Below, piece by piece: positions 1-64,000 of a DNA stretch of 64,000 nucleotides. The notes below the pieces were generated by a model. That model was given only the letters and a program-made list of their open reading frames with translations, ran no database searches and was not told where the DNA came from. Each line of letters starts with the position of its first letter. Positions within the stretch are counted from its first letter, which is position 1. The position numbers were made by a program, and so were the translations under genes. This DNA is from Bacillota bacterium (GTDB lineage Bacteria; Bacillota; Clostridia; Christensenellales; Pumilibacteraceae): the NCBI GenBank assembly GCA_009780325.1, contig WRAF01000003.1:1-64000 (forward strand), read 5' to 3'.

Positions 1-1
1 A

Positions 2-97
2 GGGCTTGTGACATTCGTGGCGGTTGGTGAAGTAACGATTACCGCAACACTTGGGGACCACACAGCAACGGTTGTGTTTTGTGGCGATACCATGTAG
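2..97 (+). CDS. 3' end of a CDS truncated by the window edge; C-terminus of a bacterial Ig-like (Big_2-like) repeat protein
   Basis: Frame 2 reads GLVTFVAVGEVTITATLGDHTATVVFCGDTM*; the G-x-VT-x-VAVGE-x-TITAT-x-G pattern is typical of Big_2 domains. Confidence 0.6.
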   Translation, partial: GLVTFVAVGEVTITATLGDHTATVVFCGDTM

Positions 98-275
98 GGG
101 CGGCAACCTGCCGCCCGCTGTTGGTCACGGAATGGGGCGGCGGACGGGCAATGCCCGCCCCTACAATTTTAATTCATTTTGCAGTGCGGGCGGACGATGC
201 CCGCCCCTACATTCTGTTGCTGTGTTCAAACTCAAACAGCGGGCTCGCGTTGCTCACCCCTACTATTTTAATTTA
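97..275. repeat. Extragenic GC-rich palindromic repeats (GTAGGGGCGGC...GCCCGCCCCTAC type)
   Basis: 'gtaggggcggcaacctgccgcccg' followed by 'gggcaatgcccgcccctac' and 'ggacgatgcccgcccctac'; much higher GC than the rest of the window. Confidence 0.7.
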
Positions 276-291
276 TGGGTATCCGTTTGAC

Positions 292-418
292 CAACCTAAC
301 CTAGTCATTCTGAACGAAGTGAAGAATCTAGGCACGAAGTGCCGTAAAATAATACGCTTACGCTAGATGCTTCGCTTCGCTCAGTATGACATAACCGCCT
401 TGTCATTAAGTTAGGTTG
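292..418. repeat. Large imperfect inverted-repeat element
   Basis: caacctaac (292-300)/gttaggttg (410-418) outer arms; gtcattctgaacgaagtgaagaatct (304-329)/agatgcttcgcttcgctcagtatgac (365-390) inner arms; ggcacgaagtgcc palindrome at 331-343. Confidence 0.7.
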
Positions 419-619
419 TGTTTTTAGGATAAGAGTTAGGGCAATATAATAAGACATCTATCCACAGCATTAGGTTGGTTCTAATTAACAAAAACAAACA
501 ACCATTTCAAAAACGCACCCAAATGAACGCCCCTTAGAAAATCGAAGCGGAGTCAGACGGCGACGCAGCATAATTTACTATGCTATATATAAGGATAGAG
601 GTAGGATATAATAGATAAG

Positions 620-659
620 GCGGCAGGGCAATAGTAAAACGCTCTGCCGCTTTTTTTTT
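620..659 (+). terminator. Rho-independent terminator
   Basis: gcggcagggc / gctctgccgc stem (9/10) followed by a T9 tract. Confidence 0.75.
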
Positions 660-830
660 CATTTTGAGTTTATTTGCGTATTTTTGCGAGTTTTAGCAAC
701 CGAACCAAAAGTAATATTATGCTAAGTTCATATCCCATACAGCAAAACGGCAAAGTGCGACCTGAACGATAAGTAAATGATTTTGAGTATTTACCCCCAA
801 ACATATCAATATTAAGGGCAAAAGAGCATA

Positions 831-867
831 AAAAAAGACACCACAGCACATTCCGTTCTGTCGTGTC
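831..867 (-). terminator. Rho-independent terminator of the tRNA-Ser transcript
   Basis: On the minus strand: gacacgacag - loop - ctgtggtgtc followed by a T-rich tract; directly downstream of the tRNA. Confidence 0.7.
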
Positions 868-871
868 TTGA

Positions 872-960
872 TGGCGGAGAGAGAGGGATTCGAACCCCCG
901 TGACTTTAACATCTAACGGTTTTCAAGACCGCCCCGTTATGACCGCTTCGGTATCTCTCC
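872..960 (-). tRNA. tRNA-Ser (anticodon TGA)
   Basis: Minus strand ggagagataccgaagcggtcataacggggcggtcttgaaaaccg...gggttcgaatccctctctctccgcca: acceptor stem ggagaga/tctctcc, T-loop GGTTCGAATCC, anticodon loop tcTTGAaaa, long variable arm, encoded CCA. Confidence 0.95.
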
Positions 961-1016
961 AAGGGTTTGTATTTATCAGGCAACAATTTAAGTATAAAAC
1001 AAACTTACTAATAAAC

Positions 1017-1045
1017 AGTCTATCAAACTTTTTTTTATTTGTCAA
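1017..1045 (-). promoter_or_regulatory. Sigma-A-like promoter upstream of tRNA-Ser
   Basis: Minus strand TTGACA - 17 nt - TAGACT. Confidence 0.5.
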
Positions 1046-1062
1046 GCACTTTTATTGGGATT

Positions 1063-1446
1063 TTAGATGGTTTTAAAAAATTCATAGTTAAATATTATAA
1101 AAAATTTAATTTCAATAGCTTTAGTTGTCTTAAAATAAACTAGTAAATCGGTTGCTTTTTTGTAAGCAGAATAAGGGACAAAGATGTCATATGCTATGGA
1201 TAAAAAATTTGCGCCAAAAACAGCTCTAAATGCTGCAGCACCGCTTTTATCATGCTTAATAAAAGGTATATCATTTTCTTTTAGCATATTCATTAACATA
1301 TCTGCTTTTAATTGTTCATTTATGTACACTAAAAATACAGCATCATTATCAAATGGTTGTCTTAATTTTTTATTGCCGCATCTAGGACATCTTTTGTGAC
1401 TATCATTAAAGATTATCTTACATTTAGTACAATATATCAATTCCAT
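1063..1446 (-). CDS. DUF2007-like protein with N-terminal zinc ribbon
   Basis: N-term CTKCKIIFNDSHKRCPRCG (CxxC...CxxC) followed by a short domain with YINEQLKADMLMNMLKENDIPFI. Confidence 0.5.
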   Translation of the reverse strand: MELIYCTKCKIIFNDSHKRCPRCGNKKLRQPFDNDAVFLVYINEQLKADMLMNMLKENDIPFIKHDKSGAAAFRAVFGANFLSIAYDIFVPYSAYKKATDLLVYFKTTKAIEIKFFIIFNYEFFKTI

Positions 1447-1455
1447 ACGATATTG

Positions 1456-2313
1456 TTACTCTCTAATTTCATTTTCTAATGGCGCTCTCTCTAATATGCT
1501 CATATTTTTTAAGATTTTCTTTATAAATCTCAGCATATATGCAAAATACAATCCATCTACGCATCTATCGTCAATGCTAATTGCTACTTGAAAAATCTTG
1601 TCAATAGCAATTTCTCCATTATCATTTATAATAGGCATAGGTTGTTCTTTTCCTAGAGTAGCAAAAAAAGAACAATTGCCAAAATTATATAAATGGTGTG
1701 ACACAGGTCCTAACCCAATGGATTTTAAATCGGCAAAAAATATTGAACTATGAAAAGGAGAAACTTCAAACATAAATTTTTTAGATAGCCATCCAAAATA
1801 ATCTGCAATTCTTAATATTCTTAATGTCATTCTTAAAAATAATAGTGGGGTACGTGCCATGCGTCTAGCTGTTTTATCTGAAGCAGAAACACTTTTTATT
1901 GCAACTTCAATTGCACTGTCAAGTTTTTGTTTGATTTGGTCTAATGTTTCATCACCATTAAAGCTTGCTTTGACTGAGACTTCAGGTTTATCGCATTTAA
2001 GAGACTGGTGCACCATAAACGCAACGTCAATATTGTTGCGTTGATAAAACCTTTGTGCGGTAATAAATCTATTTAATCGGGGATAGCACTTAAAACACCT
2101 AATTAAAATGGCTAACACCAAATCTCTATAAGTATAAGTAATACCATATGTTTCTTTTTTAAGTTTTATATATTCATCAAAATATTTAGCAGACTCACTA
2201 AACATATATTTATTGACATTACCCTCACGCCCCGGCATAAATATAGGCATAAGCTTTGCCACACCTTTTAGACCTTTCACTTTTTTTGCGTCTTTTCTTT
2301 TGAAGAAAAACAT
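1456..2313 (-). CDS. Stand-alone 2-oxoacid dehydrogenase E2-type (CAT-like) acyltransferase domain protein
   Basis: C-terminal SIDDRCVDGLYFAYML resembles the E2/CAT catalytic motif (DHRxxDG); no lipoyl domain. Confidence 0.6.
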   Translation of the reverse strand: MFFFKRKDAKKVKGLKGVAKLMPIFMPGREGNVNKYMFSESAKYFDEYIKLKKETYGITYTYRDLVLAILIRCFKCYPRLNRFITAQRFYQRNNIDVAFMVHQSLKCDKPEVSVKASFNGDETLDQIKQKLDSAIEVAIKSVSASDKTARRMARTPLLFLRMTLRILRIADYFGWLSKKFMFEVSPFHSSIFFADLKSIGLGPVSHHLYNFGNCSFFATLGKEQPMPIINDNGEIAIDKIFQVAISIDDRCVDGLYFAYMLRFIKKILKNMSILERAPLENEIRE

Positions 2314-2330
2314 TTATATAAATCTCCGCT

Positions 2331-2438
2331 TTAGTTTATTATTGCTATTCTATCTGTGCTTACTTCTAAAATAACACCACAATGAGGGCAAATTATATCA
2401 TCTTCATCAACTTCTTGTTCGCATGAATTGCAATTCAT
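2331..2438 (-). CDS. Small zinc-ribbon protein (35 aa), not in the ORF track
   Basis: MNCNSCEQEVDEDDIICPHCGVILEVSTDRIAIIN*; two CxxC motifs; SD-like agggag upstream; immediately precedes the E2-like gene on the same strand. Confidence 0.65.
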   Translation of the reverse strand: MNCNSCEQEVDEDDIICPHCGVILEVSTDRIAIIN

Positions 2439-2546
2439 AATAATTATTCTCCCTAAAAAGATATTTATACAGTTTAACATAGAAAAAATTATAATGCAAA
2501 CAAATTATGCTTGCATTTAGCTCACTAATAGTGGTATTATTGCTTG

Positions 2547-2819
2547 ATGAACAAAATTATTCCAATAGCATTATTAATAATAGCAATCATAGGACTTATT
2601 GTGTCGTTGATTGCATTTATCCTTGCAATAATAGGAAGTATAGCAATAATTGCACAAATAATAGCTTTAATATTTTTAATTATAGCGATATCTATAAATT
2701 CTACACCGTTTGCATTAGGTCTTGCTTTTAAAGGCAAGTTAACTAAAATGGCATTTGTTATCAGTTTAATTGGTATGGTGCTAGTGTTTATAGGTTTTAT
2801 TTTATTATTTGCTCTTTAA
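2547..2819 (+). CDS. Small hydrophobic membrane protein
   Basis: 90-aa ORF with several transmembrane stretches rich in I/L/A; no recognised family. Confidence 0.45.
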   Translation: MNKIIPIALLIIAIIGLIVSLIAFILAIIGSIAIIAQIIALIFLIIAISINSTPFALGLAFKGKLTKMAFVISLIGMVLVFIGFILLFAL

Positions 2820-2922
2820 AAATTTTAAAGAATTTTATTAAATAATAAGCTAAAATGTAAAAATATGTAAAATTTACTTGACAAAACTTATCACATATAT
2901 AATATTATTTATATATATTATA

Positions 2923-2952
2923 TAGTGGATAATATTGTATATTTATCTACTA
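2923..2952. promoter_or_regulatory. Inverted repeat upstream of TasA-like gene (possible operator)
   Basis: tagtggata (2923-2931) / tatctacta (2944-2952), 8/9 complementary. Confidence 0.3.
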
Positions 2953-2984
2953 TTAATATGTTTTAAGGAGTCAAATAAATAAAA

Positions 2985-3641
2985 ATGAAAAGCAAGAAAA
3001 AATCTATTTTGATAGTTTTACTGTCTATGTTAATGGTGGCAACAATCGCTGTATCTTGGGTGTTTTGGAATTCAGGTATTTTCGGTAATGATGAAGATGG
3101 TAGATTTTCAGTTACCATCGGTACACCAGGTGCAATAAATACAGTAGTAGATATTAGTGACCCAAATATTACTAACCTTAGGCTTGTTCCTACTGGTGTT
3201 AGATATGATTCGACAACTGAAACTACATCAATTGTTTTCACAGTTGATGTAGAATGGAGACCTTTTTATAATCTTGATGCTCAAGACATGGAGGGTGAGA
3301 TAGGTATACTAACAGCTGCTTGGGTTGACCTTCACATTGCTCCGACTTATACTGCTGTTCTTGACCCTAACAACTTGCTGGCTGGTGATTCTTTCTTTGA
3401 AAATTATCAAGACACACGAAGAGTAGTGAGAGGATTAGAAGGTGATGCTTTATTTGAAGTGGCGTTTGTTTTTCCAGAGGGCACTGATATAACTACAGAT
3501 GACAGTGTGCCAGTGCAAATAACAATCACTATGAATCGCCCTGCAAATAGAGAACAAATGAATCGTGTTATTAATAGGCAAGCAATTTTCACAATAAACT
3601 TTGCTGTTGAAACTGCTGATGATTTGCTAATAACTCCATAA
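2985..3641 (+). CDS. Exported protein with SipW-dependent-type signal, TasA/camelysin-like
   Basis: N-term MKSKKKSILIVLLSMLMVATIAVSWVFWNSGIFGNDEDGRFSVTIG; next to an ER-type signal peptidase; SD aaggag. Confidence 0.5.
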   Translation: MKSKKKSILIVLLSMLMVATIAVSWVFWNSGIFGNDEDGRFSVTIGTPGAINTVVDISDPNITNLRLVPTGVRYDSTTETTSIVFTVDVEWRPFYNLDAQDMEGEIGILTAAWVDLHIAPTYTAVLDPNNLLAGDSFFENYQDTRRVVRGLEGDALFEVAFVFPEGTDITTDDSVPVQITITMNRPANREQMNRVINRQAIFTINFAVETADDLLITP

Positions 3642-3785
3642 TCAAAAGATAATTAAAATAGACTTTTCCTCCTAGTAAGCATTCTAGGGGGATTAGCTCT
3701 AAAATAATAATAAGAAATTTAATTAAATAGTCCAGTCCTGCCTTTTGTCTTAATGACATTTTAAGCTTATAATATTGGAGATTAT

Positions 3786-4397
3786 ATGCAAAAAACCAAG
3801 GGGAAAAAGGTCAGGGGCATTATCAATTGGATAGTGTTTTTGACGATAGCAGTCTTTTTAGCGGCATTTTTTATTATGCAGGCTATATCACCCCAGCTTC
3901 CATTAAATGTAATAGGAGTGGGTTTTTTTACGATTGCTCCCACACAAAGTATGGAACCTGATTTAACTCATAATGATTTGATTGTAGTCAGACGCACGGA
4001 TTTTAGTAGTTTAGAAATAGGGGATACTGTTACTTTTAAAACAGAAATTAGGATAAGAGGAATAATGCAAGAAGTTTATATTACACACAATATTGCTGGA
4101 TATAGAGTGTGTGTTGAAAGTGGGCAAAGGGCATTTGTTACAAGAGGAATAAATGCAGGCGGCTATGACAGAAACTTAATGACAGAAGACGGAACAGCAT
4201 TTAGAGGGAGTGCTACAAATACTTTTGTAGGAGTTGTTTTTAGCAGCAGTAGATTTTTTGGCAATTTATTTGCATATTTTAGGTCTCCGTATGCAACACT
4301 TGCTGCAATTTTAAATATGTTTATTTTAATGATAATTTATTTAATGGTTAAACCTGAAAAGATAAAAAAAGATAAATTAAAAAGAGGAGAAGCTTAA
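3786..4397 (+). CDS. sipW: Signal peptidase I, ER/SipW type
   Basis: IAPTQSMEPDLTHNDLIVV (catalytic Ser) and YITHNIAGY (His, ER-type dyad); N- and C-terminal TM segments. Confidence 0.75.
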   Translation: MQKTKGKKVRGIINWIVFLTIAVFLAAFFIMQAISPQLPLNVIGVGFFTIAPTQSMEPDLTHNDLIVVRRTDFSSLEIGDTVTFKTEIRIRGIMQEVYITHNIAGYRVCVESGQRAFVTRGINAGGYDRNLMTEDGTAFRGSATNTFVGVVFSSSRFFGNLFAYFRSPYATLAAILNMFILMIIYLMVKPEKIKKDKLKRGEA

Positions 4398-4415
4398 TAA
4401 TAGCAACTTATTCAT

Positions 4416-4444
4416 TTGACATTAAACTTAATTTGGTGTATTAT
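4416..4444 (+). promoter_or_regulatory. Sigma-A-like promoter for tRNA-Arg
   Basis: TTGACA - 17 nt - TATTAT, about 15 nt before the tRNA. Confidence 0.55.
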
Positions 4445-4459
4445 TTGATTGTATTTTTA

Positions 4460-4534
4460 GCACCCGTAGTAAAACGGATATTACAATTCCCTCCTAAGGA
4501 ATAATTACAGGTTCGATTCCTGTCGGGTGTACCA
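4460..4534 (+). tRNA. tRNA-Arg (anticodon CCT)
   Basis: gcacccg...cgggtgtacca acceptor/CCA; anticodon stem-loop attcc-ctCCTaa-ggaat; T-loop ggttcgattcc. Confidence 0.93.
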
Positions 4535-4566
4535 AATTAAAGATAAAATGTTGTTGCTTTTATGTT

Positions 4567-6915
4567 ATGAGACAAAACAATAACATAGCAAATAAAAATT
4601 TTAAAATTAAGGCGGCAATAATTATCGCTGCTGTTTGTGCTATGTTTATAATTAGTTTATATTTTATTGCACCTAGCTTGACTTTTTGGCCAGGTAATGG
4701 TGAATTTAATCAAATAATTAGGATTGGCGTGTGGGATACGGACGATGATAATCAAGGACTTGTCACAAACTTTGATGATGCATATTTTATAATCAGACAG
4801 GCAGACCCTTTTATGCAACTAGGCATAAACAGAATTCATATTTTAGGCGATGCCAATTATCAAACTGCACCTAATATTCCATCTGCTTTAATTCAAAATG
4901 ATGTTTTATTATTTAAGTATGGTACATCTATATTTGCTGTGCAAATTATTGGCACGTTGCCTCTTGCTACATTTACTTCATGGGAAAACCTAATGACAGC
5001 AATAAATAATCCGCTTAATCCAACACATACAAACCCTAACTTAACAGATCATAATCTCTTTAGACCAGGGAATGTCTACACACGATTTCATGCTCCAGTT
5101 AGTCATAACAATTCACAATTTTTAGCACGTCATGACAGCGTGACTTCTGTTCCTCAAATGGGGACTGATTGGTTTTTAGTTAATCCATCATGGCTGCCAC
5201 AAAATTATCCGTTAGGAGCAATTGTAGAACATAACGGCAACCACTTTAAAAAAATTAGAAACACCATAGATTCCATTCAAATAGTTGCTCCGCTAAATAC
5301 AACCTATTGGCAATCACTAACAAGTATAGACATTAATGTTGAATCTGCGCCAAATTTTAATACTCAAGCATCATGGAATCTTCATGATGTTGTAGAGTAT
5401 CAAAATATATATTTTGCATCAGTTGCAAACAACAATTCTTCCAATCCTATCACAAGTCCTTTGTGGCAGCAGATAAATGAGTTTGACAGACAAAATCTTG
5501 TGCCCTGGTATGGTTCTCAACCGCATTTAGTGGGCGATTTGGTTAGACATACATTAGCAGATGGCGAAATAGCCTTTTTTAGAAGAGACAATACAGGCGG
5601 CACTTCACTTATTACATCTCCATATGGACAATGGAGAAGAGTGCATAATTGGCATGGTTTAACAGGTGTGCCTTATTGGTCACCTAGTATTCATTATAGC
5701 GGAACAGCATTTTTAGGTGCATTAGTAAACTATGCCGGAGCAATTTTTCAATTAAGCGGCACTTGGTCGCCTTTAGGGCAAACTCCAGTGCAAGCATTTG
5801 ACCATTGGCGCAGAGTACGTACATGGGAAGAAACTCAAAGACCGATAGAGTTTACAAGAAGCAGCTGGAGTAGAAATACTATCTTTAAAGTGACAACAGG
5901 TGATACTCATTTTTATTCAGTGCTTATTCATGGTGATATTACTTCAGGAAACTCGGTTACTCCTAGTACACCGTATTCAGGGCAGCCTATAGGAACCAAC
6001 AATTGGTTTAGAAGAGTATCTGAATGGACACCTGTAATAACTTTTTCTTCAATTTATACAACAGCAACGTGGTCAACTGCCACAATAAATATGGCTTATA
6101 CTATTGATATAGATACAGGAGAAAAAATTTTTTGGGAGTCACTATCTAGTCAAACAGCAAATCATCCATTTGATGGAAGTCCCTTTTGGAGAAGGCATTC
6201 TTTTCCTGTTAGGGATACTATAATTGTTTCTTTCATAATGGGTAATTCAATTATTTGGGATAGAAATACTTTGGTTAATCCTGTCACTAATCTTAATCCA
6301 TTGCCTCCTTCAGTTGCAAACAATCATTGGACTAGAAGAGTTTTAGGTGTCAGCAATCCTTATGTTTATACTATTGAAGACGGGGTGGTAGCTTTGTGGA
6401 GAAATAATTTGCCTATACCGACAGGTGGAAACATAAATTCCATAGGCGGGTCAGGGTGGATCAGAATTAATTTTACTTCTACTCAGCACTTTGTTTATAC
6501 AATTAATGCGGTAGATTTAAAGCAGTTTTGGTTTTCGCCCAATAGGTCATCGCTTAATCCTAGCGTGGGAAGCGGTGATTGGGTGCTTATTCATGATGCG
6601 ATTGAGATTCCTAACGTGGGTGTGGATGGTATAATAATTTACCCTACTAATGGTAGAGGGTTTTATTATTTTCATGTATTAGATGACGGAACTTGGAACA
6701 AATTAAGCAATGCATGGATAGGGAATTTTGGGCATATGATTAATCATTGGGGGAATTTAAATAGATATCAAAGCGGGGATATAGTTGTATATGGTGTGAC
6801 GGCTGTGGGTAAGTTTAGGTTTTTTAGAATGAGAAATGGTATAAATACAAGTTTAGCTGTAGGTGTATCACCTATGAGTGAATCGGGGCAAACATTTTGG
6901 GAGGCAGTGAGATAG
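4567..6915 (+). CDS. Large exported protein with about 10 W/Y-rich repeats (CBM5/12-like appearance)
   Basis: N-terminal TM; recurrent units ending WRRV/WQQI/WFRRV/WTRRV with Y..G..V.y....YF motifs. Confidence 0.55.
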   Translation: MRQNNNIANKNFKIKAAIIIAAVCAMFIISLYFIAPSLTFWPGNGEFNQIIRIGVWDTDDDNQGLVTNFDDAYFIIRQADPFMQLGINRIHILGDANYQTAPNIPSALIQNDVLLFKYGTSIFAVQIIGTLPLATFTSWENLMTAINNPLNPTHTNPNLTDHNLFRPGNVYTRFHAPVSHNNSQFLARHDSVTSVPQMGTDWFLVNPSWLPQNYPLGAIVEHNGNHFKKIRNTIDSIQIVAPLNTTYWQSLTSIDINVESAPNFNTQASWNLHDVVEYQNIYFASVANNNSSNPITSPLWQQINEFDRQNLVPWYGSQPHLVGDLVRHTLADGEIAFFRRDNTGGTSLITSPYGQWRRVHNWHGLTGVPYWSPSIHYSGTAFLGALVNYAGAIFQLSGTWSPLGQTPVQAFDHWRRVRTWEETQRPIEFTRSSWSRNTIFKVTTGDTHFYSVLIHGDITSGNSVTPSTPYSGQPIGTNNWFRRVSEWTPVITFSSIYTTATWSTATINMAYTIDIDTGEKIFWESLSSQTANHPFDGSPFWRRHSFPVRDTIIVSFIMGNSIIWDRNTLVNPVTNLNPLPPSVANNHWTRRVLGVSNPYVYTIEDGVVALWRNNLPIPTGGNINSIGGSGWIRINFTSTQHFVYTINAVDLKQFWFSPNRSSLNPSVGSGDWVLIHDAIEIPNVGVDGIIIYPTNGRGFYYFHVLDDGTWNKLSNAWIGNFGHMINHWGNLNRYQSGDIVVYGVTAVGKFRFFRMRNGINTSLAVGVSPMSESGQTFWEAVR

Positions 6916-6933
6916 ATTTATTTAGAATATTTT

Positions 6934-6983
6934 AAGATAAAACTAATCCCCTCAATTTTTTATGAGGGGATTAGTTTTATCTT
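6934..6983. terminator. Bidirectional terminator between convergent genes
   Basis: Perfect 21-bp inverted repeat aagataaaactaatcccctca / tgaggggattagttttatctt with A/T tracts on either side. Confidence 0.85.
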
Positions 6984-6992
6984 AAAAAAATT

Positions 6993-8162
6993 TTACTTTT
7001 TCTTTTTAGCAGCAGCTGTGATTTCACAATGTTCAACAACTTCAACTTTAGGTACTGCTAAGCGTATTTTATGTCGGTCAAATAATATTTTTAATTCTCT
7101 ATTTAAATCTCTATTAAGCTGCAATCTTGCCGTTTCTGATACTTTAGCTACAACTCTTAGCATCACACCCCTATTATTAAATTCAACTACACCTTTATAA
7201 AACGGTCCGTCTGTAATAGCAGGGAATTTTTCTGCTATAATTTCTAAATTATCGTTAATTATTTGTTCAATCTTTTCTAAGTTTTCATCATATTCAATTA
7301 CTACATCACATACAGCAAAACTACGATGCATGCTCATATTTATAAATCTGACAAACTGGCTGTTGTTAATTATCATTACATCCCCGCCAATGTTTGCAAG
7401 TCTTGTTGTTCTTATGCCTAAATCTTCTATTTCACCCCTAAAATCGCCTACGGTAACAATATCACCAACTTGTAAATTGTCTTCAAAAATCAAAAATAAT
7501 CCAGTCAATAAGTCGCCAACAAGTCCTTGTGCACCAAAACCGATAGCAATACCCAAAGCTGCAATTGCAGCGGCTAGCACTGCTTGGTTGACATCCCAAA
7601 CTTCAAATAAAATGATTAATACAACTATATAGCCAATATATTTTGTTAAGCTAGCTACAAGTGAAACAATAGTTTTTCTTCTTTTAGAATCCCCTCTTGC
7701 CGTAAGTTTGATTATAAAGTGAACGATAGTGATAATAATAAAACCAGTTAATATAGCTAAGGCTGAACGTAAAAAGCGGTTGCCAGCAGCTTCAACGGTA
7801 TATCTAACAGGTTGGTCATAATAATGGCGTACTCCATCTATATAAAAATAATATCTATAAGAATAATAATAACCTCTGCCTAGAATATGTACTTGAGCAA
7901 ATCGAGAGATAGCAGAATAGTATGGCAGGGTATTAACAAATATAAATGCAAAACCATATGTGGCTAAAATAACAGCCGTAATAATAGCAAAAATAATGAT
8001 TTTGCGAACTTTACGGCGTTTTTTTGCTCTTTCATAAGCAGCAGCATTTTTTGCTAGTTTTTCTTCATCTTCACCTGACAAAATTAGTTGACCTAGTTTG
8101 TTTTTAAGTGACCACTTCTTTTTTTCTTCTGGGCAGTCATTATTATTAAATTTATTATCCAT
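6993..8162 (-). CDS. MscS family mechanosensitive ion channel
   Basis: AAIAALGIAIGFGAQGLVGDLLTGLFLIFEDNLQVGDIVTVGDFRGEIEDLGIRTTRL is characteristic of MscS. Confidence 0.92.
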   Translation of the reverse strand: MDNKFNNNDCPEEKKKWSLKNKLGQLILSGEDEEKLAKNAAAYERAKKRRKVRKIIIFAIITAVILATYGFAFIFVNTLPYYSAISRFAQVHILGRGYYYSYRYYFYIDGVRHYYDQPVRYTVEAAGNRFLRSALAILTGFIIITIVHFIIKLTARGDSKRRKTIVSLVASLTKYIGYIVVLIILFEVWDVNQAVLAAAIAALGIAIGFGAQGLVGDLLTGLFLIFEDNLQVGDIVTVGDFRGEIEDLGIRTTRLANIGGDVMIINNSQFVRFINMSMHRSFAVCDVVIEYDENLEKIEQIINDNLEIIAEKFPAITDGPFYKGVVEFNNRGVMLRVVAKVSETARLQLNRDLNRELKILFDRHKIRLAVPKVEVVEHCEITAAAKKKK

Positions 8163-8273
8163 GATAATATTACTTTACAGTATTTAATTTTTTATTGCAA
8201 GCATATAATATGCAAATTACGACATATAGTGAAATAGTTTTGCAAAATGGTTAAAGTAATTAGTGATTATTGC

Positions 8274-8302
8274 TTGCTTTTTATTTTTAATTTTGTTATA
8301 AT
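8274..8302 (+). promoter_or_regulatory. Sigma-A-like promoter upstream of frr
   Basis: TTGCTT - 17 nt - TATAAT. Confidence 0.5.
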
Positions 8303-8328
8303 TGGTAAATTATGGAGGAAAATAAATT

Positions 8329-8904
8329 ATGTCTAAAGAAAAACCTGACTTAAAACTAGATTTTAATAGTTATGATGCTAAGCTTGATAAGGCTATTAAC
8401 CACTTAAAGCAAGAGTTTTCTTTGCTTAAAGCTGGCAGAGCAAATCCGCAGATTTTATCAAAAATTACTGTGGATTATTATGGTGCACCTACACCTTTAT
8501 CTAGCATGGCAAACATAAGCGTGCCTGAAGCTAGGATGCTGTTGATTTCTTTATATGATATATCTATGCTAAAAGATGTTGAAAAAGCGATTTTGGCATC
8601 AGATTTAGGGATAACTCCTTCAAATGATGGAAAGAATATTAGATTAAACTTTCCGCAATTGACTGAAGAAAAACGCAAGGATTTAGTCAAACAAGTTAAA
8701 AAAACGGCAGAAGATAGCAAAGTTATTTTAAGAAATGAGCGACGTGACATGATGGAGATAATTAAAAAATATAAAAAAGACAACCTTATTTCTGAAGATG
8801 AAGAAAAAGGGAATGGAACTGAAGTACAAAAGATATTAGATAAAAAAATCGAGCAAGTTGATAAGCTCTTAAAAGAAAAGGAATCAGAGATTCTTGAAGT
8901 CTAA
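8329..8904 (+). CDS. frr: Ribosome recycling factor
   Basis: LKAGRANPQILSKITVDYYGAPTPLSSMANISVPEARMLLI and downstream uppS context. Confidence 0.95.
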   Translation: MSKEKPDLKLDFNSYDAKLDKAINHLKQEFSLLKAGRANPQILSKITVDYYGAPTPLSSMANISVPEARMLLISLYDISMLKDVEKAILASDLGITPSNDGKNIRLNFPQLTEEKRKDLVKQVKKTAEDSKVILRNERRDMMEIIKKYKKDNLISEDEEKGNGTEVQKILDKKIEQVDKLLKEKESEILEV

Positions 8905-9592
8905 AAAAAATAGTCTGCCTAATCATATTGCTTTTATTATGGACGGCAATGGACGCTGGGCAAAAAAGCGACTTATGCCAAGGACATCAGGGCATAAAGA
9001 AGGCATAAAAACTATAGAGCGCTTAAGTGAAAAAGCGCTTGAGTTAGGCATAAAATATATGTCTTATTTTGCTTTTTCTACTGAAAATTGGTCTCGTCCT
9101 AAAAGTGAAGTGGATTATTTATTAGAACTTTTAGAAAAAAGGCTGATTAGTCTATCAGAAAGATTGCAAAAAAATGATATTGAGTTGATTATAAGCGGCG
9201 ATTTAAGTATTTTCTCTGATAAATTACTAGATGTTTTTGGTGAGGCTATGAATTCATCTGGTAGTGGAAAAGGCGGAGTTGCCAATTTATGTTTAAATTA
9301 TGGTGCAAGAGATGAGATTATAAGAGGAGTTAATGCGGCGGTGGTAAAAGGTAAAAAGGTGGATGAAGAAAGTTTTAAAGAATTATTATATACTAATGGC
9401 ATACCCGATCCAGATTTATTAATCAGAACAGGCGGGGAAAAACGATTGTCAAATTTTATGTTATATCAATTGGCATATACTGAGTTGTATTTTTGTGATA
9501 CACTATGGCCTGATTTTTCTAATGAAGAACTATTAATAGCACTAGAAAATTATGCTAAAAGAGAAAGAAGGTTTGGAGGATTAAAGCAATGA
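8894..9592 (+). CDS. uppS: Isoprenyl transferase (undecaprenyl-PP synthase)
   Basis: HIAFIMDGNGRWAKKR; YFAFSTENWSRP; LLIRTGGEKRLSNFMLYQLAYTELYF. TTG start. Confidence 0.95.
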   Translation: MKSKKNSLPNHIAFIMDGNGRWAKKRLMPRTSGHKEGIKTIERLSEKALELGIKYMSYFAFSTENWSRPKSEVDYLLELLEKRLISLSERLQKNDIELIISGDLSIFSDKLLDVFGEAMNSSGSGKGGVANLCLNYGARDEIIRGVNAAVVKGKKVDEESFKELLYTNGIPDPDLLIRTGGEKRLSNFMLYQLAYTELYFCDTLWPDFSNEELLIALENYAKRERRFGGLKQ

Positions 9593-10482
9593 AAAAACGA
9601 TTAATCACAGGATTAATAATTGCCTTAATTTGGGCGGGAATAGCAGTTGTTTCTATTGTTTTAGAGGGAAGGCTGTTTTATGTGTTTGATGTTTTTGTAT
9701 TAGTACTTGCTGTTGTATCATGTTTTGAAGTGACTAGACTTATTAAACAAAAGTTTGCAAAACCATATGAAATTTTGATAATTGCCACCATATTTTTATC
9801 TTTCAGTGCATATTTTATATTAGACCAATTTAGTCATACTCAAGATTTTGCGATTTTGGCTTTTATTGGTGTTATTGTATTAGCAATTGCATTATCTTTT
9901 GTACTTGTTAAATTTAGTAAAATCAAGTCAACGCAGCATGCTGTTACCACATCATTTGTACTTATTTATCCATTGTCATTATTTTTATTTATGCTAGGGA
10001 TAAATACTATTCCTTTAATCCACATAAGAGCAGCTTCTATTTTATTGTTATTTTTAATAGCTCCGCTTACGGATACTTTTGCTTTTTTGACAGGGTCCAT
10101 ATTAAAAGGACCCAAGCTTGCCCCTAAAATTAGTCCTAAAAAAACAATCTCGGGTGCATTTGGTGGCTTAATTGGCGGAGTTTTAGCTGGCATATTAGTG
10201 TTTGGAATGATAGTTTCTGGTTTGTTTGATTTTTTCTCACTCAGACCAATTAGTGCAAATTTAGATATAATGCATTTTATTTTTATAGGATTATTAGGGT
10301 CAATATTTACGCAAGCTGGAGATTTAATTGCTTCTATGGTAAAAAGAAAAGCAAATGCTAAGGATTTTTCTAATTTATTACCTGGACATGGGGGAATAAT
10401 GGATAGAATTGACGGAATGCTTATGGCGGCGGGAGCAATTTATATTTACATGTCATTTTTTATGATGGGATTGGGCGTATGA
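9589..10482 (+). CDS. cdsA: Phosphatidate cytidylyltransferase
   Basis: Polytopic; GDLIASMVKRKANAKDFSNLLPGHGGIMDRIDGML signature. Confidence 0.95.
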   Translation: MKKRLITGLIIALIWAGIAVVSIVLEGRLFYVFDVFVLVLAVVSCFEVTRLIKQKFAKPYEILIIATIFLSFSAYFILDQFSHTQDFAILAFIGVIVLAIALSFVLVKFSKIKSTQHAVTTSFVLIYPLSLFLFMLGINTIPLIHIRAASILLLFLIAPLTDTFAFLTGSILKGPKLAPKISPKKTISGAFGGLIGGVLAGILVFGMIVSGLFDFFSLRPISANLDIMHFIFIGLLGSIFTQAGDLIASMVKRKANAKDFSNLLPGHGGIMDRIDGMLMAAGAIYIYMSFFMMGLGV

Positions 10483-11582
10483 CCAAAGGGCTAAGTATAA
10501 TAGGCAGCACTGGAAGTATTGGCAAACAGGCTTTAAATGTAGCAAAGCACTTAAATCTAAATATTAAAGCATTAGTTACGCATTCAAATTTAGCAAAATT
10601 AAAAGAGCAAGCAGATGAATTTAACCCTAAGTATATCGGAGTTATTAATGAAAAACTTTTTAATGAGGCTAAAAATTTGTTTTCTGGCTATAAACTAGTT
10701 TGTGGAAGCAAGGCACTTGATTTTTCTTGCAGCTTAAGCAGCATTGATATGGTGTTAATAGCTGTGACTGGTTTAAATGGTATTTATCCATTGATTAGTG
10801 CAATTAAAAATGATAAAAAAATTGCAATTGCAAATAAAGAGAGTATTGTTTCAGGTGGAAAAATTGTTAATAACTTAATCAAAAAATGTAATGCAAAAAT
10901 AATACCAGTTGATAGTGAGCATAGTGCGATTTTTCAATGTTTAGAGGCTAACAAAGATTTTAATAAACTTATTTTGACGGCAAGCGGTGGTGCATTTTAT
11001 GATAAACATATAAGTGAGTTAAATAAAATTATTGCAAAAGATATTTTTCATCCGACATGGAATATGGGTAGAAAAATTACAATTGATAGCTGTACAATGA
11101 TGAATAAAGCGTTAGAAATTATTGAAGCAAGGTGGCTGTTTGATACAAAAAATATAGATTACTGCATTCATCCAAACAGCATTATTCATTCTATGGTTGA
11201 GTTTAATGACGGGTCAATATTATCGCAAATGTCTAATCCTAGTATGGAGTTGCCTATTCAATATGCTTTGACTTATCCTAATAAGTATCCATCAAATATT
11301 AAATGTCTTGACTTGACTCAAAATCTTATTTTTAAACCTAAGCGTGAGGATGTGTTTATAGCTCCTAGATTAGCAAAGCAGCTGATAGACATAAACGATG
11401 ATTTAGGTGCAGTATTTAATGCGGCAAATGAAGCGGCAGTCAAAAATTTTGAAGAAGGCAATATTGGTTTTATGGACATTGCTTTAAAGGTAGAGGCTGC
11501 TTTACAAAAATACAATAATATAAAAGTGCATTCAATTGATGATATAATTGAAATTCATAATGAGATAATCAAGGAGTGTTAA
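10479..11582 (+). CDS. dxr: 1-deoxy-D-xylulose 5-phosphate reductoisomerase
   Basis: GSTGSIGKQALNV; KIIPVDSEHSAIFQCL; HPTWNMGRKITIDSCTMMNKALE. Confidence 0.96.
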   Translation: MTKGLSIIGSTGSIGKQALNVAKHLNLNIKALVTHSNLAKLKEQADEFNPKYIGVINEKLFNEAKNLFSGYKLVCGSKALDFSCSLSSIDMVLIAVTGLNGIYPLISAIKNDKKIAIANKESIVSGGKIVNNLIKKCNAKIIPVDSEHSAIFQCLEANKDFNKLILTASGGAFYDKHISELNKIIAKDIFHPTWNMGRKITIDSCTMMNKALEIIEARWLFDTKNIDYCIHPNSIIHSMVEFNDGSILSQMSNPSMELPIQYALTYPNKYPSNIKCLDLTQNLIFKPKREDVFIAPRLAKQLIDINDDLGAVFNAANEAAVKNFEEGNIGFMDIALKVEAALQKYNNIKVHSIDDIIEIHNEIIKEC

Positions 11583-12865
11583 TGGACATTTTAATTTTTA
11601 TAGCTTTTATCATATTGGCTTTATTAATTTTATTAATAATGATAACAATTCATGAATTAGGCCATTATTTAGCAGGAAAATGGCTGGGATTTAATATTAA
11701 TGAGTTTGCAATTGGTTTTGGACCTAAGTTATTTTCTAAAAAAAGCAAAAAAACTGGTGAGATTTTTTCTATTAGAGCTATTCCTTTAGGTGGTTTTTGC
11801 GCATTTGAGGATGAAGAAGGGTTAGAAGAGGATAATAAAGATAAAACTGCATCAGAAGGTGAAGTGTTTTCTGAAATTGTCAATAATGAAACTTATGAAT
11901 TAGCAAAACCAAAGTCAGTTGAGTCTATTGAATTAATCAAAACAGGTAAAAAATTTAATGAGCAGCCGCCTTGGAAACGTATAATCGTATTAGCTGCAGG
12001 CGGGATTTTCAATCTTTTAGCTGCTGTTATTTTTTCGATGATTTTTATACTGGCTGTAGGCTTGCCTGAACAACCCATTGTCACACTTTTTTATGAAAAT
12101 CAAGCTGGCAATGTCTTGGTTTATAGCTATGACGAGCATGGTAATCATCATTATGAAAATGGACAAAGAGCACGCTTAAGAAGCGGTGACAGAATCATAG
12201 AAGCAAACGGCAGGCGTATTACTTATTTGGTTACTATTCATGATGCTTTGCAAGGAGCTACTGATGAATTTGTTAATTTTGTAATAGAGAGACCGGGGAT
12301 AGCTAATCCAATCTCACTTAATTTAAGGCGTACAGTTAGCGAAGACAGTCAAAATGTGACCTTAATGAGAGAAGACGGTACACCTGTGCTTAATGAGGAC
12401 GGTCAAGCTATTACTGTTGAAAATTATCAGGGATTTGCTTTTAGAATAAGAAACGATAGAAATCAAAGTTTTGGGGCAGCCATTGTTTGGGCTGTGCCAT
12501 ATACTGGGCGTATGACATGGCTTGTTTTGGGTGCGCTAGGACAGCTTGTGACCGGACGTGTACCTATAACTGATGTGACAGGACCCGTAGGTACAGTTAC
12601 TCAAATGGCAGAGTTATCCATTTTAAATTGGAGAAATATTTTAATTTTGCTGCCATTATTATCTGCAAATTTGGGGATATTCAATTTATTACCTATACCC
12701 GCATTAGATGGTTCTAAAATTGTTTTTGCCTCTATTGAATGGATAAGAAAAAAACCTATTAATAAAAAAGTTGAAATGTGGATTCATGTAATCGGAATGT
12801 TTTCTTTGTTTGCATTTGTAATTATAGCAGACTTAATCGGAATCTTTGTGCGGTGCGGGTTATAG
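11576..12865 (+). CDS. rseP: Site-2 protease, RseP/RasP family (M50) with PDZ domain
   Basis: ITIHELGHYLAGKWLGF (HExxH); NLLPIPALDGSKI; operon position after dxr. Confidence 0.93.
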   Translation: MLMDILIFIAFIILALLILLIMITIHELGHYLAGKWLGFNINEFAIGFGPKLFSKKSKKTGEIFSIRAIPLGGFCAFEDEEGLEEDNKDKTASEGEVFSEIVNNETYELAKPKSVESIELIKTGKKFNEQPPWKRIIVLAAGGIFNLLAAVIFSMIFILAVGLPEQPIVTLFYENQAGNVLVYSYDEHGNHHYENGQRARLRSGDRIIEANGRRITYLVTIHDALQGATDEFVNFVIERPGIANPISLNLRRTVSEDSQNVTLMREDGTPVLNEDGQAITVENYQGFAFRIRNDRNQSFGAAIVWAVPYTGRMTWLVLGALGQLVTGRVPITDVTGPVGTVTQMAELSILNWRNILILLPLLSANLGIFNLLPIPALDGSKIVFASIEWIRKKPINKKVEMWIHVIGMFSLFAFVIIADLIGIFVRCGL

Positions 12866-12868
12866 CAT

Positions 12869-13909
12869 ATGGGGAGTCAAAAAACAATTAAACTTGGCAG
12901 TAAAAGCATAGGCGGTGATAGCAGTATCTTAGTGCAGTCTATGCTGTCTTGTGATACACTTAATAAAGATGCAGTGTTTTATCAAATTGATGCATTGATT
13001 AATGAGGGCTGCGATGTCATTAGATTGGCTATTGAAAATGAAGAAGCTATAAAAACATCAAAAGAATATTTGAATTATTCAAGTGTACCATTAGTTGCTG
13101 ATGTGCATTTTGATTATAAATTGGCAATTAAATGCAGTGAGATAGGATTTTCAAAAATTAGGGTTAATCCTGGCAATATTTCTAGAGATAAACTTAAAAA
13201 TATTATAACCTCTTGCAAAGCTAATGGTACTGCAATTAGACTGGGAGTTAACGGAGGCTCTTTAGAAAAAAACTTGATAAAAACATACGGGGTTAATGCA
13301 AAATCTTTAGCTATCAGTGCTTTAGAAAATATCAAGATATTTGAATCGCTTGATTTTGAAAACTTAATTGTTTCTATTAAATCCAGCTGCGTTAAAACTA
13401 CAGTTATGGCAAATAGACTGTTGAGCCAAAGCTGCCCTTATCCACTACATATTGGTATAACTGAAAGCGGGTTTGGTGAAGACGGAATCATGAAATCTGC
13501 GATTGGGATTGGGGCAATGCTGCTTGATGGGATTGGTGATACTATTAGAGTGTCTTTGACTGGTGACCCTATAGAAGAAGTAAAGGCAGGAAAAGAGATA
13601 CTAAAAGCACTTAATTTAATAAATTATGTAGAAGTTGTGTCTTGTCCTACATGTTCTCGCTGTAAATTTGATTTATTGAAAGTGGCAAAAGAGGTTAAGG
13701 AATTAACTAAAGGAATTAAAAAGAAAATGAAAATCGCAGTAATGGGATGTGTAGTTAATGGACCCGGCGAGGCTATGGATGCTGATTTAGGAGTAGCAGG
13801 AGGAGGTGACGGGATGGCGGTGATATTTAAGAAGGGGAGAATAATTAAAACGGTTGCTTTTGATAAAATAATTGAAACACTAAATGAAGAACTTTTTAGA
13901 AAAATTTAA
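12869..13909 (+). CDS. ispG: 4-hydroxy-3-methylbut-2-en-1-yl diphosphate synthase
   Basis: VQSMLSCDT; VADVHFDYKLAI; CPTCSRC; MGCVVNGPGEAMDADLGVAGG. Confidence 0.95.
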   Translation: MGSQKTIKLGSKSIGGDSSILVQSMLSCDTLNKDAVFYQIDALINEGCDVIRLAIENEEAIKTSKEYLNYSSVPLVADVHFDYKLAIKCSEIGFSKIRVNPGNISRDKLKNIITSCKANGTAIRLGVNGGSLEKNLIKTYGVNAKSLAISALENIKIFESLDFENLIVSIKSSCVKTTVMANRLLSQSCPYPLHIGITESGFGEDGIMKSAIGIGAMLLDGIGDTIRVSLTGDPIEEVKAGKEILKALNLINYVEVVSCPTCSRCKFDLLKVAKEVKELTKGIKKKMKIAVMGCVVNGPGEAMDADLGVAGGGDGMAVIFKKGRIIKTVAFDKIIETLNEELFRKI

Positions 13910-15425
13910 TAGAGAAACATTTAATAAATTTGAGCATTTGAGATTATCAAATATCAATATATCTTTGCATGAAAAAAAAGCAGAGTTTTGTTTTGTTGTG
14001 CCCGAAAAAGATTATGATTTATCTTTGAGTTTAATTAATGAAATTATTAGCGGAGTAGAAAAGGCTTATACCACTGCATTAAAAATTGATGTAGTTTTAA
14101 AAAAGAGTCATTTTGATGACGAGTTTTTCATTAAAGATATTATTAATTTTTTTAATACATATCCTTCATTAAAAAACACTGTAGGCAAGGAGAATATTTG
14201 CATTAAAAAATTAGATAGAGTTTATATAGAAATTAGTTTAGTTAAAAGTGCATTTGCATTGTTTGAATCTAGAGAAATTTTAAAGGATTTAAAGGATTTT
14301 GTATATTCCAATTATTGTGAAGATATTGAAATTAGTGTCTTAATGTCCAATCAAAAAGAAGATACTTTTGTTATTGAGAGTAATGAATTAATATACGATA
14401 ATCCTGATTCTGGGCGTTATATTAAGCCTAGTGAGGTTGAAACCTTTTTAGGCAAAAAGATAGACTCACCGCCTATGTATATTGTAGACGCTGTTGAAAC
14501 AGATAAGCTAGTCACACTAGCAGGTAAAATTATTTCAGTTAGAGAGTTAACTAAAAAAAATAATACTAATCCTAAAAACCACAATAATTTTTTTAAGTTT
14601 GAAATTGAGGATAATACTGGCATAATGCCTGCTTTATATTTTCCTACTATTAATCAATATCAAAAAATTGCATCATTGCAAGTGCCAACAGAAGTAATTT
14701 TTGAAGGAAACTTAACCTTTGACTCATATTCAAATTCTTTAGTTTTAATGATAAGAAATATCTCACTTTGCACTCTGCCTAAAGATTTTAAAATTAATCG
14801 TAAAAAAATAAAAATCCCTTCAAAATATAAAACAATTAAGCCGCTGTCGTTTGTTGATACAGCTCAACAAGAACTTTTTACAATAAATCAGCCCGACCAA
14901 ACAGCTCTGTATTTATTAGATAAAACATTTGTAATTTTTGATTTAGAGACTACAGGCTTAAATAAAGTTAGTGATAAAATTATAGAGATAGGTGCTGTAA
15001 AAATTGAAAACGGAAAAATCATACAAAGTTTTTCTAGTTTTATTAATCCGCAAATTCCTATCCCAGAGCAAGCTAGCAAAATCAATGGAATAACTGATAA
15101 TGATGTAAAAGATGCTCCTTTAGAAGAAGGAGTCTTTGCAGACTTTTTGCTGTTTAGCCAAAATGCCGTACTAGTAGGGCAAAACGCTGATTATTTTGAT
15201 TTGCCGTTTTTATCTAGCGCTGCTAAAAAATACAACATCTATTTTGATAACCCTCTTTTAGACACCATGAAATTGGCTCAAAAATATCTTCCTAATTTAA
15301 AAAACTATACCTTGTCTACCATAGCTGCTCATTTTAATATCCAAAACGAACAAGCGCATAGAGCGCTAACTGACGCTGTGACCACTGCAAAAGTTTTTAT
15401 GCAGCTAGCAAAGTTTTTATCTTAA
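13884..15425 (+). CDS. PolC-like N-terminal/OB + DEDDh 3'-5' exonuclease protein lacking PHP and polymerase domains
   Basis: OB-like region AGKIISVRELTKKN...FFKFEIEDNTGIMPALYF; exonuclease motifs VIFDLETTGLN, LVGQNADYFDLPFL, HRALTDAVTT; ends at 513 aa; syntenic with polC. Confidence 0.8.
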   Translation: MKNFLEKFNRETFNKFEHLRLSNINISLHEKKAEFCFVVPEKDYDLSLSLINEIISGVEKAYTTALKIDVVLKKSHFDDEFFIKDIINFFNTYPSLKNTVGKENICIKKLDRVYIEISLVKSAFALFESREILKDLKDFVYSNYCEDIEISVLMSNQKEDTFVIESNELIYDNPDSGRYIKPSEVETFLGKKIDSPPMYIVDAVETDKLVTLAGKIISVRELTKKNNTNPKNHNNFFKFEIEDNTGIMPALYFPTINQYQKIASLQVPTEVIFEGNLTFDSYSNSLVLMIRNISLCTLPKDFKINRKKIKIPSKYKTIKPLSFVDTAQQELFTINQPDQTALYLLDKTFVIFDLETTGLNKVSDKIIEIGAVKIENGKIIQSFSSFINPQIPIPEQASKINGITDNDVKDAPLEEGVFADFLLFSQNAVLVGQNADYFDLPFLSSAAKKYNIYFDNPLLDTMKLAQKYLPNLKNYTLSTIAAHFNIQNEQAHRALTDAVTTAKVFMQLAKFLS

Positions 15426-15430
15426 AATGA

Positions 15431-15459
15431 TTGACAAAAATTTATAAATATGTCATAAT
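15431..15459 (+). promoter_or_regulatory. Sigma-A-like promoter abutting the 15466 start codon
   Basis: TTGACA - 17 nt - CATAAT; start codon 7 nt after the -10. Confidence 0.55.
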
Positions 15460-15465
15460 ATAAGC

Positions 15466-16131
15466 ATGAATGATTTTGAATTAGTGCCATTGGCAAGTTA
15501 TAACATACCAAAGTATCCAACATATGAAGATGCAAAATTAGAACCCAAGTTATTGAAAAAAATTCCGTCTAGATGGAAAAAAAACCTTGCAGCATTAGCT
15601 TGCATAGGACTTTTAAGCGTTGGTACTACAACGGCTTTATCTGGTTGTTTTATTTTGAATAGATGTCTAAATAGTTGTTTGGGTAGCTGCACTATACATA
15701 TGGGCGGATCTGGCATGCCCATATACGTAGTCTATCTGACAGAACAAGAAGCTTTGGATGTTATGCGCAACAAAGCTGAGTATATGGGGTTAGAATTAAA
15801 TGATACTCCTCCTAATATTTCTGTCACTGCTAGCTGGGATAATAGACAGGTGAATTTAAAGTTATTTAATGAAGATAAAAACATTGCATTTAGTCATGTT
15901 GGTGCAAATAATTTTTGGGATTGGGAGATAAATAAAGAACATATTGCAAATGAGGCACAAGAAGCATTTGATGAAAAGGATAGTGACTTAATAGTGAAAG
16001 TTTTTCATAGCAATGCTATAAGTTCTAGTAGAAACACTAGAGATGAGGACCATGAATATTTAAAACAACATTTAACCGCTCAAGTTAGGGAGTTTATCGA
16101 GTGGCTGCAGGCAGAGGGAATTATTCAATAG
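15466..16131 (+). CDS. Putative radical-SAM-associated target/lipoprotein-like protein A with C-x3-C-x3-C core
   Basis: KYPTYEDAKLEPKLLKKIPSRWKKNLAALACIGLLSVGTTTALSGC...NRCLNSCLGSCTIH; paralogous to 16318-17211; same C-terminus LKQHLTAQVREFIEWLQAEGIIQ. Confidence 0.6.
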   Translation: MNDFELVPLASYNIPKYPTYEDAKLEPKLLKKIPSRWKKNLAALACIGLLSVGTTTALSGCFILNRCLNSCLGSCTIHMGGSGMPIYVVYLTEQEALDVMRNKAEYMGLELNDTPPNISVTASWDNRQVNLKLFNEDKNIAFSHVGANNFWDWEINKEHIANEAQEAFDEKDSDLIVKVFHSNAISSSRNTRDEDHEYLKQHLTAQVREFIEWLQAEGIIQ

Positions 16132-16317
16132 GGGTTAAAATAAATCTTAGGTGTCATAAAAGTTTATATTTATAAATTAGGAAATAAAAAAGAGATGCTT
16201 ACAGGATGATAAAAGCTAAATTCTAATTGTACAATACGCAATCTTCCTAAAAATTAATTTTTGTCATATTAGTAAACATCTTTTTAATTTTCATATACTA
16301 ACATAGGAGAATTTGAT

Positions 16318-17211
16318 ATGAATAATATAGAAGGTTTTGAATTATCTGCTTTAAATAAATACAGCCAGCCTAGATATCCAACATATGATGAAGCAAGGTT
16401 AGATCCAACTTTATTAAAAAAATTGCCGTCTAGGTGGAAACAAAATATGGGAGCACTTGCCTGTATCGGACTTTTAGGGATGTCAACTATATTTGGAGGA
16501 TGTTCTTGTGTTTTAAATAATGAAACTAATCCTTTAAATCCCAAATATCCTGAATATCCTAATGGTCCTGGGTATACCAACGACAATGGTAATGGCTATA
16601 AAAATGGTAATGACAACGGCAACGGATATACTAATGGAAATAATAATGGCTATGAAAACGGAAACAACAGCAACCAACCATATTTTGTTATTCCCACTGG
16701 CGGCGGATTTCATTTTGGAGGATCTGGCGGACCGCCTGTTTATGTTGTATATTTTACTGAGCAAGAAGCTTTAGAGGTCATTAAAAATAAAGCAGAATAT
16801 TTGGGGCTTAGTATGCGTGATGTTCCTCCTGATATTTCTGTGGTTGTTAGAGAATGGGATTCACAGTGGGCTCCGCAACATGAGATAAGATTGGATTTAT
16901 TTAATGAAAAAAATAATATTGCTTTTGCTCATGTTGCTGGGTCAAATTGGTGGTGGAGTGAGGAAATTGCTAGGATTGCACAAGATGCTTTTGATGCAAA
17001 AGATGGTGATTTAGCTGTAGGTGTTTTTCATGGTACAACGGAGGGTTTTTTTGAGCAAGAATTGATTTATGATGAGTGGGGTGAATTTTATTCAACAAGG
17101 TCTCCTACTATTGAAGAAAGAAAAGAAATTGGTAAAAGACTAAAACAACACTTAACTGCCCAAGTTAGAGAGTTTATTGAGTGGCTGCAGGCAGAGGGGA
17201 TAATACAATAA
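16318..17211 (+). CDS. Putative radical-SAM-associated target/lipoprotein-like protein B with N/G/Y-repeat linker
   Basis: RYPTYDEARLDPTLLKKLPSRWKQNMGALACIGLLGMSTIFGGCSC; repeat YTNDNGNGYKNGNDNGNGYTNGNNNGYENGNN; next to a radical SAM gene (2 nt gap). Confidence 0.6.
   Translation: MNNIEGFELSALNKYSQPRYPTYDEARLDPTLLKKLPSRWKQNMGALACIGLLGMSTIFGGCSCVLNNETNPLNPKYPEYPNGPGYTNDNGNGYKNGNDNGNGYTNGNNNGYENGNNSNQPYFVIPTGGGFHFGGSGGPPVYVVYFTEQEALEVIKNKAEYLGLSMRDVPPDISVVVREWDSQWAPQHEIRLDLFNEKNNIAFAHVAGSNWWWSEEIARIAQDAFDAKDGDLAVGVFHGTTEGFFEQELIYDEWGEFYSTRSPTIEERKEIGKRLKQHLTAQVREFIEWLQAEGIIQ
16561..16680 (+). repeat. In-frame degenerate repeat encoding N/G/Y/D-rich segment
   Basis: Codons encode NGPGYTNDNGNGYKNGNDNGNGYTNGNNNGYENGNNSNQP. 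Confidence 0.8.
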
Positions 17212-17212
17212 A

Positions 17213-18325
17213 ATGAATCTAACACTTCATATTACAAATAAATGCAACCTTGCCTGCGATTATTGCTTTGTTCCGCATGGTGAAATTTCTATGACTAAAG
17301 AGATTGCTTTTAAGGCAATTGATATAGCTATGCAAGGGAATAAATCTACGGGTATCCTTTTTTATGGAGGAGAGCCGCTTTTAGAAAGACAATTGATTTA
17401 TGATGTAGTGGCACATTGTGATAAAGTTACTAAAGAAACTGGACATAAATTCAGCTATAAAATTACTACAAATGGTGTATTGTTAGATGAAGAGTTTTTG
17501 CTGTTTTCTAATAAAATTAATATGGCAATAGGTTTGTCATGTGATGGACCAGCTCAGGATGTTTGCAGATTATTCTCTAATAAAAACAAAACATTTGATA
17601 TATTAAAAACAAAAATTCCTTTATTGTTAAAATATCATCCTTATGCTGTTGGACTTTCTGTATTGCATCCTACCACTGTACATCAAGCAACTGACATTGC
17701 CAAGTTTTTAATAGAGCAAGGATTTAAATATATATCTATGAATGTCAATTATAGTCCCAATGCAGGCTGGACAAAAAAGCATTTTGAGGTATTAGAAAAA
17801 GAGTATAAAAAGATTGCCAAAATGTATGAAAAATGGACTAATGATGAGCAAAAGATTTATTTTGCACCTTTTGATGCAAAAATTTTATCGCATTTAAAGG
17901 GTGAAAAATACCACGCAGATAGAGCTGTTATGAATAGAGAACAACCGTCTATTGCACCTGACGGAACCATTTATTCAATGAGTAAATACATAGATCAAAG
18001 AGATTTTGCGATAGGCGATGTTTTTAGCGGCTTTGATGAGATAAAAAGGAAACACTTTGAAAAAGCAGCCAATATTATTCCTGATTCATGCAAAAATTGT
18101 GCGCTTAATTTAAGGTGCAACTATATGTATAGCAACTTAGGTTTTGACGGGAATAATTTTTATTCTGACATCTTTCCCACGCAATGTGCACATGAGCAGA
18201 TGCTGACACCCATAGCAGATAGTTTAGCCCAAAAACTTTATAAAAAACGCAATGCACTATTTATTCACAAACATTATAATGATTTTTATTCTGTTATATC
18301 AAAAGCAGAGGATGGTGAAATATAA
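17213..18325 (+). CDS. Radical SAM/SPASM-type peptide maturase
   Basis: CNLACDYCF (CX3CX2C); FYGGEPLLE; C-terminal CKNCALNLRC and FPTQC auxiliary-cluster cysteines. Confidence 0.85.
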   Translation: MNLTLHITNKCNLACDYCFVPHGEISMTKEIAFKAIDIAMQGNKSTGILFYGGEPLLERQLIYDVVAHCDKVTKETGHKFSYKITTNGVLLDEEFLLFSNKINMAIGLSCDGPAQDVCRLFSNKNKTFDILKTKIPLLLKYHPYAVGLSVLHPTTVHQATDIAKFLIEQGFKYISMNVNYSPNAGWTKKHFEVLEKEYKKIAKMYEKWTNDEQKIYFAPFDAKILSHLKGEKYHADRAVMNREQPSIAPDGTIYSMSKYIDQRDFAIGDVFSGFDEIKRKHFEKAANIIPDSCKNCALNLRCNYMYSNLGFDGNNFYSDIFPTQCAHEQMLTPIADSLAQKLYKKRNALFIHKHYNDFYSVISKAEDGEI

Positions 18326-18328
18326 ATT

Positions 18329-19117
18329 ATGAATAAAATTAAACTAACAATTTGGAATGAATCGAGTAACCATAAAAAATCGGCAGAAATTGTCAAGTCA
18401 ATGTTTCCTAAAGAATATCACGAATTGGTTATAAATATGTTGACTGAAGCCAATAAGATATATCCTAAAGGTATTCACGGGGCAATAGCAGATTTATTTA
18501 AAGATGAAGCAGATATTAAAGTAAAAATATCTCTTTTAGATGATGAAACTCAAGGATTGTCTGACAAAATACTAGATGATACTGATGTTTTGATTTGGTG
18601 GGGACATTTTTTCCATGATTTTGTGCTAGATGAACATGCAGAAAGGGTGGCTGCACACGTGCAAAAAGGCATGGGGATTATTTTCTTGCATTCAGCGCAT
18701 CATTCTAAACCTTTTAAACGTTTATTAGGTACAAGCGGGTCACTTAAGTGGCGTGAAAAAAATGAAAAAGAAAGAGTGTGGGTGGCAAGTCCTCGTCATC
18801 CTATTGCAGAGGGTTTAGGTGAATATTTTGAATTAGAGCAAGAAGAAATGTACGGAGAACCGTTTGGCATACCAAAACCAGACGATACGATTTTCATTAG
18901 TTGGTTTAAAGGCGGCAATGTTTTTAGAAGCGGAGTTACTTTTAATCGTGAATACGGCAAGATTTTTTATTTTCAGCCAGGGCACGAAACAAACAAAAGT
19001 TTTTATGATAAGAATATAAAACAGGTTTTAAATAATGCTGTTAGATGGGCAAAGCCTATTAAGAGAATGGATAAATTAGACAGCTCCTATAGTCAAGAGT
19101 TTGAAAGTTTAGAATAA
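18329..19117 (+). CDS. ThuA-like domain protein
   Basis: DVLIWWGHFFHDFVLDEHAERVAAHVQKGMGIIFLHSAHHSKPF; GKIFYFQPGHETNKSFYDKNIKQVLNNAVRWAKP. Confidence 0.8.
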   Translation: MNKIKLTIWNESSNHKKSAEIVKSMFPKEYHELVINMLTEANKIYPKGIHGAIADLFKDEADIKVKISLLDDETQGLSDKILDDTDVLIWWGHFFHDFVLDEHAERVAAHVQKGMGIIFLHSAHHSKPFKRLLGTSGSLKWREKNEKERVWVASPRHPIAEGLGEYFELEQEEMYGEPFGIPKPDDTIFISWFKGGNVFRSGVTFNREYGKIFYFQPGHETNKSFYDKNIKQVLNNAVRWAKPIKRMDKLDSSYSQEFESLE

Positions 19118-19318
19118 ATCTAATATAAAGCAAATATTTAGATTCAATATTATTAGACTGTCTGCTAGGTGACAAAGAAATTAAAAATTAATTGCTAGAG
19201 ATGTTTTATTATCAAGAAACTATTTATTGCTTTGAAAAAATAATTTAGAAAACACTGTTAAATCATTTGCATTAATATTTTTATGATGTTATAATACTTT
19301 TGAATTAATAGAGTGAAT

Positions 19319-19353
19319 AGAGTGGGAGTGGCAAAAAAGCCTCTCTCATTTTT
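19319..19353 (+). promoter_or_regulatory. Hairpin with U-rich 3' side in the rimP leader (possible attenuator)
   Basis: agagtgggagtggc - aaaaaa - gcctctctcattttt, about 14 bp with one mismatch, 10 nt before rimP ATG. Confidence 0.45.
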
Positions 19354-19362
19354 CATGAGGTA

Positions 19363-19818
19363 ATGACTTTGATAGATAAAATAAAAAATAAAATAGTTAT
19401 TCCATTACAAGAACTTGGCTATGAATTGGTGGATATTGAAGTGACTAAAAAATTTGGGCAAGAGAATTTGACTATCTATATTGATAAACCAGAAGGTATT
19501 CAGTTAGATGATTGTGAAAAGGCACATCACCTTATTGACCCTATTATTGAAGAAATTGATCCGTTTGATGAAACTTATATACTAAATGTTTCTTCTCCTG
19601 GATTAGACAGACACTTTAAAACACAAAGAGATTTTGAAAGAAATTATAATAAAAATATTGAGATTAAGCTGATTTCTCCATTAAAAGGGAAAAAATATAT
19701 AGAAGGCATATTGATTAATAGGGATGATAAGTTTATAGTATTAAAAACAAAACAAGGTGAAACTAAATTAGAAAATACTAAAATTAATTTTGCAAGACCA
19801 CTGGTCAAATTTGAATAG
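19363..19818 (+). CDS. rimP: Ribosome maturation factor RimP
   Basis: LGYELVDIEVTKKFGQENLTIYIDKPEGIQLDDCEKAH; LNVSSPGLDR; before nusA. Confidence 0.95.
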   Translation: MTLIDKIKNKIVIPLQELGYELVDIEVTKKFGQENLTIYIDKPEGIQLDDCEKAHHLIDPIIEEIDPFDETYILNVSSPGLDRHFKTQRDFERNYNKNIEIKLISPLKGKKYIEGILINRDDKFIVLKTKQGETKLENTKINFARPLVKFE

Positions 19819-19833
19819 GAGTTTAAAATAATA

Positions 19834-20991
19834 ATGATTAATAAAGATTTTTTTGCTGCATTAGATGAATTAGAGCAAAATAAAAGAATCAAAAAAGATA
19901 TTTTTATCAAAGCACTTGAAACTGCATTGTCAATAGCATATAAAAAACATGCTGGTGAGGCAAAAGCTGTTGAGGTGAGTTTAAATCCAAACAGCAACAA
20001 AATTAAAGTTATTGCTTATCAAACTGTTGTTGAAGAAGTTGAAGATAAAGACACGCAAATTAGTTTAGAAGATGCTAGACTAAAAAATAAAAAATATAAA
20101 GTAGGAGACTTAGTTTCTGAAGAAATCAATTCAAAAGATTTTGGAAGAATTGCCGCTCAAACAGCAAAACAAGTCATTATGCAAAAATTGCGTGAGGTAG
20201 AAGGTGAGCTTGCCTTTAGTGAGTTATCTCAAAAAGAGGATCAGCTTACTACATGTGTGGTACGCCGCATTGAAGGTCGTAATATTTATGTTGAAATTAA
20301 TAAGCTTGAAGCAACTCTAATGCCGCAAGATCAAGGTCCGTTTGATAGGTTTGCAATTGGTGACAGGATAAAAGTTTATGTTAAAAAGATTAAGCCTGGT
20401 CAAAGAGGTCCGCAAATTATTGTGTCAAGATCGGCTCCTGAATTTGTTAAATGCCTGTTTAATTTAGAAGTGCCTGAAATTGCCGCTGGCATTGTTGAAA
20501 TCAAGCACATTGTTAGAGAAGCAGGATATAGGACAAAAATGGCTGTGCATACAAATGATTCGTCAATAGACCCTGTGGGTGCATGTGTGGGCAATAGAGG
20601 CATGAGGGTTAATGCAATTGTGGCTGAACTAGGCGGGGAAAAAATTGATATTATACCATGGAGTGAAGATAGTTTAGAGTTTATTGCTAGGGCTTTGTCT
20701 CCTGCAAAAGTATTAATGGTTGAAGCGGACGATGATGAGAAGGCAGCAAGGGTTGCAGTTGATGATAGCATGTTGTCGCTTGCGATTGGCAGGGACGGTC
20801 AAAATGCAAGGCTGGCAGCAAGGCTTACAGGTTGGAAAATTGATGTAAAACCTTCATCACATTTTAATTCTAAAGATAATAATAGTGCAGATGAAACTGA
20901 AGATAAGACTGAAATTGCAAATGAATTTGAATTAGATGAATCATTAGATACTATTGATATATCAATAGAAGATATGGGTGATTTGGAGTAA
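19834..20991 (+). CDS. nusA: Transcription termination/antitermination protein NusA
   Basis: S1/KH domains; VGACVGNRGMRVNAIVAELGGEKIDIIPW; LAIGRDGQNARLAARLTGWKIDV. Confidence 0.96.
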   Translation: MINKDFFAALDELEQNKRIKKDIFIKALETALSIAYKKHAGEAKAVEVSLNPNSNKIKVIAYQTVVEEVEDKDTQISLEDARLKNKKYKVGDLVSEEINSKDFGRIAAQTAKQVIMQKLREVEGELAFSELSQKEDQLTTCVVRRIEGRNIYVEINKLEATLMPQDQGPFDRFAIGDRIKVYVKKIKPGQRGPQIIVSRSAPEFVKCLFNLEVPEIAAGIVEIKHIVREAGYRTKMAVHTNDSSIDPVGACVGNRGMRVNAIVAELGGEKIDIIPWSEDSLEFIARALSPAKVLMVEADDDEKAARVAVDDSMLSLAIGRDGQNARLAARLTGWKIDVKPSSHFNSKDNNSADETEDKTEIANEFELDESLDTIDISIEDMGDLE

Positions 20992-20998
20992 ATATTTA

Positions 20999-21244
20999 AT
21001 GATTGAAAGGATGTGCATTTGTTGTAGAGTAAAATCAAATAAGCATATATTAAAGAGAGTTGCTAAAAATAAAAATGGAATTATTCAAGTGGATAAAACG
21101 CATAAATTAGAAGGAAGGGGTGCCTATATTTGTTCTTTAGAATGTTTAAAAAAGTGCATTAAGACAAAACAACTTAATAGAGCATTTAAAATGCAAGTGT
21201 CTGATGAGGTTTATAAGGAGCTTGAGTCAGCGTGGCAAAAATAG
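20999..21244 (+). CDS. rnpM: YlxR/RnpM family RNA-binding protein
   Basis: MCICCRVKSNKHILKRVAKNKNG...GRGAYICSLECLKKCIKTKQLNRAFK. Confidence 0.9.
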   Translation: MIERMCICCRVKSNKHILKRVAKNKNGIIQVDKTHKLEGRGAYICSLECLKKCIKTKQLNRAFKMQVSDEVYKELESAWQK

Positions 21245-21531
21245 AAACACTAATAGGCTTTGCAGTCAAAGCACAAAAAATAATATATGGTGCAGATCGT
21301 ATTTTCAACAATAAAAATGCTAAGCTAATAGTGATTTGCAAATCTTTAGCGGATAATTCTAAGAAAAAAATATTTGATAAAGTACTACCAACTCAAAAGA
21401 TTATTGAGTCAAAAAATTTATTGGAAAATATCGTTTTTAAAACAAATTGTAAAGTAATTGCCATAACTGATATAAATTTCATTAAAGCAATTTTAGAAAA
21501 TTTTAATGAAAATTACACATTATTAAATTAG
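21232..21531 (+). CDS. L7Ae/YlxQ family ribosomal-associated protein
   Basis: Position between rnpM and infB; GFAVKAQKIIYGAD; GTG start overlapping rnpM. Confidence 0.8.
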   Translation: MAKIETLIGFAVKAQKIIYGADRIFNNKNAKLIVICKSLADNSKKKIFDKVLPTQKIIESKNLLENIVFKTNCKVIAITDINFIKAILENFNENYTLLN

Positions 21532-21570
21532 AAAACATAAATTAAAGCAACAACTTTTGGAGGATAAAAC

Positions 21571-24282
21571 TTGTCTAAAGCGCAGCAAGAAACTGCAAAA
21601 AAAGATGGAACAAGCTTAGAGAATATTAAGCTATTAAATTCCATGCTATCAAAAGATGGATCGGTATCAACCGTTCTCACTGAAATTAAAGCACTAAAAC
21701 GCAAAACTGGTGACATATTAGCTGCAAAAAAAGAGATTTTATACTCTAAAAATGCAGAAGTTTTAGTAAAGACAAAAACTGATATCCCACTTCCGTCTAA
21801 TCCGCCCATAGAGAAAAAAGTGGGCAGTATTTTACCCATTATCCCCAAGATTCCTGCTCAACAAAATGTACAGCCGTCAACTGAAAAGAAAACTATTGCT
21901 GCTATAATAGAGCCAAGTCCTAAGACAGCAGAAAAACCTATAGCAGTACCTTCAAAACCTGTAATGCCTAAAGTTGAAGCTAATAATTCAGAGCCTAAAC
22001 CAGAAGAAAAACCTGCACAAAAATATGTCCCAAGCTATATAAGAGGAATAGCTCCTCCGCCAAAACCTCCTATACAACAATCATTGAATAGGGGCAATTT
22101 TCCGTTTCCTAGAAGTGGTGATTCTCGTTCGTCAAGACCTCCTCATGCTCATCAAGGTGCAAGACCGCCATATCAAGGCAAGCCAGGCACACCACAGGGT
22201 GCAAGACCACCCGCAAGACCTCATGCGGCAGGCGGACCAAATCAATGGCAGCGACCTTTTGGAGGGCTTCCAGGAAAACCGCCATCGTCTACAAATCCTT
22301 CACTTAGAGGAATTGCAAAAACTGCTCCGCCGCCTATCGCTCAAAAAACAAGACTGCCTGAAAAGAAAAAAGAATATCGTCCTGATGATAGAAAAACTCC
22401 ACACAACAAACGCACTCTTATTCGCAAAGGCTATATAATTGAAAACACTGAAGAAGGGCGCATGGGCAGCCGTAAGCTGAAAACTAAAAAGAATGCTGAC
22501 CACATTGCACATATTTCTAAGGCAGTAGAAAAAGCTATTATAACAACTGAGAATTTAACTGTCAAAATTTTATCAGAAAAAATCGGAAAAACTGCTCAAG
22601 AGATAATCAAGCAATTGATGCTTTTAGGTATCATGACAACTATAAATTCTGTCGTTGATTTTGAAACGATGGAACTTGTGGCAAACGAATTAGGTATTGA
22701 ATTAGAACTTAAATTAGAACAGACTAAAGAGTCACTTTTAGAAGTTCAGCATGAAGAAGTTGATGATGAAAAAGATTTAATCAAACGTCCTCCTGTTATT
22801 GCAGTTATGGGTCACGTTGACCATGGTAAAACATCATTACTTGATGCTATCAGAAAAACTAATGTAATTTTAGGTGAGGCTGGTGGGATTACACAACATA
22901 TTGGCGCATATTCAGTTATGAGCGGAAATGAAAAAATCACTTTCTTAGATACTCCAGGTCATGAGGCTTTTACTTCACTTAGAGCCAGAGGCGCTAGAGT
23001 GACAGATATTGCTGTTTTAGTTGTGGCAGCAGATGACGGAGTAATGCCGCAAACAATTGAAGCAATTGACCATGCTAAAGCAGCAAATGTCCCTATTCTA
23101 GTAGCTATTAATAAGATGGATAAACCAGGGGCAAACATTGATAAAATTAAGCAAGAGCTATCTGTTCATAATTTGGTGTCTGAAGAATGGGGCGGAGATA
23201 CTATAATGGTTCCTATTTCTGCTAAAAAAGGTGAAGGCATTGATAAGTTATTAGAGATGATACTATTCTTGGCAGAATATAATAATTATAGAGCAAATCC
23301 TAAACGAAACGCTAAGGGGCTCATTATTGAAGCTAAGTTGGATAAAGGTAAGGGACCTATTGCAAATATTATTGTACAAAATGGTACTCTTAAGACAGGC
23401 AATTTTGTAGTCTCAGGTATGACTTTTGGCAGAGTGCGTGCAATGGTGGATGAAAGAGGTAAAAATATTAAAGAAGCACCGCCTTCTACCCCTGTGTCAA
23501 TTTTAGGATTTTCGGATGTGCCTGGGGCAGGTGATGGAATTTTTGTGGTGGATGATGAGAAGATGGCAAAACAGGTAATTGAAGAAAGAATTGTCAAAAT
23601 GAGAAACGAGCAAGCTAATATGGGTAGAAAAGCATCATTAGATGAATTAATGGATAAGGTCAAAGAAGGCTTGCTAAAAGAATTAAATATTATTATTAAA
23701 GCAGATGTGCAAGGGTCAACTGATGCATTGAAATTATCTCTTTCTAGATTATCTAATCCTGAAGTTAAGGTTAGAGTTATTCATGCAGGAGTAGGTGCAA
23801 TCAGCCAATCAGATATTATGCTTGCTGGAGTTTCTAATGCTCTTATTATTGGATTTAATATTAAACCTGATGCTGACTGCAAAAAACTTGCAGAAAAAGA
23901 AGGTATAGAAATTAGGGCTTATAATATTATTTATGAAGCAATTGATGATGTAGAAAGAGCTATTAAAGGCATGATTGCACCTAAATATAAAGAGGTGATT
24001 GAAGGCAGAGCACAAGTTCGCAATGTGTTTAAAATTACAGGTTCAGGTGCGATAGCGGGGTCATATGTCTTAAATGGTAAAATTATAAGAGGACATAAAG
24101 CCAGAATTTATAGAGCAGGTGAATTGGTGCATGAAGGTGTAATAAATGGTTTAAAGCGCTTTAAAGAGGATGTTAAGGAAATATCAAATAACTTTGAATG
24201 CGGTATAAGCGTCAGTGATTATACAGTAATTAAAGTTGATGATGAGATAGAGTGCTATACAATGGAAATTATACCAACATAA
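21571..24282 (+). CDS. infB: Translation initiation factor IF-2
   Basis: [48 protein letters not shown] start with SD ggaggat. Confidence 0.97.
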
Positions 24283-24289
24283 AGGAGAA

Positions 24290-24649
24290 TTGAAAATAAT
24301 GAGCATAAGGCTGCAAAGAGTAGGTTCTGAGATGCAAAAAAATATTTCAGAGATTATTAGAACAAAGCTGCAAGATCCTAGAATTGATGGTTTTGTAAGT
24401 ATATTAAGCGTAGAGGTAGCAAAAGATTTAAAAACTGCTAAAGTGACCGTTTCTATTTCTTCTGAAAATGATGATGCAGTTATTGATGCTATCAGATCAA
24501 GTGCTGGTTTTATTAAAAGAGAGCTATCTCAAATAATGCGTGATATGCGCACAACTCCTGATTTAAATTTTATTTTAGATAAGTCACTTAAGTACAGTGA
24601 AAGGATTAATCAAATTTTAGAGGGAATTAAAGCGGATAGTGAAAACTAG
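24290..24649 (+). CDS. rbfA: Ribosome-binding factor A
   Basis: IIRTKLQDPRIDGFVSILSVEVAKDLKTAKVTVS; infB synteny. Confidence 0.95.
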   Translation: MKIMSIRLQRVGSEMQKNISEIIRTKLQDPRIDGFVSILSVEVAKDLKTAKVTVSISSENDDAVIDAIRSSAGFIKRELSQIMRDMRTTPDLNFILDKSLKYSERINQILEGIKADSEN

Positions 24650-25586
24650 TTCTATAAAAGAAATCCTTAATTCTTCAAAAAGTGTACTTATTGTTGGACA
24701 TATCCGTCCCGACGGCGACTGCCTTGGGGCGGGTTTGGCGCTTTATTTTGCATGCAAAAATCTTGGTGTACCATGTGATTTTGTTTGTGATACTGACCCA
24801 TTGCCAAAGCAATATTCTTTTATGAATGGTTTTTCATATGTGAATATGATTACACAAAAAGATTATGATACTGTCATTGCAGTAGACTGCGGTTCATCTG
24901 ATAGATTGGGTAAGTACTTGAATATATTAAAAAAAGCAAAACAAAGCGTTAATATTGATCATCATCCTTCTAATGATAATTTCGCAAAAATCAATATCGT
25001 TGATAAAACTGCTGCTGCAGCGTGTGAGATTGTATCTAAAATGCTTATTGATGATAAACTTGTTGATAAGCAAATAGCAGAAAATTTGCTAGTAGGATTA
25101 TCTACTGATACTGGACATTTTATTCATTCTAATGTGAAAGCAGAAATTTTTGAATTGGTTGCAAAGCTATTATCTTTTGGAGTGGATTATCAAAATGTGA
25201 TAAGCGGCTTATATAAATCATATTCAAAAAATCAAAATCTATTATTAGGCAGAGTAATAAATTCTGCAAGATATTTTGAAAATGACAAGATTGGATTGAT
25301 GATGATTAATCAAGAAGATTTAGATGCATGTGAGTGTGGAATTTTTGATACAGAAGGATTAATTGGATATTTGATGCGATTAGGCAGTATAGAGGTAGCA
25401 GCATGTATTTGTGAATGCGGAAAAGATAAATACAAAGTGGGTTTTAGATCAAAGAGCTTTGATGTTGGTGCTGCAGCGGCAGTTTTTGGCGGCGGAGGAC
25501 ATAAACATGCGGCAGGGTGCATGGTTTTTGGTAAAAAAGAAGATGTAATTGATAAAGTTAAAAAATCATTAATGGATTGTTTTTAA
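24639..25586 (+). CDS. nrnA: DHH/DHHA1 phosphoesterase (NrnA-like oligoribonuclease)
   Basis: GHIRPDGDCLGAGLAL; NIDHHPSNDNF; FGGGGHKHAAGC. Confidence 0.93.
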   Translation: MKTSSIKEILNSSKSVLIVGHIRPDGDCLGAGLALYFACKNLGVPCDFVCDTDPLPKQYSFMNGFSYVNMITQKDYDTVIAVDCGSSDRLGKYLNILKKAKQSVNIDHHPSNDNFAKINIVDKTAAAACEIVSKMLIDDKLVDKQIAENLLVGLSTDTGHFIHSNVKAEIFELVAKLLSFGVDYQNVISGLYKSYSKNQNLLLGRVINSARYFENDKIGLMMINQEDLDACECGIFDTEGLIGYLMRLGSIEVAACICECGKDKYKVGFRSKSFDVGAAAAVFGGGGHKHAAGCMVFGKKEDVIDKVKKSLMDCF

Positions 25587-25588
25587 AA

Positions 25589-26452
25589 ATGGATGGAATA
25601 TTAAACATAAACAAACCAAGCGGGATAACTAGTACTGCTGTAGTATCCAAAGTTAAATGGATTTTGCAAACCAAAACAGTTGGACATATGGGCACATTAG
25701 ATCCTCAAGGCGAGGGTGTGCTGTTAATTGGTGTAGGCAAGGGAACAAAATTATTTGATTATTTATTAAAAAAAGATAAAGTGTATGAAGCTAATTTTGA
25801 ATTTGGATATGAAACTGACACTCTTGATAAGGATGGTAAAGTAGTTAAAACTTGCGAAAAAATTCCATCATTAGATGAATTGAATTTTAATATTAAATCA
25901 TTATTAGGAAAAATTCAACAATTGCCTCCAAATTATAGCGCAAAAAATATTAATGGTGAAAGGGCATATAAACTAGCCAGAGAAGGTAAAGAAGTAATTT
26001 TAAAACCATCAGAGATAGAAATATTTGATATAAAAATTATTCAAATTAACAAGTCTACTTTTAAATTTATTATACATTCTTCATCAGGCACATATATCAG
26101 AAGTATTTGTCGTGATATCGCTTATTTGTGTAATTCTCTTGCCACTATGACTTCTATTATACGATTAAGGTCAGGTAAATATCTAATTGAAAATTCTATT
26201 AATTTAGATGAATTAGTTCAAATAAAGGAAAATGCGATAGAAAGCTTGGATAAAGCTTTATCAAAATTGCATCGCTATGATTTGCGTCCTAATCACAAAA
26301 AACAGCTTGATAATGGTATGACAATGCATATTTCTGCTCTAAATGACACTCCTAAAACTGAAAAATTTCTTATTTATTGCGACAATATTTTATATGGAAT
26401 CGCTATTCAAAAAGATAATTATTTTAAACTAAAAACATATCTTAAATCATGA
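25589..26452 (+). CDS. truB: tRNA pseudouridine(55) synthase
   Basis: GILNINKPSGITS; VGHMGTLDPQGEGVLLIGVG; SSGTYIRSICRDI. Confidence 0.95.
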   Translation: MDGILNINKPSGITSTAVVSKVKWILQTKTVGHMGTLDPQGEGVLLIGVGKGTKLFDYLLKKDKVYEANFEFGYETDTLDKDGKVVKTCEKIPSLDELNFNIKSLLGKIQQLPPNYSAKNINGERAYKLAREGKEVILKPSEIEIFDIKIIQINKSTFKFIIHSSSGTYIRSICRDIAYLCNSLATMTSIIRLRSGKYLIENSINLDELVQIKENAIESLDKALSKLHRYDLRPNHKKQLDNGMTMHISALNDTPKTEKFLIYCDNILYGIAIQKDNYFKLKTYLKS

Positions 26453-27321
26453 AAGAACTTATTTCTATTACAAAACCAATTGCACTTGCCTTAGGATACT
26501 TTGACAGTATACATTTTGCACACAGAAAAATAATTTCATCTGTTGTAGAATTTTCTAGAATCAATAACTATAAAAGTGCAGTCTTGACCTTTTCAAACAA
26601 TCTACCCGATAAATCATCACCTATTTATGCTTTTTCTGATAGAAAAAATTTACTTTCTGAATTAGAAGTTGATTATCTTATTCCTTACCGTTTTGATGAA
26701 AACTTTAAAAGCATGTCACCTTTAGCATTTTTACAAATGCTTTTTTCAACATTTGATATTAAATATATTGCCTGTGGTTTTGATTATAGATTTGGTTTAA
26801 ATGGTGAAGGAGACGGAGAATTCTTAAAAGAATTTGCCAAAAATCGTGGTGCAAGCGTAAAAATCTTTAATCCAATAAAAGTTGATGGACAAATAGTATC
26901 AACTACTTTAATTAAAGAATCATTATTAAAAGGTGATATTAAATTGGCTAATAACTTATTAGTTAATCCATATTTTATTGAAGGAAGAGTGACTAGGGGT
27001 AAAGGGCGAGGAGCAGCACTAGGGTATCCTACTGCAAATATAAAGCCAGCGGATAAATTTTTGCCTTCATTTGGGGTATATAAATCTAGAGTGACAATTG
27101 ACGGAAAAGTTTATCCGTCGCTTACCAGCATTGGTAATAAACCTACTTTTTCTGACAATTTAACTACTGTTGAATCCTTTATTGACGGCAATGTATTTAA
27201 TCTATATTCAAAAACAATAAAGATTGAATTATTATCATATATAAGAGAACTAAAAAAGTTTGATAGTGCGGCTGGATTAAAAGAGCAAATTAAAAAGGAT
27301 ATTTCTAAAAATATCAAATAA
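26449..27321 (+). CDS. ribF: Bifunctional riboflavin kinase/FAD synthetase
   Basis: ALGYFDSIHFAH; CGFDYRFGLNGEGD; GRVTRGKGRGAALGYPTANI. Confidence 0.93.
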   Translation: MKELISITKPIALALGYFDSIHFAHRKIISSVVEFSRINNYKSAVLTFSNNLPDKSSPIYAFSDRKNLLSELEVDYLIPYRFDENFKSMSPLAFLQMLFSTFDIKYIACGFDYRFGLNGEGDGEFLKEFAKNRGASVKIFNPIKVDGQIVSTTLIKESLLKGDIKLANNLLVNPYFIEGRVTRGKGRGAALGYPTANIKPADKFLPSFGVYKSRVTIDGKVYPSLTSIGNKPTFSDNLTTVESFIDGNVFNLYSKTIKIELLSYIRELKKFDSAAGLKEQIKKDISKNIK

Positions 27322-27322
27322 A

Positions 27323-27460
27323 ATGAATTTGAGAAAAATTATTTCCCTTTTCTTTTATTTTTTGGTTTTTGCAATTATTTTTACATTATTTGTGTTGAAT
27401 TTAAAGCTTTTATTCTCGCATAAAAGGCAAAAAACTGTCAGTGAGCTGTTTTTTAAATAA
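27323..27460 (+). CDS. 45-aa single-pass membrane peptide, not in the ORF track
   Basis: MNLRKIISLFLYFLVFAIIFTLFVLNLKLLFSHKRQKTVSELFFK*; ATG directly after the ribF stop; ispH starts 9 nt after its stop. Confidence 0.5.
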   Translation: MNLRKIISLFFYFLVFAIIFTLFVLNLKLLFSHKRQKTVSELFFK

Positions 27461-27468
27461 AAATATTT

Positions 27469-29568
27469 ATGATAAAATTAATCACTTCAAAATTAAATGG
27501 TCTTTGCCCAGGAGTAAAAAATGCAGTTTCATTGGCTAAAAAAAATGCTGATGGCGGCAATACATACTGCCTTGGCGCAATCTCTCATAATGAACACATT
27601 ATAGAATCCTTAACAAAAAATGGAATCCAGTTTATTGATACAATTGACCAAATAATTGATACCCCAAATACTAAAGTCATAATTCGTTCGCATGGTACAA
27701 CTAAAAAAATCCATCAAGACTTAAAAGCAAAAAATTTTCAAATAATTGATGCTACATGTTCAAAAGTTGCTTCTGTTCATAAAATTGTCAGTGAATTTGA
27801 TGCAAAAGACTATCAAATTATCATTTTAGGTGATAAAGATCATCCAGAAGTAATAGGGACAGCAGGACATTGCACTCATCCGATTATAATTTCTAGCTTA
27901 GATGACATTGACAACCAAATTTGTATCTTGAAATTACTTAAAAAAGCATGCATAGTGTCTCAAACTACATTTTTAAAACAAAAAGCTGCAGAATTTATAG
28001 AAAAAATTAAAAAAATTCATATAAAAACGCTTGAAGTTTTTGACACAATTTGTTATACTACTGCAGTAAGTCAGTTTTTAGCTGAAAAAGTAGCTGAAAA
28101 AAGTGATTTAACAATAGTTGTTGGTTCAAAATTTAGCTCCAACACTAACAAACTTTTTGTTGTAGCCTCAAATATTTGTCCCTCATTTTTAGTTTCTGAT
28201 ATTAGTGAGATGCAAAAAATTGCAGTCTATGCAAAAGATAAGGCAAGTCCTGCTAAACTCTTAAATATAGGATTGTTAGCAGGCGCATCGACTCCAAAGG
28301 AGTTGATTACGGAGGTTATTAACTACATGAGTAAAAACATCGGGCAAGTCAAAGTTTCAGAAGAGCTTTCTAAAGGTGTTGAAGAATCCCTAACTAGCTA
28401 TCGTGAAGGTAGACGTGTCAAAGGCACAGTAATTTTGGCTGATGAAACAGGTGTCCGCTTAAATTTCGGCGGGAAAAATGACGGTATTATCCATGCTGAA
28501 GAAATGGGCATAGATATTGAGTATAATCCTGAAAACTATCCTGTTGGTCTTGAAATTGAAGCTATTATTACTGGCAAAAAAGATAGTGACACGCAATGCA
28601 TCCCTTTATCAAAACGCAAACTTGACTTGATTAAAGAAGGCGATAAAGTGGTGGAAACTATTAGAGAGGGGCAAGCGTTTGAGATTCTATGTCAAGGTGT
28701 GGCAGCAAAAGATAGCGGTTTAGTAGGAAAATTAGGCAACTACAGTGTTTTTGTTCCTAAATCACAGATTTTAGAGAGGGGTTTCCCTAAGGATTTAAAA
28801 AGCTTTGTCAAAAAGAAAATGCGTTTGACTGCTTTAGAAATAGATGATGACAAGCAGAAGATTGTTGCAAGTCAAAAAAAGATTTTATCTGAAGAAAGGG
28901 CAGAAAAAGAAAGTATATTTTGGATGCATGTTAAAGAGGGTGTTATTATTAATGGTACTGTTAAACGAATCACTAAATTTGGTGCGTTTGTATCAGTTGA
29001 TGGTTTTGATTGTCTTGTTCATATTACTGATGTGTCTTGGAAAAGAATCAAAGATGCGTCTGAAGTATTAGAAATTGAAAAAGCTTATGATTTTGTGGTT
29101 TTGAGTACAGACAAAGAAAAGGGCAGAGTTGCCTTAGGCTATAAACAATTACAGCCGCACCCTCAATCTGTTGCATTGGCAAAACATCCAGTCGGCAGCA
29201 TTTCTAAAGGTAAAGTTGTTAGTTTGGTTCCGTTTGGAGCATTTGTACAAATTGAACCTGGTTTAGAAGGTTTAGTGCATGTATCTGAAGCTGCACATGA
29301 TTTTGTTAAAGATATCCATCAAGTTGTTAAAGTAGGTGATGAAGTTGATGTAATGGTTCTTGCTATTGATGAGGCATCTAGAAAAATTACTTTAAGTATG
29401 AAAGCATGTTTGCCTGAATCAGGTGAAGAAATAACCGACAACGCATCAGATAAAAAACCTAGAGAGAAAAAAGCTGGTACAGCTCAAAATGATAAGCAAG
29501 AATGGAGTGAAGATAACTCAAATAATCCATTTGCAAATCTATTGAAAAATGTGGATGTTGATAAATAA
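27469..29568 (+). CDS. ispH: HMBPP reductase (IspH) fused to ribosomal protein S1-like domains
   Basis: IspH cysteines in GLCPGV, GTAGHC, TICYTT; C-terminal S1 repeats such as GVIINGTVKRITKFGAFVSVDGFDCLVHITDVSW. Confidence 0.95.
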   Translation: MIKLITSKLNGLCPGVKNAVSLAKKNADGGNTYCLGAISHNEHIIESLTKNGIQFIDTIDQIIDTPNTKVIIRSHGTTKKIHQDLKAKNFQIIDATCSKVASVHKIVSEFDAKDYQIIILGDKDHPEVIGTAGHCTHPIIISSLDDIDNQICILKLLKKACIVSQTTFLKQKAAEFIEKIKKIHIKTLEVFDTICYTTAVSQFLAEKVAEKSDLTIVVGSKFSSNTNKLFVVASNICPSFLVSDISEMQKIAVYAKDKASPAKLLNIGLLAGASTPKELITEVINYMSKNIGQVKVSEELSKGVEESLTSYREGRRVKGTVILADETGVRLNFGGKNDGIIHAEEMGIDIEYNPENYPVGLEIEAIITGKKDSDTQCIPLSKRKLDLIKEGDKVVETIREGQAFEILCQGVAAKDSGLVGKLGNYSVFVPKSQILERGFPKDLKSFVKKKMRLTALEIDDDKQKIVASQKKILSEERAEKESIFWMHVKEGVIINGTVKRITKFGAFVSVDGFDCLVHITDVSWKRIKDASEVLEIEKAYDFVVLSTDKEKGRVALGYKQLQPHPQSVALAKHPVGSISKGKVVSLVPFGAFVQIEPGLEGLVHVSEAAHDFVKDIHQVVKVGDEVDVMVLAIDEASRKITLSMKACLPESGEEITDNASDKKPREKKAGTAQNDKQEWSEDNSNNPFANLLKNVDVDK

Positions 29569-29582
29569 TATTTAATTGATTT

Positions 29583-29615
29583 AAACCCGCTTTTATATAT
29601 TAGAGCGGGTTTTTT
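29583..29615 (+). terminator. Rho-independent terminator
   Basis: aaacccgct - loop - agcgggttt followed by T-rich tract. Confidence 0.8.
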
Positions 29616-29771
29616 GTATAATTTTTTACAAAAAATAAAGATTCTGATATTTTCTTGATACCATGATTATTAGTTTTAATTAGACTTGTTGTCTCTTTAA
29701 TTAGGATTTCTATAAAACCAAGCAAGTGCATAAATATCAAAAGACAATACGCAAGGAGGGTATAAAATCAT

Positions 29772-29801
29772 TTGACGATAATAGTAAAAATGAAGTACAA
29801 T
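29772..29801 (+). promoter_or_regulatory. Sigma-A-like promoter close to the 29810 start codon
   Basis: TTGACG - 18 nt - TACAAT; ATG 9 nt after the -10. Confidence 0.5.
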
Positions 29802-29809
29802 TGTAAGGT

Positions 29810-30250
29810 ATGAAAAAGCTAACAACAATTTTTTTATTATTAGTACTTAGTGTTTCGGTTTTTGCATTCGTTGGGTGCGGAGATGGAAGAAATTACAGTG
29901 GTACTTTTGTTCTAACTTATATAAATTGGACGGGAGAAATTTCCAATCGTGATGAAATTGCTATGGAAGAGTTTACACTTGTTTTAACTCAAAATCAATT
30001 CACGCAAAATGGAAGAATTGATGCGATGAGGACGCAACAAGGAATAACACTTTTAACTAGCACGCAAACATTTACTTACTCATTTGAAACTTATGTTCCT
30101 GAGGAGTGGAGCGAAACATCTCAAAGAAGAATTAGGTTAGATGGTGTGCCCTCAACTTTTATAATGCTCAGCAGCTTTAACAGGATAATGCAAGAATTTA
30201 TTTTTGATGATGATAATTCATTGCAACTTATTTTTTACAGAGAGGAATAA
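29810..30250 (+). CDS. Small lipoprotein of unknown function
   Basis: MKKLTTIFLLLVLSVSVFAFVGCGDG: signal peptide with lipobox. Confidence 0.65.
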   Translation: MKKLTTIFLLLVLSVSVFAFVGCGDGRNYSGTFVLTYINWTGEISNRDEIAMEEFTLVLTQNQFTQNGRIDAMRTQQGITLLTSTQTFTYSFETYVPEEWSETSQRRIRLDGVPSTFIMLSSFNRIMQEFIFDDDNSLQLIFYREE

Positions 30251-30356
30251 CTGAACTAAATATTCAATCAAGCAAAGCAACTTTTGAAAAGAATCGCTTT
30301 ATGGTCATCACTTTTATAGATATCTAAGAAGGATTCCCTAGCAAATAAAAATAACA

Positions 30357-30392
30357 AAATGCGAGGCAACTAAATTTGCCCCGCATTTTATT
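30357..30392. terminator. Terminator between convergent lipoprotein and purB genes
   Basis: aaatgcgaggcaa / ttgccccgcatttt inverted repeat flanked by A/T. Confidence 0.65.
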
Positions 30393-30394
30393 GT

Positions 30395-31840
30395 TTAAAC
30401 TTTAATTTCTTCTTGATATTTTTCTAAATCTTTTGCATTTTTAAGTAACGAATCAATACAGTTTTTAATAAATTCTTCTGTTTGTTGTGCCGCTCTTCCA
30501 ATATAGTTTTTAGGAGATATAAAATTATCTAAATTATCTTTAATTTTAATAAACACCTCATCACCTTTAATCCTGGCAATCAAATCATTGTTTTTGCCAT
30601 CTTTAACAGCTTTAATGCTCTCCATAGAGTGTACTCTGATTCTTTCATGCAGCTCTTGCCTGTCTCCGCCTAATTTCACACATTCCATTAAAATATCTTC
30701 TGTCACCATAAATGGAAGTTGCTCTAAAATATCTTTTTCAATAACTTTTTCATTTATACTCATTCCGTCTGCAATATTTATATATAAATTCAAAATTGCA
30801 TCCACTGCTAAAAAGCTTTGAGGCAGTACAATACGCCTATTAGCACTATCATCAAGTGTCCTTTCAAACCATTGATTAGCAGCAGTTTCAGCCGCATTGA
30901 TAGGTAAACTCATTATAAATCTAGCCAGGCTGCAAATCCTCTCACTTCGCATAGGATTTCTTTTATATGCCATTGCACTTGATCCAATTTGACTTTTTTC
31001 AAATGGCTCATCCATCTCGCCTTTATGCATAAGCAATCTCATATCCGCTCCAAATTTATGTGCACTTTGCGCTAAACCAGATAATGCACTCAAAATTAAG
31101 TAATCGAATTTTCTAGGATAAGTTTGACCTGTCACATCAAAAAACTTTTCCACATCCATTTTTTTGCATACTAGTTTTTCTAGTTTTTTTACTTTTTCTT
31201 CATTGCCGCCAAATAAACTCATAAAGCTGCCTTGCGTTCCAGTTGCCCCCTTAACTCCACGCAATTTATAATTATCTAATAATCCTTTAATAACCTCATA
31301 ATCCATAGTCAAATCCTGCATCCAAAGTGTTGCTCTTTTGCCTACGGTGGTTAATTGTGCTGCTTGAAAATGAGTAAAACCTAAACAAGGTAGATTTTTA
31401 TGCTTTAATGCAAAATTCTTTAATTTTGAAAGTAATAATAAAAGTTTATCTAAAACCAATTCTAATGCACTTTTATAAATTAATAAATCGGCATTGTCAG
31501 TAACAAAACAACTTGTTGCACCTAAATGAATTATCGGAGCAGATAGTGGAGCAACAGCACCAAAACCATGCACATGCGCCATTACATCGTGTCTTACTTC
31601 TTTCTCTTTTTTTGCAATAGCCTCAAAATTGATATTTTCTATATTGTCTTGCATTTGTTTTAATTGCTTGTCCGATATATCAAGTCCTAATTCTTTTTGA
31701 CTTTGTGCTAATGCTAACCATAATTTTCGCCACAATACAGTCCTATTCTTTGCACCAAAAAATCCTAACATCTGTTTTGATGAATACCTAGTTTCTAATG
31801 GATTTATATAAGTTTCACTCATTTTTTTCTCCTTTGTCAT
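30395..31840 (-). CDS. purB: Adenylosuccinate lyase
   Basis: SQIGSSAMAYKRNPMRSERICSLARF signature; LGATSCFVTDNADLL. Confidence 0.95.
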   Translation of the reverse strand: MTKEKKMSETYINPLETRYSSKQMLGFFGAKNRTVLWRKLWLALAQSQKELGLDISDKQLKQMQDNIENINFEAIAKKEKEVRHDVMAHVHGFGAVAPLSAPIIHLGATSCFVTDNADLLIYKSALELVLDKLLLLLSKLKNFALKHKNLPCLGFTHFQAAQLTTVGKRATLWMQDLTMDYEVIKGLLDNYKLRGVKGATGTQGSFMSLFGGNEEKVKKLEKLVCKKMDVEKFFDVTGQTYPRKFDYLILSALSGLAQSAHKFGADMRLLMHKGEMDEPFEKSQIGSSAMAYKRNPMRSERICSLARFIMSLPINAAETAANQWFERTLDDSANRRIVLPQSFLAVDAILNLYINIADGMSINEKVIEKDILEQLPFMVTEDILMECVKLGGDRQELHERIRVHSMESIKAVKDGKNNDLIARIKGDEVFIKIKDNLDNFISPKNYIGRAAQQTEEFIKNCIDSLLKNAKDLEKYQEEIKV

Positions 31841-32597
31841 TAATATAGTTTAATGCATTTTCATAAAAAATAGCATTCAATATTTTTTCTGATAATCCCA
31901 TTTTAATAAGATGATTTTTAAATTTTTCTAATTTTTTATAGCTATTAATGGCTAGATTATCCGCTCCAAAAAAATCTGTACCTAAACTTAAAAATTTATA
32001 AGAAAACTTACCTAAAAAATATTCAATTTGTCTTAATACATCGTATTCATTAGCATTTTGTTTTCCCATAAAATCACTTACCAATGTTAAACCAATAATA
32101 CCATTAGCATTTATTATAACCCTAATTTGATTGTCAGTCAAGTTTCTTTTATGCTTAAATACACCATTAAAGCAAGTATGTGAACAAATTAATGAAATTT
32201 TTTTTAAATCAGCAAGATATTCTATAGCATCATAAAAACTTTTTTCATTTAAATGTGCTGTATCTAAACTGATTTCATTGCTAACTAAATACTTAATTAC
32301 ATCTTTTCCCAATTTAGTTAAATTTGCATCGCTATATGTTCCACCTGCTAGGTTATTTTCATTATTCCAAGTTAAAGATGCGTATATAGGGTTAAATTCT
32401 TTTATTATATTAATATTTTCTCTATTTATAAACCATAAATCTTCTATAGCTTTATACTTAACTTTATGTTTAATTTTATCTAAAAAAACTATTGGATTTA
32501 TCAATTCACTTGCCCAAACAGCACAAATTACAACATTTTTTTTATCAAAAAATGAATTTTTTTTAATTAATACATCGTTATGTAAATCTACAATCAT
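31815..32597 (-). CDS. Membrane dipeptidase (peptidase family M19)
   Basis: MIVDLHNDVL; SLDTAHLNEKSFYDA; SLICSHTCF; LGTDFFGAD. Confidence 0.85.
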   Translation of the reverse strand: MIVDLHNDVLIKKNSFFDKKNVVICAVWASELINPIVFLDKIKHKVKYKAIEDLWFINRENINIIKEFNPIYASLTWNNENNLAGGTYSDANLTKLGKDVIKYLVSNEISLDTAHLNEKSFYDAIEYLADLKKISLICSHTCFNGVFKHKRNLTDNQIRVIINANGIIGLTLVSDFMGKQNANEYDVLRQIEYFLGKFSYKFLSLGTDFFGADNLAINSYKKLEKFKNHLIKMGLSEKILNAIFYENALNYINDKGEKNE

Positions 32598-32664
32598 ACT
32601 TATATATATGCGATGAATTTTAAACCCGCAAATAATTTTGTAAAAAATTTCAAATAATTAATAT

Positions 32665-33288
32665 ATGTTATATATAATTTGCAGTCTCATACTTTTTTTG
32701 TTTGTTTTGTATTTACCTATTAAAATTAAGGTGAAAGGTTTTGTAGATTTTGATAAGCAAAAAAGCGGAGTACTAGCAAAAATATTTGGAATAAAGGTAT
32801 TTAGATTAGAAGGTGCAATAAATGAAAATGAACAAGGCTTGATTGTGTTTAATAGAACATCTAAAAAGAAATACAAATATAAGGCAAATAAAAAGGGACT
32901 CAAAGGGATAATTGCTGGATTTAAAAGATTAGATTTAAGTATAATTAAAAATCTCAATATACGGCGCATTAGTTTTGAATTAAAGTATGGATCAAATGAA
33001 GCAGCAAAAACAGTTTATATATTATCATTTATAAGAATAATTTTTTATTCTATTTTTTCTTTTTTTGTATCAAAACAAAAAATTGACTTGCATGAAAAAA
33101 TTATTCCAGACTTTGATAATAAATCATTTTCATTAAGAGTATATGGGATATTTAGCTTATCTATTGGGGATATTATTTATGGGTTTTGTGTATGGATTTT
33201 TAAAAGAAAAATGAGAAAAAAGCGGTTTGTTTTAAAAAGAAAACCAGCACTTAATAAACGCTATATTATAAGGAGAAAAGCCAGATGA
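32665..33288 (+). CDS. DUF2953-like membrane protein
   Basis: N-terminal TM; basic mid-region; next to ytfJ, a typical sporulation-associated context. Confidence 0.6.
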   Translation: MLYIICSLILFLFVLYLPIKIKVKGFVDFDKQKSGVLAKIFGIKVFRLEGAINENEQGLIVFNRTSKKKYKYKANKKGLKGIIAGFKRLDLSIIKNLNIRRISFELKYGSNEAAKTVYILSFIRIIFYSIFSFFVSKQKIDLHEKIIPDFDNKSFSLRVYGIFSLSIGDIIYGFCVWIFKRKMRKKRFVLKRKPALNKRYIIRRKAR

Positions 33289-33683
33289 GAATAGATAATG
33301 ATAATCATCCAATAGAACGTATTATGGATAATGCTATGTCTAGAATCAAATCTTTTGCACAAGGTGACACGATTTTAGGTGCGCCTGTACTTACGCATGA
33401 CGGGGCAACAATTATCCCTGTTAGCAAAGTTAGCATGGGATTTTTAACAGGCGGCGGAGAGTATGGAATGTATAACAGCAGCAATTATTCTAATTTCCCT
33501 TTTGCAGGAGGAAGCGGCGGCGGAATAAATGTGACACCTGTGGCATTTTTAGTCAGCGATGGTAAATGCGTTAAATTAATCGGAATGGATGATAAAAATG
33601 CATTTGAGAAAATTTTGGATACTATTCCTGATGTATTGGACAGTTTGTTTCAAGACAAGAGAAAGGGGAAAAGAAAAAAATGA
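33285..33683 (+). CDS. ytfJ: YtfJ/GerW family sporulation protein
   Basis: GDTILGAPVLTHDGATIIPVSKVSMGFLTGGGEYG; GGINVTPVAFLV. Confidence 0.92.
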   Translation: MRIDNDNHPIERIMDNAMSRIKSFAQGDTILGAPVLTHDGATIIPVSKVSMGFLTGGGEYGMYNSSNYSNFPFAGGSGGGINVTPVAFLVSDGKCVKLIGMDDKNAFEKILDTIPDVLDSLFQDKRKGKRKK

Positions 33684-34807
33684 AAAAATTATTTTTAGGG
33701 TCTATTGCCAGTATATTAGGGTTTATTGCTGTATTTTCTGGTTTCTTCATTCATAATAATATAAGCGAAGCTAAAGCTTTAGGCGGAGCCGCTATGATAA
33801 CAATTGAAGCATCTAGTGGTAGAATTTTATATGGACACAATTATCATATCAAAAGACCTATGGCATCTGTCACTAAGATTCTGACTGCTATTGCAGTCAT
33901 AGACAATACAAATGATTTAAATAAAAAAATATCAGTCCCTAAAGAAGCAGTTGGTATTGAGGGTTCTTCAATTTATTTAGCCGCTAATGAACAAATTTCT
34001 ATTTTGGATTTATTATATGGTCTTATGCTGCAGTCTGGCAACGACTGTGCGGTAGCATTAGCTTTGGTTACATCGGGCTCTATTGAAAAATTTTCTATAC
34101 TTATGAATGAAACAGCCTTAAAAGCAGGTGCAAAAAACTCTAATTTTGTAAACCCGCATGGATTGCATCATGATAATCATTATACTACTGCATATGACCT
34201 TGCTATGATAACTGCATATGCTATGCAAAATGAAACTTTTAAGCAAATTTCTAGCACAAGAAAACAAGTAATAGAACGCACTAGAGAAAATGGAATAACT
34301 CATATTCAAAATAAAAACCGTCTTTTGGCGTCATTTGAAGGTGCTGACGGCGTTAAAACTGGTTTTACTAAAAGAGCAGGACGTACATTGGTTGCATCTG
34401 CTACAAGAGAAGAAATGCAGATAATTGCAGTTGTACTAAATTGTGGTCCTATGTTTGAAGACTGTGCAACACTTATGAATAGAGCGTTTGCAGAATTTAC
34501 TATGCAAAAAATAGCTTGCAAGTATCAAAAAATAGCTGATGTTTCTATTCAAAATAGTCGCAAAAAAACTGTTGCTGCCGGTGTTTTAGAAGATTTTTAT
34601 TATCCTTTAAAAAACGATGAACAAATAAAAATCACTGTTAATCCTATCAATAATTTGGCTGGTCCATTAAAAAAAGGCGGTGAGGCAGGAAAAATTTCAT
34701 TTATGCTTAATAATCAATTGCTATTTGAAACAAACTTGTATACAATAGAAGATGCTCCTGCATTTAGTATAAAGGATTATCTTAAAAAGATTTTGACTGA
34801 CTGGTAA
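33680..34807 (+). CDS. D-alanyl-D-alanine carboxypeptidase (DacF-like)
   Basis: RPMASVTKILTAI (SxxK), SGNDCAVALAL, DGVKTGFTKRAGRTLVASA (KTG). Confidence 0.93.
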   Translation: MKKLFLGSIASILGFIAVFSGFFIHNNISEAKALGGAAMITIEASSGRILYGHNYHIKRPMASVTKILTAIAVIDNTNDLNKKISVPKEAVGIEGSSIYLAANEQISILDLLYGLMLQSGNDCAVALALVTSGSIEKFSILMNETALKAGAKNSNFVNPHGLHHDNHYTTAYDLAMITAYAMQNETFKQISSTRKQVIERTRENGITHIQNKNRLLASFEGADGVKTGFTKRAGRTLVASATREEMQIIAVVLNCGPMFEDCATLMNRAFAEFTMQKIACKYQKIADVSIQNSRKKTVAAGVLEDFYYPLKNDEQIKITVNPINNLAGPLKKGGEAGKISFMLNNQLLFETNLYTIEDAPAFSIKDYLKKILTDW

Positions 34808-34841
34808 ATGCAAAATTTAATAAGCAAAGAATTTTTTATAA

Positions 34842-35552
34842 ATGAGAATAAATAAATATCTTGCCTCATGCGGAATATCATCTAGACGAAAGTCAGAAGA
34901 ACTGGTTGTATCCGGCAAAGTTAAAATCAATGGCAGAATTATCAAAGATTTAAGCTATTTGGTTAAAAAAACAGATTTGGTCACTGTAGACAATAAAAAA
35001 GTTTTTCTAAATGAAAAACACGTTTATCTTATGCTTAATAAACCAAAAGGTTTTGTGTCTACAACCAATGATGATTTAGGAAGAAAGACTGTTTTAGACC
35101 TTGCCCCAGCATTTAGGGATACAAGGCTTTTTCCTATTGGAAGGCTTGATTATGAAACAGAAGGATTGTTGTTATTGACTACTGATGGAGATTTAGCAAA
35201 TAAATTAATGCATCCTTCTCACCAAATTTCTAAAACCTATGTTGCTAAGATTGAAGGAGAGATAACCGAAGAAGAAATAAAAAAATTAGAGAGCGGAATA
35301 GTTATTGACGGAATAAAAACTAAAAAATCAAAGATTAGACTTGCTGGCTTTGATACAGAAAAAAAGATTTCTAGACTTGAAGTGATTATATCAGAAGGCA
35401 GAAACAGACAAGTAAGAAAAATGTTTGATGCACTAAACAAAGAGGTGATTTTTTTAAAAAGAACTGCTATTGGCAGTTTGCAGTTAGGTGGTGTAACTAG
35501 AGGAACATATAGAGAACTTAATGCAAAAGAGATAGCTTCCTTAAAAAAATAA
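34842..35552 (+). CDS. Pseudouridine synthase, RsuA/RluB family
   Basis: MRINKYLASCGISSRRKSEELV; PIGRLDYETEGLLLLTTDGDLA; EGRNRQVRKMF. Confidence 0.95.
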   Translation: MRINKYLASCGISSRRKSEELVVSGKVKINGRIIKDLSYLVKKTDLVTVDNKKVFLNEKHVYLMLNKPKGFVSTTNDDLGRKTVLDLAPAFRDTRLFPIGRLDYETEGLLLLTTDGDLANKLMHPSHQISKTYVAKIEGEITEEEIKKLESGIVIDGIKTKKSKIRLAGFDTEKKISRLEVIISEGRNRQVRKMFDALNKEVIFLKRTAIGSLQLGGVTRGTYRELNAKEIASLKK

Positions 35553-35606
35553 CATAAGTGTTATTTTGAGCAAATCAAAGTATTGTACTTTAACAATAAA
35601 AATTAC

Positions 35607-35635
35607 TTGCGATTTAATTTTCAACATGATATAAT
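35607..35635 (+). promoter_or_regulatory. Sigma-A-like promoter close to the surE start codon
   Basis: TTGCGA - 17 nt - TATAAT; ATG (35643) 8 nt after the -10. Confidence 0.6.
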
Positions 35636-35642
35636 TTATTTT

Positions 35643-36383
35643 ATGAGGATATTAATCACAAATGATGATGGAATTGGTGCTCCTGGGATAAGGGCATTAG
35701 CAAATATTTTTAAAGATAGACATGATATAATTGTGGTTGCTCCTAGTGAAGAGCGTAGTGCAGCCTCACACGGAATAATCTCTATGAGGGGATTATCTTA
35801 TAAAAGAGAAATACAATATGATTATGAGGCTTATTCGGTTTCAGGTTTTCCTGCAGATTGTGTTAAACTTGCTATATTACATATAATGGAAGAAAAAAAG
35901 CCAGATTTAGTATTGTCTGGTATTAATAGAGGCAAAAATTTAGGGACAGACGTAATGTACAGCGGGACAGTTTCAGCAGCATTTGAAGCTATTTATATGG
36001 GGGTACCAGGGATTGCGATAAGCGCCTCATATAATTCTAATAATACCCAATATGAAGAAGTGGCAAAATTTATTTTAAATAATTTAACAAAATTTTTAAA
36101 ATTAAACTTGCCAAAAACCAATGTTCTTAACATTAACTATCCAACAAAAACAAAAATTATCGGGTCAAAAGTGGTTCAGCTAGGGCGGCATTTATATGGC
36201 GACAAATATTTTAAGCATGGTGAAGGGTATATATTAGATGGCAAATCTTTACCTCCAGAAAAACAAGATGTTGGACATGACTTATATTGGTACAATCAAG
36301 GCTATATTACTTTGACACCTATTCAAAATGATAGAAATGATTATAAAACATTAGAGAGGATTAAAAACGAATGGAAAGATTAA
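35643..36383 (+). CDS. surE: 5'/3'-nucleotidase SurE
   Basis: MRILITNDDGIGAPGIRALA; APSEERSAASHGI; GINRGKNLGTDVMYSGTVSAA. The ORF track start at 35583 is upstream of the -10, so 35643 is preferred. Confidence 0.94.
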   Translation: MRILITNDDGIGAPGIRALANIFKDRHDIIVVAPSEERSAASHGIISMRGLSYKREIQYDYEAYSVSGFPADCVKLAILHIMEEKKPDLVLSGINRGKNLGTDVMYSGTVSAAFEAIYMGVPGIAISASYNSNNTQYEEVAKFILNNLTKFLKLNLPKTNVLNINYPTKTKIIGSKVVQLGRHLYGDKYFKHGEGYILDGKSLPPEKQDVGHDLYWYNQGYITLTPIQNDRNDYKTLERIKNEWKD

Positions 36384-36721
36384 TAGCAATCAGAGGAGCG
36401 ACTACAATTGAAGTAGATACTAAAGAAGAGATTGAAAAATGCAGCATAGAGCTATTTAATGAAATTATATTAAAAAATAATATTGATGAAAATGATATTG
36501 TTTCCATACAAATAACTACTACTCAAGATATTGTTTCATATTATCCAGCTACTGCATTGAGATTAAATGGGTGTAAAGCACCATTATTTAGCAGCCTAGA
36601 GCCGCCTATTAAAGAAACAATGAATAAATGTATAAGATTTTTGATACTTTCTTATTCAGCGTTTAAAGCAAATCATATATATCTAAAAAATGCAATTAAT
36701 TTAAAAGGAGATACTAAATGA
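36371..36721 (+). CDS. aroH: Chorismate mutase, AroH type
   Basis: AIRGATTIEVDTKEEI; DIVSIQITTTQDIVSYYPATALR. Confidence 0.9.
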   Translation: MERLIAIRGATTIEVDTKEEIEKCSIELFNEIILKNNIDENDIVSIQITTTQDIVSYYPATALRLNGCKAPLFSSLEPPIKETMNKCIRFLILSYSAFKANHIYLKNAINLKGDTK

Positions 36722-37368
36722 AAATAGCAGTTGACGGGGCATCTGCAACAGGCAAAAGCACTGTGTGCGGGGTATTATCAAAAGAATTAAACATTTTACA
36801 TCTTGACACAGGTGCAATGTATAGAATTGCAGCATTAAAAGCTGATAGAATGGGGATAGAATTAAATTTTGATAATGTTGGAAAACTTTTAAAAGATTTG
36901 GATATTGATATTAAATATATTGATGGTACGCAAAAAGAATTTTTGGATGGAGCATGCGTGTCTAATGAGATTAGACAGCATCATATTTCTAAACTGGCAT
37001 CAGATATATCTGCATTTAGTCCTGTTAGGATTTTCATGATGGAATTACAAAGAAAAATTGCTTCTAAAATATCTTGCATTATGGATGGAAGAGATATAGG
37101 CACTTATGTTTTGCCAAATGCGGATTACAAATTTTTTTTGACAGCAGAACTAGATTGCAGAGCAAACAGAAGGTATAAAGAGCTTTTGTCAAGAGGGCAA
37201 GATGCTGATTTTGAAAAGGTTAGAGAAGATATAAAAGTGCGTGATTTTAATGATACAAACAGAGAAATTGCTCCATTAAAAAAAGCTGACAATGCAATTG
37301 AAATTGATTCAACAAGTTTAACTGTTGATCAAGTTGTTGCATTAATGCTTAAAGAGATTAAAAGATAA
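36718..37368 (+). CDS. cmk: Cytidylate kinase
   Basis: IAVDGASATGKSTV; LDTGAMYR; IMDGRDIGTYVLPNADYKFFLTA. Confidence 0.96.
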   Translation: MKIAVDGASATGKSTVCGVLSKELNILHLDTGAMYRIAALKADRMGIELNFDNVGKLLKDLDIDIKYIDGTQKEFLDGACVSNEIRQHHISKLASDISAFSPVRIFMMELQRKIASKISCIMDGRDIGTYVLPNADYKFFLTAELDCRANRRYKELLSRGQDADFEKVREDIKVRDFNDTNREIAPLKKADNAIEIDSTSLTVDQVVALMLKEIKR

Positions 37369-37370
37369 TC

Positions 37371-38051
37371 ATGAAAATATTTTTATTGAAAGTGTTTAGA
37401 ACAATAGTTGCTTTGATAATTTTTATCCCGTTTAGATTACTTTTTCCTGTTAAAGTTATCGGAAAAGGAAATCTGCCCAAAAGACAAAATTATCTAACTA
37501 TGTCAAATCATTTGCATTGGTTTGATATTTTATCGCTGTGGGTTTATCTTCCTAGGTTTAAATTCTTTCTTGCAAAAAAAGAATTAGGCGCTAAAAGATT
37601 TAATAGATTTATATTAAAATTGATGGGTGCAGTTTTTATTGATAGGCACAAACCAGATATCAAAGGAATAAAAAATGCCGTAGCCGCATTAAAAAAGGCT
37701 CCTATGACACTTTTTCCTGAAGGTACTAGAAATAAAGACGATAATTCTTTGCAGGCAGTTAAAGGCGGAGCTGCAATGATTGCGGCTAAGGCTGATGTCC
37801 CGTTAGTGTCACTTATTATAGACCACAAACAGCGCATTTTCAGAAAAAACTATTTTTATATTACACCTTATATCTATTTGCCATACACTAGCAAGGATAG
37901 ATTTGATTCAAACGCCTTAAGAGAGTGTACTGAGATTATTACTGAAGAAATGACTTATGCTAGAGAATTTATGGATATTATACAAGGTTTTAATAAAAAA
38001 GAGTTTAAACAATTAAAAAAAGAAGAAAAAGCAGCAAGGAAGATAAAATGA
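37371..38051 (+). CDS. plsC: 1-acyl-sn-glycerol-3-phosphate acyltransferase
   Basis: MSNHLHWFDIL (HxxxxD-like), TLFPEGTRNKD; follows cmk. Confidence 0.9.
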   Translation: MKIFLLKVFRTIVALIIFIPFRLLFPVKVIGKGNLPKRQNYLTMSNHLHWFDILSLWVYLPRFKFFLAKKELGAKRFNRFILKLMGAVFIDRHKPDIKGIKNAVAALKKAPMTLFPEGTRNKDDNSLQAVKGGAAMIAAKADVPLVSLIIDHKQRIFRKNYFYITPYIYLPYTSKDRFDSNALRECTEIITEEMTYAREFMDIIQGFNKKEFKQLKKEEKAARKIK

Positions 38052-38917
38052 ATAAAGAACAAAATTTTAGGATAGGACCAAGCGGAAATAGTTTATCTTT
38101 TTATGCTGCCGGATATAAAAATACTTTTCAAGCACCTAAATATTTAGCGAATTTTGGGCTTAATGCTTATGAGTATTCTTTTGGGCGCGGAATCAATATG
38201 ACAGATGAAATGGCTGCAAAAATTAGGATATCTTTTAATGAGGCAGATATTCAGTTATCAGTGCATGCACCCTATTATACTAATTTTGCAAGTAAAGATG
38301 CTGAAAAAATTGAAAAAACCTTTGGTTATGTGCTAGAAAGCATTAGGATTGCTAATAAGATGGGTGCAAAAAGAATAGTGATTCATCCAGGGTCACTAAC
38401 CAAGCAAGATAGAAAAGCAGCATTTGATAATGCAGTTAAAAATTTTGAAAGCTTAATGGAGTTTTTAGATGATAAGTTAGAAAAAGAAATTGATTATTTA
38501 TTATGCATAGAAACTTTAGGAAAACAAGGACAAATTGGTACACTTGATGAAGTATTAGCAATGGTCAAACCATATGAAAAGGCTACTGTATGCATTGATT
38601 TTGGTCATGTAAATTCTATTACTCAAGGAAGTTTAAAAACAGCAAATGACTATGAGAAATTGATTTTAAAGACTTTTGAGGAACTTGGTGAAGGGCGGGC
38701 AAAAAGTATTCATATGCATTTTTCTAAAATAATGTATGGTGAAAGCGGAGAAATTAGACACCTTACTTTTGAGGATACTGAATATGGACCTGAATTTGAA
38801 CCGCTAGCAGAAGTAATCCATAAATATAAAATGAACCCTGTCATAATATGTGAATCTAAAGGAACCATGGCAGAAGATGCTAAAATTATAAAAGAGTTGT
38901 TGCAAAAAAATGACTAA
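38048..38917 (+). CDS. Endonuclease IV-like TIM-barrel protein
   Basis: SVHAPYYTNFAS, IHPGS, CIETLGKQGQIGT, CIDFGHVNSITQG, IHMHFSK motifs. Confidence 0.85.
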   Translation: MNKEQNFRIGPSGNSLSFYAAGYKNTFQAPKYLANFGLNAYEYSFGRGINMTDEMAAKIRISFNEADIQLSVHAPYYTNFASKDAEKIEKTFGYVLESIRIANKMGAKRIVIHPGSLTKQDRKAAFDNAVKNFESLMEFLDDKLEKEIDYLLCIETLGKQGQIGTLDEVLAMVKPYEKATVCIDFGHVNSITQGSLKTANDYEKLILKTFEELGEGRAKSIHMHFSKIMYGESGEIRHLTFEDTEYGPEFEPLAEVIHKYKMNPVIICESKGTMAEDAKIIKELLQKND

Positions 38918-38975
38918 ACACTCGCCATTTATTTTGTTTGCGTAATATAATTATCTATACAGGAGGAACACAGAT

Positions 38976-40766
38976 ATGACAAGAAACAAAGTTTTTGCTC
39001 TTATAATCGCAACTTTATTTATCATGGTCTTATTAATAGGCTGTCTTTTTCCTAATGATAATTCAAAAAATTATGAAAATAATAAAGAGTATGAAAAAGA
39101 TTGCAACAATTATATTGAAAAATGTAGATGTGAGTATGATCAAACTAATGATGATATTGTATATGAAGAAAATGAAGATAATAATGACGATGATTATGAA
39201 AAATATAATCCTCAGCCCATGATAAGGACAATTTTTGATCAACCTTATATTGCACGCCACAACAATATTGTACAAGACGGAGTGTTTTATGAATTGCCTG
39301 TCCTAAGATCGGGCAGATCAAATAGACCAGCTTTAGATAGATACAGACAACCGCTTCCGCAATTTAGCCGCAGTCCGCATGATTTATACAACATGCCACC
39401 TGTTTCAAAAATAGACTGCTATGATGATTTAAATCAAATGCGACTAGGCAGAGCAGACAATAATCATGCAATTGCGCATGCATACACTCGTGAGTTTTTT
39501 GAAAATTATGCGCTTTTATTTGTGAATGTACGTACAGGATCTAGTGTGCGCAATTTTATAGAAGTTGAAACATTAGTGACTTGCTCTTTATATTTGCATC
39601 CTGTCGTGTCTTTAAATTGGTCTCCTCCAAACCATGGAAACTGGGATCATGCCATGGAAACAATTGTATCAGTTGTATTTTTGTTAGAGATACCAAACGT
39701 ACTTTTATATTATTATGATTTTGGCACAATATTTTGGACAGAAGGCAGCAATAGAAGTACGCAAATCTCAAATGAACAAATTGTTTCTTTAACAAATACT
39801 CAAAAAAAATATTGTTATCTTGAGTTTGGTTTAGAATATGGCAAACCAGACTGTATTTTAGTACAGCATGACTACGTTTTGCAATTTCATAATGACAGAT
39901 ATAGGTTTGTAGGTTTTAGTCCTAATGCATTCAATCTAAGTAGTTTATACAATATCTATGTTAGACATGAAAACAGTCAAGATTTTGTGTATGCTGATTA
40001 TAGTTTTGTGCGTACTGATCTAAACTCTACTAGTTGGTCAACAAGTTTTTTTAATCTTAATTTAAAACCAGGATTAAACACAATTAAAATCATCAGCAGA
40101 GTTACTTATTTTAAAGACGGCTTTGACATACGCACATATGGTTATGCAGAAATTTTTCTTAACCATGAAATAATAAATAGTCCATATTTATTTAATATTG
40201 AAAATGTGTCAACTGGTCCATTTTTAAGTTGGAACGGTCATCACAATTACCAAGTATTTATAAGGCAAGCAGGCAGCGATCAATACACAAGGCGGTCTAC
40301 TGGCATAGCAGGCACATTATACTCTGGTCGAAATATAAGCCGAGGCATTTCATTAAGACATCTAGGTTTAGTTGTCGGAACAAATACAATATTAATATCA
40401 AGATATGGGTACAATGACGGAGTTGTCACAAAATATGAAACAAGATGGCCAGCAGAAATTGATAGTGTATCCACAAATTATGAGTTTATATTATCTAGCG
40501 ATGCAAGATATATTTTATGGGACGGAGCGGGTTCTTATCGTGTGTGGTTAAGGAGTCCTAACTCTGATAATTTCATACTTGTACACTCTCTATTTAGACC
40601 TACATTTAACTTAGAGAGACTTAATTTAAGTCCAGGATTGCATCAAATTAGAGTTGAATCTTTAATAAACACTTGTGCAAATGGTAGATTGGTCATAACT
40701 TATGCAGTGTTTAGTTTTTGTGGGTGTGATATTCGGCAATTATATTGCGTTTGCTGTTTATTATAA
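38976..40766 (+). CDS. Orphan extracellular lipoprotein with D/E/N-rich linker and Cys-rich C-terminus
   Basis: Signal with lipobox LIGC; acidic low-complexity region; C-term SFCGCDIRQLYCVCCLL; SD aggagg. Confidence 0.5.
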   Translation: MTRNKVFALIIATLFIMVLLIGCLFPNDNSKNYENNKEYEKDCNNYIEKCRCEYDQTNDDIVYEENEDNNDDDYEKYNPQPMIRTIFDQPYIARHNNIVQDGVFYELPVLRSGRSNRPALDRYRQPLPQFSRSPHDLYNMPPVSKIDCYDDLNQMRLGRADNNHAIAHAYTREFFENYALLFVNVRTGSSVRNFIEVETLVTCSLYLHPVVSLNWSPPNHGNWDHAMETIVSVVFLLEIPNVLLYYYDFGTIFWTEGSNRSTQISNEQIVSLTNTQKKYCYLEFGLEYGKPDCILVQHDYVLQFHNDRYRFVGFSPNAFNLSSLYNIYVRHENSQDFVYADYSFVRTDLNSTSWSTSFFNLNLKPGLNTIKIISRVTYFKDGFDIRTYGYAEIFLNHEIINSPYLFNIENVSTGPFLSWNGHHNYQVFIRQAGSDQYTRRSTGIAGTLYSGRNISRGISLRHLGLVVGTNTILISRYGYNDGVVTKYETRWPAEIDSVSTNYEFILSSDARYILWDGAGSYRVWLRSPNSDNFILVHSLFRPTFNLERLNLSPGLHQIRVESLINTCANGRLVITYAVFSFCGCDIRQLYCVCCLL

Positions 40767-40910
40767 AGCATCGTATATGTGCGCATAAAAAACAAGCTAT
40801 CAATCTGCTGTTTAAAAATATAGTTTTATTTTTATGCAAAACCACCAAAACTGCCTTGATTTTATAATTTAGATATATTATAATAATAAAAATTAGGAGA
40901 ATATTTTATT

Positions 40911-41948
40911 ATGTTTAAAAATGTGGATGCTTATCTGTTGTTTAATCCTTCAAATCGCTTTTATTTTACTAAATTTGATGCATCTAATGGGTGTGTCATT
41001 TTGACCAAAAAAGAAAAGATTTTTTTAACAGATTTTAGATATATTGATGCGGCTAAAAAGGCAATGCCTGATTGGAATATTATTCAAATCGGCGGCAATT
41101 ATTTAGGGATTATAGTTGAAGAGCTAAAAAGATTAGGGGCAAAGAATATTGGAATAGAAGAAAATACTTTATCTATAGATATGTTTAATAAGATTGAAAC
41201 AGCAATTAAAGACGGCGGCACAAAAATGAAATTAGTGCATAGTTTTGTAGATATTGCGGCGGTGAGAGCAATTAAGACTGAAGAAGAAATCGGCAAAATG
41301 GCAGCAGCGCAAATCATTGCTCAAAAGGCATATTCTAAAGTTACGTCCAATATTAAAGTAGGTATGAGTGAAAGAGAGATAGCTGCAGAACTTTTGTATG
41401 AGATGCAATTACTTGGAGCAAGTGGTGCATCATTTGATATCATTGTGGCATTTGGTGAGAATTCGGCATTGCCGCATCATAAAACTGGGGATAGACGCTT
41501 AGAAAAAAATGATATTATTTTGATTGACATGGGAGCAAAACTAAACGGATATTGCAGCGACATGACAAGGACTTTCTCTATTGGTGATGTTTCAGCCAAA
41601 TTAAAAGAAATTCATGCACTTGTATTAGATGCTCAAAATATGTGTTTGAAAAATATTAGAGCAGGCATGACAGGACATGAGGCAGATATTATTGCTAGGG
41701 AGTATTTTAAGGCAAACGGATATGAGAAAGAGTTTGGGCATTCTTTAGGGCATGGCATCGGTATAGATGTACATGAAAGCACCAGAGTGGCTGCGACAGC
41801 TCAAGATATTTTAAAACCTAATATGGTTATTACTGTTGAACCAGGACTTTATATTGACGGAATCGGAGGAGTGCGAATTGAGGATATGATTGTTGTTCAA
41901 GAAGATGGGCAAGCACTTAATTTAACTAACATGGATAAAAATTTATAG
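40911..41948 (+). CDS. Xaa-Pro aminopeptidase (M24B)
   Basis: ILIDMGAKLNGYCSDMTRTF; GHSLGHGIGIDVHE; VITVEPGLYI. Confidence 0.93.
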   Translation: MFKNVDAYLLFNPSNRFYFTKFDASNGCVILTKKEKIFLTDFRYIDAAKKAMPDWNIIQIGGNYLGIIVEELKRLGAKNIGIEENTLSIDMFNKIETAIKDGGTKMKLVHSFVDIAAVRAIKTEEEIGKMAAAQIIAQKAYSKVTSNIKVGMSEREIAAELLYEMQLLGASGASFDIIVAFGENSALPHHKTGDRRLEKNDIILIDMGAKLNGYCSDMTRTFSIGDVSAKLKEIHALVLDAQNMCLKNIRAGMTGHEADIIAREYFKANGYEKEFGHSLGHGIGIDVHESTRVAATAQDILKPNMVITVEPGLYIDGIGGVRIEDMIVVQEDGQALNLTNMDKNL

Positions 41949-42034
41949 CAGGCAATTAATAGTAGAATCAATTTAAAAAATCAAATTTTTGAATTATCTT
42001 TTTAGAAAAAAAGATAAAAAAGGAGAATTAAATA

Positions 42035-42595
42035 ATGATAGCAGCAGGAGATTTTAGAAAAGGAATGACAATTGAAATTGACGGCAAAGTTTATATTGTT
42101 ATAGACTTTTTGCATGTCAAACCAGGAAAAGGGGCAGCATTCGTTAGAGTCAAAATGAAAAATGTAATCACGGGTCAAGTGATGGAGCAAACATTTAATC
42201 CTGGAGATAAATACCCTCAAGCACATATTGAACGCAAAGATATGCAATATTCATACAATGCGGATGGATTATATTATTTTATGGACTTAGAGTCGTATGA
42301 TATGATTCCATTAGGGCATGATTTATGTGAGGATGCATTAAAATATGTCAAAGAAGAAATGACGGTGCAAGTAGCTTTTTATAAAGGCAATGCTTTTAGC
42401 GTAGATGCACCAAACTTTGTTGAGTTAGAAATTGCTTTTACTGAGCCTGGTTTACAAGGAGATACATCTAGAGCAGGTACAAAACCAGCTACATTAGAGA
42501 CAGGCACAGCTATTCAAATCCCGCTTTTTGTCAATCAAGGCGAAAAAATTAGGGTAGATACTAGAAATGGCACATATATGGAAAGAGTGAAGTAG
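42035..42595 (+). CDS. efp: Elongation factor P
   Basis: [46 protein letters not shown]. Confidence 0.96.
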
Positions 42596-42868
42596 GCTTT
42601 TTTTATAAATTAATATAATAGTATTGTAGTTGCATTATATTAAAATAATTTAAGGAATTAAGAAAAGCTTATGATAAATATAAATGCTTTTAGTTAAGTG
42701 ATTTTGATTCACAATATATAAGGACTGAATAAGAATTAAACGCTATTTATCATAAGAAATTGATATAGACGATATGTGGCTGCATGGAGCATAATCATAG
42801 ATTTGCCTAATGCATTTGAACCTAGTAGTAAATTTAGAGTACAAATTATATAAAATGAATTTATTATA

Positions 42869-42899
42869 AAAACTGTCTTAATCTAAGACAGTTTTTTTG
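42869..42899 (+). terminator. Rho-independent terminator-like hairpin upstream of spoIIIAA
   Basis: aaactgtctta - atc - taagacagttt followed by T tract. Confidence 0.7.
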
Positions 42900-42933
42900 T
42901 CATTTTTAATAATATTTGATAATACAATAATGT

Positions 42934-43857
42934 ATGAGTATAGCGGCAAAAATTAATATTTTGGACAAGCTTAAGTTTTTACCGTCTGTGCTGCTTTTGG
43001 CATTGCAAAAGTTAGATATTGCACATCTTCAAGAAATAAGGATAAGAGGGAATAAGCCAGTTAGAGTGCTATATCAAAATAATTTTATAGTATTATTAAC
43101 TCCTTGTAAAACTCAAAAAATTATTATAACTAGTGAACAAATCGCACAAATAGTATTACGAGCAGCTGAATTTTCTATTTATGCTTTTAATAATCAACTA
43201 TCTTGTGGATATATTACTATTCAGGGCGGAATAAGAATTGGTGTGGCAGGTGAATTAGTTTATGAAGGACATATAGTCAAAACTCAAAAAAATTTTACTT
43301 CATTAGTCATTAGAATTCCACATGAAATTTATGGATGTGCTAATCGTGCTTATAAATGTATCCAAAACTCAAAAAATAAAAATACTCTTATCATTTCACC
43401 CCCAGGGGCAGGCAAGACTACACTTTTAAGAGATTTAACAAGACAAATATCTAATGCTGGAAATAATATACTGTTAGTCGACGAAAGAAATGAAATTGCT
43501 GCTTGTTTAGACGGAATAGCAAGACTGGATATAGGCGACAATACAGACATCATAAACAATGCTCAAAAAGATTATGCGTTTTCATTTGGAATACGCTCTT
43601 TGAGACCTGACTATATCATTACAGATGAATTAGCTAATGAGCAAGATATAAAAACAGCAATTTATGTATCAAAATGCGGAGTAAAAATAATCGCTAGTGT
43701 TCATGCAGATAGTATTTTTGACTTAAAAAATAGAGAAGAGTTTAATGGGATTCTAGAGCAAAAGATTTTTGGACGATACATAATTTTATCTAGCAAAAAT
43801 GGAGCAGGAACATTTGAGGCGATTTTGGACGAAGATTTAAGAGGAATAACTATATGA
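42934..43857 (+). CDS. spoIIIAA: Stage III sporulation protein AA
   Basis: ISPPGAGKTTLLRDLTRQIS; LVDERNEIAACLDGIARLDIG; first of a complete spoIIIA operon. Confidence 0.95.
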   Translation: MSIAAKINILDKLKFLPSVLLLALQKLDIAHLQEIRIRGNKPVRVLYQNNFIVLLTPCKTQKIIITSEQIAQIVLRAAEFSIYAFNNQLSCGYITIQGGIRIGVAGELVYEGHIVKTQKNFTSLVIRIPHEIYGCANRAYKCIQNSKNKNTLIISPPGAGKTTLLRDLTRQISNAGNNILLVDERNEIAACLDGIARLDIGDNTDIINNAQKDYAFSFGIRSLRPDYIITDELANEQDIKTAIYVSKCGVKIIASVHADSIFDLKNREEFNGILEQKIFGRYIILSSKNGAGTFEAILDEDLRGITI

Positions 43858-44333
43858 CTACAAGGCTATTTATGGTTTTTTTATCTTGTATTGGCGGTCT
43901 TATGATGGGACTATTTTTATCAAATAAAACAAAAAATCGAGAAAAATATTTTGCTGATTTATTAAACTTAGTGGATAGACTTATTAGTGATATTAGCTAT
44001 TTGCAAGATCCAGCAATTAAAATTATATCTTCTTTTGAAACAAAAAGCATACATTTCAAGAAAAATATTGACGAATATTTAGAATTTACCAATGGAGGAA
44101 AATTTAATTTTTCTAATACCATTCTTAATAAAAGGGAAGCTGGAATTATAAATGATTTTTTTAATAGGCTTGGAACATTAGATTATGAAACTCAAATAAA
44201 TGAATTAAATTCAAAAAAAATGCTATTTATACAGATGTATGACGGAGCCAATAAGAAAAATAAAAATTTTGGAAAAGCCTTTATAAAATTAGGTTTTTTG
44301 GGTGGATTATTAGTGGGAATTATGATTTTATAA
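43854..44333 (+). CDS. spoIIIAB: Stage III sporulation protein AB
   Basis: Position and size; N- and C-terminal TMs; YGGGL-type ending (LGFLGGLLVGIMIL). Confidence 0.85.
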   Translation: MTTRLFMVFLSCIGGLMMGLFLSNKTKNREKYFADLLNLVDRLISDISYLQDPAIKIISSFETKSIHFKKNIDEYLEFTNGGKFNFSNTILNKREAGIINDFFNRLGTLDYETQINELNSKKMLFIQMYDGANKKNKNFGKAFIKLGFLGGLLVGIMIL

Positions 44334-44411
44334 AATCATATTAAATCAATAATTACTAACAGAAAATATTGTGAGCCTTTAAGCTTTCGGCTTAATAATG
44401 AAGGAGGATTA

Positions 44412-44609
44412 ATGGATATTTCATTAATATTTAGGATAGCTGCTGTCGGATTGATTACCGCAATTGTAAATCAAATCCTAAAAAAAGTTGATAAAGATGA
44501 GATTGCTACTGTTACTACATTAGCTGGCTTAGTAATAGTTTTATTGATGGTTATAGATATGCTTGCAAGTTTATTTGAATCGCTGCAAAGAGTCTTTGGA
44601 CTATTTTAA
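44412..44609 (+). CDS. spoIIIAC: Stage III sporulation protein AC
   Basis: 65-aa two-TM protein; operon position. Confidence 0.9.
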   Translation: MDISLIFRIAAVGLITAIVNQILKKVDKDEIATVTTLAGLVIVLLMVIDMLASLFESLQRVFGLF

Positions 44610-44614
44610 CTTAT

Positions 44615-45007
44615 ATGGAGATATTTCAAATTGCATCAGTAGGCATAATCACTGCATTTTGTGTGCTGATATTAAAAGATACAAAATCTGAAATCAGTAT
44701 GCTGGTTGGTATTGCGGGCGGCATAATTATCCTTTTAATGCTAATCGGATATTTAACAAATATTTTTGTAGTAATTAGAGATTTAGCAGAAAGAGCAAGT
44801 ATTCCAAGCAATATTTTGACACTTATTATAAGAATAGTAGGAGTGGGATATATAGCAGAGTTTTCTGCTGGAATTATTGAAGAAACAGGAAGCAAATCTC
44901 TAGCGGATAAAATAACTCTAGGCGGCAGAATTATGATTGTAGTATTATCTCTACCCATCATTTTGTCACTTTTCAACGTAATAAGTGATTTATTATCAAA
45001 TGTATAA
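44615..45007 (+). CDS. spoIIIAD: Stage III sporulation protein AD
   Basis: ISMLVGIAGGIIILLMLIGYL...LIIRIVGVGYIAEFSAGIIEETGSKSLADKITLGGRIMI. Confidence 0.93.
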   Translation: MEIFQIASVGIITAFCVLILKDTKSEISMLVGIAGGIIILLMLIGYLTNIFVVIRDLAERASIPSNILTLIIRIVGVGYIAEFSAGIIEETGSKSLADKITLGGRIMIVVLSLPIILSLFNVISDLLSNV

Positions 45008-46238
45008 TGTGAAAAAAAACAGCATAAAAAAGTTAATATTGCTTTTAATTATACTCTTGTTTACATTTAATTTTGTGCAAACGATAGAGTCTTTTATGAT
45101 AGGATATGCTAGGACAAGCCATATTGAAATAAATGCAAATCAAACGACAGGCGGGCTTAATCAAAATGTTGAGGATATTTTAAATAACATAAACAATGGC
45201 GATCTAAACGATTTACTAAATGATTTAGATGGGTATGGACTAGGTGTTTTTGGCAGTAGAAACTTTATGGATACCCTAAGAGCAATCATAGCAGGCGAAG
45301 ATATAGGCGATTTTAATTCAGTTTTTGGTTTTTTGATTAATATTTTCTTTTCTGATTTAGTAAGAATGCTGCCATTTATTTTAGCAATATTAGGAATATG
45401 TGCTACTTTTTCAATAATAAGTTCGGTCAAAGGCGGCTTTTCATCAGATTCAGTTGAAAATATCATCAGATTTGCTTGTGTTTCATTAATTTCAGTGATT
45501 TTATTTAGCCAAATATTTTCTATAATATCATCTACTGCTAGTGTTGTTAATAATTTGACTAGACAAATCAATATAGTTTTCCCTTTGATTCTGACTATGA
45601 TGGCCGCAAGTGGCGCTGTTTCTACAGCTGCCTCATATACCCCAGCCGTCGCAATTCTAGGACAAATTCTTACAACAATAATTTTAACTATAGCTTTGCC
45701 CACGTTCATCCTCTCAATAGTCTTTGATGTAGTTGGAAATTTATCAGATACTGTTAGATTAAAGAAATTGTCTTCATTTTTCTCAAGTACATTAAAATGG
45801 GTAATGGGCACTGCTTTTTTTGTTTTCTTAGCCTTTTTATCCGTCAGAGGAATCACTGCTTCTGTTAGAGACACAATTTCACTTAGAACAGCTCGTTTTG
45901 CTATAAATAATTATGTTCCTATCATCGGCGGCTATTTATCTGAAGGAATGAATTTAATAATGGCAGGAAGCACTATAGTTAAAAATGCAATTGGTTTTGC
46001 TGCAATTATACTATTACTTGTCACAATTGCTCCGCTAGTCATCAATATAATGGTACTATCTTTATCACTTTCACTATTAGGAGCTATTATAGAGCCGTTT
46101 AATATAAACGGAGTATCCGACATATTAACTAGTGTTTCAAAGAGTTTAAAATCACTTTTATCAATAATTTTAGGAATCTCATTTTTATATTTTATATTTT
46201 TAATGTTGACTATTAATACAGGAAATATGTTGATTTAA
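45000..46238 (+). CDS. spoIIIAE: Stage III sporulation protein AE
   Basis: Polytopic; operon position; VRDTISLRTARFAINNYVPIIGGYLSEGMNLIMAGS. ATG 45000 preferred over GTG 44985. Confidence 0.92.
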   Translation: MYNVKKNSIKKLILLLIILLFTFNFVQTIESFMIGYARTSHIEINANQTTGGLNQNVEDILNNINNGDLNDLLNDLDGYGLGVFGSRNFMDTLRAIIAGEDIGDFNSVFGFLINIFFSDLVRMLPFILAILGICATFSIISSVKGGFSSDSVENIIRFACVSLISVILFSQIFSIISSTASVVNNLTRQINIVFPLILTMMAASGAVSTAASYTPAVAILGQILTTIILTIALPTFILSIVFDVVGNLSDTVRLKKLSSFFSSTLKWVMGTAFFVFLAFLSVRGITASVRDTISLRTARFAINNYVPIIGGYLSEGMNLIMAGSTIVKNAIGFAAIILLLVTIAPLVINIMVLSLSLSLLGAIIEPFNINGVSDILTSVSKSLKSLLSIILGISFLYFIFLMLTINTGNMLI

Positions 46239-46301
46239 TGTGTTAGTATGCGTGATATAGTTTATAAATTTATATTGGACACTCAAAAAAAGGAGGAGTA
46301 A

Positions 46302-46781
46302 TTGGGAGCATTTACCTCATGGATATTAAGTATATTAGGTGTAGTAATTATTGGTACAATACTAGATATTTTTTTATCTGGAAAAAAACTAGGCAAACAA
46401 ATTAGAAGTGTATTGTCGGCTTTATTGGTGTTGATGATTATTTCTCCAATTCCTATATTACTAACAAATTTAAGAAGTTGTGAGGCGGATTTTGGGCAAA
46501 TTGAACTAGATGACAGCTTTTTAGAGTTTGCTAATTCTAGAAAGGTAGCAGCATTAGAGAGAGGATTGGTACAAGCTTTTATAAATGAAGGCTGGAACAA
46601 TATTAAAGTAGATATAATAGCAACCATTGATGTAAATATAAGAATATCTTTTGTAACAATTGATTTGACAAATGTAGTCTTAAATTTTAATACAGGAAAT
46701 ATAAATATAATAGAGAGGGCAAGAAATATGGCTGCAGATTTTTTAAATATAGAACGCTCTCAAGTTTTAGTAATTGAATAA
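46302..46781 (+). CDS. spoIIIAF: Stage III sporulation protein AF
   Basis: Operon position; SD aaaggagg; TTG start. Confidence 0.85.
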   Translation: MGAFTSWILSILGVVIIGTILDIFLSGKKLGKQIRSVLSALLVLMIISPIPILLTNLRSCEADFGQIELDDSFLEFANSRKVAALERGLVQAFINEGWNNIKVDIIATIDVNIRISFVTIDLTNVVLNFNTGNINIIERARNMAADFLNIERSQVLVIE

Positions 46782-46836
46782 TTTTAACTCAACTTAACAA
46801 ATTATGTCACATATAACACTTGTTTTAGGAGGAAAA

Positions 46837-47367
46837 ATGGAAGAAAAAAAGAAAAATAGCTTTTTTAATAAGATTAAATCTATTAAACATATAGAGATTA
46901 TTATTGCTGCAATTGCTGTAGGAATAATGTTAATTATTTATTTTACTAGTTTTGGTGGCGGTGGGTTATCTATAGGCAGTGGCAATGATAGAGATAACGA
47001 TCACATGCAAGATTCTTTTCATAGTGATTACACTAGACGAATGCAGGCTCAGATAGTTAATTTAGTATCTAGCATGGAAGGAGCAGGAGAGACTAGAGTA
47101 GTTATTAATTGGGAATCAAGCGTAGAATTAATTTTAGCGAAAACAGTTAATGAAGGCACAAATTCATCCTCATCTTCACCTGTCATTATCAATATGGGCG
47201 GCTCATCTAGACCAATAATAATAAAAGAAATCTATCCTAGAGCATTGGGTGTTGTTGTAGTTGTAGCAGGCGGAGAAAATGCCAGATTAAGAGTAAACAT
47301 AATTATGACTCTGTCTGTTTTATTGAATTTAGAACCTGAATTTATTTTAGTTTTTCCAATGGGTTGA
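46837..47367 (+). CDS. spoIIIAG: Stage III sporulation protein AG
   Basis: MEGAGETRVVINWESS; YPRALGVVVVVAGGENARLRVNI; start chosen after SD aggagg. Confidence 0.92.
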   Translation: MEEKKKNSFFNKIKSIKHIEIIIAAIAVGIMLIIYFTSFGGGGLSIGSGNDRDNDHMQDSFHSDYTRRMQAQIVNLVSSMEGAGETRVVINWESSVELILAKTVNEGTNSSSSSPVIINMGGSSRPIIIKEIYPRALGVVVVVAGGENARLRVNIIMTLSVLLNLEPEFILVFPMG

Positions 47368-47450
47368 TATGAAAAAATCCAGGTAATAATTTGACAATGA
47401 ATTGAATATACATAGTATATAGACAAACAAAAATCGGAGGATTTTTAACC

Positions 47451-47915
47451 ATGGGTAAAAAGAAAAAAATCTTTGTCTTAGTCGGAATGGTGGCACTATT
47501 AGTTATTACTGGAGTTTTAAACATTGTGCTAAACCGTGCTTCTGACAGAGACGACCAAGTCGGCGGTGTTGTTCAAAGAAATTATTTTGAAATGGTGCGT
47601 GCTGATAATTTAGCCGTAAGGCAAGAAACCTTAATGTTTTTGCAAGCCGTTATAGAAGCTGGCGGCGAAGGCAGGGCAGACGCTGAAGCTCAAAAACTTG
47701 CTATTACTTCTGCAATGATTATCGAAGACAAACTTGAAGGTCAAATTAGAGCACTAGGTCATAATGAAGTACTAGTTACTGCAAGCGGACATTTTATTAC
47801 GGTTATTTTGCGTGCAAATGATTTGACTGATATTCAAGTTGCACAAATCACACGCATTATTACATCAAATACTGACCGCACTCCATCTAATATTAGAATA
47901 ATGGAAATTGAATAA
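47451..47915 (+). CDS. spoIIIAH: Stage III sporulation protein AH
   Basis: Single TM, NYFEMVRADNLAVRQETLMFLQ; operon position. Confidence 0.9.
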   Translation: MGKKKKIFVLVGMVALLVITGVLNIVLNRASDRDDQVGGVVQRNYFEMVRADNLAVRQETLMFLQAVIEAGGEGRADAEAQKLAITSAMIIEDKLEGQIRALGHNEVLVTASGHFITVILRANDLTDIQVAQITRIITSNTDRTPSNIRIMEIE

Positions 47916-47948
47916 AGCTTTATTAAAAATAACCTAAAGACAATACTT

Positions 47949-47992
47949 AATAAAAACCCGTCTTAAAATTTTAAGGCAGGTTTTTATTTTTT
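47949..47992 (+). terminator. Rho-independent terminator after spoIIIA operon
   Basis: aataaaaacccgtcttaa / ttaaggcaggtttttatt, 16/18 complementary, followed by T tract. Confidence 0.75.
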
Positions 47993-48065
47993 AGGCAAAA
48001 AACTATTGTGTTATGTTTTTTTTTGTGTTATTATGTATAGTGAATAAAGACGAAGGGGAGTTTTC

Positions 48066-48389
48066 ATGCCTTATAAAACTACTGATAAAAAATCTGGTGA
48101 TACAGTTTATGGAAGAAAAGTCATAAACTCTATTATTTTGCTTGCAACAAAAGAAATACCGGGTGTAGCATCACTTCATGGGCGTGGTTTTAGAACAGAG
48201 TTTAATAGTATGATGGTGGATGTAGATGTATATATACATGTTGATTTAAATGTGAGTTGCGCTGATGTGGCATATAGAGTTCAGGAAAACATTAAACGAA
48301 ATGTAGAATCTATGTCTGCATTTAAGATTGGTATAGTTAATGTAAATATTTTAGGTGTAATTTTTAATGATGAAAAAATAAAGGTTTAA
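48066..48389 (+). CDS. Asp23/Gls24 family envelope stress protein
   Basis: GRKVINSIILLATKEIPGVASLHG; FNSMMVDVDVYIHVDLNVSCADVAYRVQENIKRNVESM. Confidence 0.9.
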   Translation: MPYKTTDKKSGDTVYGRKVINSIILLATKEIPGVASLHGRGFRTEFNSMMVDVDVYIHVDLNVSCADVAYRVQENIKRNVESMSAFKIGIVNVNILGVIFNDEKIKV

Positions 48390-48393
48390 ATAA

Positions 48394-49227
48394 ATGAATG
48401 ATAATGATACAATAGCAATAATTAAATTAAGACCTCATCATCTTTTATGCTTGCAAGGCTTTAGCGGAAAGGGTTATTCAACTAAATTTATTGAGAATAT
48501 GGCTTTTATAAAACAAGCTTTATCTGAGCAAGAGGCAATGATAGATCTTAAATTTTCTAGTGATGATATTTGTGCTAAGTGTCCGCATCTGATTTCTAAA
48601 GATTTATGCCAAATAGCCGATACAGTCAAAACAAAAGATAATAAAGTCATCAAATACTTTGATTTAACTCAAAAATTATATAACTTTAATGATTTAATTA
48701 CACAAATTAAACAAAAGATTACTCCCTCTATTTTGGCGGATATTTGCTCTGATTGTGCTTGGTATGACAATAGTCATTGTAGAAAAAATATTTTAGGCAA
48801 AGTTTCTAATCAAGATACAAGAGAAATCATTTTTAAATTAGTATTTGAGAGAATAGTAAATGGTGAAGATAATAATGACACTTTTTTTAACTTAACTGAA
48901 GTTTTAGATGAAACGAATTTAGCAAGAGCTAAACTTATCTATGAAGAAACTTCTTTAAATAAAAAGGGGAAATTTATTAATAGTTTGATTGAAAATTATG
49001 CAAATGAATTTAAAGTGGAAAGAATTTATAAAATTGATTTAGCTATTATGTTTGTAGCAATTTATGAAATTTTATTTGATGAATTATCTCATAAAATTGC
49101 TGCAAATGAAGCGGTTGTTTTATCAAAAAAATACTCAACTGAAAAAAGTTCTAAATATATCAATGGAATTTTATCATCTATAATTAAAGATAAGGAGAAA
49201 ATAATTAATGAGTGCAAAAATACTTGA
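48394..49227 (+). CDS. nusB: Fusion protein: N-terminal DUF1284-like Fe-S domain + C-terminal NusB
   Basis: N-half LRPHHLLCLQGFSGKGYSTKFIENM, DDICAKCPHL, DICSDCAWYDNSHC; C-half IDLAIMFVAIYEILFDELSHKIAANEAVVLSKKYSTEKSSKYINGILSSI. Confidence 0.85.
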   Translation: MNDNDTIAIIKLRPHHLLCLQGFSGKGYSTKFIENMAFIKQALSEQEAMIDLKFSSDDICAKCPHLISKDLCQIADTVKTKDNKVIKYFDLTQKLYNFNDLITQIKQKITPSILADICSDCAWYDNSHCRKNILGKVSNQDTREIIFKLVFERIVNGEDNNDTFFNLTEVLDETNLARAKLIYEETSLNKKGKFINSLIENYANEFKVERIYKIDLAIMFVAIYEILFDELSHKIAANEAVVLSKKYSTEKSSKYINGILSSIIKDKEKIINECKNT

Positions 49228-50065
49228 TGGAAAAGTTTTATCACAAAAAATTAAAGAACAGTTAAAAATTGATGCAGCAGAATTTTTTAGAAAAATAGGT
49301 AGAAAAATAGGTTTAGCAGTAGTCTTAGCAGGAGATGACACGGCAAGTGCGGTGTATGTTAAAAATAAAATCATAGGATGCGAGCAAGTTGGTATTGAGT
49401 CTTTTGAATTTTGTTTTGATAAAAATGTAAGTGAAAAAGAGCTAATTGACTTAGTATTAAAACTTAATGAAGATAAAAAAGTAGATGGAATTTTAGTTCA
49501 ATTGCCACTGCCAATGCATATAAATGCAGCCAATGTATTATCAAAAATTTCTCCAAAAAAAGATGCTGACGGCTTTTTAGCAGAAAATGCAGGCAATCTA
49601 ATGTTAGGCAATCCTACGTTAAGTGCCTGCACTCCTAGCGGAGTTATTGAATTAATCAAATCTGCAGGCATTGAAATTGCGTCTAAAGAAGCAGTGATTA
49701 TCGGAAGAAGCAACATAGTCGGTAAACCCATTGCACTTATGTTGTTAGAAGAAAATGCTACAGTAATAATGTGCCATTCAAAGACTAAAGACTTAGTAAA
49801 ATACACTAAAACAGCTGATATTTTGATAGTAGCAGCGGGCAAAAAGCATCTAGTAACAGGAGACATGATTAAGGATGGTTCAATAGTTATTGATGTTGGA
49901 GTAAACAGGGATAATGGAAAGCTATATGGTGATGTAGATTTTGATTCATGTTTAAAAAAAGCCAAATATATTACCCCTGTTCCTGGTGGAGTGGGTCCGA
50001 TGACCATTGCAATGTTATTAAAAAATGTGATAAAAGCGGCAAAAATGTATTCATTAAACGTATGA
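49208..50065 (+). CDS. folD: Bifunctional methylenetetrahydrofolate dehydrogenase/cyclohydrolase
   Basis: VDGILVQLPLPMHI; DADGFLAENAGNL; IIGRSNIVGKPIALMLL; TPVPGGVGPMTIAMLL. Confidence 0.96.
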   Translation: MSAKILDGKVLSQKIKEQLKIDAAEFFRKIGRKIGLAVVLAGDDTASAVYVKNKIIGCEQVGIESFEFCFDKNVSEKELIDLVLKLNEDKKVDGILVQLPLPMHINAANVLSKISPKKDADGFLAENAGNLMLGNPTLSACTPSGVIELIKSAGIEIASKEAVIIGRSNIVGKPIALMLLEENATVIMCHSKTKDLVKYTKTADILIVAAGKKHLVTGDMIKDGSIVIDVGVNRDNGKLYGDVDFDSCLKKAKYITPVPGGVGPMTIAMLLKNVIKAAKMYSLNV

Positions 50066-50080
50066 TGATGGTTAATTTTT

Positions 50081-51241
50081 ATGCAAAAACAACTTAGTGT
50101 TTCTCAATTAAATAGATATATTAAGGGCGTTTTTGAGGACGAACTAATTTTGCATAATCTTAATATAGACGGTGAGGTAATTGAGATAAAGAATGTAGCT
50201 GGGGTAATATATTTTGTATTAAAAGATGAGGACTGCATACTTAATTGTGTCAGTTTTAATCAAATTATTGGAATAGAGGTTGGAAATAGGGTTATAGCGT
50301 TTGGTAAAATAGAGTTTTATTCTAAAAGTGGTCGAGTGTCGTTTATAGCTAAAAGCGTTACATTATCTGGAGAGGGATTGCTATTAGCAAGGCAAAGGAA
50401 ATTAAAAGAGAAATTACAAAATGAAGGAATTTTTTCTAACAATAGAATTTTGCCTAAATTTATTAAAAAGGTGGCATTAATTACTAGTGAAGAAGGAGCA
50501 GTACTACATGATTTTATCTCTATCATAAACAGGTTAGCTGAGTATATTGAGGTGGTAATATTTGGTGTAAAAGTACAAGGAAATGGCGCAAGCGAACAAA
50601 TAATAAACGTTATGCGTGATATAACATGTGATTATGATGTAATTATACTTGCGAGAGGGGGCGGAAGCGCAATAGACTTAAGTGAATTTAATAAAGAAGA
50701 ATTGGCTAGGAGTATTCATGCAAGCAAAATTATGGTAGTATCTGCGATAGGACATGAAACGGATTATACTTTTTGTGATTTTGCTGCAGATATGCGTGCA
50801 GGAACTCCAAGTATGGCAGCAGAGATAATTGCAGGCAACAACAACTCAACTATAAATAAATTTATCAATTTATCTATTGATAATACTTTAAAAATTAATG
50901 CATTATATAACTTAAAACATAAAACATTGATAAAACAAGCTAAAATAGCTCAAAATAACGCTGAATCTGTTGTTTATACCTTTAAACGCAAGCTATTACA
51001 CAAAGAAATTTTAAAAAAAATTGAATACAATATAAATAATAAAGAATCTGATTTTAAAATCTTAATAACAAAAATTGAAGCAATCAACCCTTTAAAATTA
51101 TTAACTGATGGTTATTGTAAAATTACTAAAGATAACAAAATTATAGCTTCAGTCAAAAATTTAAATGAAGAAGATAACTTAAATATTTTTATATCAGATG
51201 GACAAATACAAGCTAAAATTGAAAAAATCTTAAAAAAATAA
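50081..51241 (+). CDS. xseA: Exodeoxyribonuclease VII large subunit
   Basis: LSVSQLNRYIKGVFEDE; VIILARGGGSAIDLSEFN; AIGHETDYTFCDFAADMRAGTPSMAAE. Confidence 0.95.
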   Translation: MQKQLSVSQLNRYIKGVFEDELILHNLNIDGEVIEIKNVAGVIYFVLKDEDCILNCVSFNQIIGIEVGNRVIAFGKIEFYSKSGRVSFIAKSVTLSGEGLLLARQRKLKEKLQNEGIFSNNRILPKFIKKVALITSEEGAVLHDFISIINRLAEYIEVVIFGVKVQGNGASEQIINVMRDITCDYDVIILARGGGSAIDLSEFNKEELARSIHASKIMVVSAIGHETDYTFCDFAADMRAGTPSMAAEIIAGNNNSTINKFINLSIDNTLKINALYNLKHKTLIKQAKIAQNNAESVVYTFKRKLLHKEILKKIEYNINNKESDFKILITKIEAINPLKLLTDGYCKITKDNKIIASVKNLNEEDNLNIFISDGQIQAKIEKILKK

Positions 51242-51291
51242 AGGTGTGCCTAATAATCTATCACACATAACACCATAAAAATGAGGAAAAT

Positions 51292-51486
51292 ATGGATTTT
51301 GAAAAAAAATTGCAAGAATTAGAGCAAATTAATCAAAAACTAAGTAGTGGAATTTCTATAGAACAAGGAATTTCTTTATTTGAAAGAAGTTTAAGTTTAA
51401 CTAAAGAATGTATTGATTATCTTAATAAGGCAAAAGCAAAAATATCTCAAATTAAGCAAGAGGTTGACTATCTGCTTGAGGATTAG
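51292..51486 (+). CDS. xseB: Exodeoxyribonuclease VII small subunit
   Basis: 64 aa, DFEKKLQELEQINQKLSSGISIEQGISLFERSL; after xseA. Confidence 0.93.
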   Translation: MDFEKKLQELEQINQKLSSGISIEQGISLFERSLSLTKECIDYLNKAKAKISQIKQEVDYLLED

Positions 51487-51495
51487 GTAATAAAA

Positions 51496-52338
51496 ATGAA
51501 TTTAAATGAATTAACTTATATAGCTAATCATGGAATAATTGATATACTAAAGGATTTTTCTATTCCGTCAAATATTGTTTCAAAAAAATTGATAGCTGCT
51601 ATGGAATATAGTTTGATATGCAAAGGTAAACGATTAAGACCTGTTATGCTATTAGCATCTTTTTTTGATGTATGCGGACTAAAAAAAACCAACACTTATC
51701 CTATAGCAATAAAATATTTAGTATTTGCTATTGAAGCACTGCATACCTATACACTTATTCATGACGATTTACCTTGTTTAGATAATGATGACTTGCGAAG
51801 AGGCAAGCCTTCTTCCCATAAACAGTTTGGTGAAGCCACGGCACTTTTAGCTGGTGACGCACTATTAAATGCATCATTTGAAGCATTTATTGAAGCAATA
51901 AAATTAGAACCAAAACTTATTCATGCAGCAAATTATTTTTATTCATTATCAGGTGCACAAGGTTTAATTGCAGGACAGTCATTAGAATTTGAATTAGAAA
52001 GTTTTTCAAATGAGACACTTATTCAAATTTTTACACACAAAACAGCCGCACTTTTTAGATCTGCTGCATATATTGGATGTACACTAGGTCTAATATATTC
52101 AAAAAAATATGATAATAAAATTAACCCTGAACTTAAAGCTCTTGATAATTTTGCCTTAAATTATGGCTTGGCTTTTCAATTAAAAGATGATTTAGATGAT
52201 TTAAATCCTAAAGGCTATGCTGTACGCTTTGGCATTGAAAATACCAAAAATTTATTTAATGACTATAAACTTAAGGCAATTGAATCACTAAAAAATTATA
52301 ACTTTCCATTTTTAACTGCAATTGTCAATAATCTATAA
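51496..52338 (+). CDS. ispA: Polyprenyl (farnesyl) diphosphate synthase
   Basis: LIHDDLPCLDNDDLRRGKPSSHKQFGEATALLAGDALL; FQLKDDLDD. Confidence 0.94.
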   Translation: MNLNELTYIANHGIIDILKDFSIPSNIVSKKLIAAMEYSLICKGKRLRPVMLLASFFDVCGLKKTNTYPIAIKYLVFAIEALHTYTLIHDDLPCLDNDDLRRGKPSSHKQFGEATALLAGDALLNASFEAFIEAIKLEPKLIHAANYFYSLSGAQGLIAGQSLEFELESFSNETLIQIFTHKTAALFRSAAYIGCTLGLIYSKKYDNKINPELKALDNFALNYGLAFQLKDDLDDLNPKGYAVRFGIENTKNLFNDYKLKAIESLKNYNFPFLTAIVNNL

Positions 52339-54195
52339 ATGTTGATAGAAAAAATAAAAACTCCTAATGATTTAAAAAAATTGTCGCACACTGACTTAGA
52401 AAGATATGCTAGTGAGGTGCGAAATTTTATCATTAATATTACACAAGAAAACGGAGGTCATTTATCTTCAAATTTAGGTGCAGTAGAATTAACTATTGCT
52501 TTGCATTATACTTTTGATTCACCCATCGATAAATTTATATTTGACGTTGGTCATCAAAGTTATACTCATAAATTAATCACAGGTCGTTATGAAATACTGA
52601 AAAATTTAAGAACAGATGGTGGTGCGTCAGGGTTTCCTTCTACTAATGAATCAAATCATGACCATTTCATAAGCGGACATAGTTCAAACTCATTATCTCT
52701 TGCGCTAGGTCTAGCTCGTGCAAGAGATAAACTGCATCAAAATCATCATATTATCCCTATTATTGGTGACGGCGCTTTCACGGGCGGCATGATATATGAA
52801 GCATTAAATGACATTGGCGAAAGCAAATCAAAACTTATCATTATTTTAAATGATAATAAAATGTCTATATCAGAAAATGTAGGTGCTATGAGCAAATATC
52901 TTGCTAAACTGCGCCTTAGCCGAAGATTTAATAAATTGCGTCAAAATATTAAAAAATCTGCCTCTGTTTTTCCATTGCTAAACAAGAAACAATCTTATAA
53001 AAGATTAAATTTATTTAAAGCACGCCTTAAAAGCCTTTTCATCAAAAATAGACTGTTTGAAAATTTTGGAGTTACTTATTATGGACCATTTGACGGGCAT
53101 GATATTTTGCAAATGGTGCAGGTTTTTGAAAAAGTTGCAAATAAATCTATTGTTGATGATAAACCTGTGATTATTCATATAATTAGCCAAAAAGGCAAAG
53201 GGATGATTGAAGCTGAAAATGAGCCAGATAAATATCATGGCTTAAATTCTTCATTAATGACTTCTAATATAGATAGTTCTTTTTCTAATGATTTAGCAGA
53301 TGAATTGATTGAATTAGCAAATGAAGATAATAGAATTGTAGCAATTACAGCTGCTATGCCATCAGGAACGGGTCTTGATAAATTTGCTATCAAGCATCCT
53401 GATAAATATTATGATGTATCGATTGCAGAACAGCATGCAACAACGCTTTGTGCCGGACTTGCAAAAGGCGGAATGAAACCATTGTTTGCAGTTTATTCTA
53501 CTTTTTTGCAGCGTGCTTTTGACCAGATTTTACATGATGTATGTTTAAATAATCTAAGCGTAGTTTTTGCTATTGACAGAGCTGGCGTAACAGGAAGTGA
53601 CGGAGTGACACATCAAGGTGTTTTTGATTTAAGTTATCTCAATTTAATGCCGAATTTAACTATCCTAACACCCAAAAACGGTATTGAATTAAAAAATATG
53701 TTAAGATATGCTTTTAATAAAAATGGACCAGTAGCAATTAGATATCCTAAAAGCTATAATACTTGTGAGCCAATTGCTACTTTCAAAGCTCAAGAATTTG
53801 ACAATATAGAAAAATGGGAAACTTTGAAAAAATCAAATGGAAATATCTATATTTTAGCATGCGGTTCTAGAATGATTGAATTATTATCAGCTTTAGATTT
53901 AAACATAACTATAATTAATTGTCGCACGATAAAACCACTAGATTATGAGTCTTTAGATTATATAAACAACCCAGATAATTTAATTATTATACTAGAGGAC
54001 AATATATCAAGCGGTGGCTTTAGTTCACATGTTTTAGATTATCTTTATACTAAAAACCCTAGACAACCACCCTTAATTAAAATTTTAAACCATAAAACTA
54101 CTTTTTCAGATATTAGATCTATAGATAATTCTTTAAAAGATTCTAATATTACAATAGAAAATATTAAAAAAACTATAGATGAATTTCTTGCATAA
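52339..54195 (+). CDS. dxs: 1-deoxy-D-xylulose-5-phosphate synthase
   Basis: GHLSSNLGAVELTIALHYTFD; GDGAFTGGMIYEALND; AIDRAGVTGSDGVTHQGVFDLSYL. Confidence 0.96.
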   Translation: MLIEKIKTPNDLKKLSHTDLERYASEVRNFIINITQENGGHLSSNLGAVELTIALHYTFDSPIDKFIFDVGHQSYTHKLITGRYEILKNLRTDGGASGFPSTNESNHDHFISGHSSNSLSLALGLARARDKLHQNHHIIPIIGDGAFTGGMIYEALNDIGESKSKLIIILNDNKMSISENVGAMSKYLAKLRLSRRFNKLRQNIKKSASVFPLLNKKQSYKRLNLFKARLKSLFIKNRLFENFGVTYYGPFDGHDILQMVQVFEKVANKSIVDDKPVIIHIISQKGKGMIEAENEPDKYHGLNSSLMTSNIDSSFSNDLADELIELANEDNRIVAITAAMPSGTGLDKFAIKHPDKYYDVSIAEQHATTLCAGLAKGGMKPLFAVYSTFLQRAFDQILHDVCLNNLSVVFAIDRAGVTGSDGVTHQGVFDLSYLNLMPNLTILTPKNGIELKNMLRYAFNKNGPVAIRYPKSYNTCEPIATFKAQEFDNIEKWETLKKSNGNIYILACGSRMIELLSALDLNITIINCRTIKPLDYESLDYINNPDNLIIILEDNISSGGFSSHVLDYLYTKNPRQPPLIKILNHKTTFSDIRSIDNSLKDSNITIENIKKTIDEFLA

Positions 54196-54216
54196 ATATT
54201 GATTTTATTGTATAAT
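54188..54216 (+). promoter_or_regulatory. Sigma-A-like promoter for nadK-argR-recN
   Basis: TTGCAT - 17 nt - TATAAT. Confidence 0.5.
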
Positions 54217-54219
54217 AAT

Positions 54220-54249
54220 ACATGTTAAATTGTTACATGTTAAATTGTT
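54220..54249 (+). repeat. Perfect tandem 15-bp duplication at the predicted TSS of nadK
   Basis: acatgttaaattgtt acatgttaaattgtt. Confidence 0.9.
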
Positions 54250-54257
54250 GAGGTCAT

Positions 54258-55088
54258 ATGAAAAATATTGGGGTTTACACAAATTTATCTAAAGATACTG
54301 ACTTAGAGGTTACTAAAAAATTAGTGGCACTTTTGTCAAATAACAATATCAACTTTCAATTATTTGACACGCTAAAAAATGAGCATTCTTTTAAAAATTT
54401 TGTATTCTTCACTGAAAAAGATTATTCTAAATTAGACCTTGTTATCACTATCGGAGGTGACGGCACAGTATTAAATGTAGTGAAAGATTGTGGAAAATAC
54501 AATACAAAAATACTTGCTATAAATAAAGGTACAAAAGGATTTTTAACAGAAATAGAGTTAGAAAATATTGATAAAGTGCTTGATATTATAAACGGCAATT
54601 ATGCAATAGATAAAAGAATTTTAATTGAAGTATGTTTAAAAAATAATAAATATCTTGCTTTAAATGAAGCATTTGTTTCAAGAAAAACATCTATGACTTG
54701 CCTTAATGCAAAAATAAATGACCTTTTAGTGGATTCTTATCAATGTGACGGCTTGCTTGTTGCCACTCCAACTGGTTCTACTGCTTACTCTTTATCTGCG
54801 GGCGGTCCTATTATAAGCCCCAATGCGTCCGTCATGTGCATTACCCCTGTTTGCTCTCATTCACTAAGAAGCAAACCCATCATAGTGGGTGACACAGACA
54901 CAATAGAAATCACTTTAGAACAAAGTTATGAAGATGCAATTTTGACAATTGACGGTGTTGAAGTAGACAGTATCAATGTTAATAATACAATCAAAATCAA
55001 AAAATCCTCTCATAGTATCAATTTTTTACGCTTAAAAGAATCAAGCTTTTATTCAAAATTATTAAATAGACTGCATGGGTTAGTTTAA
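54258..55088 (+). CDS. nadK: NAD kinase
   Basis: LVITIGGDGTVLNVV; INKGTKGFLTEIE; CDGLLVATPTGSTAYSLSAGGPI. Confidence 0.94.
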   Translation: MKNIGVYTNLSKDTDLEVTKKLVALLSNNNINFQLFDTLKNEHSFKNFVFFTEKDYSKLDLVITIGGDGTVLNVVKDCGKYNTKILAINKGTKGFLTEIELENIDKVLDIINGNYAIDKRILIEVCLKNNKYLALNEAFVSRKTSMTCLNAKINDLLVDSYQCDGLLVATPTGSTAYSLSAGGPIISPNASVMCITPVCSHSLRSKPIIVGDTDTIEITLEQSYEDAILTIDGVEVDSINVNNTIKIKKSSHSINFLRLKESSFYSKLLNRLHGLV

Positions 55089-55122
55089 AAAATCCTAAAA
55101 ACAAAGGAGAAACATAAATATT

Positions 55123-55563
55123 TTGAAAAGAAACTCTAGACAGCTTAAAATAATGGAGCTTATTGAGTTAGAAGCAGTACATACTCAAGAAGAAATTGCT
55201 AATAAATTGAAAGAAGCAGGCTTTATTGTTACGCAAGCCACTATTTCTAGGGATATTAAATCTCTAGGTTTGTTTAAATTTACCCAAGGTGAAAGCACAA
55301 GATACACTAATAATACTAGTATGCACCAACTTAATTCTAAAGCAAATGAGGTTCTATCGGGTGTAATTTATAAGATTTTTGATAAGGGCGGAAATTTGTT
55401 TTTAGAGGTAGAAAACGGATGCGGGAAACTTGTTAAACAAGGATTAAAAAAATTGATAGACAATGGCATTGCTATGCTTAGTGATGATGATACAATAGTT
55501 GTTTATTTTCATGATGAAGAACAAGCTAAAATTACAGCAAATAAATTGAGGGAGTATTTTTAA
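55123..55563 (+). CDS. argR: Arginine repressor
   Basis: THTQEEIANKLKEAGFIVTQATISRDIKSLGL; nadK-argR-recN synteny; TTG start with SD. Confidence 0.93.
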   Translation: MKRNSRQLKIMELIELEAVHTQEEIANKLKEAGFIVTQATISRDIKSLGLFKFTQGESTRYTNNTSMHQLNSKANEVLSGVIYKIFDKGGNLFLEVENGCGKLVKQGLKKLIDNGIAMLSDDDTIVVYFHDEEQAKITANKLREYF

Positions 55564-55567
55564 ACAA

Positions 55568-57268
55568 ATGATTAATAGGTTAATCATCAAAAATTTTGTA
55601 TTAATTGAAGCAGCAGAATTAGATTTTTGCGGCAAACTAAATGTATTAAGCGGAGAAACGGGGGCAGGAAAATCTATTTTAGTTGATGCCGTAATGCTTC
55701 TTTTAGGTGCAAGATATGATAAAAATTTTTTAAGATATGGTGCTGAAAATGGTTTTGTTGAAGCTTTTTTTTCTATAAACAAACATTCTAGAAAAAAATT
55801 AGAAAATGCAGAGTTTTTAGATTTAGATAGTTATGGAATTGACCAAGAAATACTGATTAGTAGAAAGTTTTATAATGATGGCAAAAATGAGATTAGGATA
55901 AATGGTAAGCAGATTACTTTGAATATGTTAAAACAATTTACACCTATGCTTATTGATATTTATGGACAACATGATTACATAGAATATTTAGACCCACAAG
56001 CGCAATTAAGATTAGTGGATTTTTTTGCTGGTGAAAAACTTAATAGTTTTATTAAAAATTGTCAAAATGAATATAAAAAATATACCCTAATTAATAAGGA
56101 ATTAAAAGAACTCGGACAAGAAGGTGAGAGGGAAAAAATAATAGATTTTTTATCGTACCAAATAAATGAGATAGAAACTGTAAAACTAAAAGAAAACGAA
56201 GAAGAAGACTTGATTGCAAAAAGAAAAATTTTATTAAACTCAGAAAAAATTTCTAGCCTAATTAATCAAAGTGCAGACAGTCTTTCTAACTCTGAATTAA
56301 ACAATGCCTATTCTACTTTAAAAAAATTGCAAGAATATTCACCCGACTTTACAGATTATTCAAATAGATTAAAATCTTTAATAATAGAAGCTGATGATAT
56401 TTTATCTTCAATCTCAAAATTATCAGACTACTTTTCATTTGAAAAGGATGATTTGGATAAACTAGAAGATAGGTTGTTGCTAGTTAGAAATATAAAAAAG
56501 AAATACGGCGATTATACAGACTGTCAAAAATATTTATCTGATGCCACTCATAAATTAAATCGCCTTAAAAATGCCTCAGATGAATATGACAAATTATTAA
56601 AACAAAAACAGACTATAATTGCAAATTTATATAAAATATCTAGCACTATATCTGGCATAAGACGCAATGAAGCCGCTATTCTATCTGATAAAATAGTTTC
56701 TGAATTAAAACAATTAGGCATGGATAAAGCTAGATTTATAGTGTCTTTTAAAGAATTTCCTAATTTGGAAAATTGTGAAAAATGTTTATCTAACAATGGC
56801 TTTGATGATATTGAGTTTTTATTTTCTGCTAATTTAGGTCAACCTTTAAAGCCTTTTTCTAAAGTAGCCTCTGGCGGAGAAATGTCAAGATTTATGCTTG
56901 CAATAAAAGTGGTGAGCGGGAATTTTCTAGGAATAGATACATTAATTTTTGATGAAATAGATCAGGGAATCAGCGGCAAGGTAGGGCAGGAAGTAGCAAA
57001 AAAATTAGCTGAAATTTCACATTCATCACAAGTACTTTGTGTCACACATCTTTCACAAATTGCATCTATGGCAGACACTCACTTTTTTATTGATAAAATT
57101 AATAACAATGATACTACCTACACTAAAATTCAACTGCTTGACCAAAACGGTCAAATTAATGAGATTTCTAGATTATTAGGCAGCATAGGCATAAGCAACA
57201 CCTCTTGTCAAACTGCTATTGACATGAAAGAATGGAGTAAAAAATTTAAAACAACTATAAAAAATTAA
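55568..57268 (+). CDS. recN: DNA repair protein RecN
   Basis: LNVLSGETGAGKSILVDAVMLLLGAR; VASGGEMSRFMLAIK; LIFDEIDQGISGKVGQEVAKKL. Confidence 0.96.
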   Translation: MINRLIIKNFVLIEAAELDFCGKLNVLSGETGAGKSILVDAVMLLLGARYDKNFLRYGAENGFVEAFFSINKHSRKKLENAEFLDLDSYGIDQEILISRKFYNDGKNEIRINGKQITLNMLKQFTPMLIDIYGQHDYIEYLDPQAQLRLVDFFAGEKLNSFIKNCQNEYKKYTLINKELKELGQEGEREKIIDFLSYQINEIETVKLKENEEEDLIAKRKILLNSEKISSLINQSADSLSNSELNNAYSTLKKLQEYSPDFTDYSNRLKSLIIEADDILSSISKLSDYFSFEKDDLDKLEDRLLLVRNIKKKYGDYTDCQKYLSDATHKLNRLKNASDEYDKLLKQKQTIIANLYKISSTISGIRRNEAAILSDKIVSELKQLGMDKARFIVSFKEFPNLENCEKCLSNNGFDDIEFLFSANLGQPLKPFSKVASGGEMSRFMLAIKVVSGNFLGIDTLIFDEIDQGISGKVGQEVAKKLAEISHSSQVLCVTHLSQIASMADTHFFIDKINNNDTTYTKIQLLDQNGQINEISRLLGSIGISNTSCQTAIDMKEWSKKFKTTIKN

Positions 57269-57328
57269 AAATTTTAATAACCAAAACTTACCTTAATATT
57301 TATCATAAAAGTTAAGCAAACTATAAAT

Positions 57329-58576
57329 ATGTCTAAAAGATTGCTTAAAGGATGCTCACTTTCAATCCTCTTCATCATCTTATTTTTAGTCGCAATTGTC
57401 CCTGCCAACCACTTTAATAATGGCAGCAGTTTTTTAGTTCAGACAGAAACCATTGCCACAGAAGCATCACTCATAATCAATCGCAATTTTTTAGGCGGTC
57501 TTATATCCAATAAACAACCCGCCCAAAAAACCACCCATCTTGGCGGTTTTCCTATTGCCGTTTCGCTGCAAACTGATGGTGTCATCATAGAACAAATCAC
57601 TCAAGTTGCCACAGCATATGGAAATATTACTCCAGCTTCCGCTTTAAAACAAGGTGATTTTTTAATAGAATTAAATGGTCAAAGAGTGATTCAATCTGGT
57701 GATATTGAAAGAATTTTAGAAAATCTTAATGAAGAAAATAAAAACAAAACTCTGTCAACTAATTTTAATACAAAACGAGATGACTATCTTGGCATGATAT
57801 TAGATCAATTTATTAGTGAAAGAAATAAAGAACGCCAAAATTTTTCCTCTTTAGGCAAAGTAAGCGCTATTGTATATAGACAAGGAGAGAAGAGAGCATT
57901 TGAATTGATTCCTGTTTTAGAAGAGTTGAGCGGGAAATTTAGACTAGGTTTGGTAGTTAGGGATTATATAATGGGTATAGGTATGGTGAGTTTCATAAAC
58001 GAGGATGGTAGTTTTGGCGCATTGGGACATCCTATTGCTGATAATTTGGCAGGTGTTGTCCCTATTAGAGGCGGTCAGGTTTTTAATTGTGAAGAAGTGA
58101 GTATTATTAAAGGTGAAAAAGGCAAGGCTGGTGAGTTTAGGGTTAGGATAAATTCTATGAAAAACCCTATTGGGGTAATTGAAAAAAATACAACAAACGG
58201 AATTTTTGGAAAATTTAATGACTTTAATCAAACAATGCGTCGTTTTCATAACGGCAAAAATTTGAATTTATTTGAGGTCACACCAAGAAAAAATGTCAAA
58301 CTAGGAACAGCATATATTTGCACCACCATTGGCGGCTTAACAGATTTTTATAAGATAGAAATAATACGTACAATTAATCAAAGTAATAATACTGATAAAG
58401 GAATAATTTTTAGAGTAGTTGATAAAAGGTTGCTAGATAAGACAGGAGGTGTGATTCAAGGAATGAGCGGCAGTCCAATAATTCAAAATGGTGCAATTGT
58501 CGGAGCAGTGACTCATGTGTTTATAAATGACCCCACAAAAGGATATGGTCTGTATATGGAATTTATGAGTGCATAA
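57329..58576 (+). CDS. spoIVB: SpoIVB peptidase
   Basis: PDZ-like region; GMVSFINEDGSFGALGHPI; GGVIQGMSGSPIIQNGAIVGAVTHVFINDPTKGYGLYMEFM. Confidence 0.93.
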   Translation: MSKRLLKGCSLSILFIILFLVAIVPANHFNNGSSFLVQTETIATEASLIINRNFLGGLISNKQPAQKTTHLGGFPIAVSLQTDGVIIEQITQVATAYGNITPASALKQGDFLIELNGQRVIQSGDIERILENLNEENKNKTLSTNFNTKRDDYLGMILDQFISERNKERQNFSSLGKVSAIVYRQGEKRAFELIPVLEELSGKFRLGLVVRDYIMGIGMVSFINEDGSFGALGHPIADNLAGVVPIRGGQVFNCEEVSIIKGEKGKAGEFRVRINSMKNPIGVIEKNTTNGIFGKFNDFNQTMRRFHNGKNLNLFEVTPRKNVKLGTAYICTTIGGLTDFYKIEIIRTINQSNNTDKGIIFRVVDKRLLDKTGGVIQGMSGSPIIQNGAIVGAVTHVFINDPTKGYGLYMEFMSA

Positions 58577-58652
58577 AATATGCTAAGACAGTTTTTTAAA
58601 TTGACAATAATTAGTAGACTTTATATATATTTTAAAGTATAATTAATTAGCT

Positions 58653-59576
58653 ATGCCTATAATTTTTGCTTTAGTTTCTGCTGTATCAGCAGGCTTTGTA
58701 AGTATATCTATAAAAATTGGACTTAAAGGAGTGGATTCTAATTTAGGTACTTTTTTACGTACACTTATTGTCATCATTTTTGCAGCTATTTTTGCAAGCA
58801 TTGTAGGTGGTTTTTATACTTTATCAAATATGACTTTATTGGGCTGGATTACATTATCATTTTCAGGAATTTTTACTGCTTTGTCGTGGCTTTGTGGCTT
58901 TAAAGCACTTCAAGTTGGTCAAGCGCATAAAGTAATTGTCATTGATAAATTAAGCACAGTTTTGACTATGGGACTTGCAATCATTATTTTATCAGAACCA
59001 TTTTGGTGGCTTACTTTCGTTGCTATGGGAATCATTTTAACAGGAACAATGCTCATGGTAATAAAACCAAAATCTAAAACCATAGATGACGATATTAATG
59101 AAAATTTTAAACCACACAAAATAATAAATGCAAAATCTAAAAGCTGGGTATTATTTGCTATTTTGGCATTGGTTTTTGCTTCATTCACGGCAATACTTGC
59201 TTCAATAGGTATGAATTCTGTATACTATGGAAAAGAACCAGTTGCAGCAGGAGCAGCTACATTTTATAGGACTTCTATTGTTGCATTATTATCTTTATGC
59301 ATAGTTTTAGGCACAAAAAAAATGAAAAACATTAAAACTTTTTCAAGACGCAATTGGATTTTTATAATTATATCAGGAATACTTACAGGTGTGTCTTGGC
59401 TTGCATTTTTTGCTGCATTACAAATAGGCAATGTAAGCATAGTTGTTCCAATTGATAGACTAAGCATAATTATTTCTGTAGTTGGTGCAACAATAATGTT
59501 TAAAGAAAAATTAAATTGGATAGGCTGGCTAGGATTAGCAGTTTTAACAATAGGCACATTACTTTTACTGATCTAG
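58653..59576 (+). CDS. EamA/DMT family transporter
   Basis: About 10 TM segments in two EamA-like halves. Confidence 0.85.
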   Translation: MPIIFALVSAVSAGFVSISIKIGLKGVDSNLGTFLRTLIVIIFAAIFASIVGGFYTLSNMTLLGWITLSFSGIFTALSWLCGFKALQVGQAHKVIVIDKLSTVLTMGLAIIILSEPFWWLTFVAMGIILTGTMLMVIKPKSKTIDDDINENFKPHKIINAKSKSWVLFAILALVFASFTAILASIGMNSVYYGKEPVAAGAATFYRTSIVALLSLCIVLGTKKMKNIKTFSRRNWIFIIISGILTGVSWLAFFAALQIGNVSIVVPIDRLSIIISVVGATIMFKEKLNWIGWLGLAVLTIGTLLLLI

Positions 59577-59678
59577 TCAAGCCACTAAGCGTTGTTGTTT
59601 AATATTCACTATAACTGATAACATTTATTTAAAATAAAAAATGATTAATAAAATTATTAAGAGAGGCTTAAAAAATAA

Positions 59679-60629
59679 ATGAAAAATGCAATAAAAATCT
59701 TTAATTCTATGCTTTTTCCTGAAAATATTAAGTGCATTGTATGTGATGCTGAACTTAATGAAGATATTAGAGAAAACATATGCAAAAAATGTTCGTTGAT
59801 TTTGAATACTTCTTTTTGCCTTATTTGCGGGCGAGCAATGAATCATAAAGAGAATTCTGATGATTATAAAGTCATTGCAATAACAAAAAATTTATTAGGA
59901 TTTGGTTTTTCTGAGCATTGGATTAGGGTTCCTATCTCCAAAAAAGATAAAGATGAAGATAGACTACAAATTGATTATGAGACAGATTTTGAATATGAAT
60001 TGGGTATTGATCTAATTAATGAAGATTCATTAGATCCACTTCAAGAAGATAATGAACAAGAAAAAGCAATAAATGTATGCCATAATTGTGCACGATATAG
60101 TCCAGTGTTTTATAGAGCAAGAAGTAGTTTTATATATAAGAGTGAGATTACTGCTTTAGTATATAGATTTAAATATGGAAATAATAAATATCTTGGCAAA
60201 CATTTTGCATTATTTATGATGGATACATTCAATCAATATATTAAAGAAGAGTTTGACATAGATTTTATAAGCTTTGTACCCATGACAAAATCAAGACAAA
60301 AAATAAGGGGTTATAATCAAGCACAAGTGCTAGCTAAAGAATTATCCATATTATTAAATATTGATTTAATAAATTTATTTAATAGAAATGAAACAAAAAA
60401 AGAAAATAAAAATGCCGCTAAATTAACCAAAAAAGAAAGGCAAGAATTTATTAAGGGCAGTATAAATATTAATAATGATATCGATAAAGCTTTATTAAAA
60501 GAAAAGACAATTCTATTAATTGATGATGTTTTCACTACAGGAACAACTAGCAATGAGTGTGCTAAAAAATTAAAACAAACCTTAAACATAAAAACAATAG
60601 TTTTGACATTAGCAGCAGCAACAGCTTGA
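59679..60629 (+). CDS. comFC: ComFC-like phosphoribosyltransferase with acidic insertion
   Basis: CIVCDAELN...CKKC...CLICG; KSRQKIRGYNQAQVLAKELS; ILLIDDVFTTGTTSNECAKKLK. Confidence 0.88.
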   Translation: MKNAIKIFNSMLFPENIKCIVCDAELNEDIRENICKKCSLILNTSFCLICGRAMNHKENSDDYKVIAITKNLLGFGFSEHWIRVPISKKDKDEDRLQIDYETDFEYELGIDLINEDSLDPLQEDNEQEKAINVCHNCARYSPVFYRARSSFIYKSEITALVYRFKYGNNKYLGKHFALFMMDTFNQYIKEEFDIDFISFVPMTKSRQKIRGYNQAQVLAKELSILLNIDLINLFNRNETKKENKNAAKLTKKERQEFIKGSININNDIDKALLKEKTILLIDDVFTTGTTSNECAKKLKQTLNIKTIVLTLAAATA

Positions 60630-60654
60630 CAAATAAAAAAATTAAAGGTATAAT
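60626..60654 (+). promoter_or_regulatory. Sigma-A-like promoter abutting thrS start
   Basis: TTGACA - 17 nt - TATAAT; ATG at 60663. Confidence 0.65.
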
Positions 60655-60662
60655 GAATATCT

Positions 60663-62627
60663 ATGAAAGAAATTAAAATTACATTAAAAGACTTATCGGT
60701 TATAGAGGTACAATTAAACTCTAGTGCATTAGAAGTAGCTGCAATAATTTCAGAGGGTCTAGCAAGAGTAGCATTAGCATGCAAAATTGACGGTGTTTTA
60801 TCAGATCTTAGGACACCATTAACTAAAGATTGTGCCTTAGAGATTTTGACATTTAAAGATGAAGAGGGGAAAAATATTTATCGTCATTCTTGTGCTCATA
60901 TTTTAGCAATGGCGGTCAAATCAATCTATCCTGATGTCAAATTAGGGATTGGTCCGCACATTAGAGACGGTTTTTATTATGATTTTGATTTTCCTTCTCC
61001 TATTACACAAGAAGATTTTGTACACATTGAAGCAGAAATGCAAAATATAATCAAAGCTGATTTGCCGATTACAAAAATTATCGTACCTAGAAAAAGCGCA
61101 TTATCTCAAATGCGTGCTTTTGAAGAGTCATACAAAATTCAATTGATTGAAGAAATATCAAAAGATAATGATATTTTCTTTTATAAGATGGGTGATTTTT
61201 CTGAACTTTGCTCAGGACCTCATATTAGCTCTACGGGCAAAATTAAAGCATTTAAATTGACTCAACTTGCAGGAGCATATTGGAGAGGCAGTGAAAAAAA
61301 TAAAATGCTGACAAGAATTTATGGTACATGCTATGAAAAGAAAGCAGACTTAACAGAACATCTAGAGCGTTTAGAAGAAGCCAAAAGACGAGATCATAAT
61401 AAGCTAGGCAGAGAGTTAGGATTTTTTATGACTGAAGAAAAGATTGGTCAAGGTTTGCCGCTATTAATGCCAAAAGGGGCAAAGTTTTTTCAAATATTAC
61501 AACGTTTTGTTGAAGATGAAGAAGAAAGAAGAGGCTATGTATTAACAAAAACTCCATCATTTGCAAAAAGTGATTTATATAAAATTAGCGGTCACTGGGA
61601 TCATTATAAAGATAGTATGTTTATTATTGGAGAAGAAAATACTGTTTCTATCACACATAATACCCTTCAAAAAGCAAAATCCGACCATGTTTTTGCATTA
61701 AGACCGATGACTTGCCCATATCAGTATATGATTTATAAAAATGGCTTGAAAAGCTATAGAGACTTGCCCATTAAATACAATGAAACAGCAGCTCTTTTTA
61801 GAAATGAAAACAGCGGCGAAATGCACGGTTTAATCAGAGTACGTCAGTTTCATTTGTCCGATGGTCATGTAATTTGCACGCCTAGTCAACTTGAAAAAGA
61901 ATTTAAGGATTGTTTTGAGCTATCTATTTTCTTTTTAGATAAAATCGGAATGCTGGGTGATGTATTTTTTAGATTCTCTAAACGTGATTTGCAAAAGGAT
62001 AAATATATAGGGAGTTTAGATACTTGGAATTTAGCAGAAAGTTCAATGAAAAATATTCTAGATTCAATGAATATCGAGTATACTGAAGCTGAAGGTGAAG
62101 CAGCATTTTATGGACCTAAATTAGATATTCAGTTTAGAAATGTATACGGAAAAGAAGATACTTTAATGACTATTCAAGTGGATTTATTTTTGAGTGAAAA
62201 GTTTGACATGACTTATGTTGCTGAAGGTGGTGAAAAAAAATATCCTTATATTATTCATAGGTCGGCATTTGGCTGCTATGAGAGGGTGATGGCGGCATTA
62301 ATAGAAAAATATAGCGGATCGCTGCCTCTTTGGATGTCACCAATGCAGATAGCTATTTTGCCTGTAACAGATAGGGCTATTGTTAGGGCAAAAGAAATTG
62401 AAGCGGAGTTAAAGTCTGAAGGATTAAGATGTGAGGTAGACTATAGAAATGAAAAGCTTGGATTTAAGATAAGGGCAGCTCAGGTCGAAAAAATTCCTTA
62501 TATGCTTGTTTTAGGAGATAAAGAAATTGAGAATAACATGATTGCAATAAGAGAACGTCACCAAGGAGATTTAGGTACAATGACATTAAAGGATTTTTTA
62601 AAGAGAATTAAAAAAGAATTAAAGTAA
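60663..62627 (+). CDS. thrS: Threonyl-tRNA synthetase
   Basis: HSCAHILAMAVKSIYP; RPMTCPYQYMIYKNGLKSYRDLPIKYNE; GLIRVRQFHLSDGHVICTP. Confidence 0.97.
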   Translation: MKEIKITLKDLSVIEVQLNSSALEVAAIISEGLARVALACKIDGVLSDLRTPLTKDCALEILTFKDEEGKNIYRHSCAHILAMAVKSIYPDVKLGIGPHIRDGFYYDFDFPSPITQEDFVHIEAEMQNIIKADLPITKIIVPRKSALSQMRAFEESYKIQLIEEISKDNDIFFYKMGDFSELCSGPHISSTGKIKAFKLTQLAGAYWRGSEKNKMLTRIYGTCYEKKADLTEHLERLEEAKRRDHNKLGRELGFFMTEEKIGQGLPLLMPKGAKFFQILQRFVEDEEERRGYVLTKTPSFAKSDLYKISGHWDHYKDSMFIIGEENTVSITHNTLQKAKSDHVFALRPMTCPYQYMIYKNGLKSYRDLPIKYNETAALFRNENSGEMHGLIRVRQFHLSDGHVICTPSQLEKEFKDCFELSIFFLDKIGMLGDVFFRFSKRDLQKDKYIGSLDTWNLAESSMKNILDSMNIEYTEAEGEAAFYGPKLDIQFRNVYGKEDTLMTIQVDLFLSEKFDMTYVAEGGEKKYPYIIHRSAFGCYERVMAALIEKYSGSLPLWMSPMQIAILPVTDRAIVRAKEIEAELKSEGLRCEVDYRNEKLGFKIRAAQVEKIPYMLVLGDKEIENNMIAIRERHQGDLGTMTLKDFLKRIKKELK

Positions 62628-62635
62628 ATTAACAT

Positions 62636-62668
62636 AATTGCATTGCTACTATTAGTAGCAATGCAATT
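62636..62668. repeat. Perfect 15-bp-stem hairpin downstream of thrS
   Basis: aattgcattgctact - att - agtagcaatgcaatt; no T tract follows. Confidence 0.75.
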
Positions 62669-62774
62669 ACTAATTGTGGCAGTTTATAACAATAATATTG
62701 TTGTCATTTTGAAAGCTTTATAGTATATTATAAAATAGTTAATTAGCTATAAAAAACTTAAAGGAGGAATAAAA

Positions 62775-62894
62775 ATGTCAAACAATAACATATGCACTTG
62801 TCCAACTTGCAACTGCCCAAATTGCCCTTGCACACCAACAGAATGTAAATGTCTACCAGAATGTAACTGCAGTTGCAAATGCAATAAACAATAA
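62775..62894 (+). CDS. 39-aa Cys-rich (metallothionein-like) peptide, not in the ORF track
   Basis: MSNNNICTCPTCNCPNCPCTPTECKCLPECNCSCKCNKQ*; 12 Cys of 39 residues; strong SD aaggagg 7 nt upstream. Confidence 0.8.
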   Translation: MSNNNICTCPTCNCPNCPCTPTECKCLPECNCSCKCNKQ

Positions 62895-62899
62895 TAATT

Positions 62900-63151
62900 A
62901 TGGATGCTAAGATAGTAGGAATACGCATTATGGAGGGACGCAAGAAATTGGGTCTCTCTAGAGTGCAATTTGCTTTAAAAGTCAATATAAGCCAGCAAGC
63001 TGTAGGCAAGTGGGAACGAGGTGAAAGTTTGCCAGATATTTTTATGCTTGCAAAAATTGGTGAAGTAATTGGAATCACAGACATGTGCTATTTTGTAGGT
63101 AAAGATCCATGCGTTTGCGACTGCGGCTGTTGTCCTTGTTGCATAAAATGA
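62900..63151 (+). CDS. XRE-family HTH regulator with Cys-cluster C-terminus
   Basis: GIRIMEGRKKLGLSRVQFALKVNISQQAVGKWERGESLPDIFMLAKIGEVIGI then DMCYFVGKDPCVCDCGCCPCCIK; starts 5 nt after the Cys-rich peptide stop. Confidence 0.85.
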   Translation: MDAKIVGIRIMEGRKKLGLSRVQFALKVNISQQAVGKWERGESLPDIFMLAKIGEVIGITDMCYFVGKDPCVCDCGCCPCCIK

Positions 63152-63168
63152 AACTGCTTTCATTTTTA
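63145..63168 (+). terminator. Weak AT-rich terminator-like hairpin
   Basis: aaaatgaaa - ctgc - tttcatttt at the end of the HTH gene. Confidence 0.4.
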
Positions 63169-63227
63169 GATAAATTTCTACAAAAATTCTTATAATTCCT
63201 TAGTCTAGAAATATTAAAATTATATAC

Positions 63228-64000
63228 ATGACAAGGAGCATTGTTATTACATCAGGCAAGGGCGGAGTAGGCAAAACTACGCTTGCTGCTATGTTGGGCA
63301 GAACACTAGGATTATTAGGTCTTAGAGTTTTATTAATTGACACAGACATGGGTCTAAATAATCTTGATGTTGTCATGGACATAGAACGCAAGGTTGTTTT
63401 TGATATTGTAGATGTTTTAAATGGAAAATGCAGATTAAAGCAAGCCTTAGTTGAAGATATCATAGAAGGTGTTTTTATATTGCCTTCTAATCACACCTAT
63501 GACAAATCAAACATAACATCAGCTACCTTGAGGAATTTAATACAAAACCTAATAGGCTTTGATTTTTGCATACTAGATTGTCCAGCGGGAATTGAAGCAG
63601 GATTCCATAGAGCAGTAAGTGCAGCCAATGAAGCAATTGTAGTATCCACTCCGCATCTATCAGCACTTAAAGATGCAAATAAAGTGCTGTCAATTTTACA
63701 ATCATATAAAATGAATACTAGCTTAGCATTAAATAGAGTACGAGGTGATTTAATTGTAAGTGGAGATTATTTGTCACCTTTGGATATTAAAAATAGTTTA
63801 TCCGTACCTTTGATTGGAGTCGTACCTGAAAATGATGATATAGGAATTTTTTCTAATCAAGCACTAAATAAAAATAATGCAGCCTTTAATGCAGCAATGA
63901 TGATGGCAAAAAATTTGATATACGAAAGTGAAAATTTATTTGATACTACAAAGGCGTTTAAAGGTTTCTTTGGGCGTTTAAAAAGAAAGGGAAGGAGACA
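63228..64000 (+). CDS. minD: Septum site-determining ATPase MinD (partial, runs off window)
   Basis: MTRSIVITSGKGGVGKTTLAAMLGRTLGLLGLRVLLIDTDMGLNNLDVVMDIE; no stop before 64000. Confidence 0.9.
   Translation, partial: MTRSIVITSGKGGVGKTTLAAMLGRTLGLLGLRVLLIDTDMGLNNLDVVMDIERKVVFDIVDVLNGKCRLKQALVEDIIEGVFILPSNHTYDKSNITSATLRNLIQNLIGFDFCILDCPAGIEAGFHRAVSAANEAIVVSTPHLSALKDANKVLSILQSYKMNTSLALNRVRGDLIVSGDYLSPLDIKNSLSVPLIGVVPENDDIGIFSNQALNKNNAAFNAAMMMAKNLIYESENLFDTTKAFKGFFGRLKRKGRR

Follow-up and report, generated by a model that had tools for sequence, protein, structure and literature searches.

The question raised by this locus is whether a very small, cysteine-rich open reading frame and the regulator gene directly behind it form a functional unit, and how such a unit would be controlled. 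The window, i.e., the whole stretch of 64,000 nucleotides analyzed, carries on its + strand at 62775–62894 the gene of a metallothionein-like peptide of 39 amino acids (MSNNNICTCPTCNCPNCPCTPTECKCLPECNCSCKCNKQ), preceded by the Shine–Dalgarno sequence AGGAGG (62762–62767, + strand). The original prediction of a 39-residue, 12-Cys reading frame with a strong ribosome binding site thus agrees with the sequence, coordinates included. The peptide contains 12 Cys in 39 residues, no His and no aromatic residue. With its small size, its richness in Cys, the CxC/CxxC spacing and the lack of aromatics it has the composition of the functional class of metallothioneins, whose members bind metal through thiolate clusters, as the peptide probably would. 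Comparison with Pfam, NCBIfam and the PDB yielded no meaningful match, and none of the curated Pfam and NCBIfam metallothionein models recognized the window peptide or any of nine relatives. The 12-Cys reading frame is not a chance occurrence. When a lax filter for Cys-richness was applied to the small ORFs of the 64-kb window, a single further ORF passed, with 6 Cys.

The ATG of the regulator gene (62900–63151, + strand, 83 amino acids) is found at 62900, five nucleotides past the stop codon of the peptide gene. Its product is a member of the XRE family (HTH_3 at 49.7 bits, Pfam cut-off 23), and its C-terminus (PCVCDCGCCPCCIK) contains 7 Cys, the codons of the Cys tail CVCDCGCCPCC occupying 63110–63142 on the + strand. 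This tail is kept in 12 homologues, most commonly in the form CxCxCGCCxCC. In an AlphaFold model the DNA-binding domain, of five helices, is predicted confidently and the tail with low confidence, which is what a tail that takes up its fold only with bound metal would be expected to show. No SD-like run is present in the 20 nt before the ATG, so that the description of a regulator gene lacking its own Shine–Dalgarno sequence, starting 5 nt behind the peptide stop and ending in a Cys cluster, holds. The translational coupling proposed from this arrangement is plausible in the window and in most relatives, with a gap of 0–18 nt in eight of the ten intact pairs, but it is not universal, the gap being 98 and 152 nt in the other two. 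Just past the XRE stop there is an A+T-rich inverted repeat (AAATGAAA/TTTCATTT, 63147–63168) followed by T, which is possibly a weak terminator; the terminator scan did not detect it. A riboswitch or structured leader was rejected on the grounds that 62400–63300 gave no Rfam match.

Does the pair recur? With only the XRE as query, 40 relatives yielded five close Cys-tailed homologues, among them a second copy in the window genome (G000:C9), and the DNA upstream of these five carried a Cys-rich peptide gene every time, in one case frameshifted as read. A profile search of 74 family genomes gave two further copies in G088, one of them without a peptide start, and MAGs of the genome collection with the names Lab288 and Emb289 supplied another four. 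The same pair was also found in L059 (genome-collection scan) and in G268 (order search). The search for such a peptide beside Cys-tailed XREs, which had originally been put forward as the check on the pairing, thus revealed it to be conserved: directly upstream of the 12 Cys-tailed XREs found in related Clostridia, second window-genome copy included, the Cys-rich peptide gene is intact in ten cases and damaged in two, compared with none of 93 control XREs (72 from Bacteroidota with the same recognition helix and 21 other clostridial ones). The peptides had not been used to retrieve the Cys-tailed XREs, and the association of peptide and XRE is therefore independent evidence. Since the contig scan of the genome collection used two short patterns, more distant members were probably missed. 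A peptide profile run against the 74 family genomes hit four places, every one a known pair; because it missed known pairs, solitary peptides without an XRE may have escaped it too. Judged from these comparisons of sequence, the peptide and the Cys-tailed XRE are a real, conserved two-gene module, which apparently has not been described so far. In a termite MAG study (PMC7024585) Lab288 and Emb289 stand for Labiotermes labralis and Embiratermes neotenicus, and the termite-gut link of the window genome is drawn from its relatives.

Across the loci the peptides range from 24 to 53 amino acids and from 9 to 22 Cys. Three of them, from the different loci of the window, G004 and WRBV, have the Cys frame CxCxxCxCxxCPCTPxECKCxPECxCxCxC in common; here all 12 core Cys are kept, with 3–7 synonymous TGC/TGT switches per pair and a dN of 0.18–0.26, which again speaks against a chance reading frame. 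In the tree the Cys-tailed XREs formed groups of nine and three, which does not demonstrate a single origin of the tail, and one clade was not rejected (p-AU 0.40). A possible intermediate form was seen in L054 and L129 (G161), where the XRE has a short CPCC at the position of the tail, extends C-terminally beyond it and is not accompanied by a Cys peptide.

The window pair lies between thrS (ending at 62627) and a minD-like gene (starting at about 63228), both names being read from translations. As the gene neighborhoods differ between loci and only 5 of the 74 family genomes passed the XRE search, the pair is best described as a patchy, stand-alone unit. Such patchiness would also suit a toxin–antitoxin pair or a phage-type module of regulator and small protein, and phages are known to carry a transcription factor that activates an adjacent small-ORF gene (PMC10432266). 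No member was found in viral contigs, however, plasmids gave partial XRE matches only, PADLOC matches were confined to the HTH, and the matching Cys tail would be left without a role, which makes this explanation very improbable; the viral and plasmid results also led us to discard a phage or plasmid origin of the pair. We give still less credit to a RiPP/TOMM reading, in which the peptide would be a precursor for modification and the XRE its regulator. A small Cys-rich ORF next to an XRE would fit such a cluster, and one relative matched the listeriolysin S model at chance level (E 0.11), but YcaO was absent from all six carrier genomes (the control was positive in E. coli and archaea) and no constant modification enzyme is encoded near the pairs.

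Around the pairs no metal-transport or metal-resistance gene recurs consistently, and the diverse surroundings do not point to any one type of metal. One pair (G088:C174, L160) immediately follows arsM, an arsenite methyltransferase gene (338 bits, cut-off 263), whose product ends in CCCCGGKC. In the damaged pairs L048 (G007:C6) and L161 (G088:C33) the next gene encodes a related class I methyltransferase and either overlaps the XRE stop or adjoins it. Upstream of one damaged pair there is a thioredoxin-reductase-like gene, which could be taken to favor a thiol or redox sensor, in which the peptide would buffer oxidants or electrophiles and disulfide formation in the XRE tail would be the signal. 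The relatives are termite-gut anaerobes, and a Cys-rich tail and peptide would suit either role. Yet a CxC/CxxC density of this kind without His or aromatics is typical of metal–thiolate clusters, and the pairs have no consistent redox neighbor; we regard this explanation as improbable.

How, then, is the module controlled? In 11 of the 12 pair loci, where 0.5 would be expected, a 13-bp imperfect palindrome (CAACTAANNGTRG in most loci) is present upstream of the promoter and is our predicted operator; the one pair locus without it is the one that has lost the peptide start. Often there are two copies about 21 bp apart, the tandem spacing ranging from 20 to 31 bp. In the window the predicted distal operator (CTACTATTAGTAG, 62646–62658) has the motif common to these 11 loci, and the predicted proximal one (TTACTAATTGTGG, 62667–62679, + strand), a weaker match, follows 21 bp after it, a spacing also seen in the Bacteroidota relatives. 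The −35 element TTGTCA (62701–62706, + strand), assigned by consensus match only, and the −10 element TATATT (62724–62729, + strand) are separated by a 17-bp spacer, the latter lying 44 bp past the end of the proximal operator. Whereas 62700–62775 had been proposed as the candidate region for the regulator, the predicted operator is situated instead at 62646–62679, upstream of the −35 element. The distal operator is also the center of a longer palindrome (62635–62669) with a perfect 16-bp stem and no T run on the + strand; this palindrome may also serve to end the thrS transcript.

The distance from the end of the operator to the −10 element is 34–35 bp in eight loci, 44–45 bp in two and 24 bp in one; the window belongs to the second group, its −35 element being 10 bp more distant than in most relatives. 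All 11 sites thus lie on one helical face, whereas 2000 shuffles reach at most seven, and the distance is equal within 1 bp in eight loci, whereas the shuffles reach at most six; the promoter used for the distance count was picked by consensus score alone, and the shuffle figures are not strict probabilities because the loci are related. The 40 bases past the operator are otherwise only 37.5% identical (median), and common descent alone therefore explains the fixed distance poorly. In the window genome the motif gave 11 strand matches at 10 places, compared with 8 for the reversed-pattern control, and 7 of the 10 places are inside long open frames. The full arrangement occurs only at the two pair promoters, and the regulator therefore seems to be dedicated to the peptide and itself; a large regulon was rejected on the same counts. 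Taken together, the comparison of the loci shows the Cys-rich peptide and the Cys-tailed XRE to be a conserved unit with a dedicated, predicted operator at a fixed, helically phased site upstream of one promoter.

The same arrangement is found in another phylum. The 72 Bacteroidota XREs (L056–L127) have the recognition helix of the Cys-tailed XREs and, where checked, end in pentapeptide repeats in place of the Cys tail. The operator motif is present upstream of 69 of these 72 XRE-pentapeptide loci as two or three tandem operators, neighboring copies being 21 bp apart in 94 of the 116 listed intervals and the last copy ending 33–34 bp before TAnnTTTG in 50 of 62. XREs of two phyla thus combine one recognition helix with one upstream motif and geometry, and this strongly suggests that the XRE binds the 13-bp operator. 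Since the same distance is kept to two different promoter types, contact with RNA polymerase is the best explanation and activation is favored. The Bacteroidota tandem array itself is apparently an undescribed self-regulatory array that is common in the phylum.

Autoregulation, as the original prediction had it, is therefore strongly suggested by the dedicated operator, and as to the sign of control the helical phasing suggests activation, not repression. By analogy with the small controller proteins of restriction–modification systems, the bound XRE probably switches on its own operon through contact with RNA polymerase. Several points count against a metal-responsive activator: repression can likewise be exerted from an upstream site, the proximal window operator is a weak match, the window −35 element is 10 bp farther away than in most relatives, no metal-transport or metal-resistance neighbor recurs, and the peptide fits no known metallothionein model. 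In a repressor of the SmtB/SmtA kind, the XRE bound upstream would hold the promoter down until metal on the Cys tail releases it. Prokaryotic metallothionein expression has been described as negatively regulated (PMC8790569), many XREs are repressors, and the pair promoters agree well with the consensus (mean score 10.0 vs 7.9 in shuffles), as for promoters needing no help. But the operators are placed upstream of the −35 element without overlapping the promoter, and their fixed, helically phased distance is kept with two promoter types; we hold repression to be rather unlikely.

For the activator, a mechanism can be outlined. A thiophilic ion (Cu(I), Zn, Cd, As(III) or similar) would bind the flexible Cys tail and alter DNA binding, oligomerization or activation by the XRE, so that the operon is induced. 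The peptide made would then sequester the ion and compete for it with the tail, the original prediction also having both bind the same metal; this competition would place the positive autoregulatory loop under negative feedback. That metal is bound, which metal it is and in which direction control acts are what we infer here. We consider the chances of the model as a whole, a self-contained operon responding to metal (or thiols), to be evenly balanced. The more specific proposal, that the XRE is a metal-sensing activator which uses a metallothionein-like tail as sensor to drive a metallothionein, with operator, spacing and promoter contact in common with Bacteroidota, is put forward tentatively and with somewhat less confidence.

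If correct, it would add a regulator class to the control of bacterial metallothioneins, one that works by activation instead of derepression, and would bring in a metallothionein-like peptide family which no profile recognizes. It would represent a minimal, positively controlled homeostasis circuit of two genes, sensor and buffer being made from the same Cys motif, and would show a small DNA-binding module gaining a new sense by exchange of its C-terminus. With the operator rule, the large and uncharacterized group of Bacteroidota XRE-pentapeptide regulators becomes testable as well.

In the open-access literature, whose coverage is incomplete, we found no paper linking a bacterial metallothionein with the XRE family. 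The Bacteroidota XRE-pentapeptide regulators are alike in recognition helix, operator motif, 21-bp tandem spacing and operator–promoter distance, but have a pentapeptide-repeat C-terminus and no Cys-rich peptide gene. The phage modules of transcription factor and small ORF (PMC10432266) likewise place a regulator beside a small-protein gene; the pair, in contrast, is not phage-borne as far as searched, its small protein is Cys-rich and its regulator Cys-tailed. The controller proteins, also small XREs, are autoregulatory and recruit sigma while bound at a site upstream (PMC4041747). C.Esp1396I, C.AhdI and C.BclI resemble the window regulator as XREs of about 80 amino acids, controller proteins are among the fold matches of its predicted structure, and autoregulation from an upstream operator is likewise proposed here, in a geometry that would suit autoactivation. 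Unlike them, the pair has a Cys tail and tandem operators 20–31 bp apart, all upstream of the promoter, and no restriction endonuclease or methyltransferase genes of such systems were found beside the pairs in the window (thrS, minD-like) or in relatives. The cyanobacterial metallothioneins with SmtB/ArsR repressors, SmtA–SmtB, NmtA–AzuR and BmtA–BxmR, in some cases in one operon (PMC8790569), share the combination of a small Cys-rich protein and a dedicated transcription factor. No ArsR-type regulator accompanies the peptide gene here, its partner being HTH_3; two HTH_5 genes occur elsewhere in the window genome. While those systems use an ArsR regulator, the present one has an XRE with Cys in its C-terminal tail, an operator upstream of the −35 element in activator-like geometry, and a peptide without His and without a match to metallothionein models. 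Compared with the known systems of metallothionein plus regulator, the XRE class, the proposed Cys-tail sensor and the activator-like promoter are thus new.
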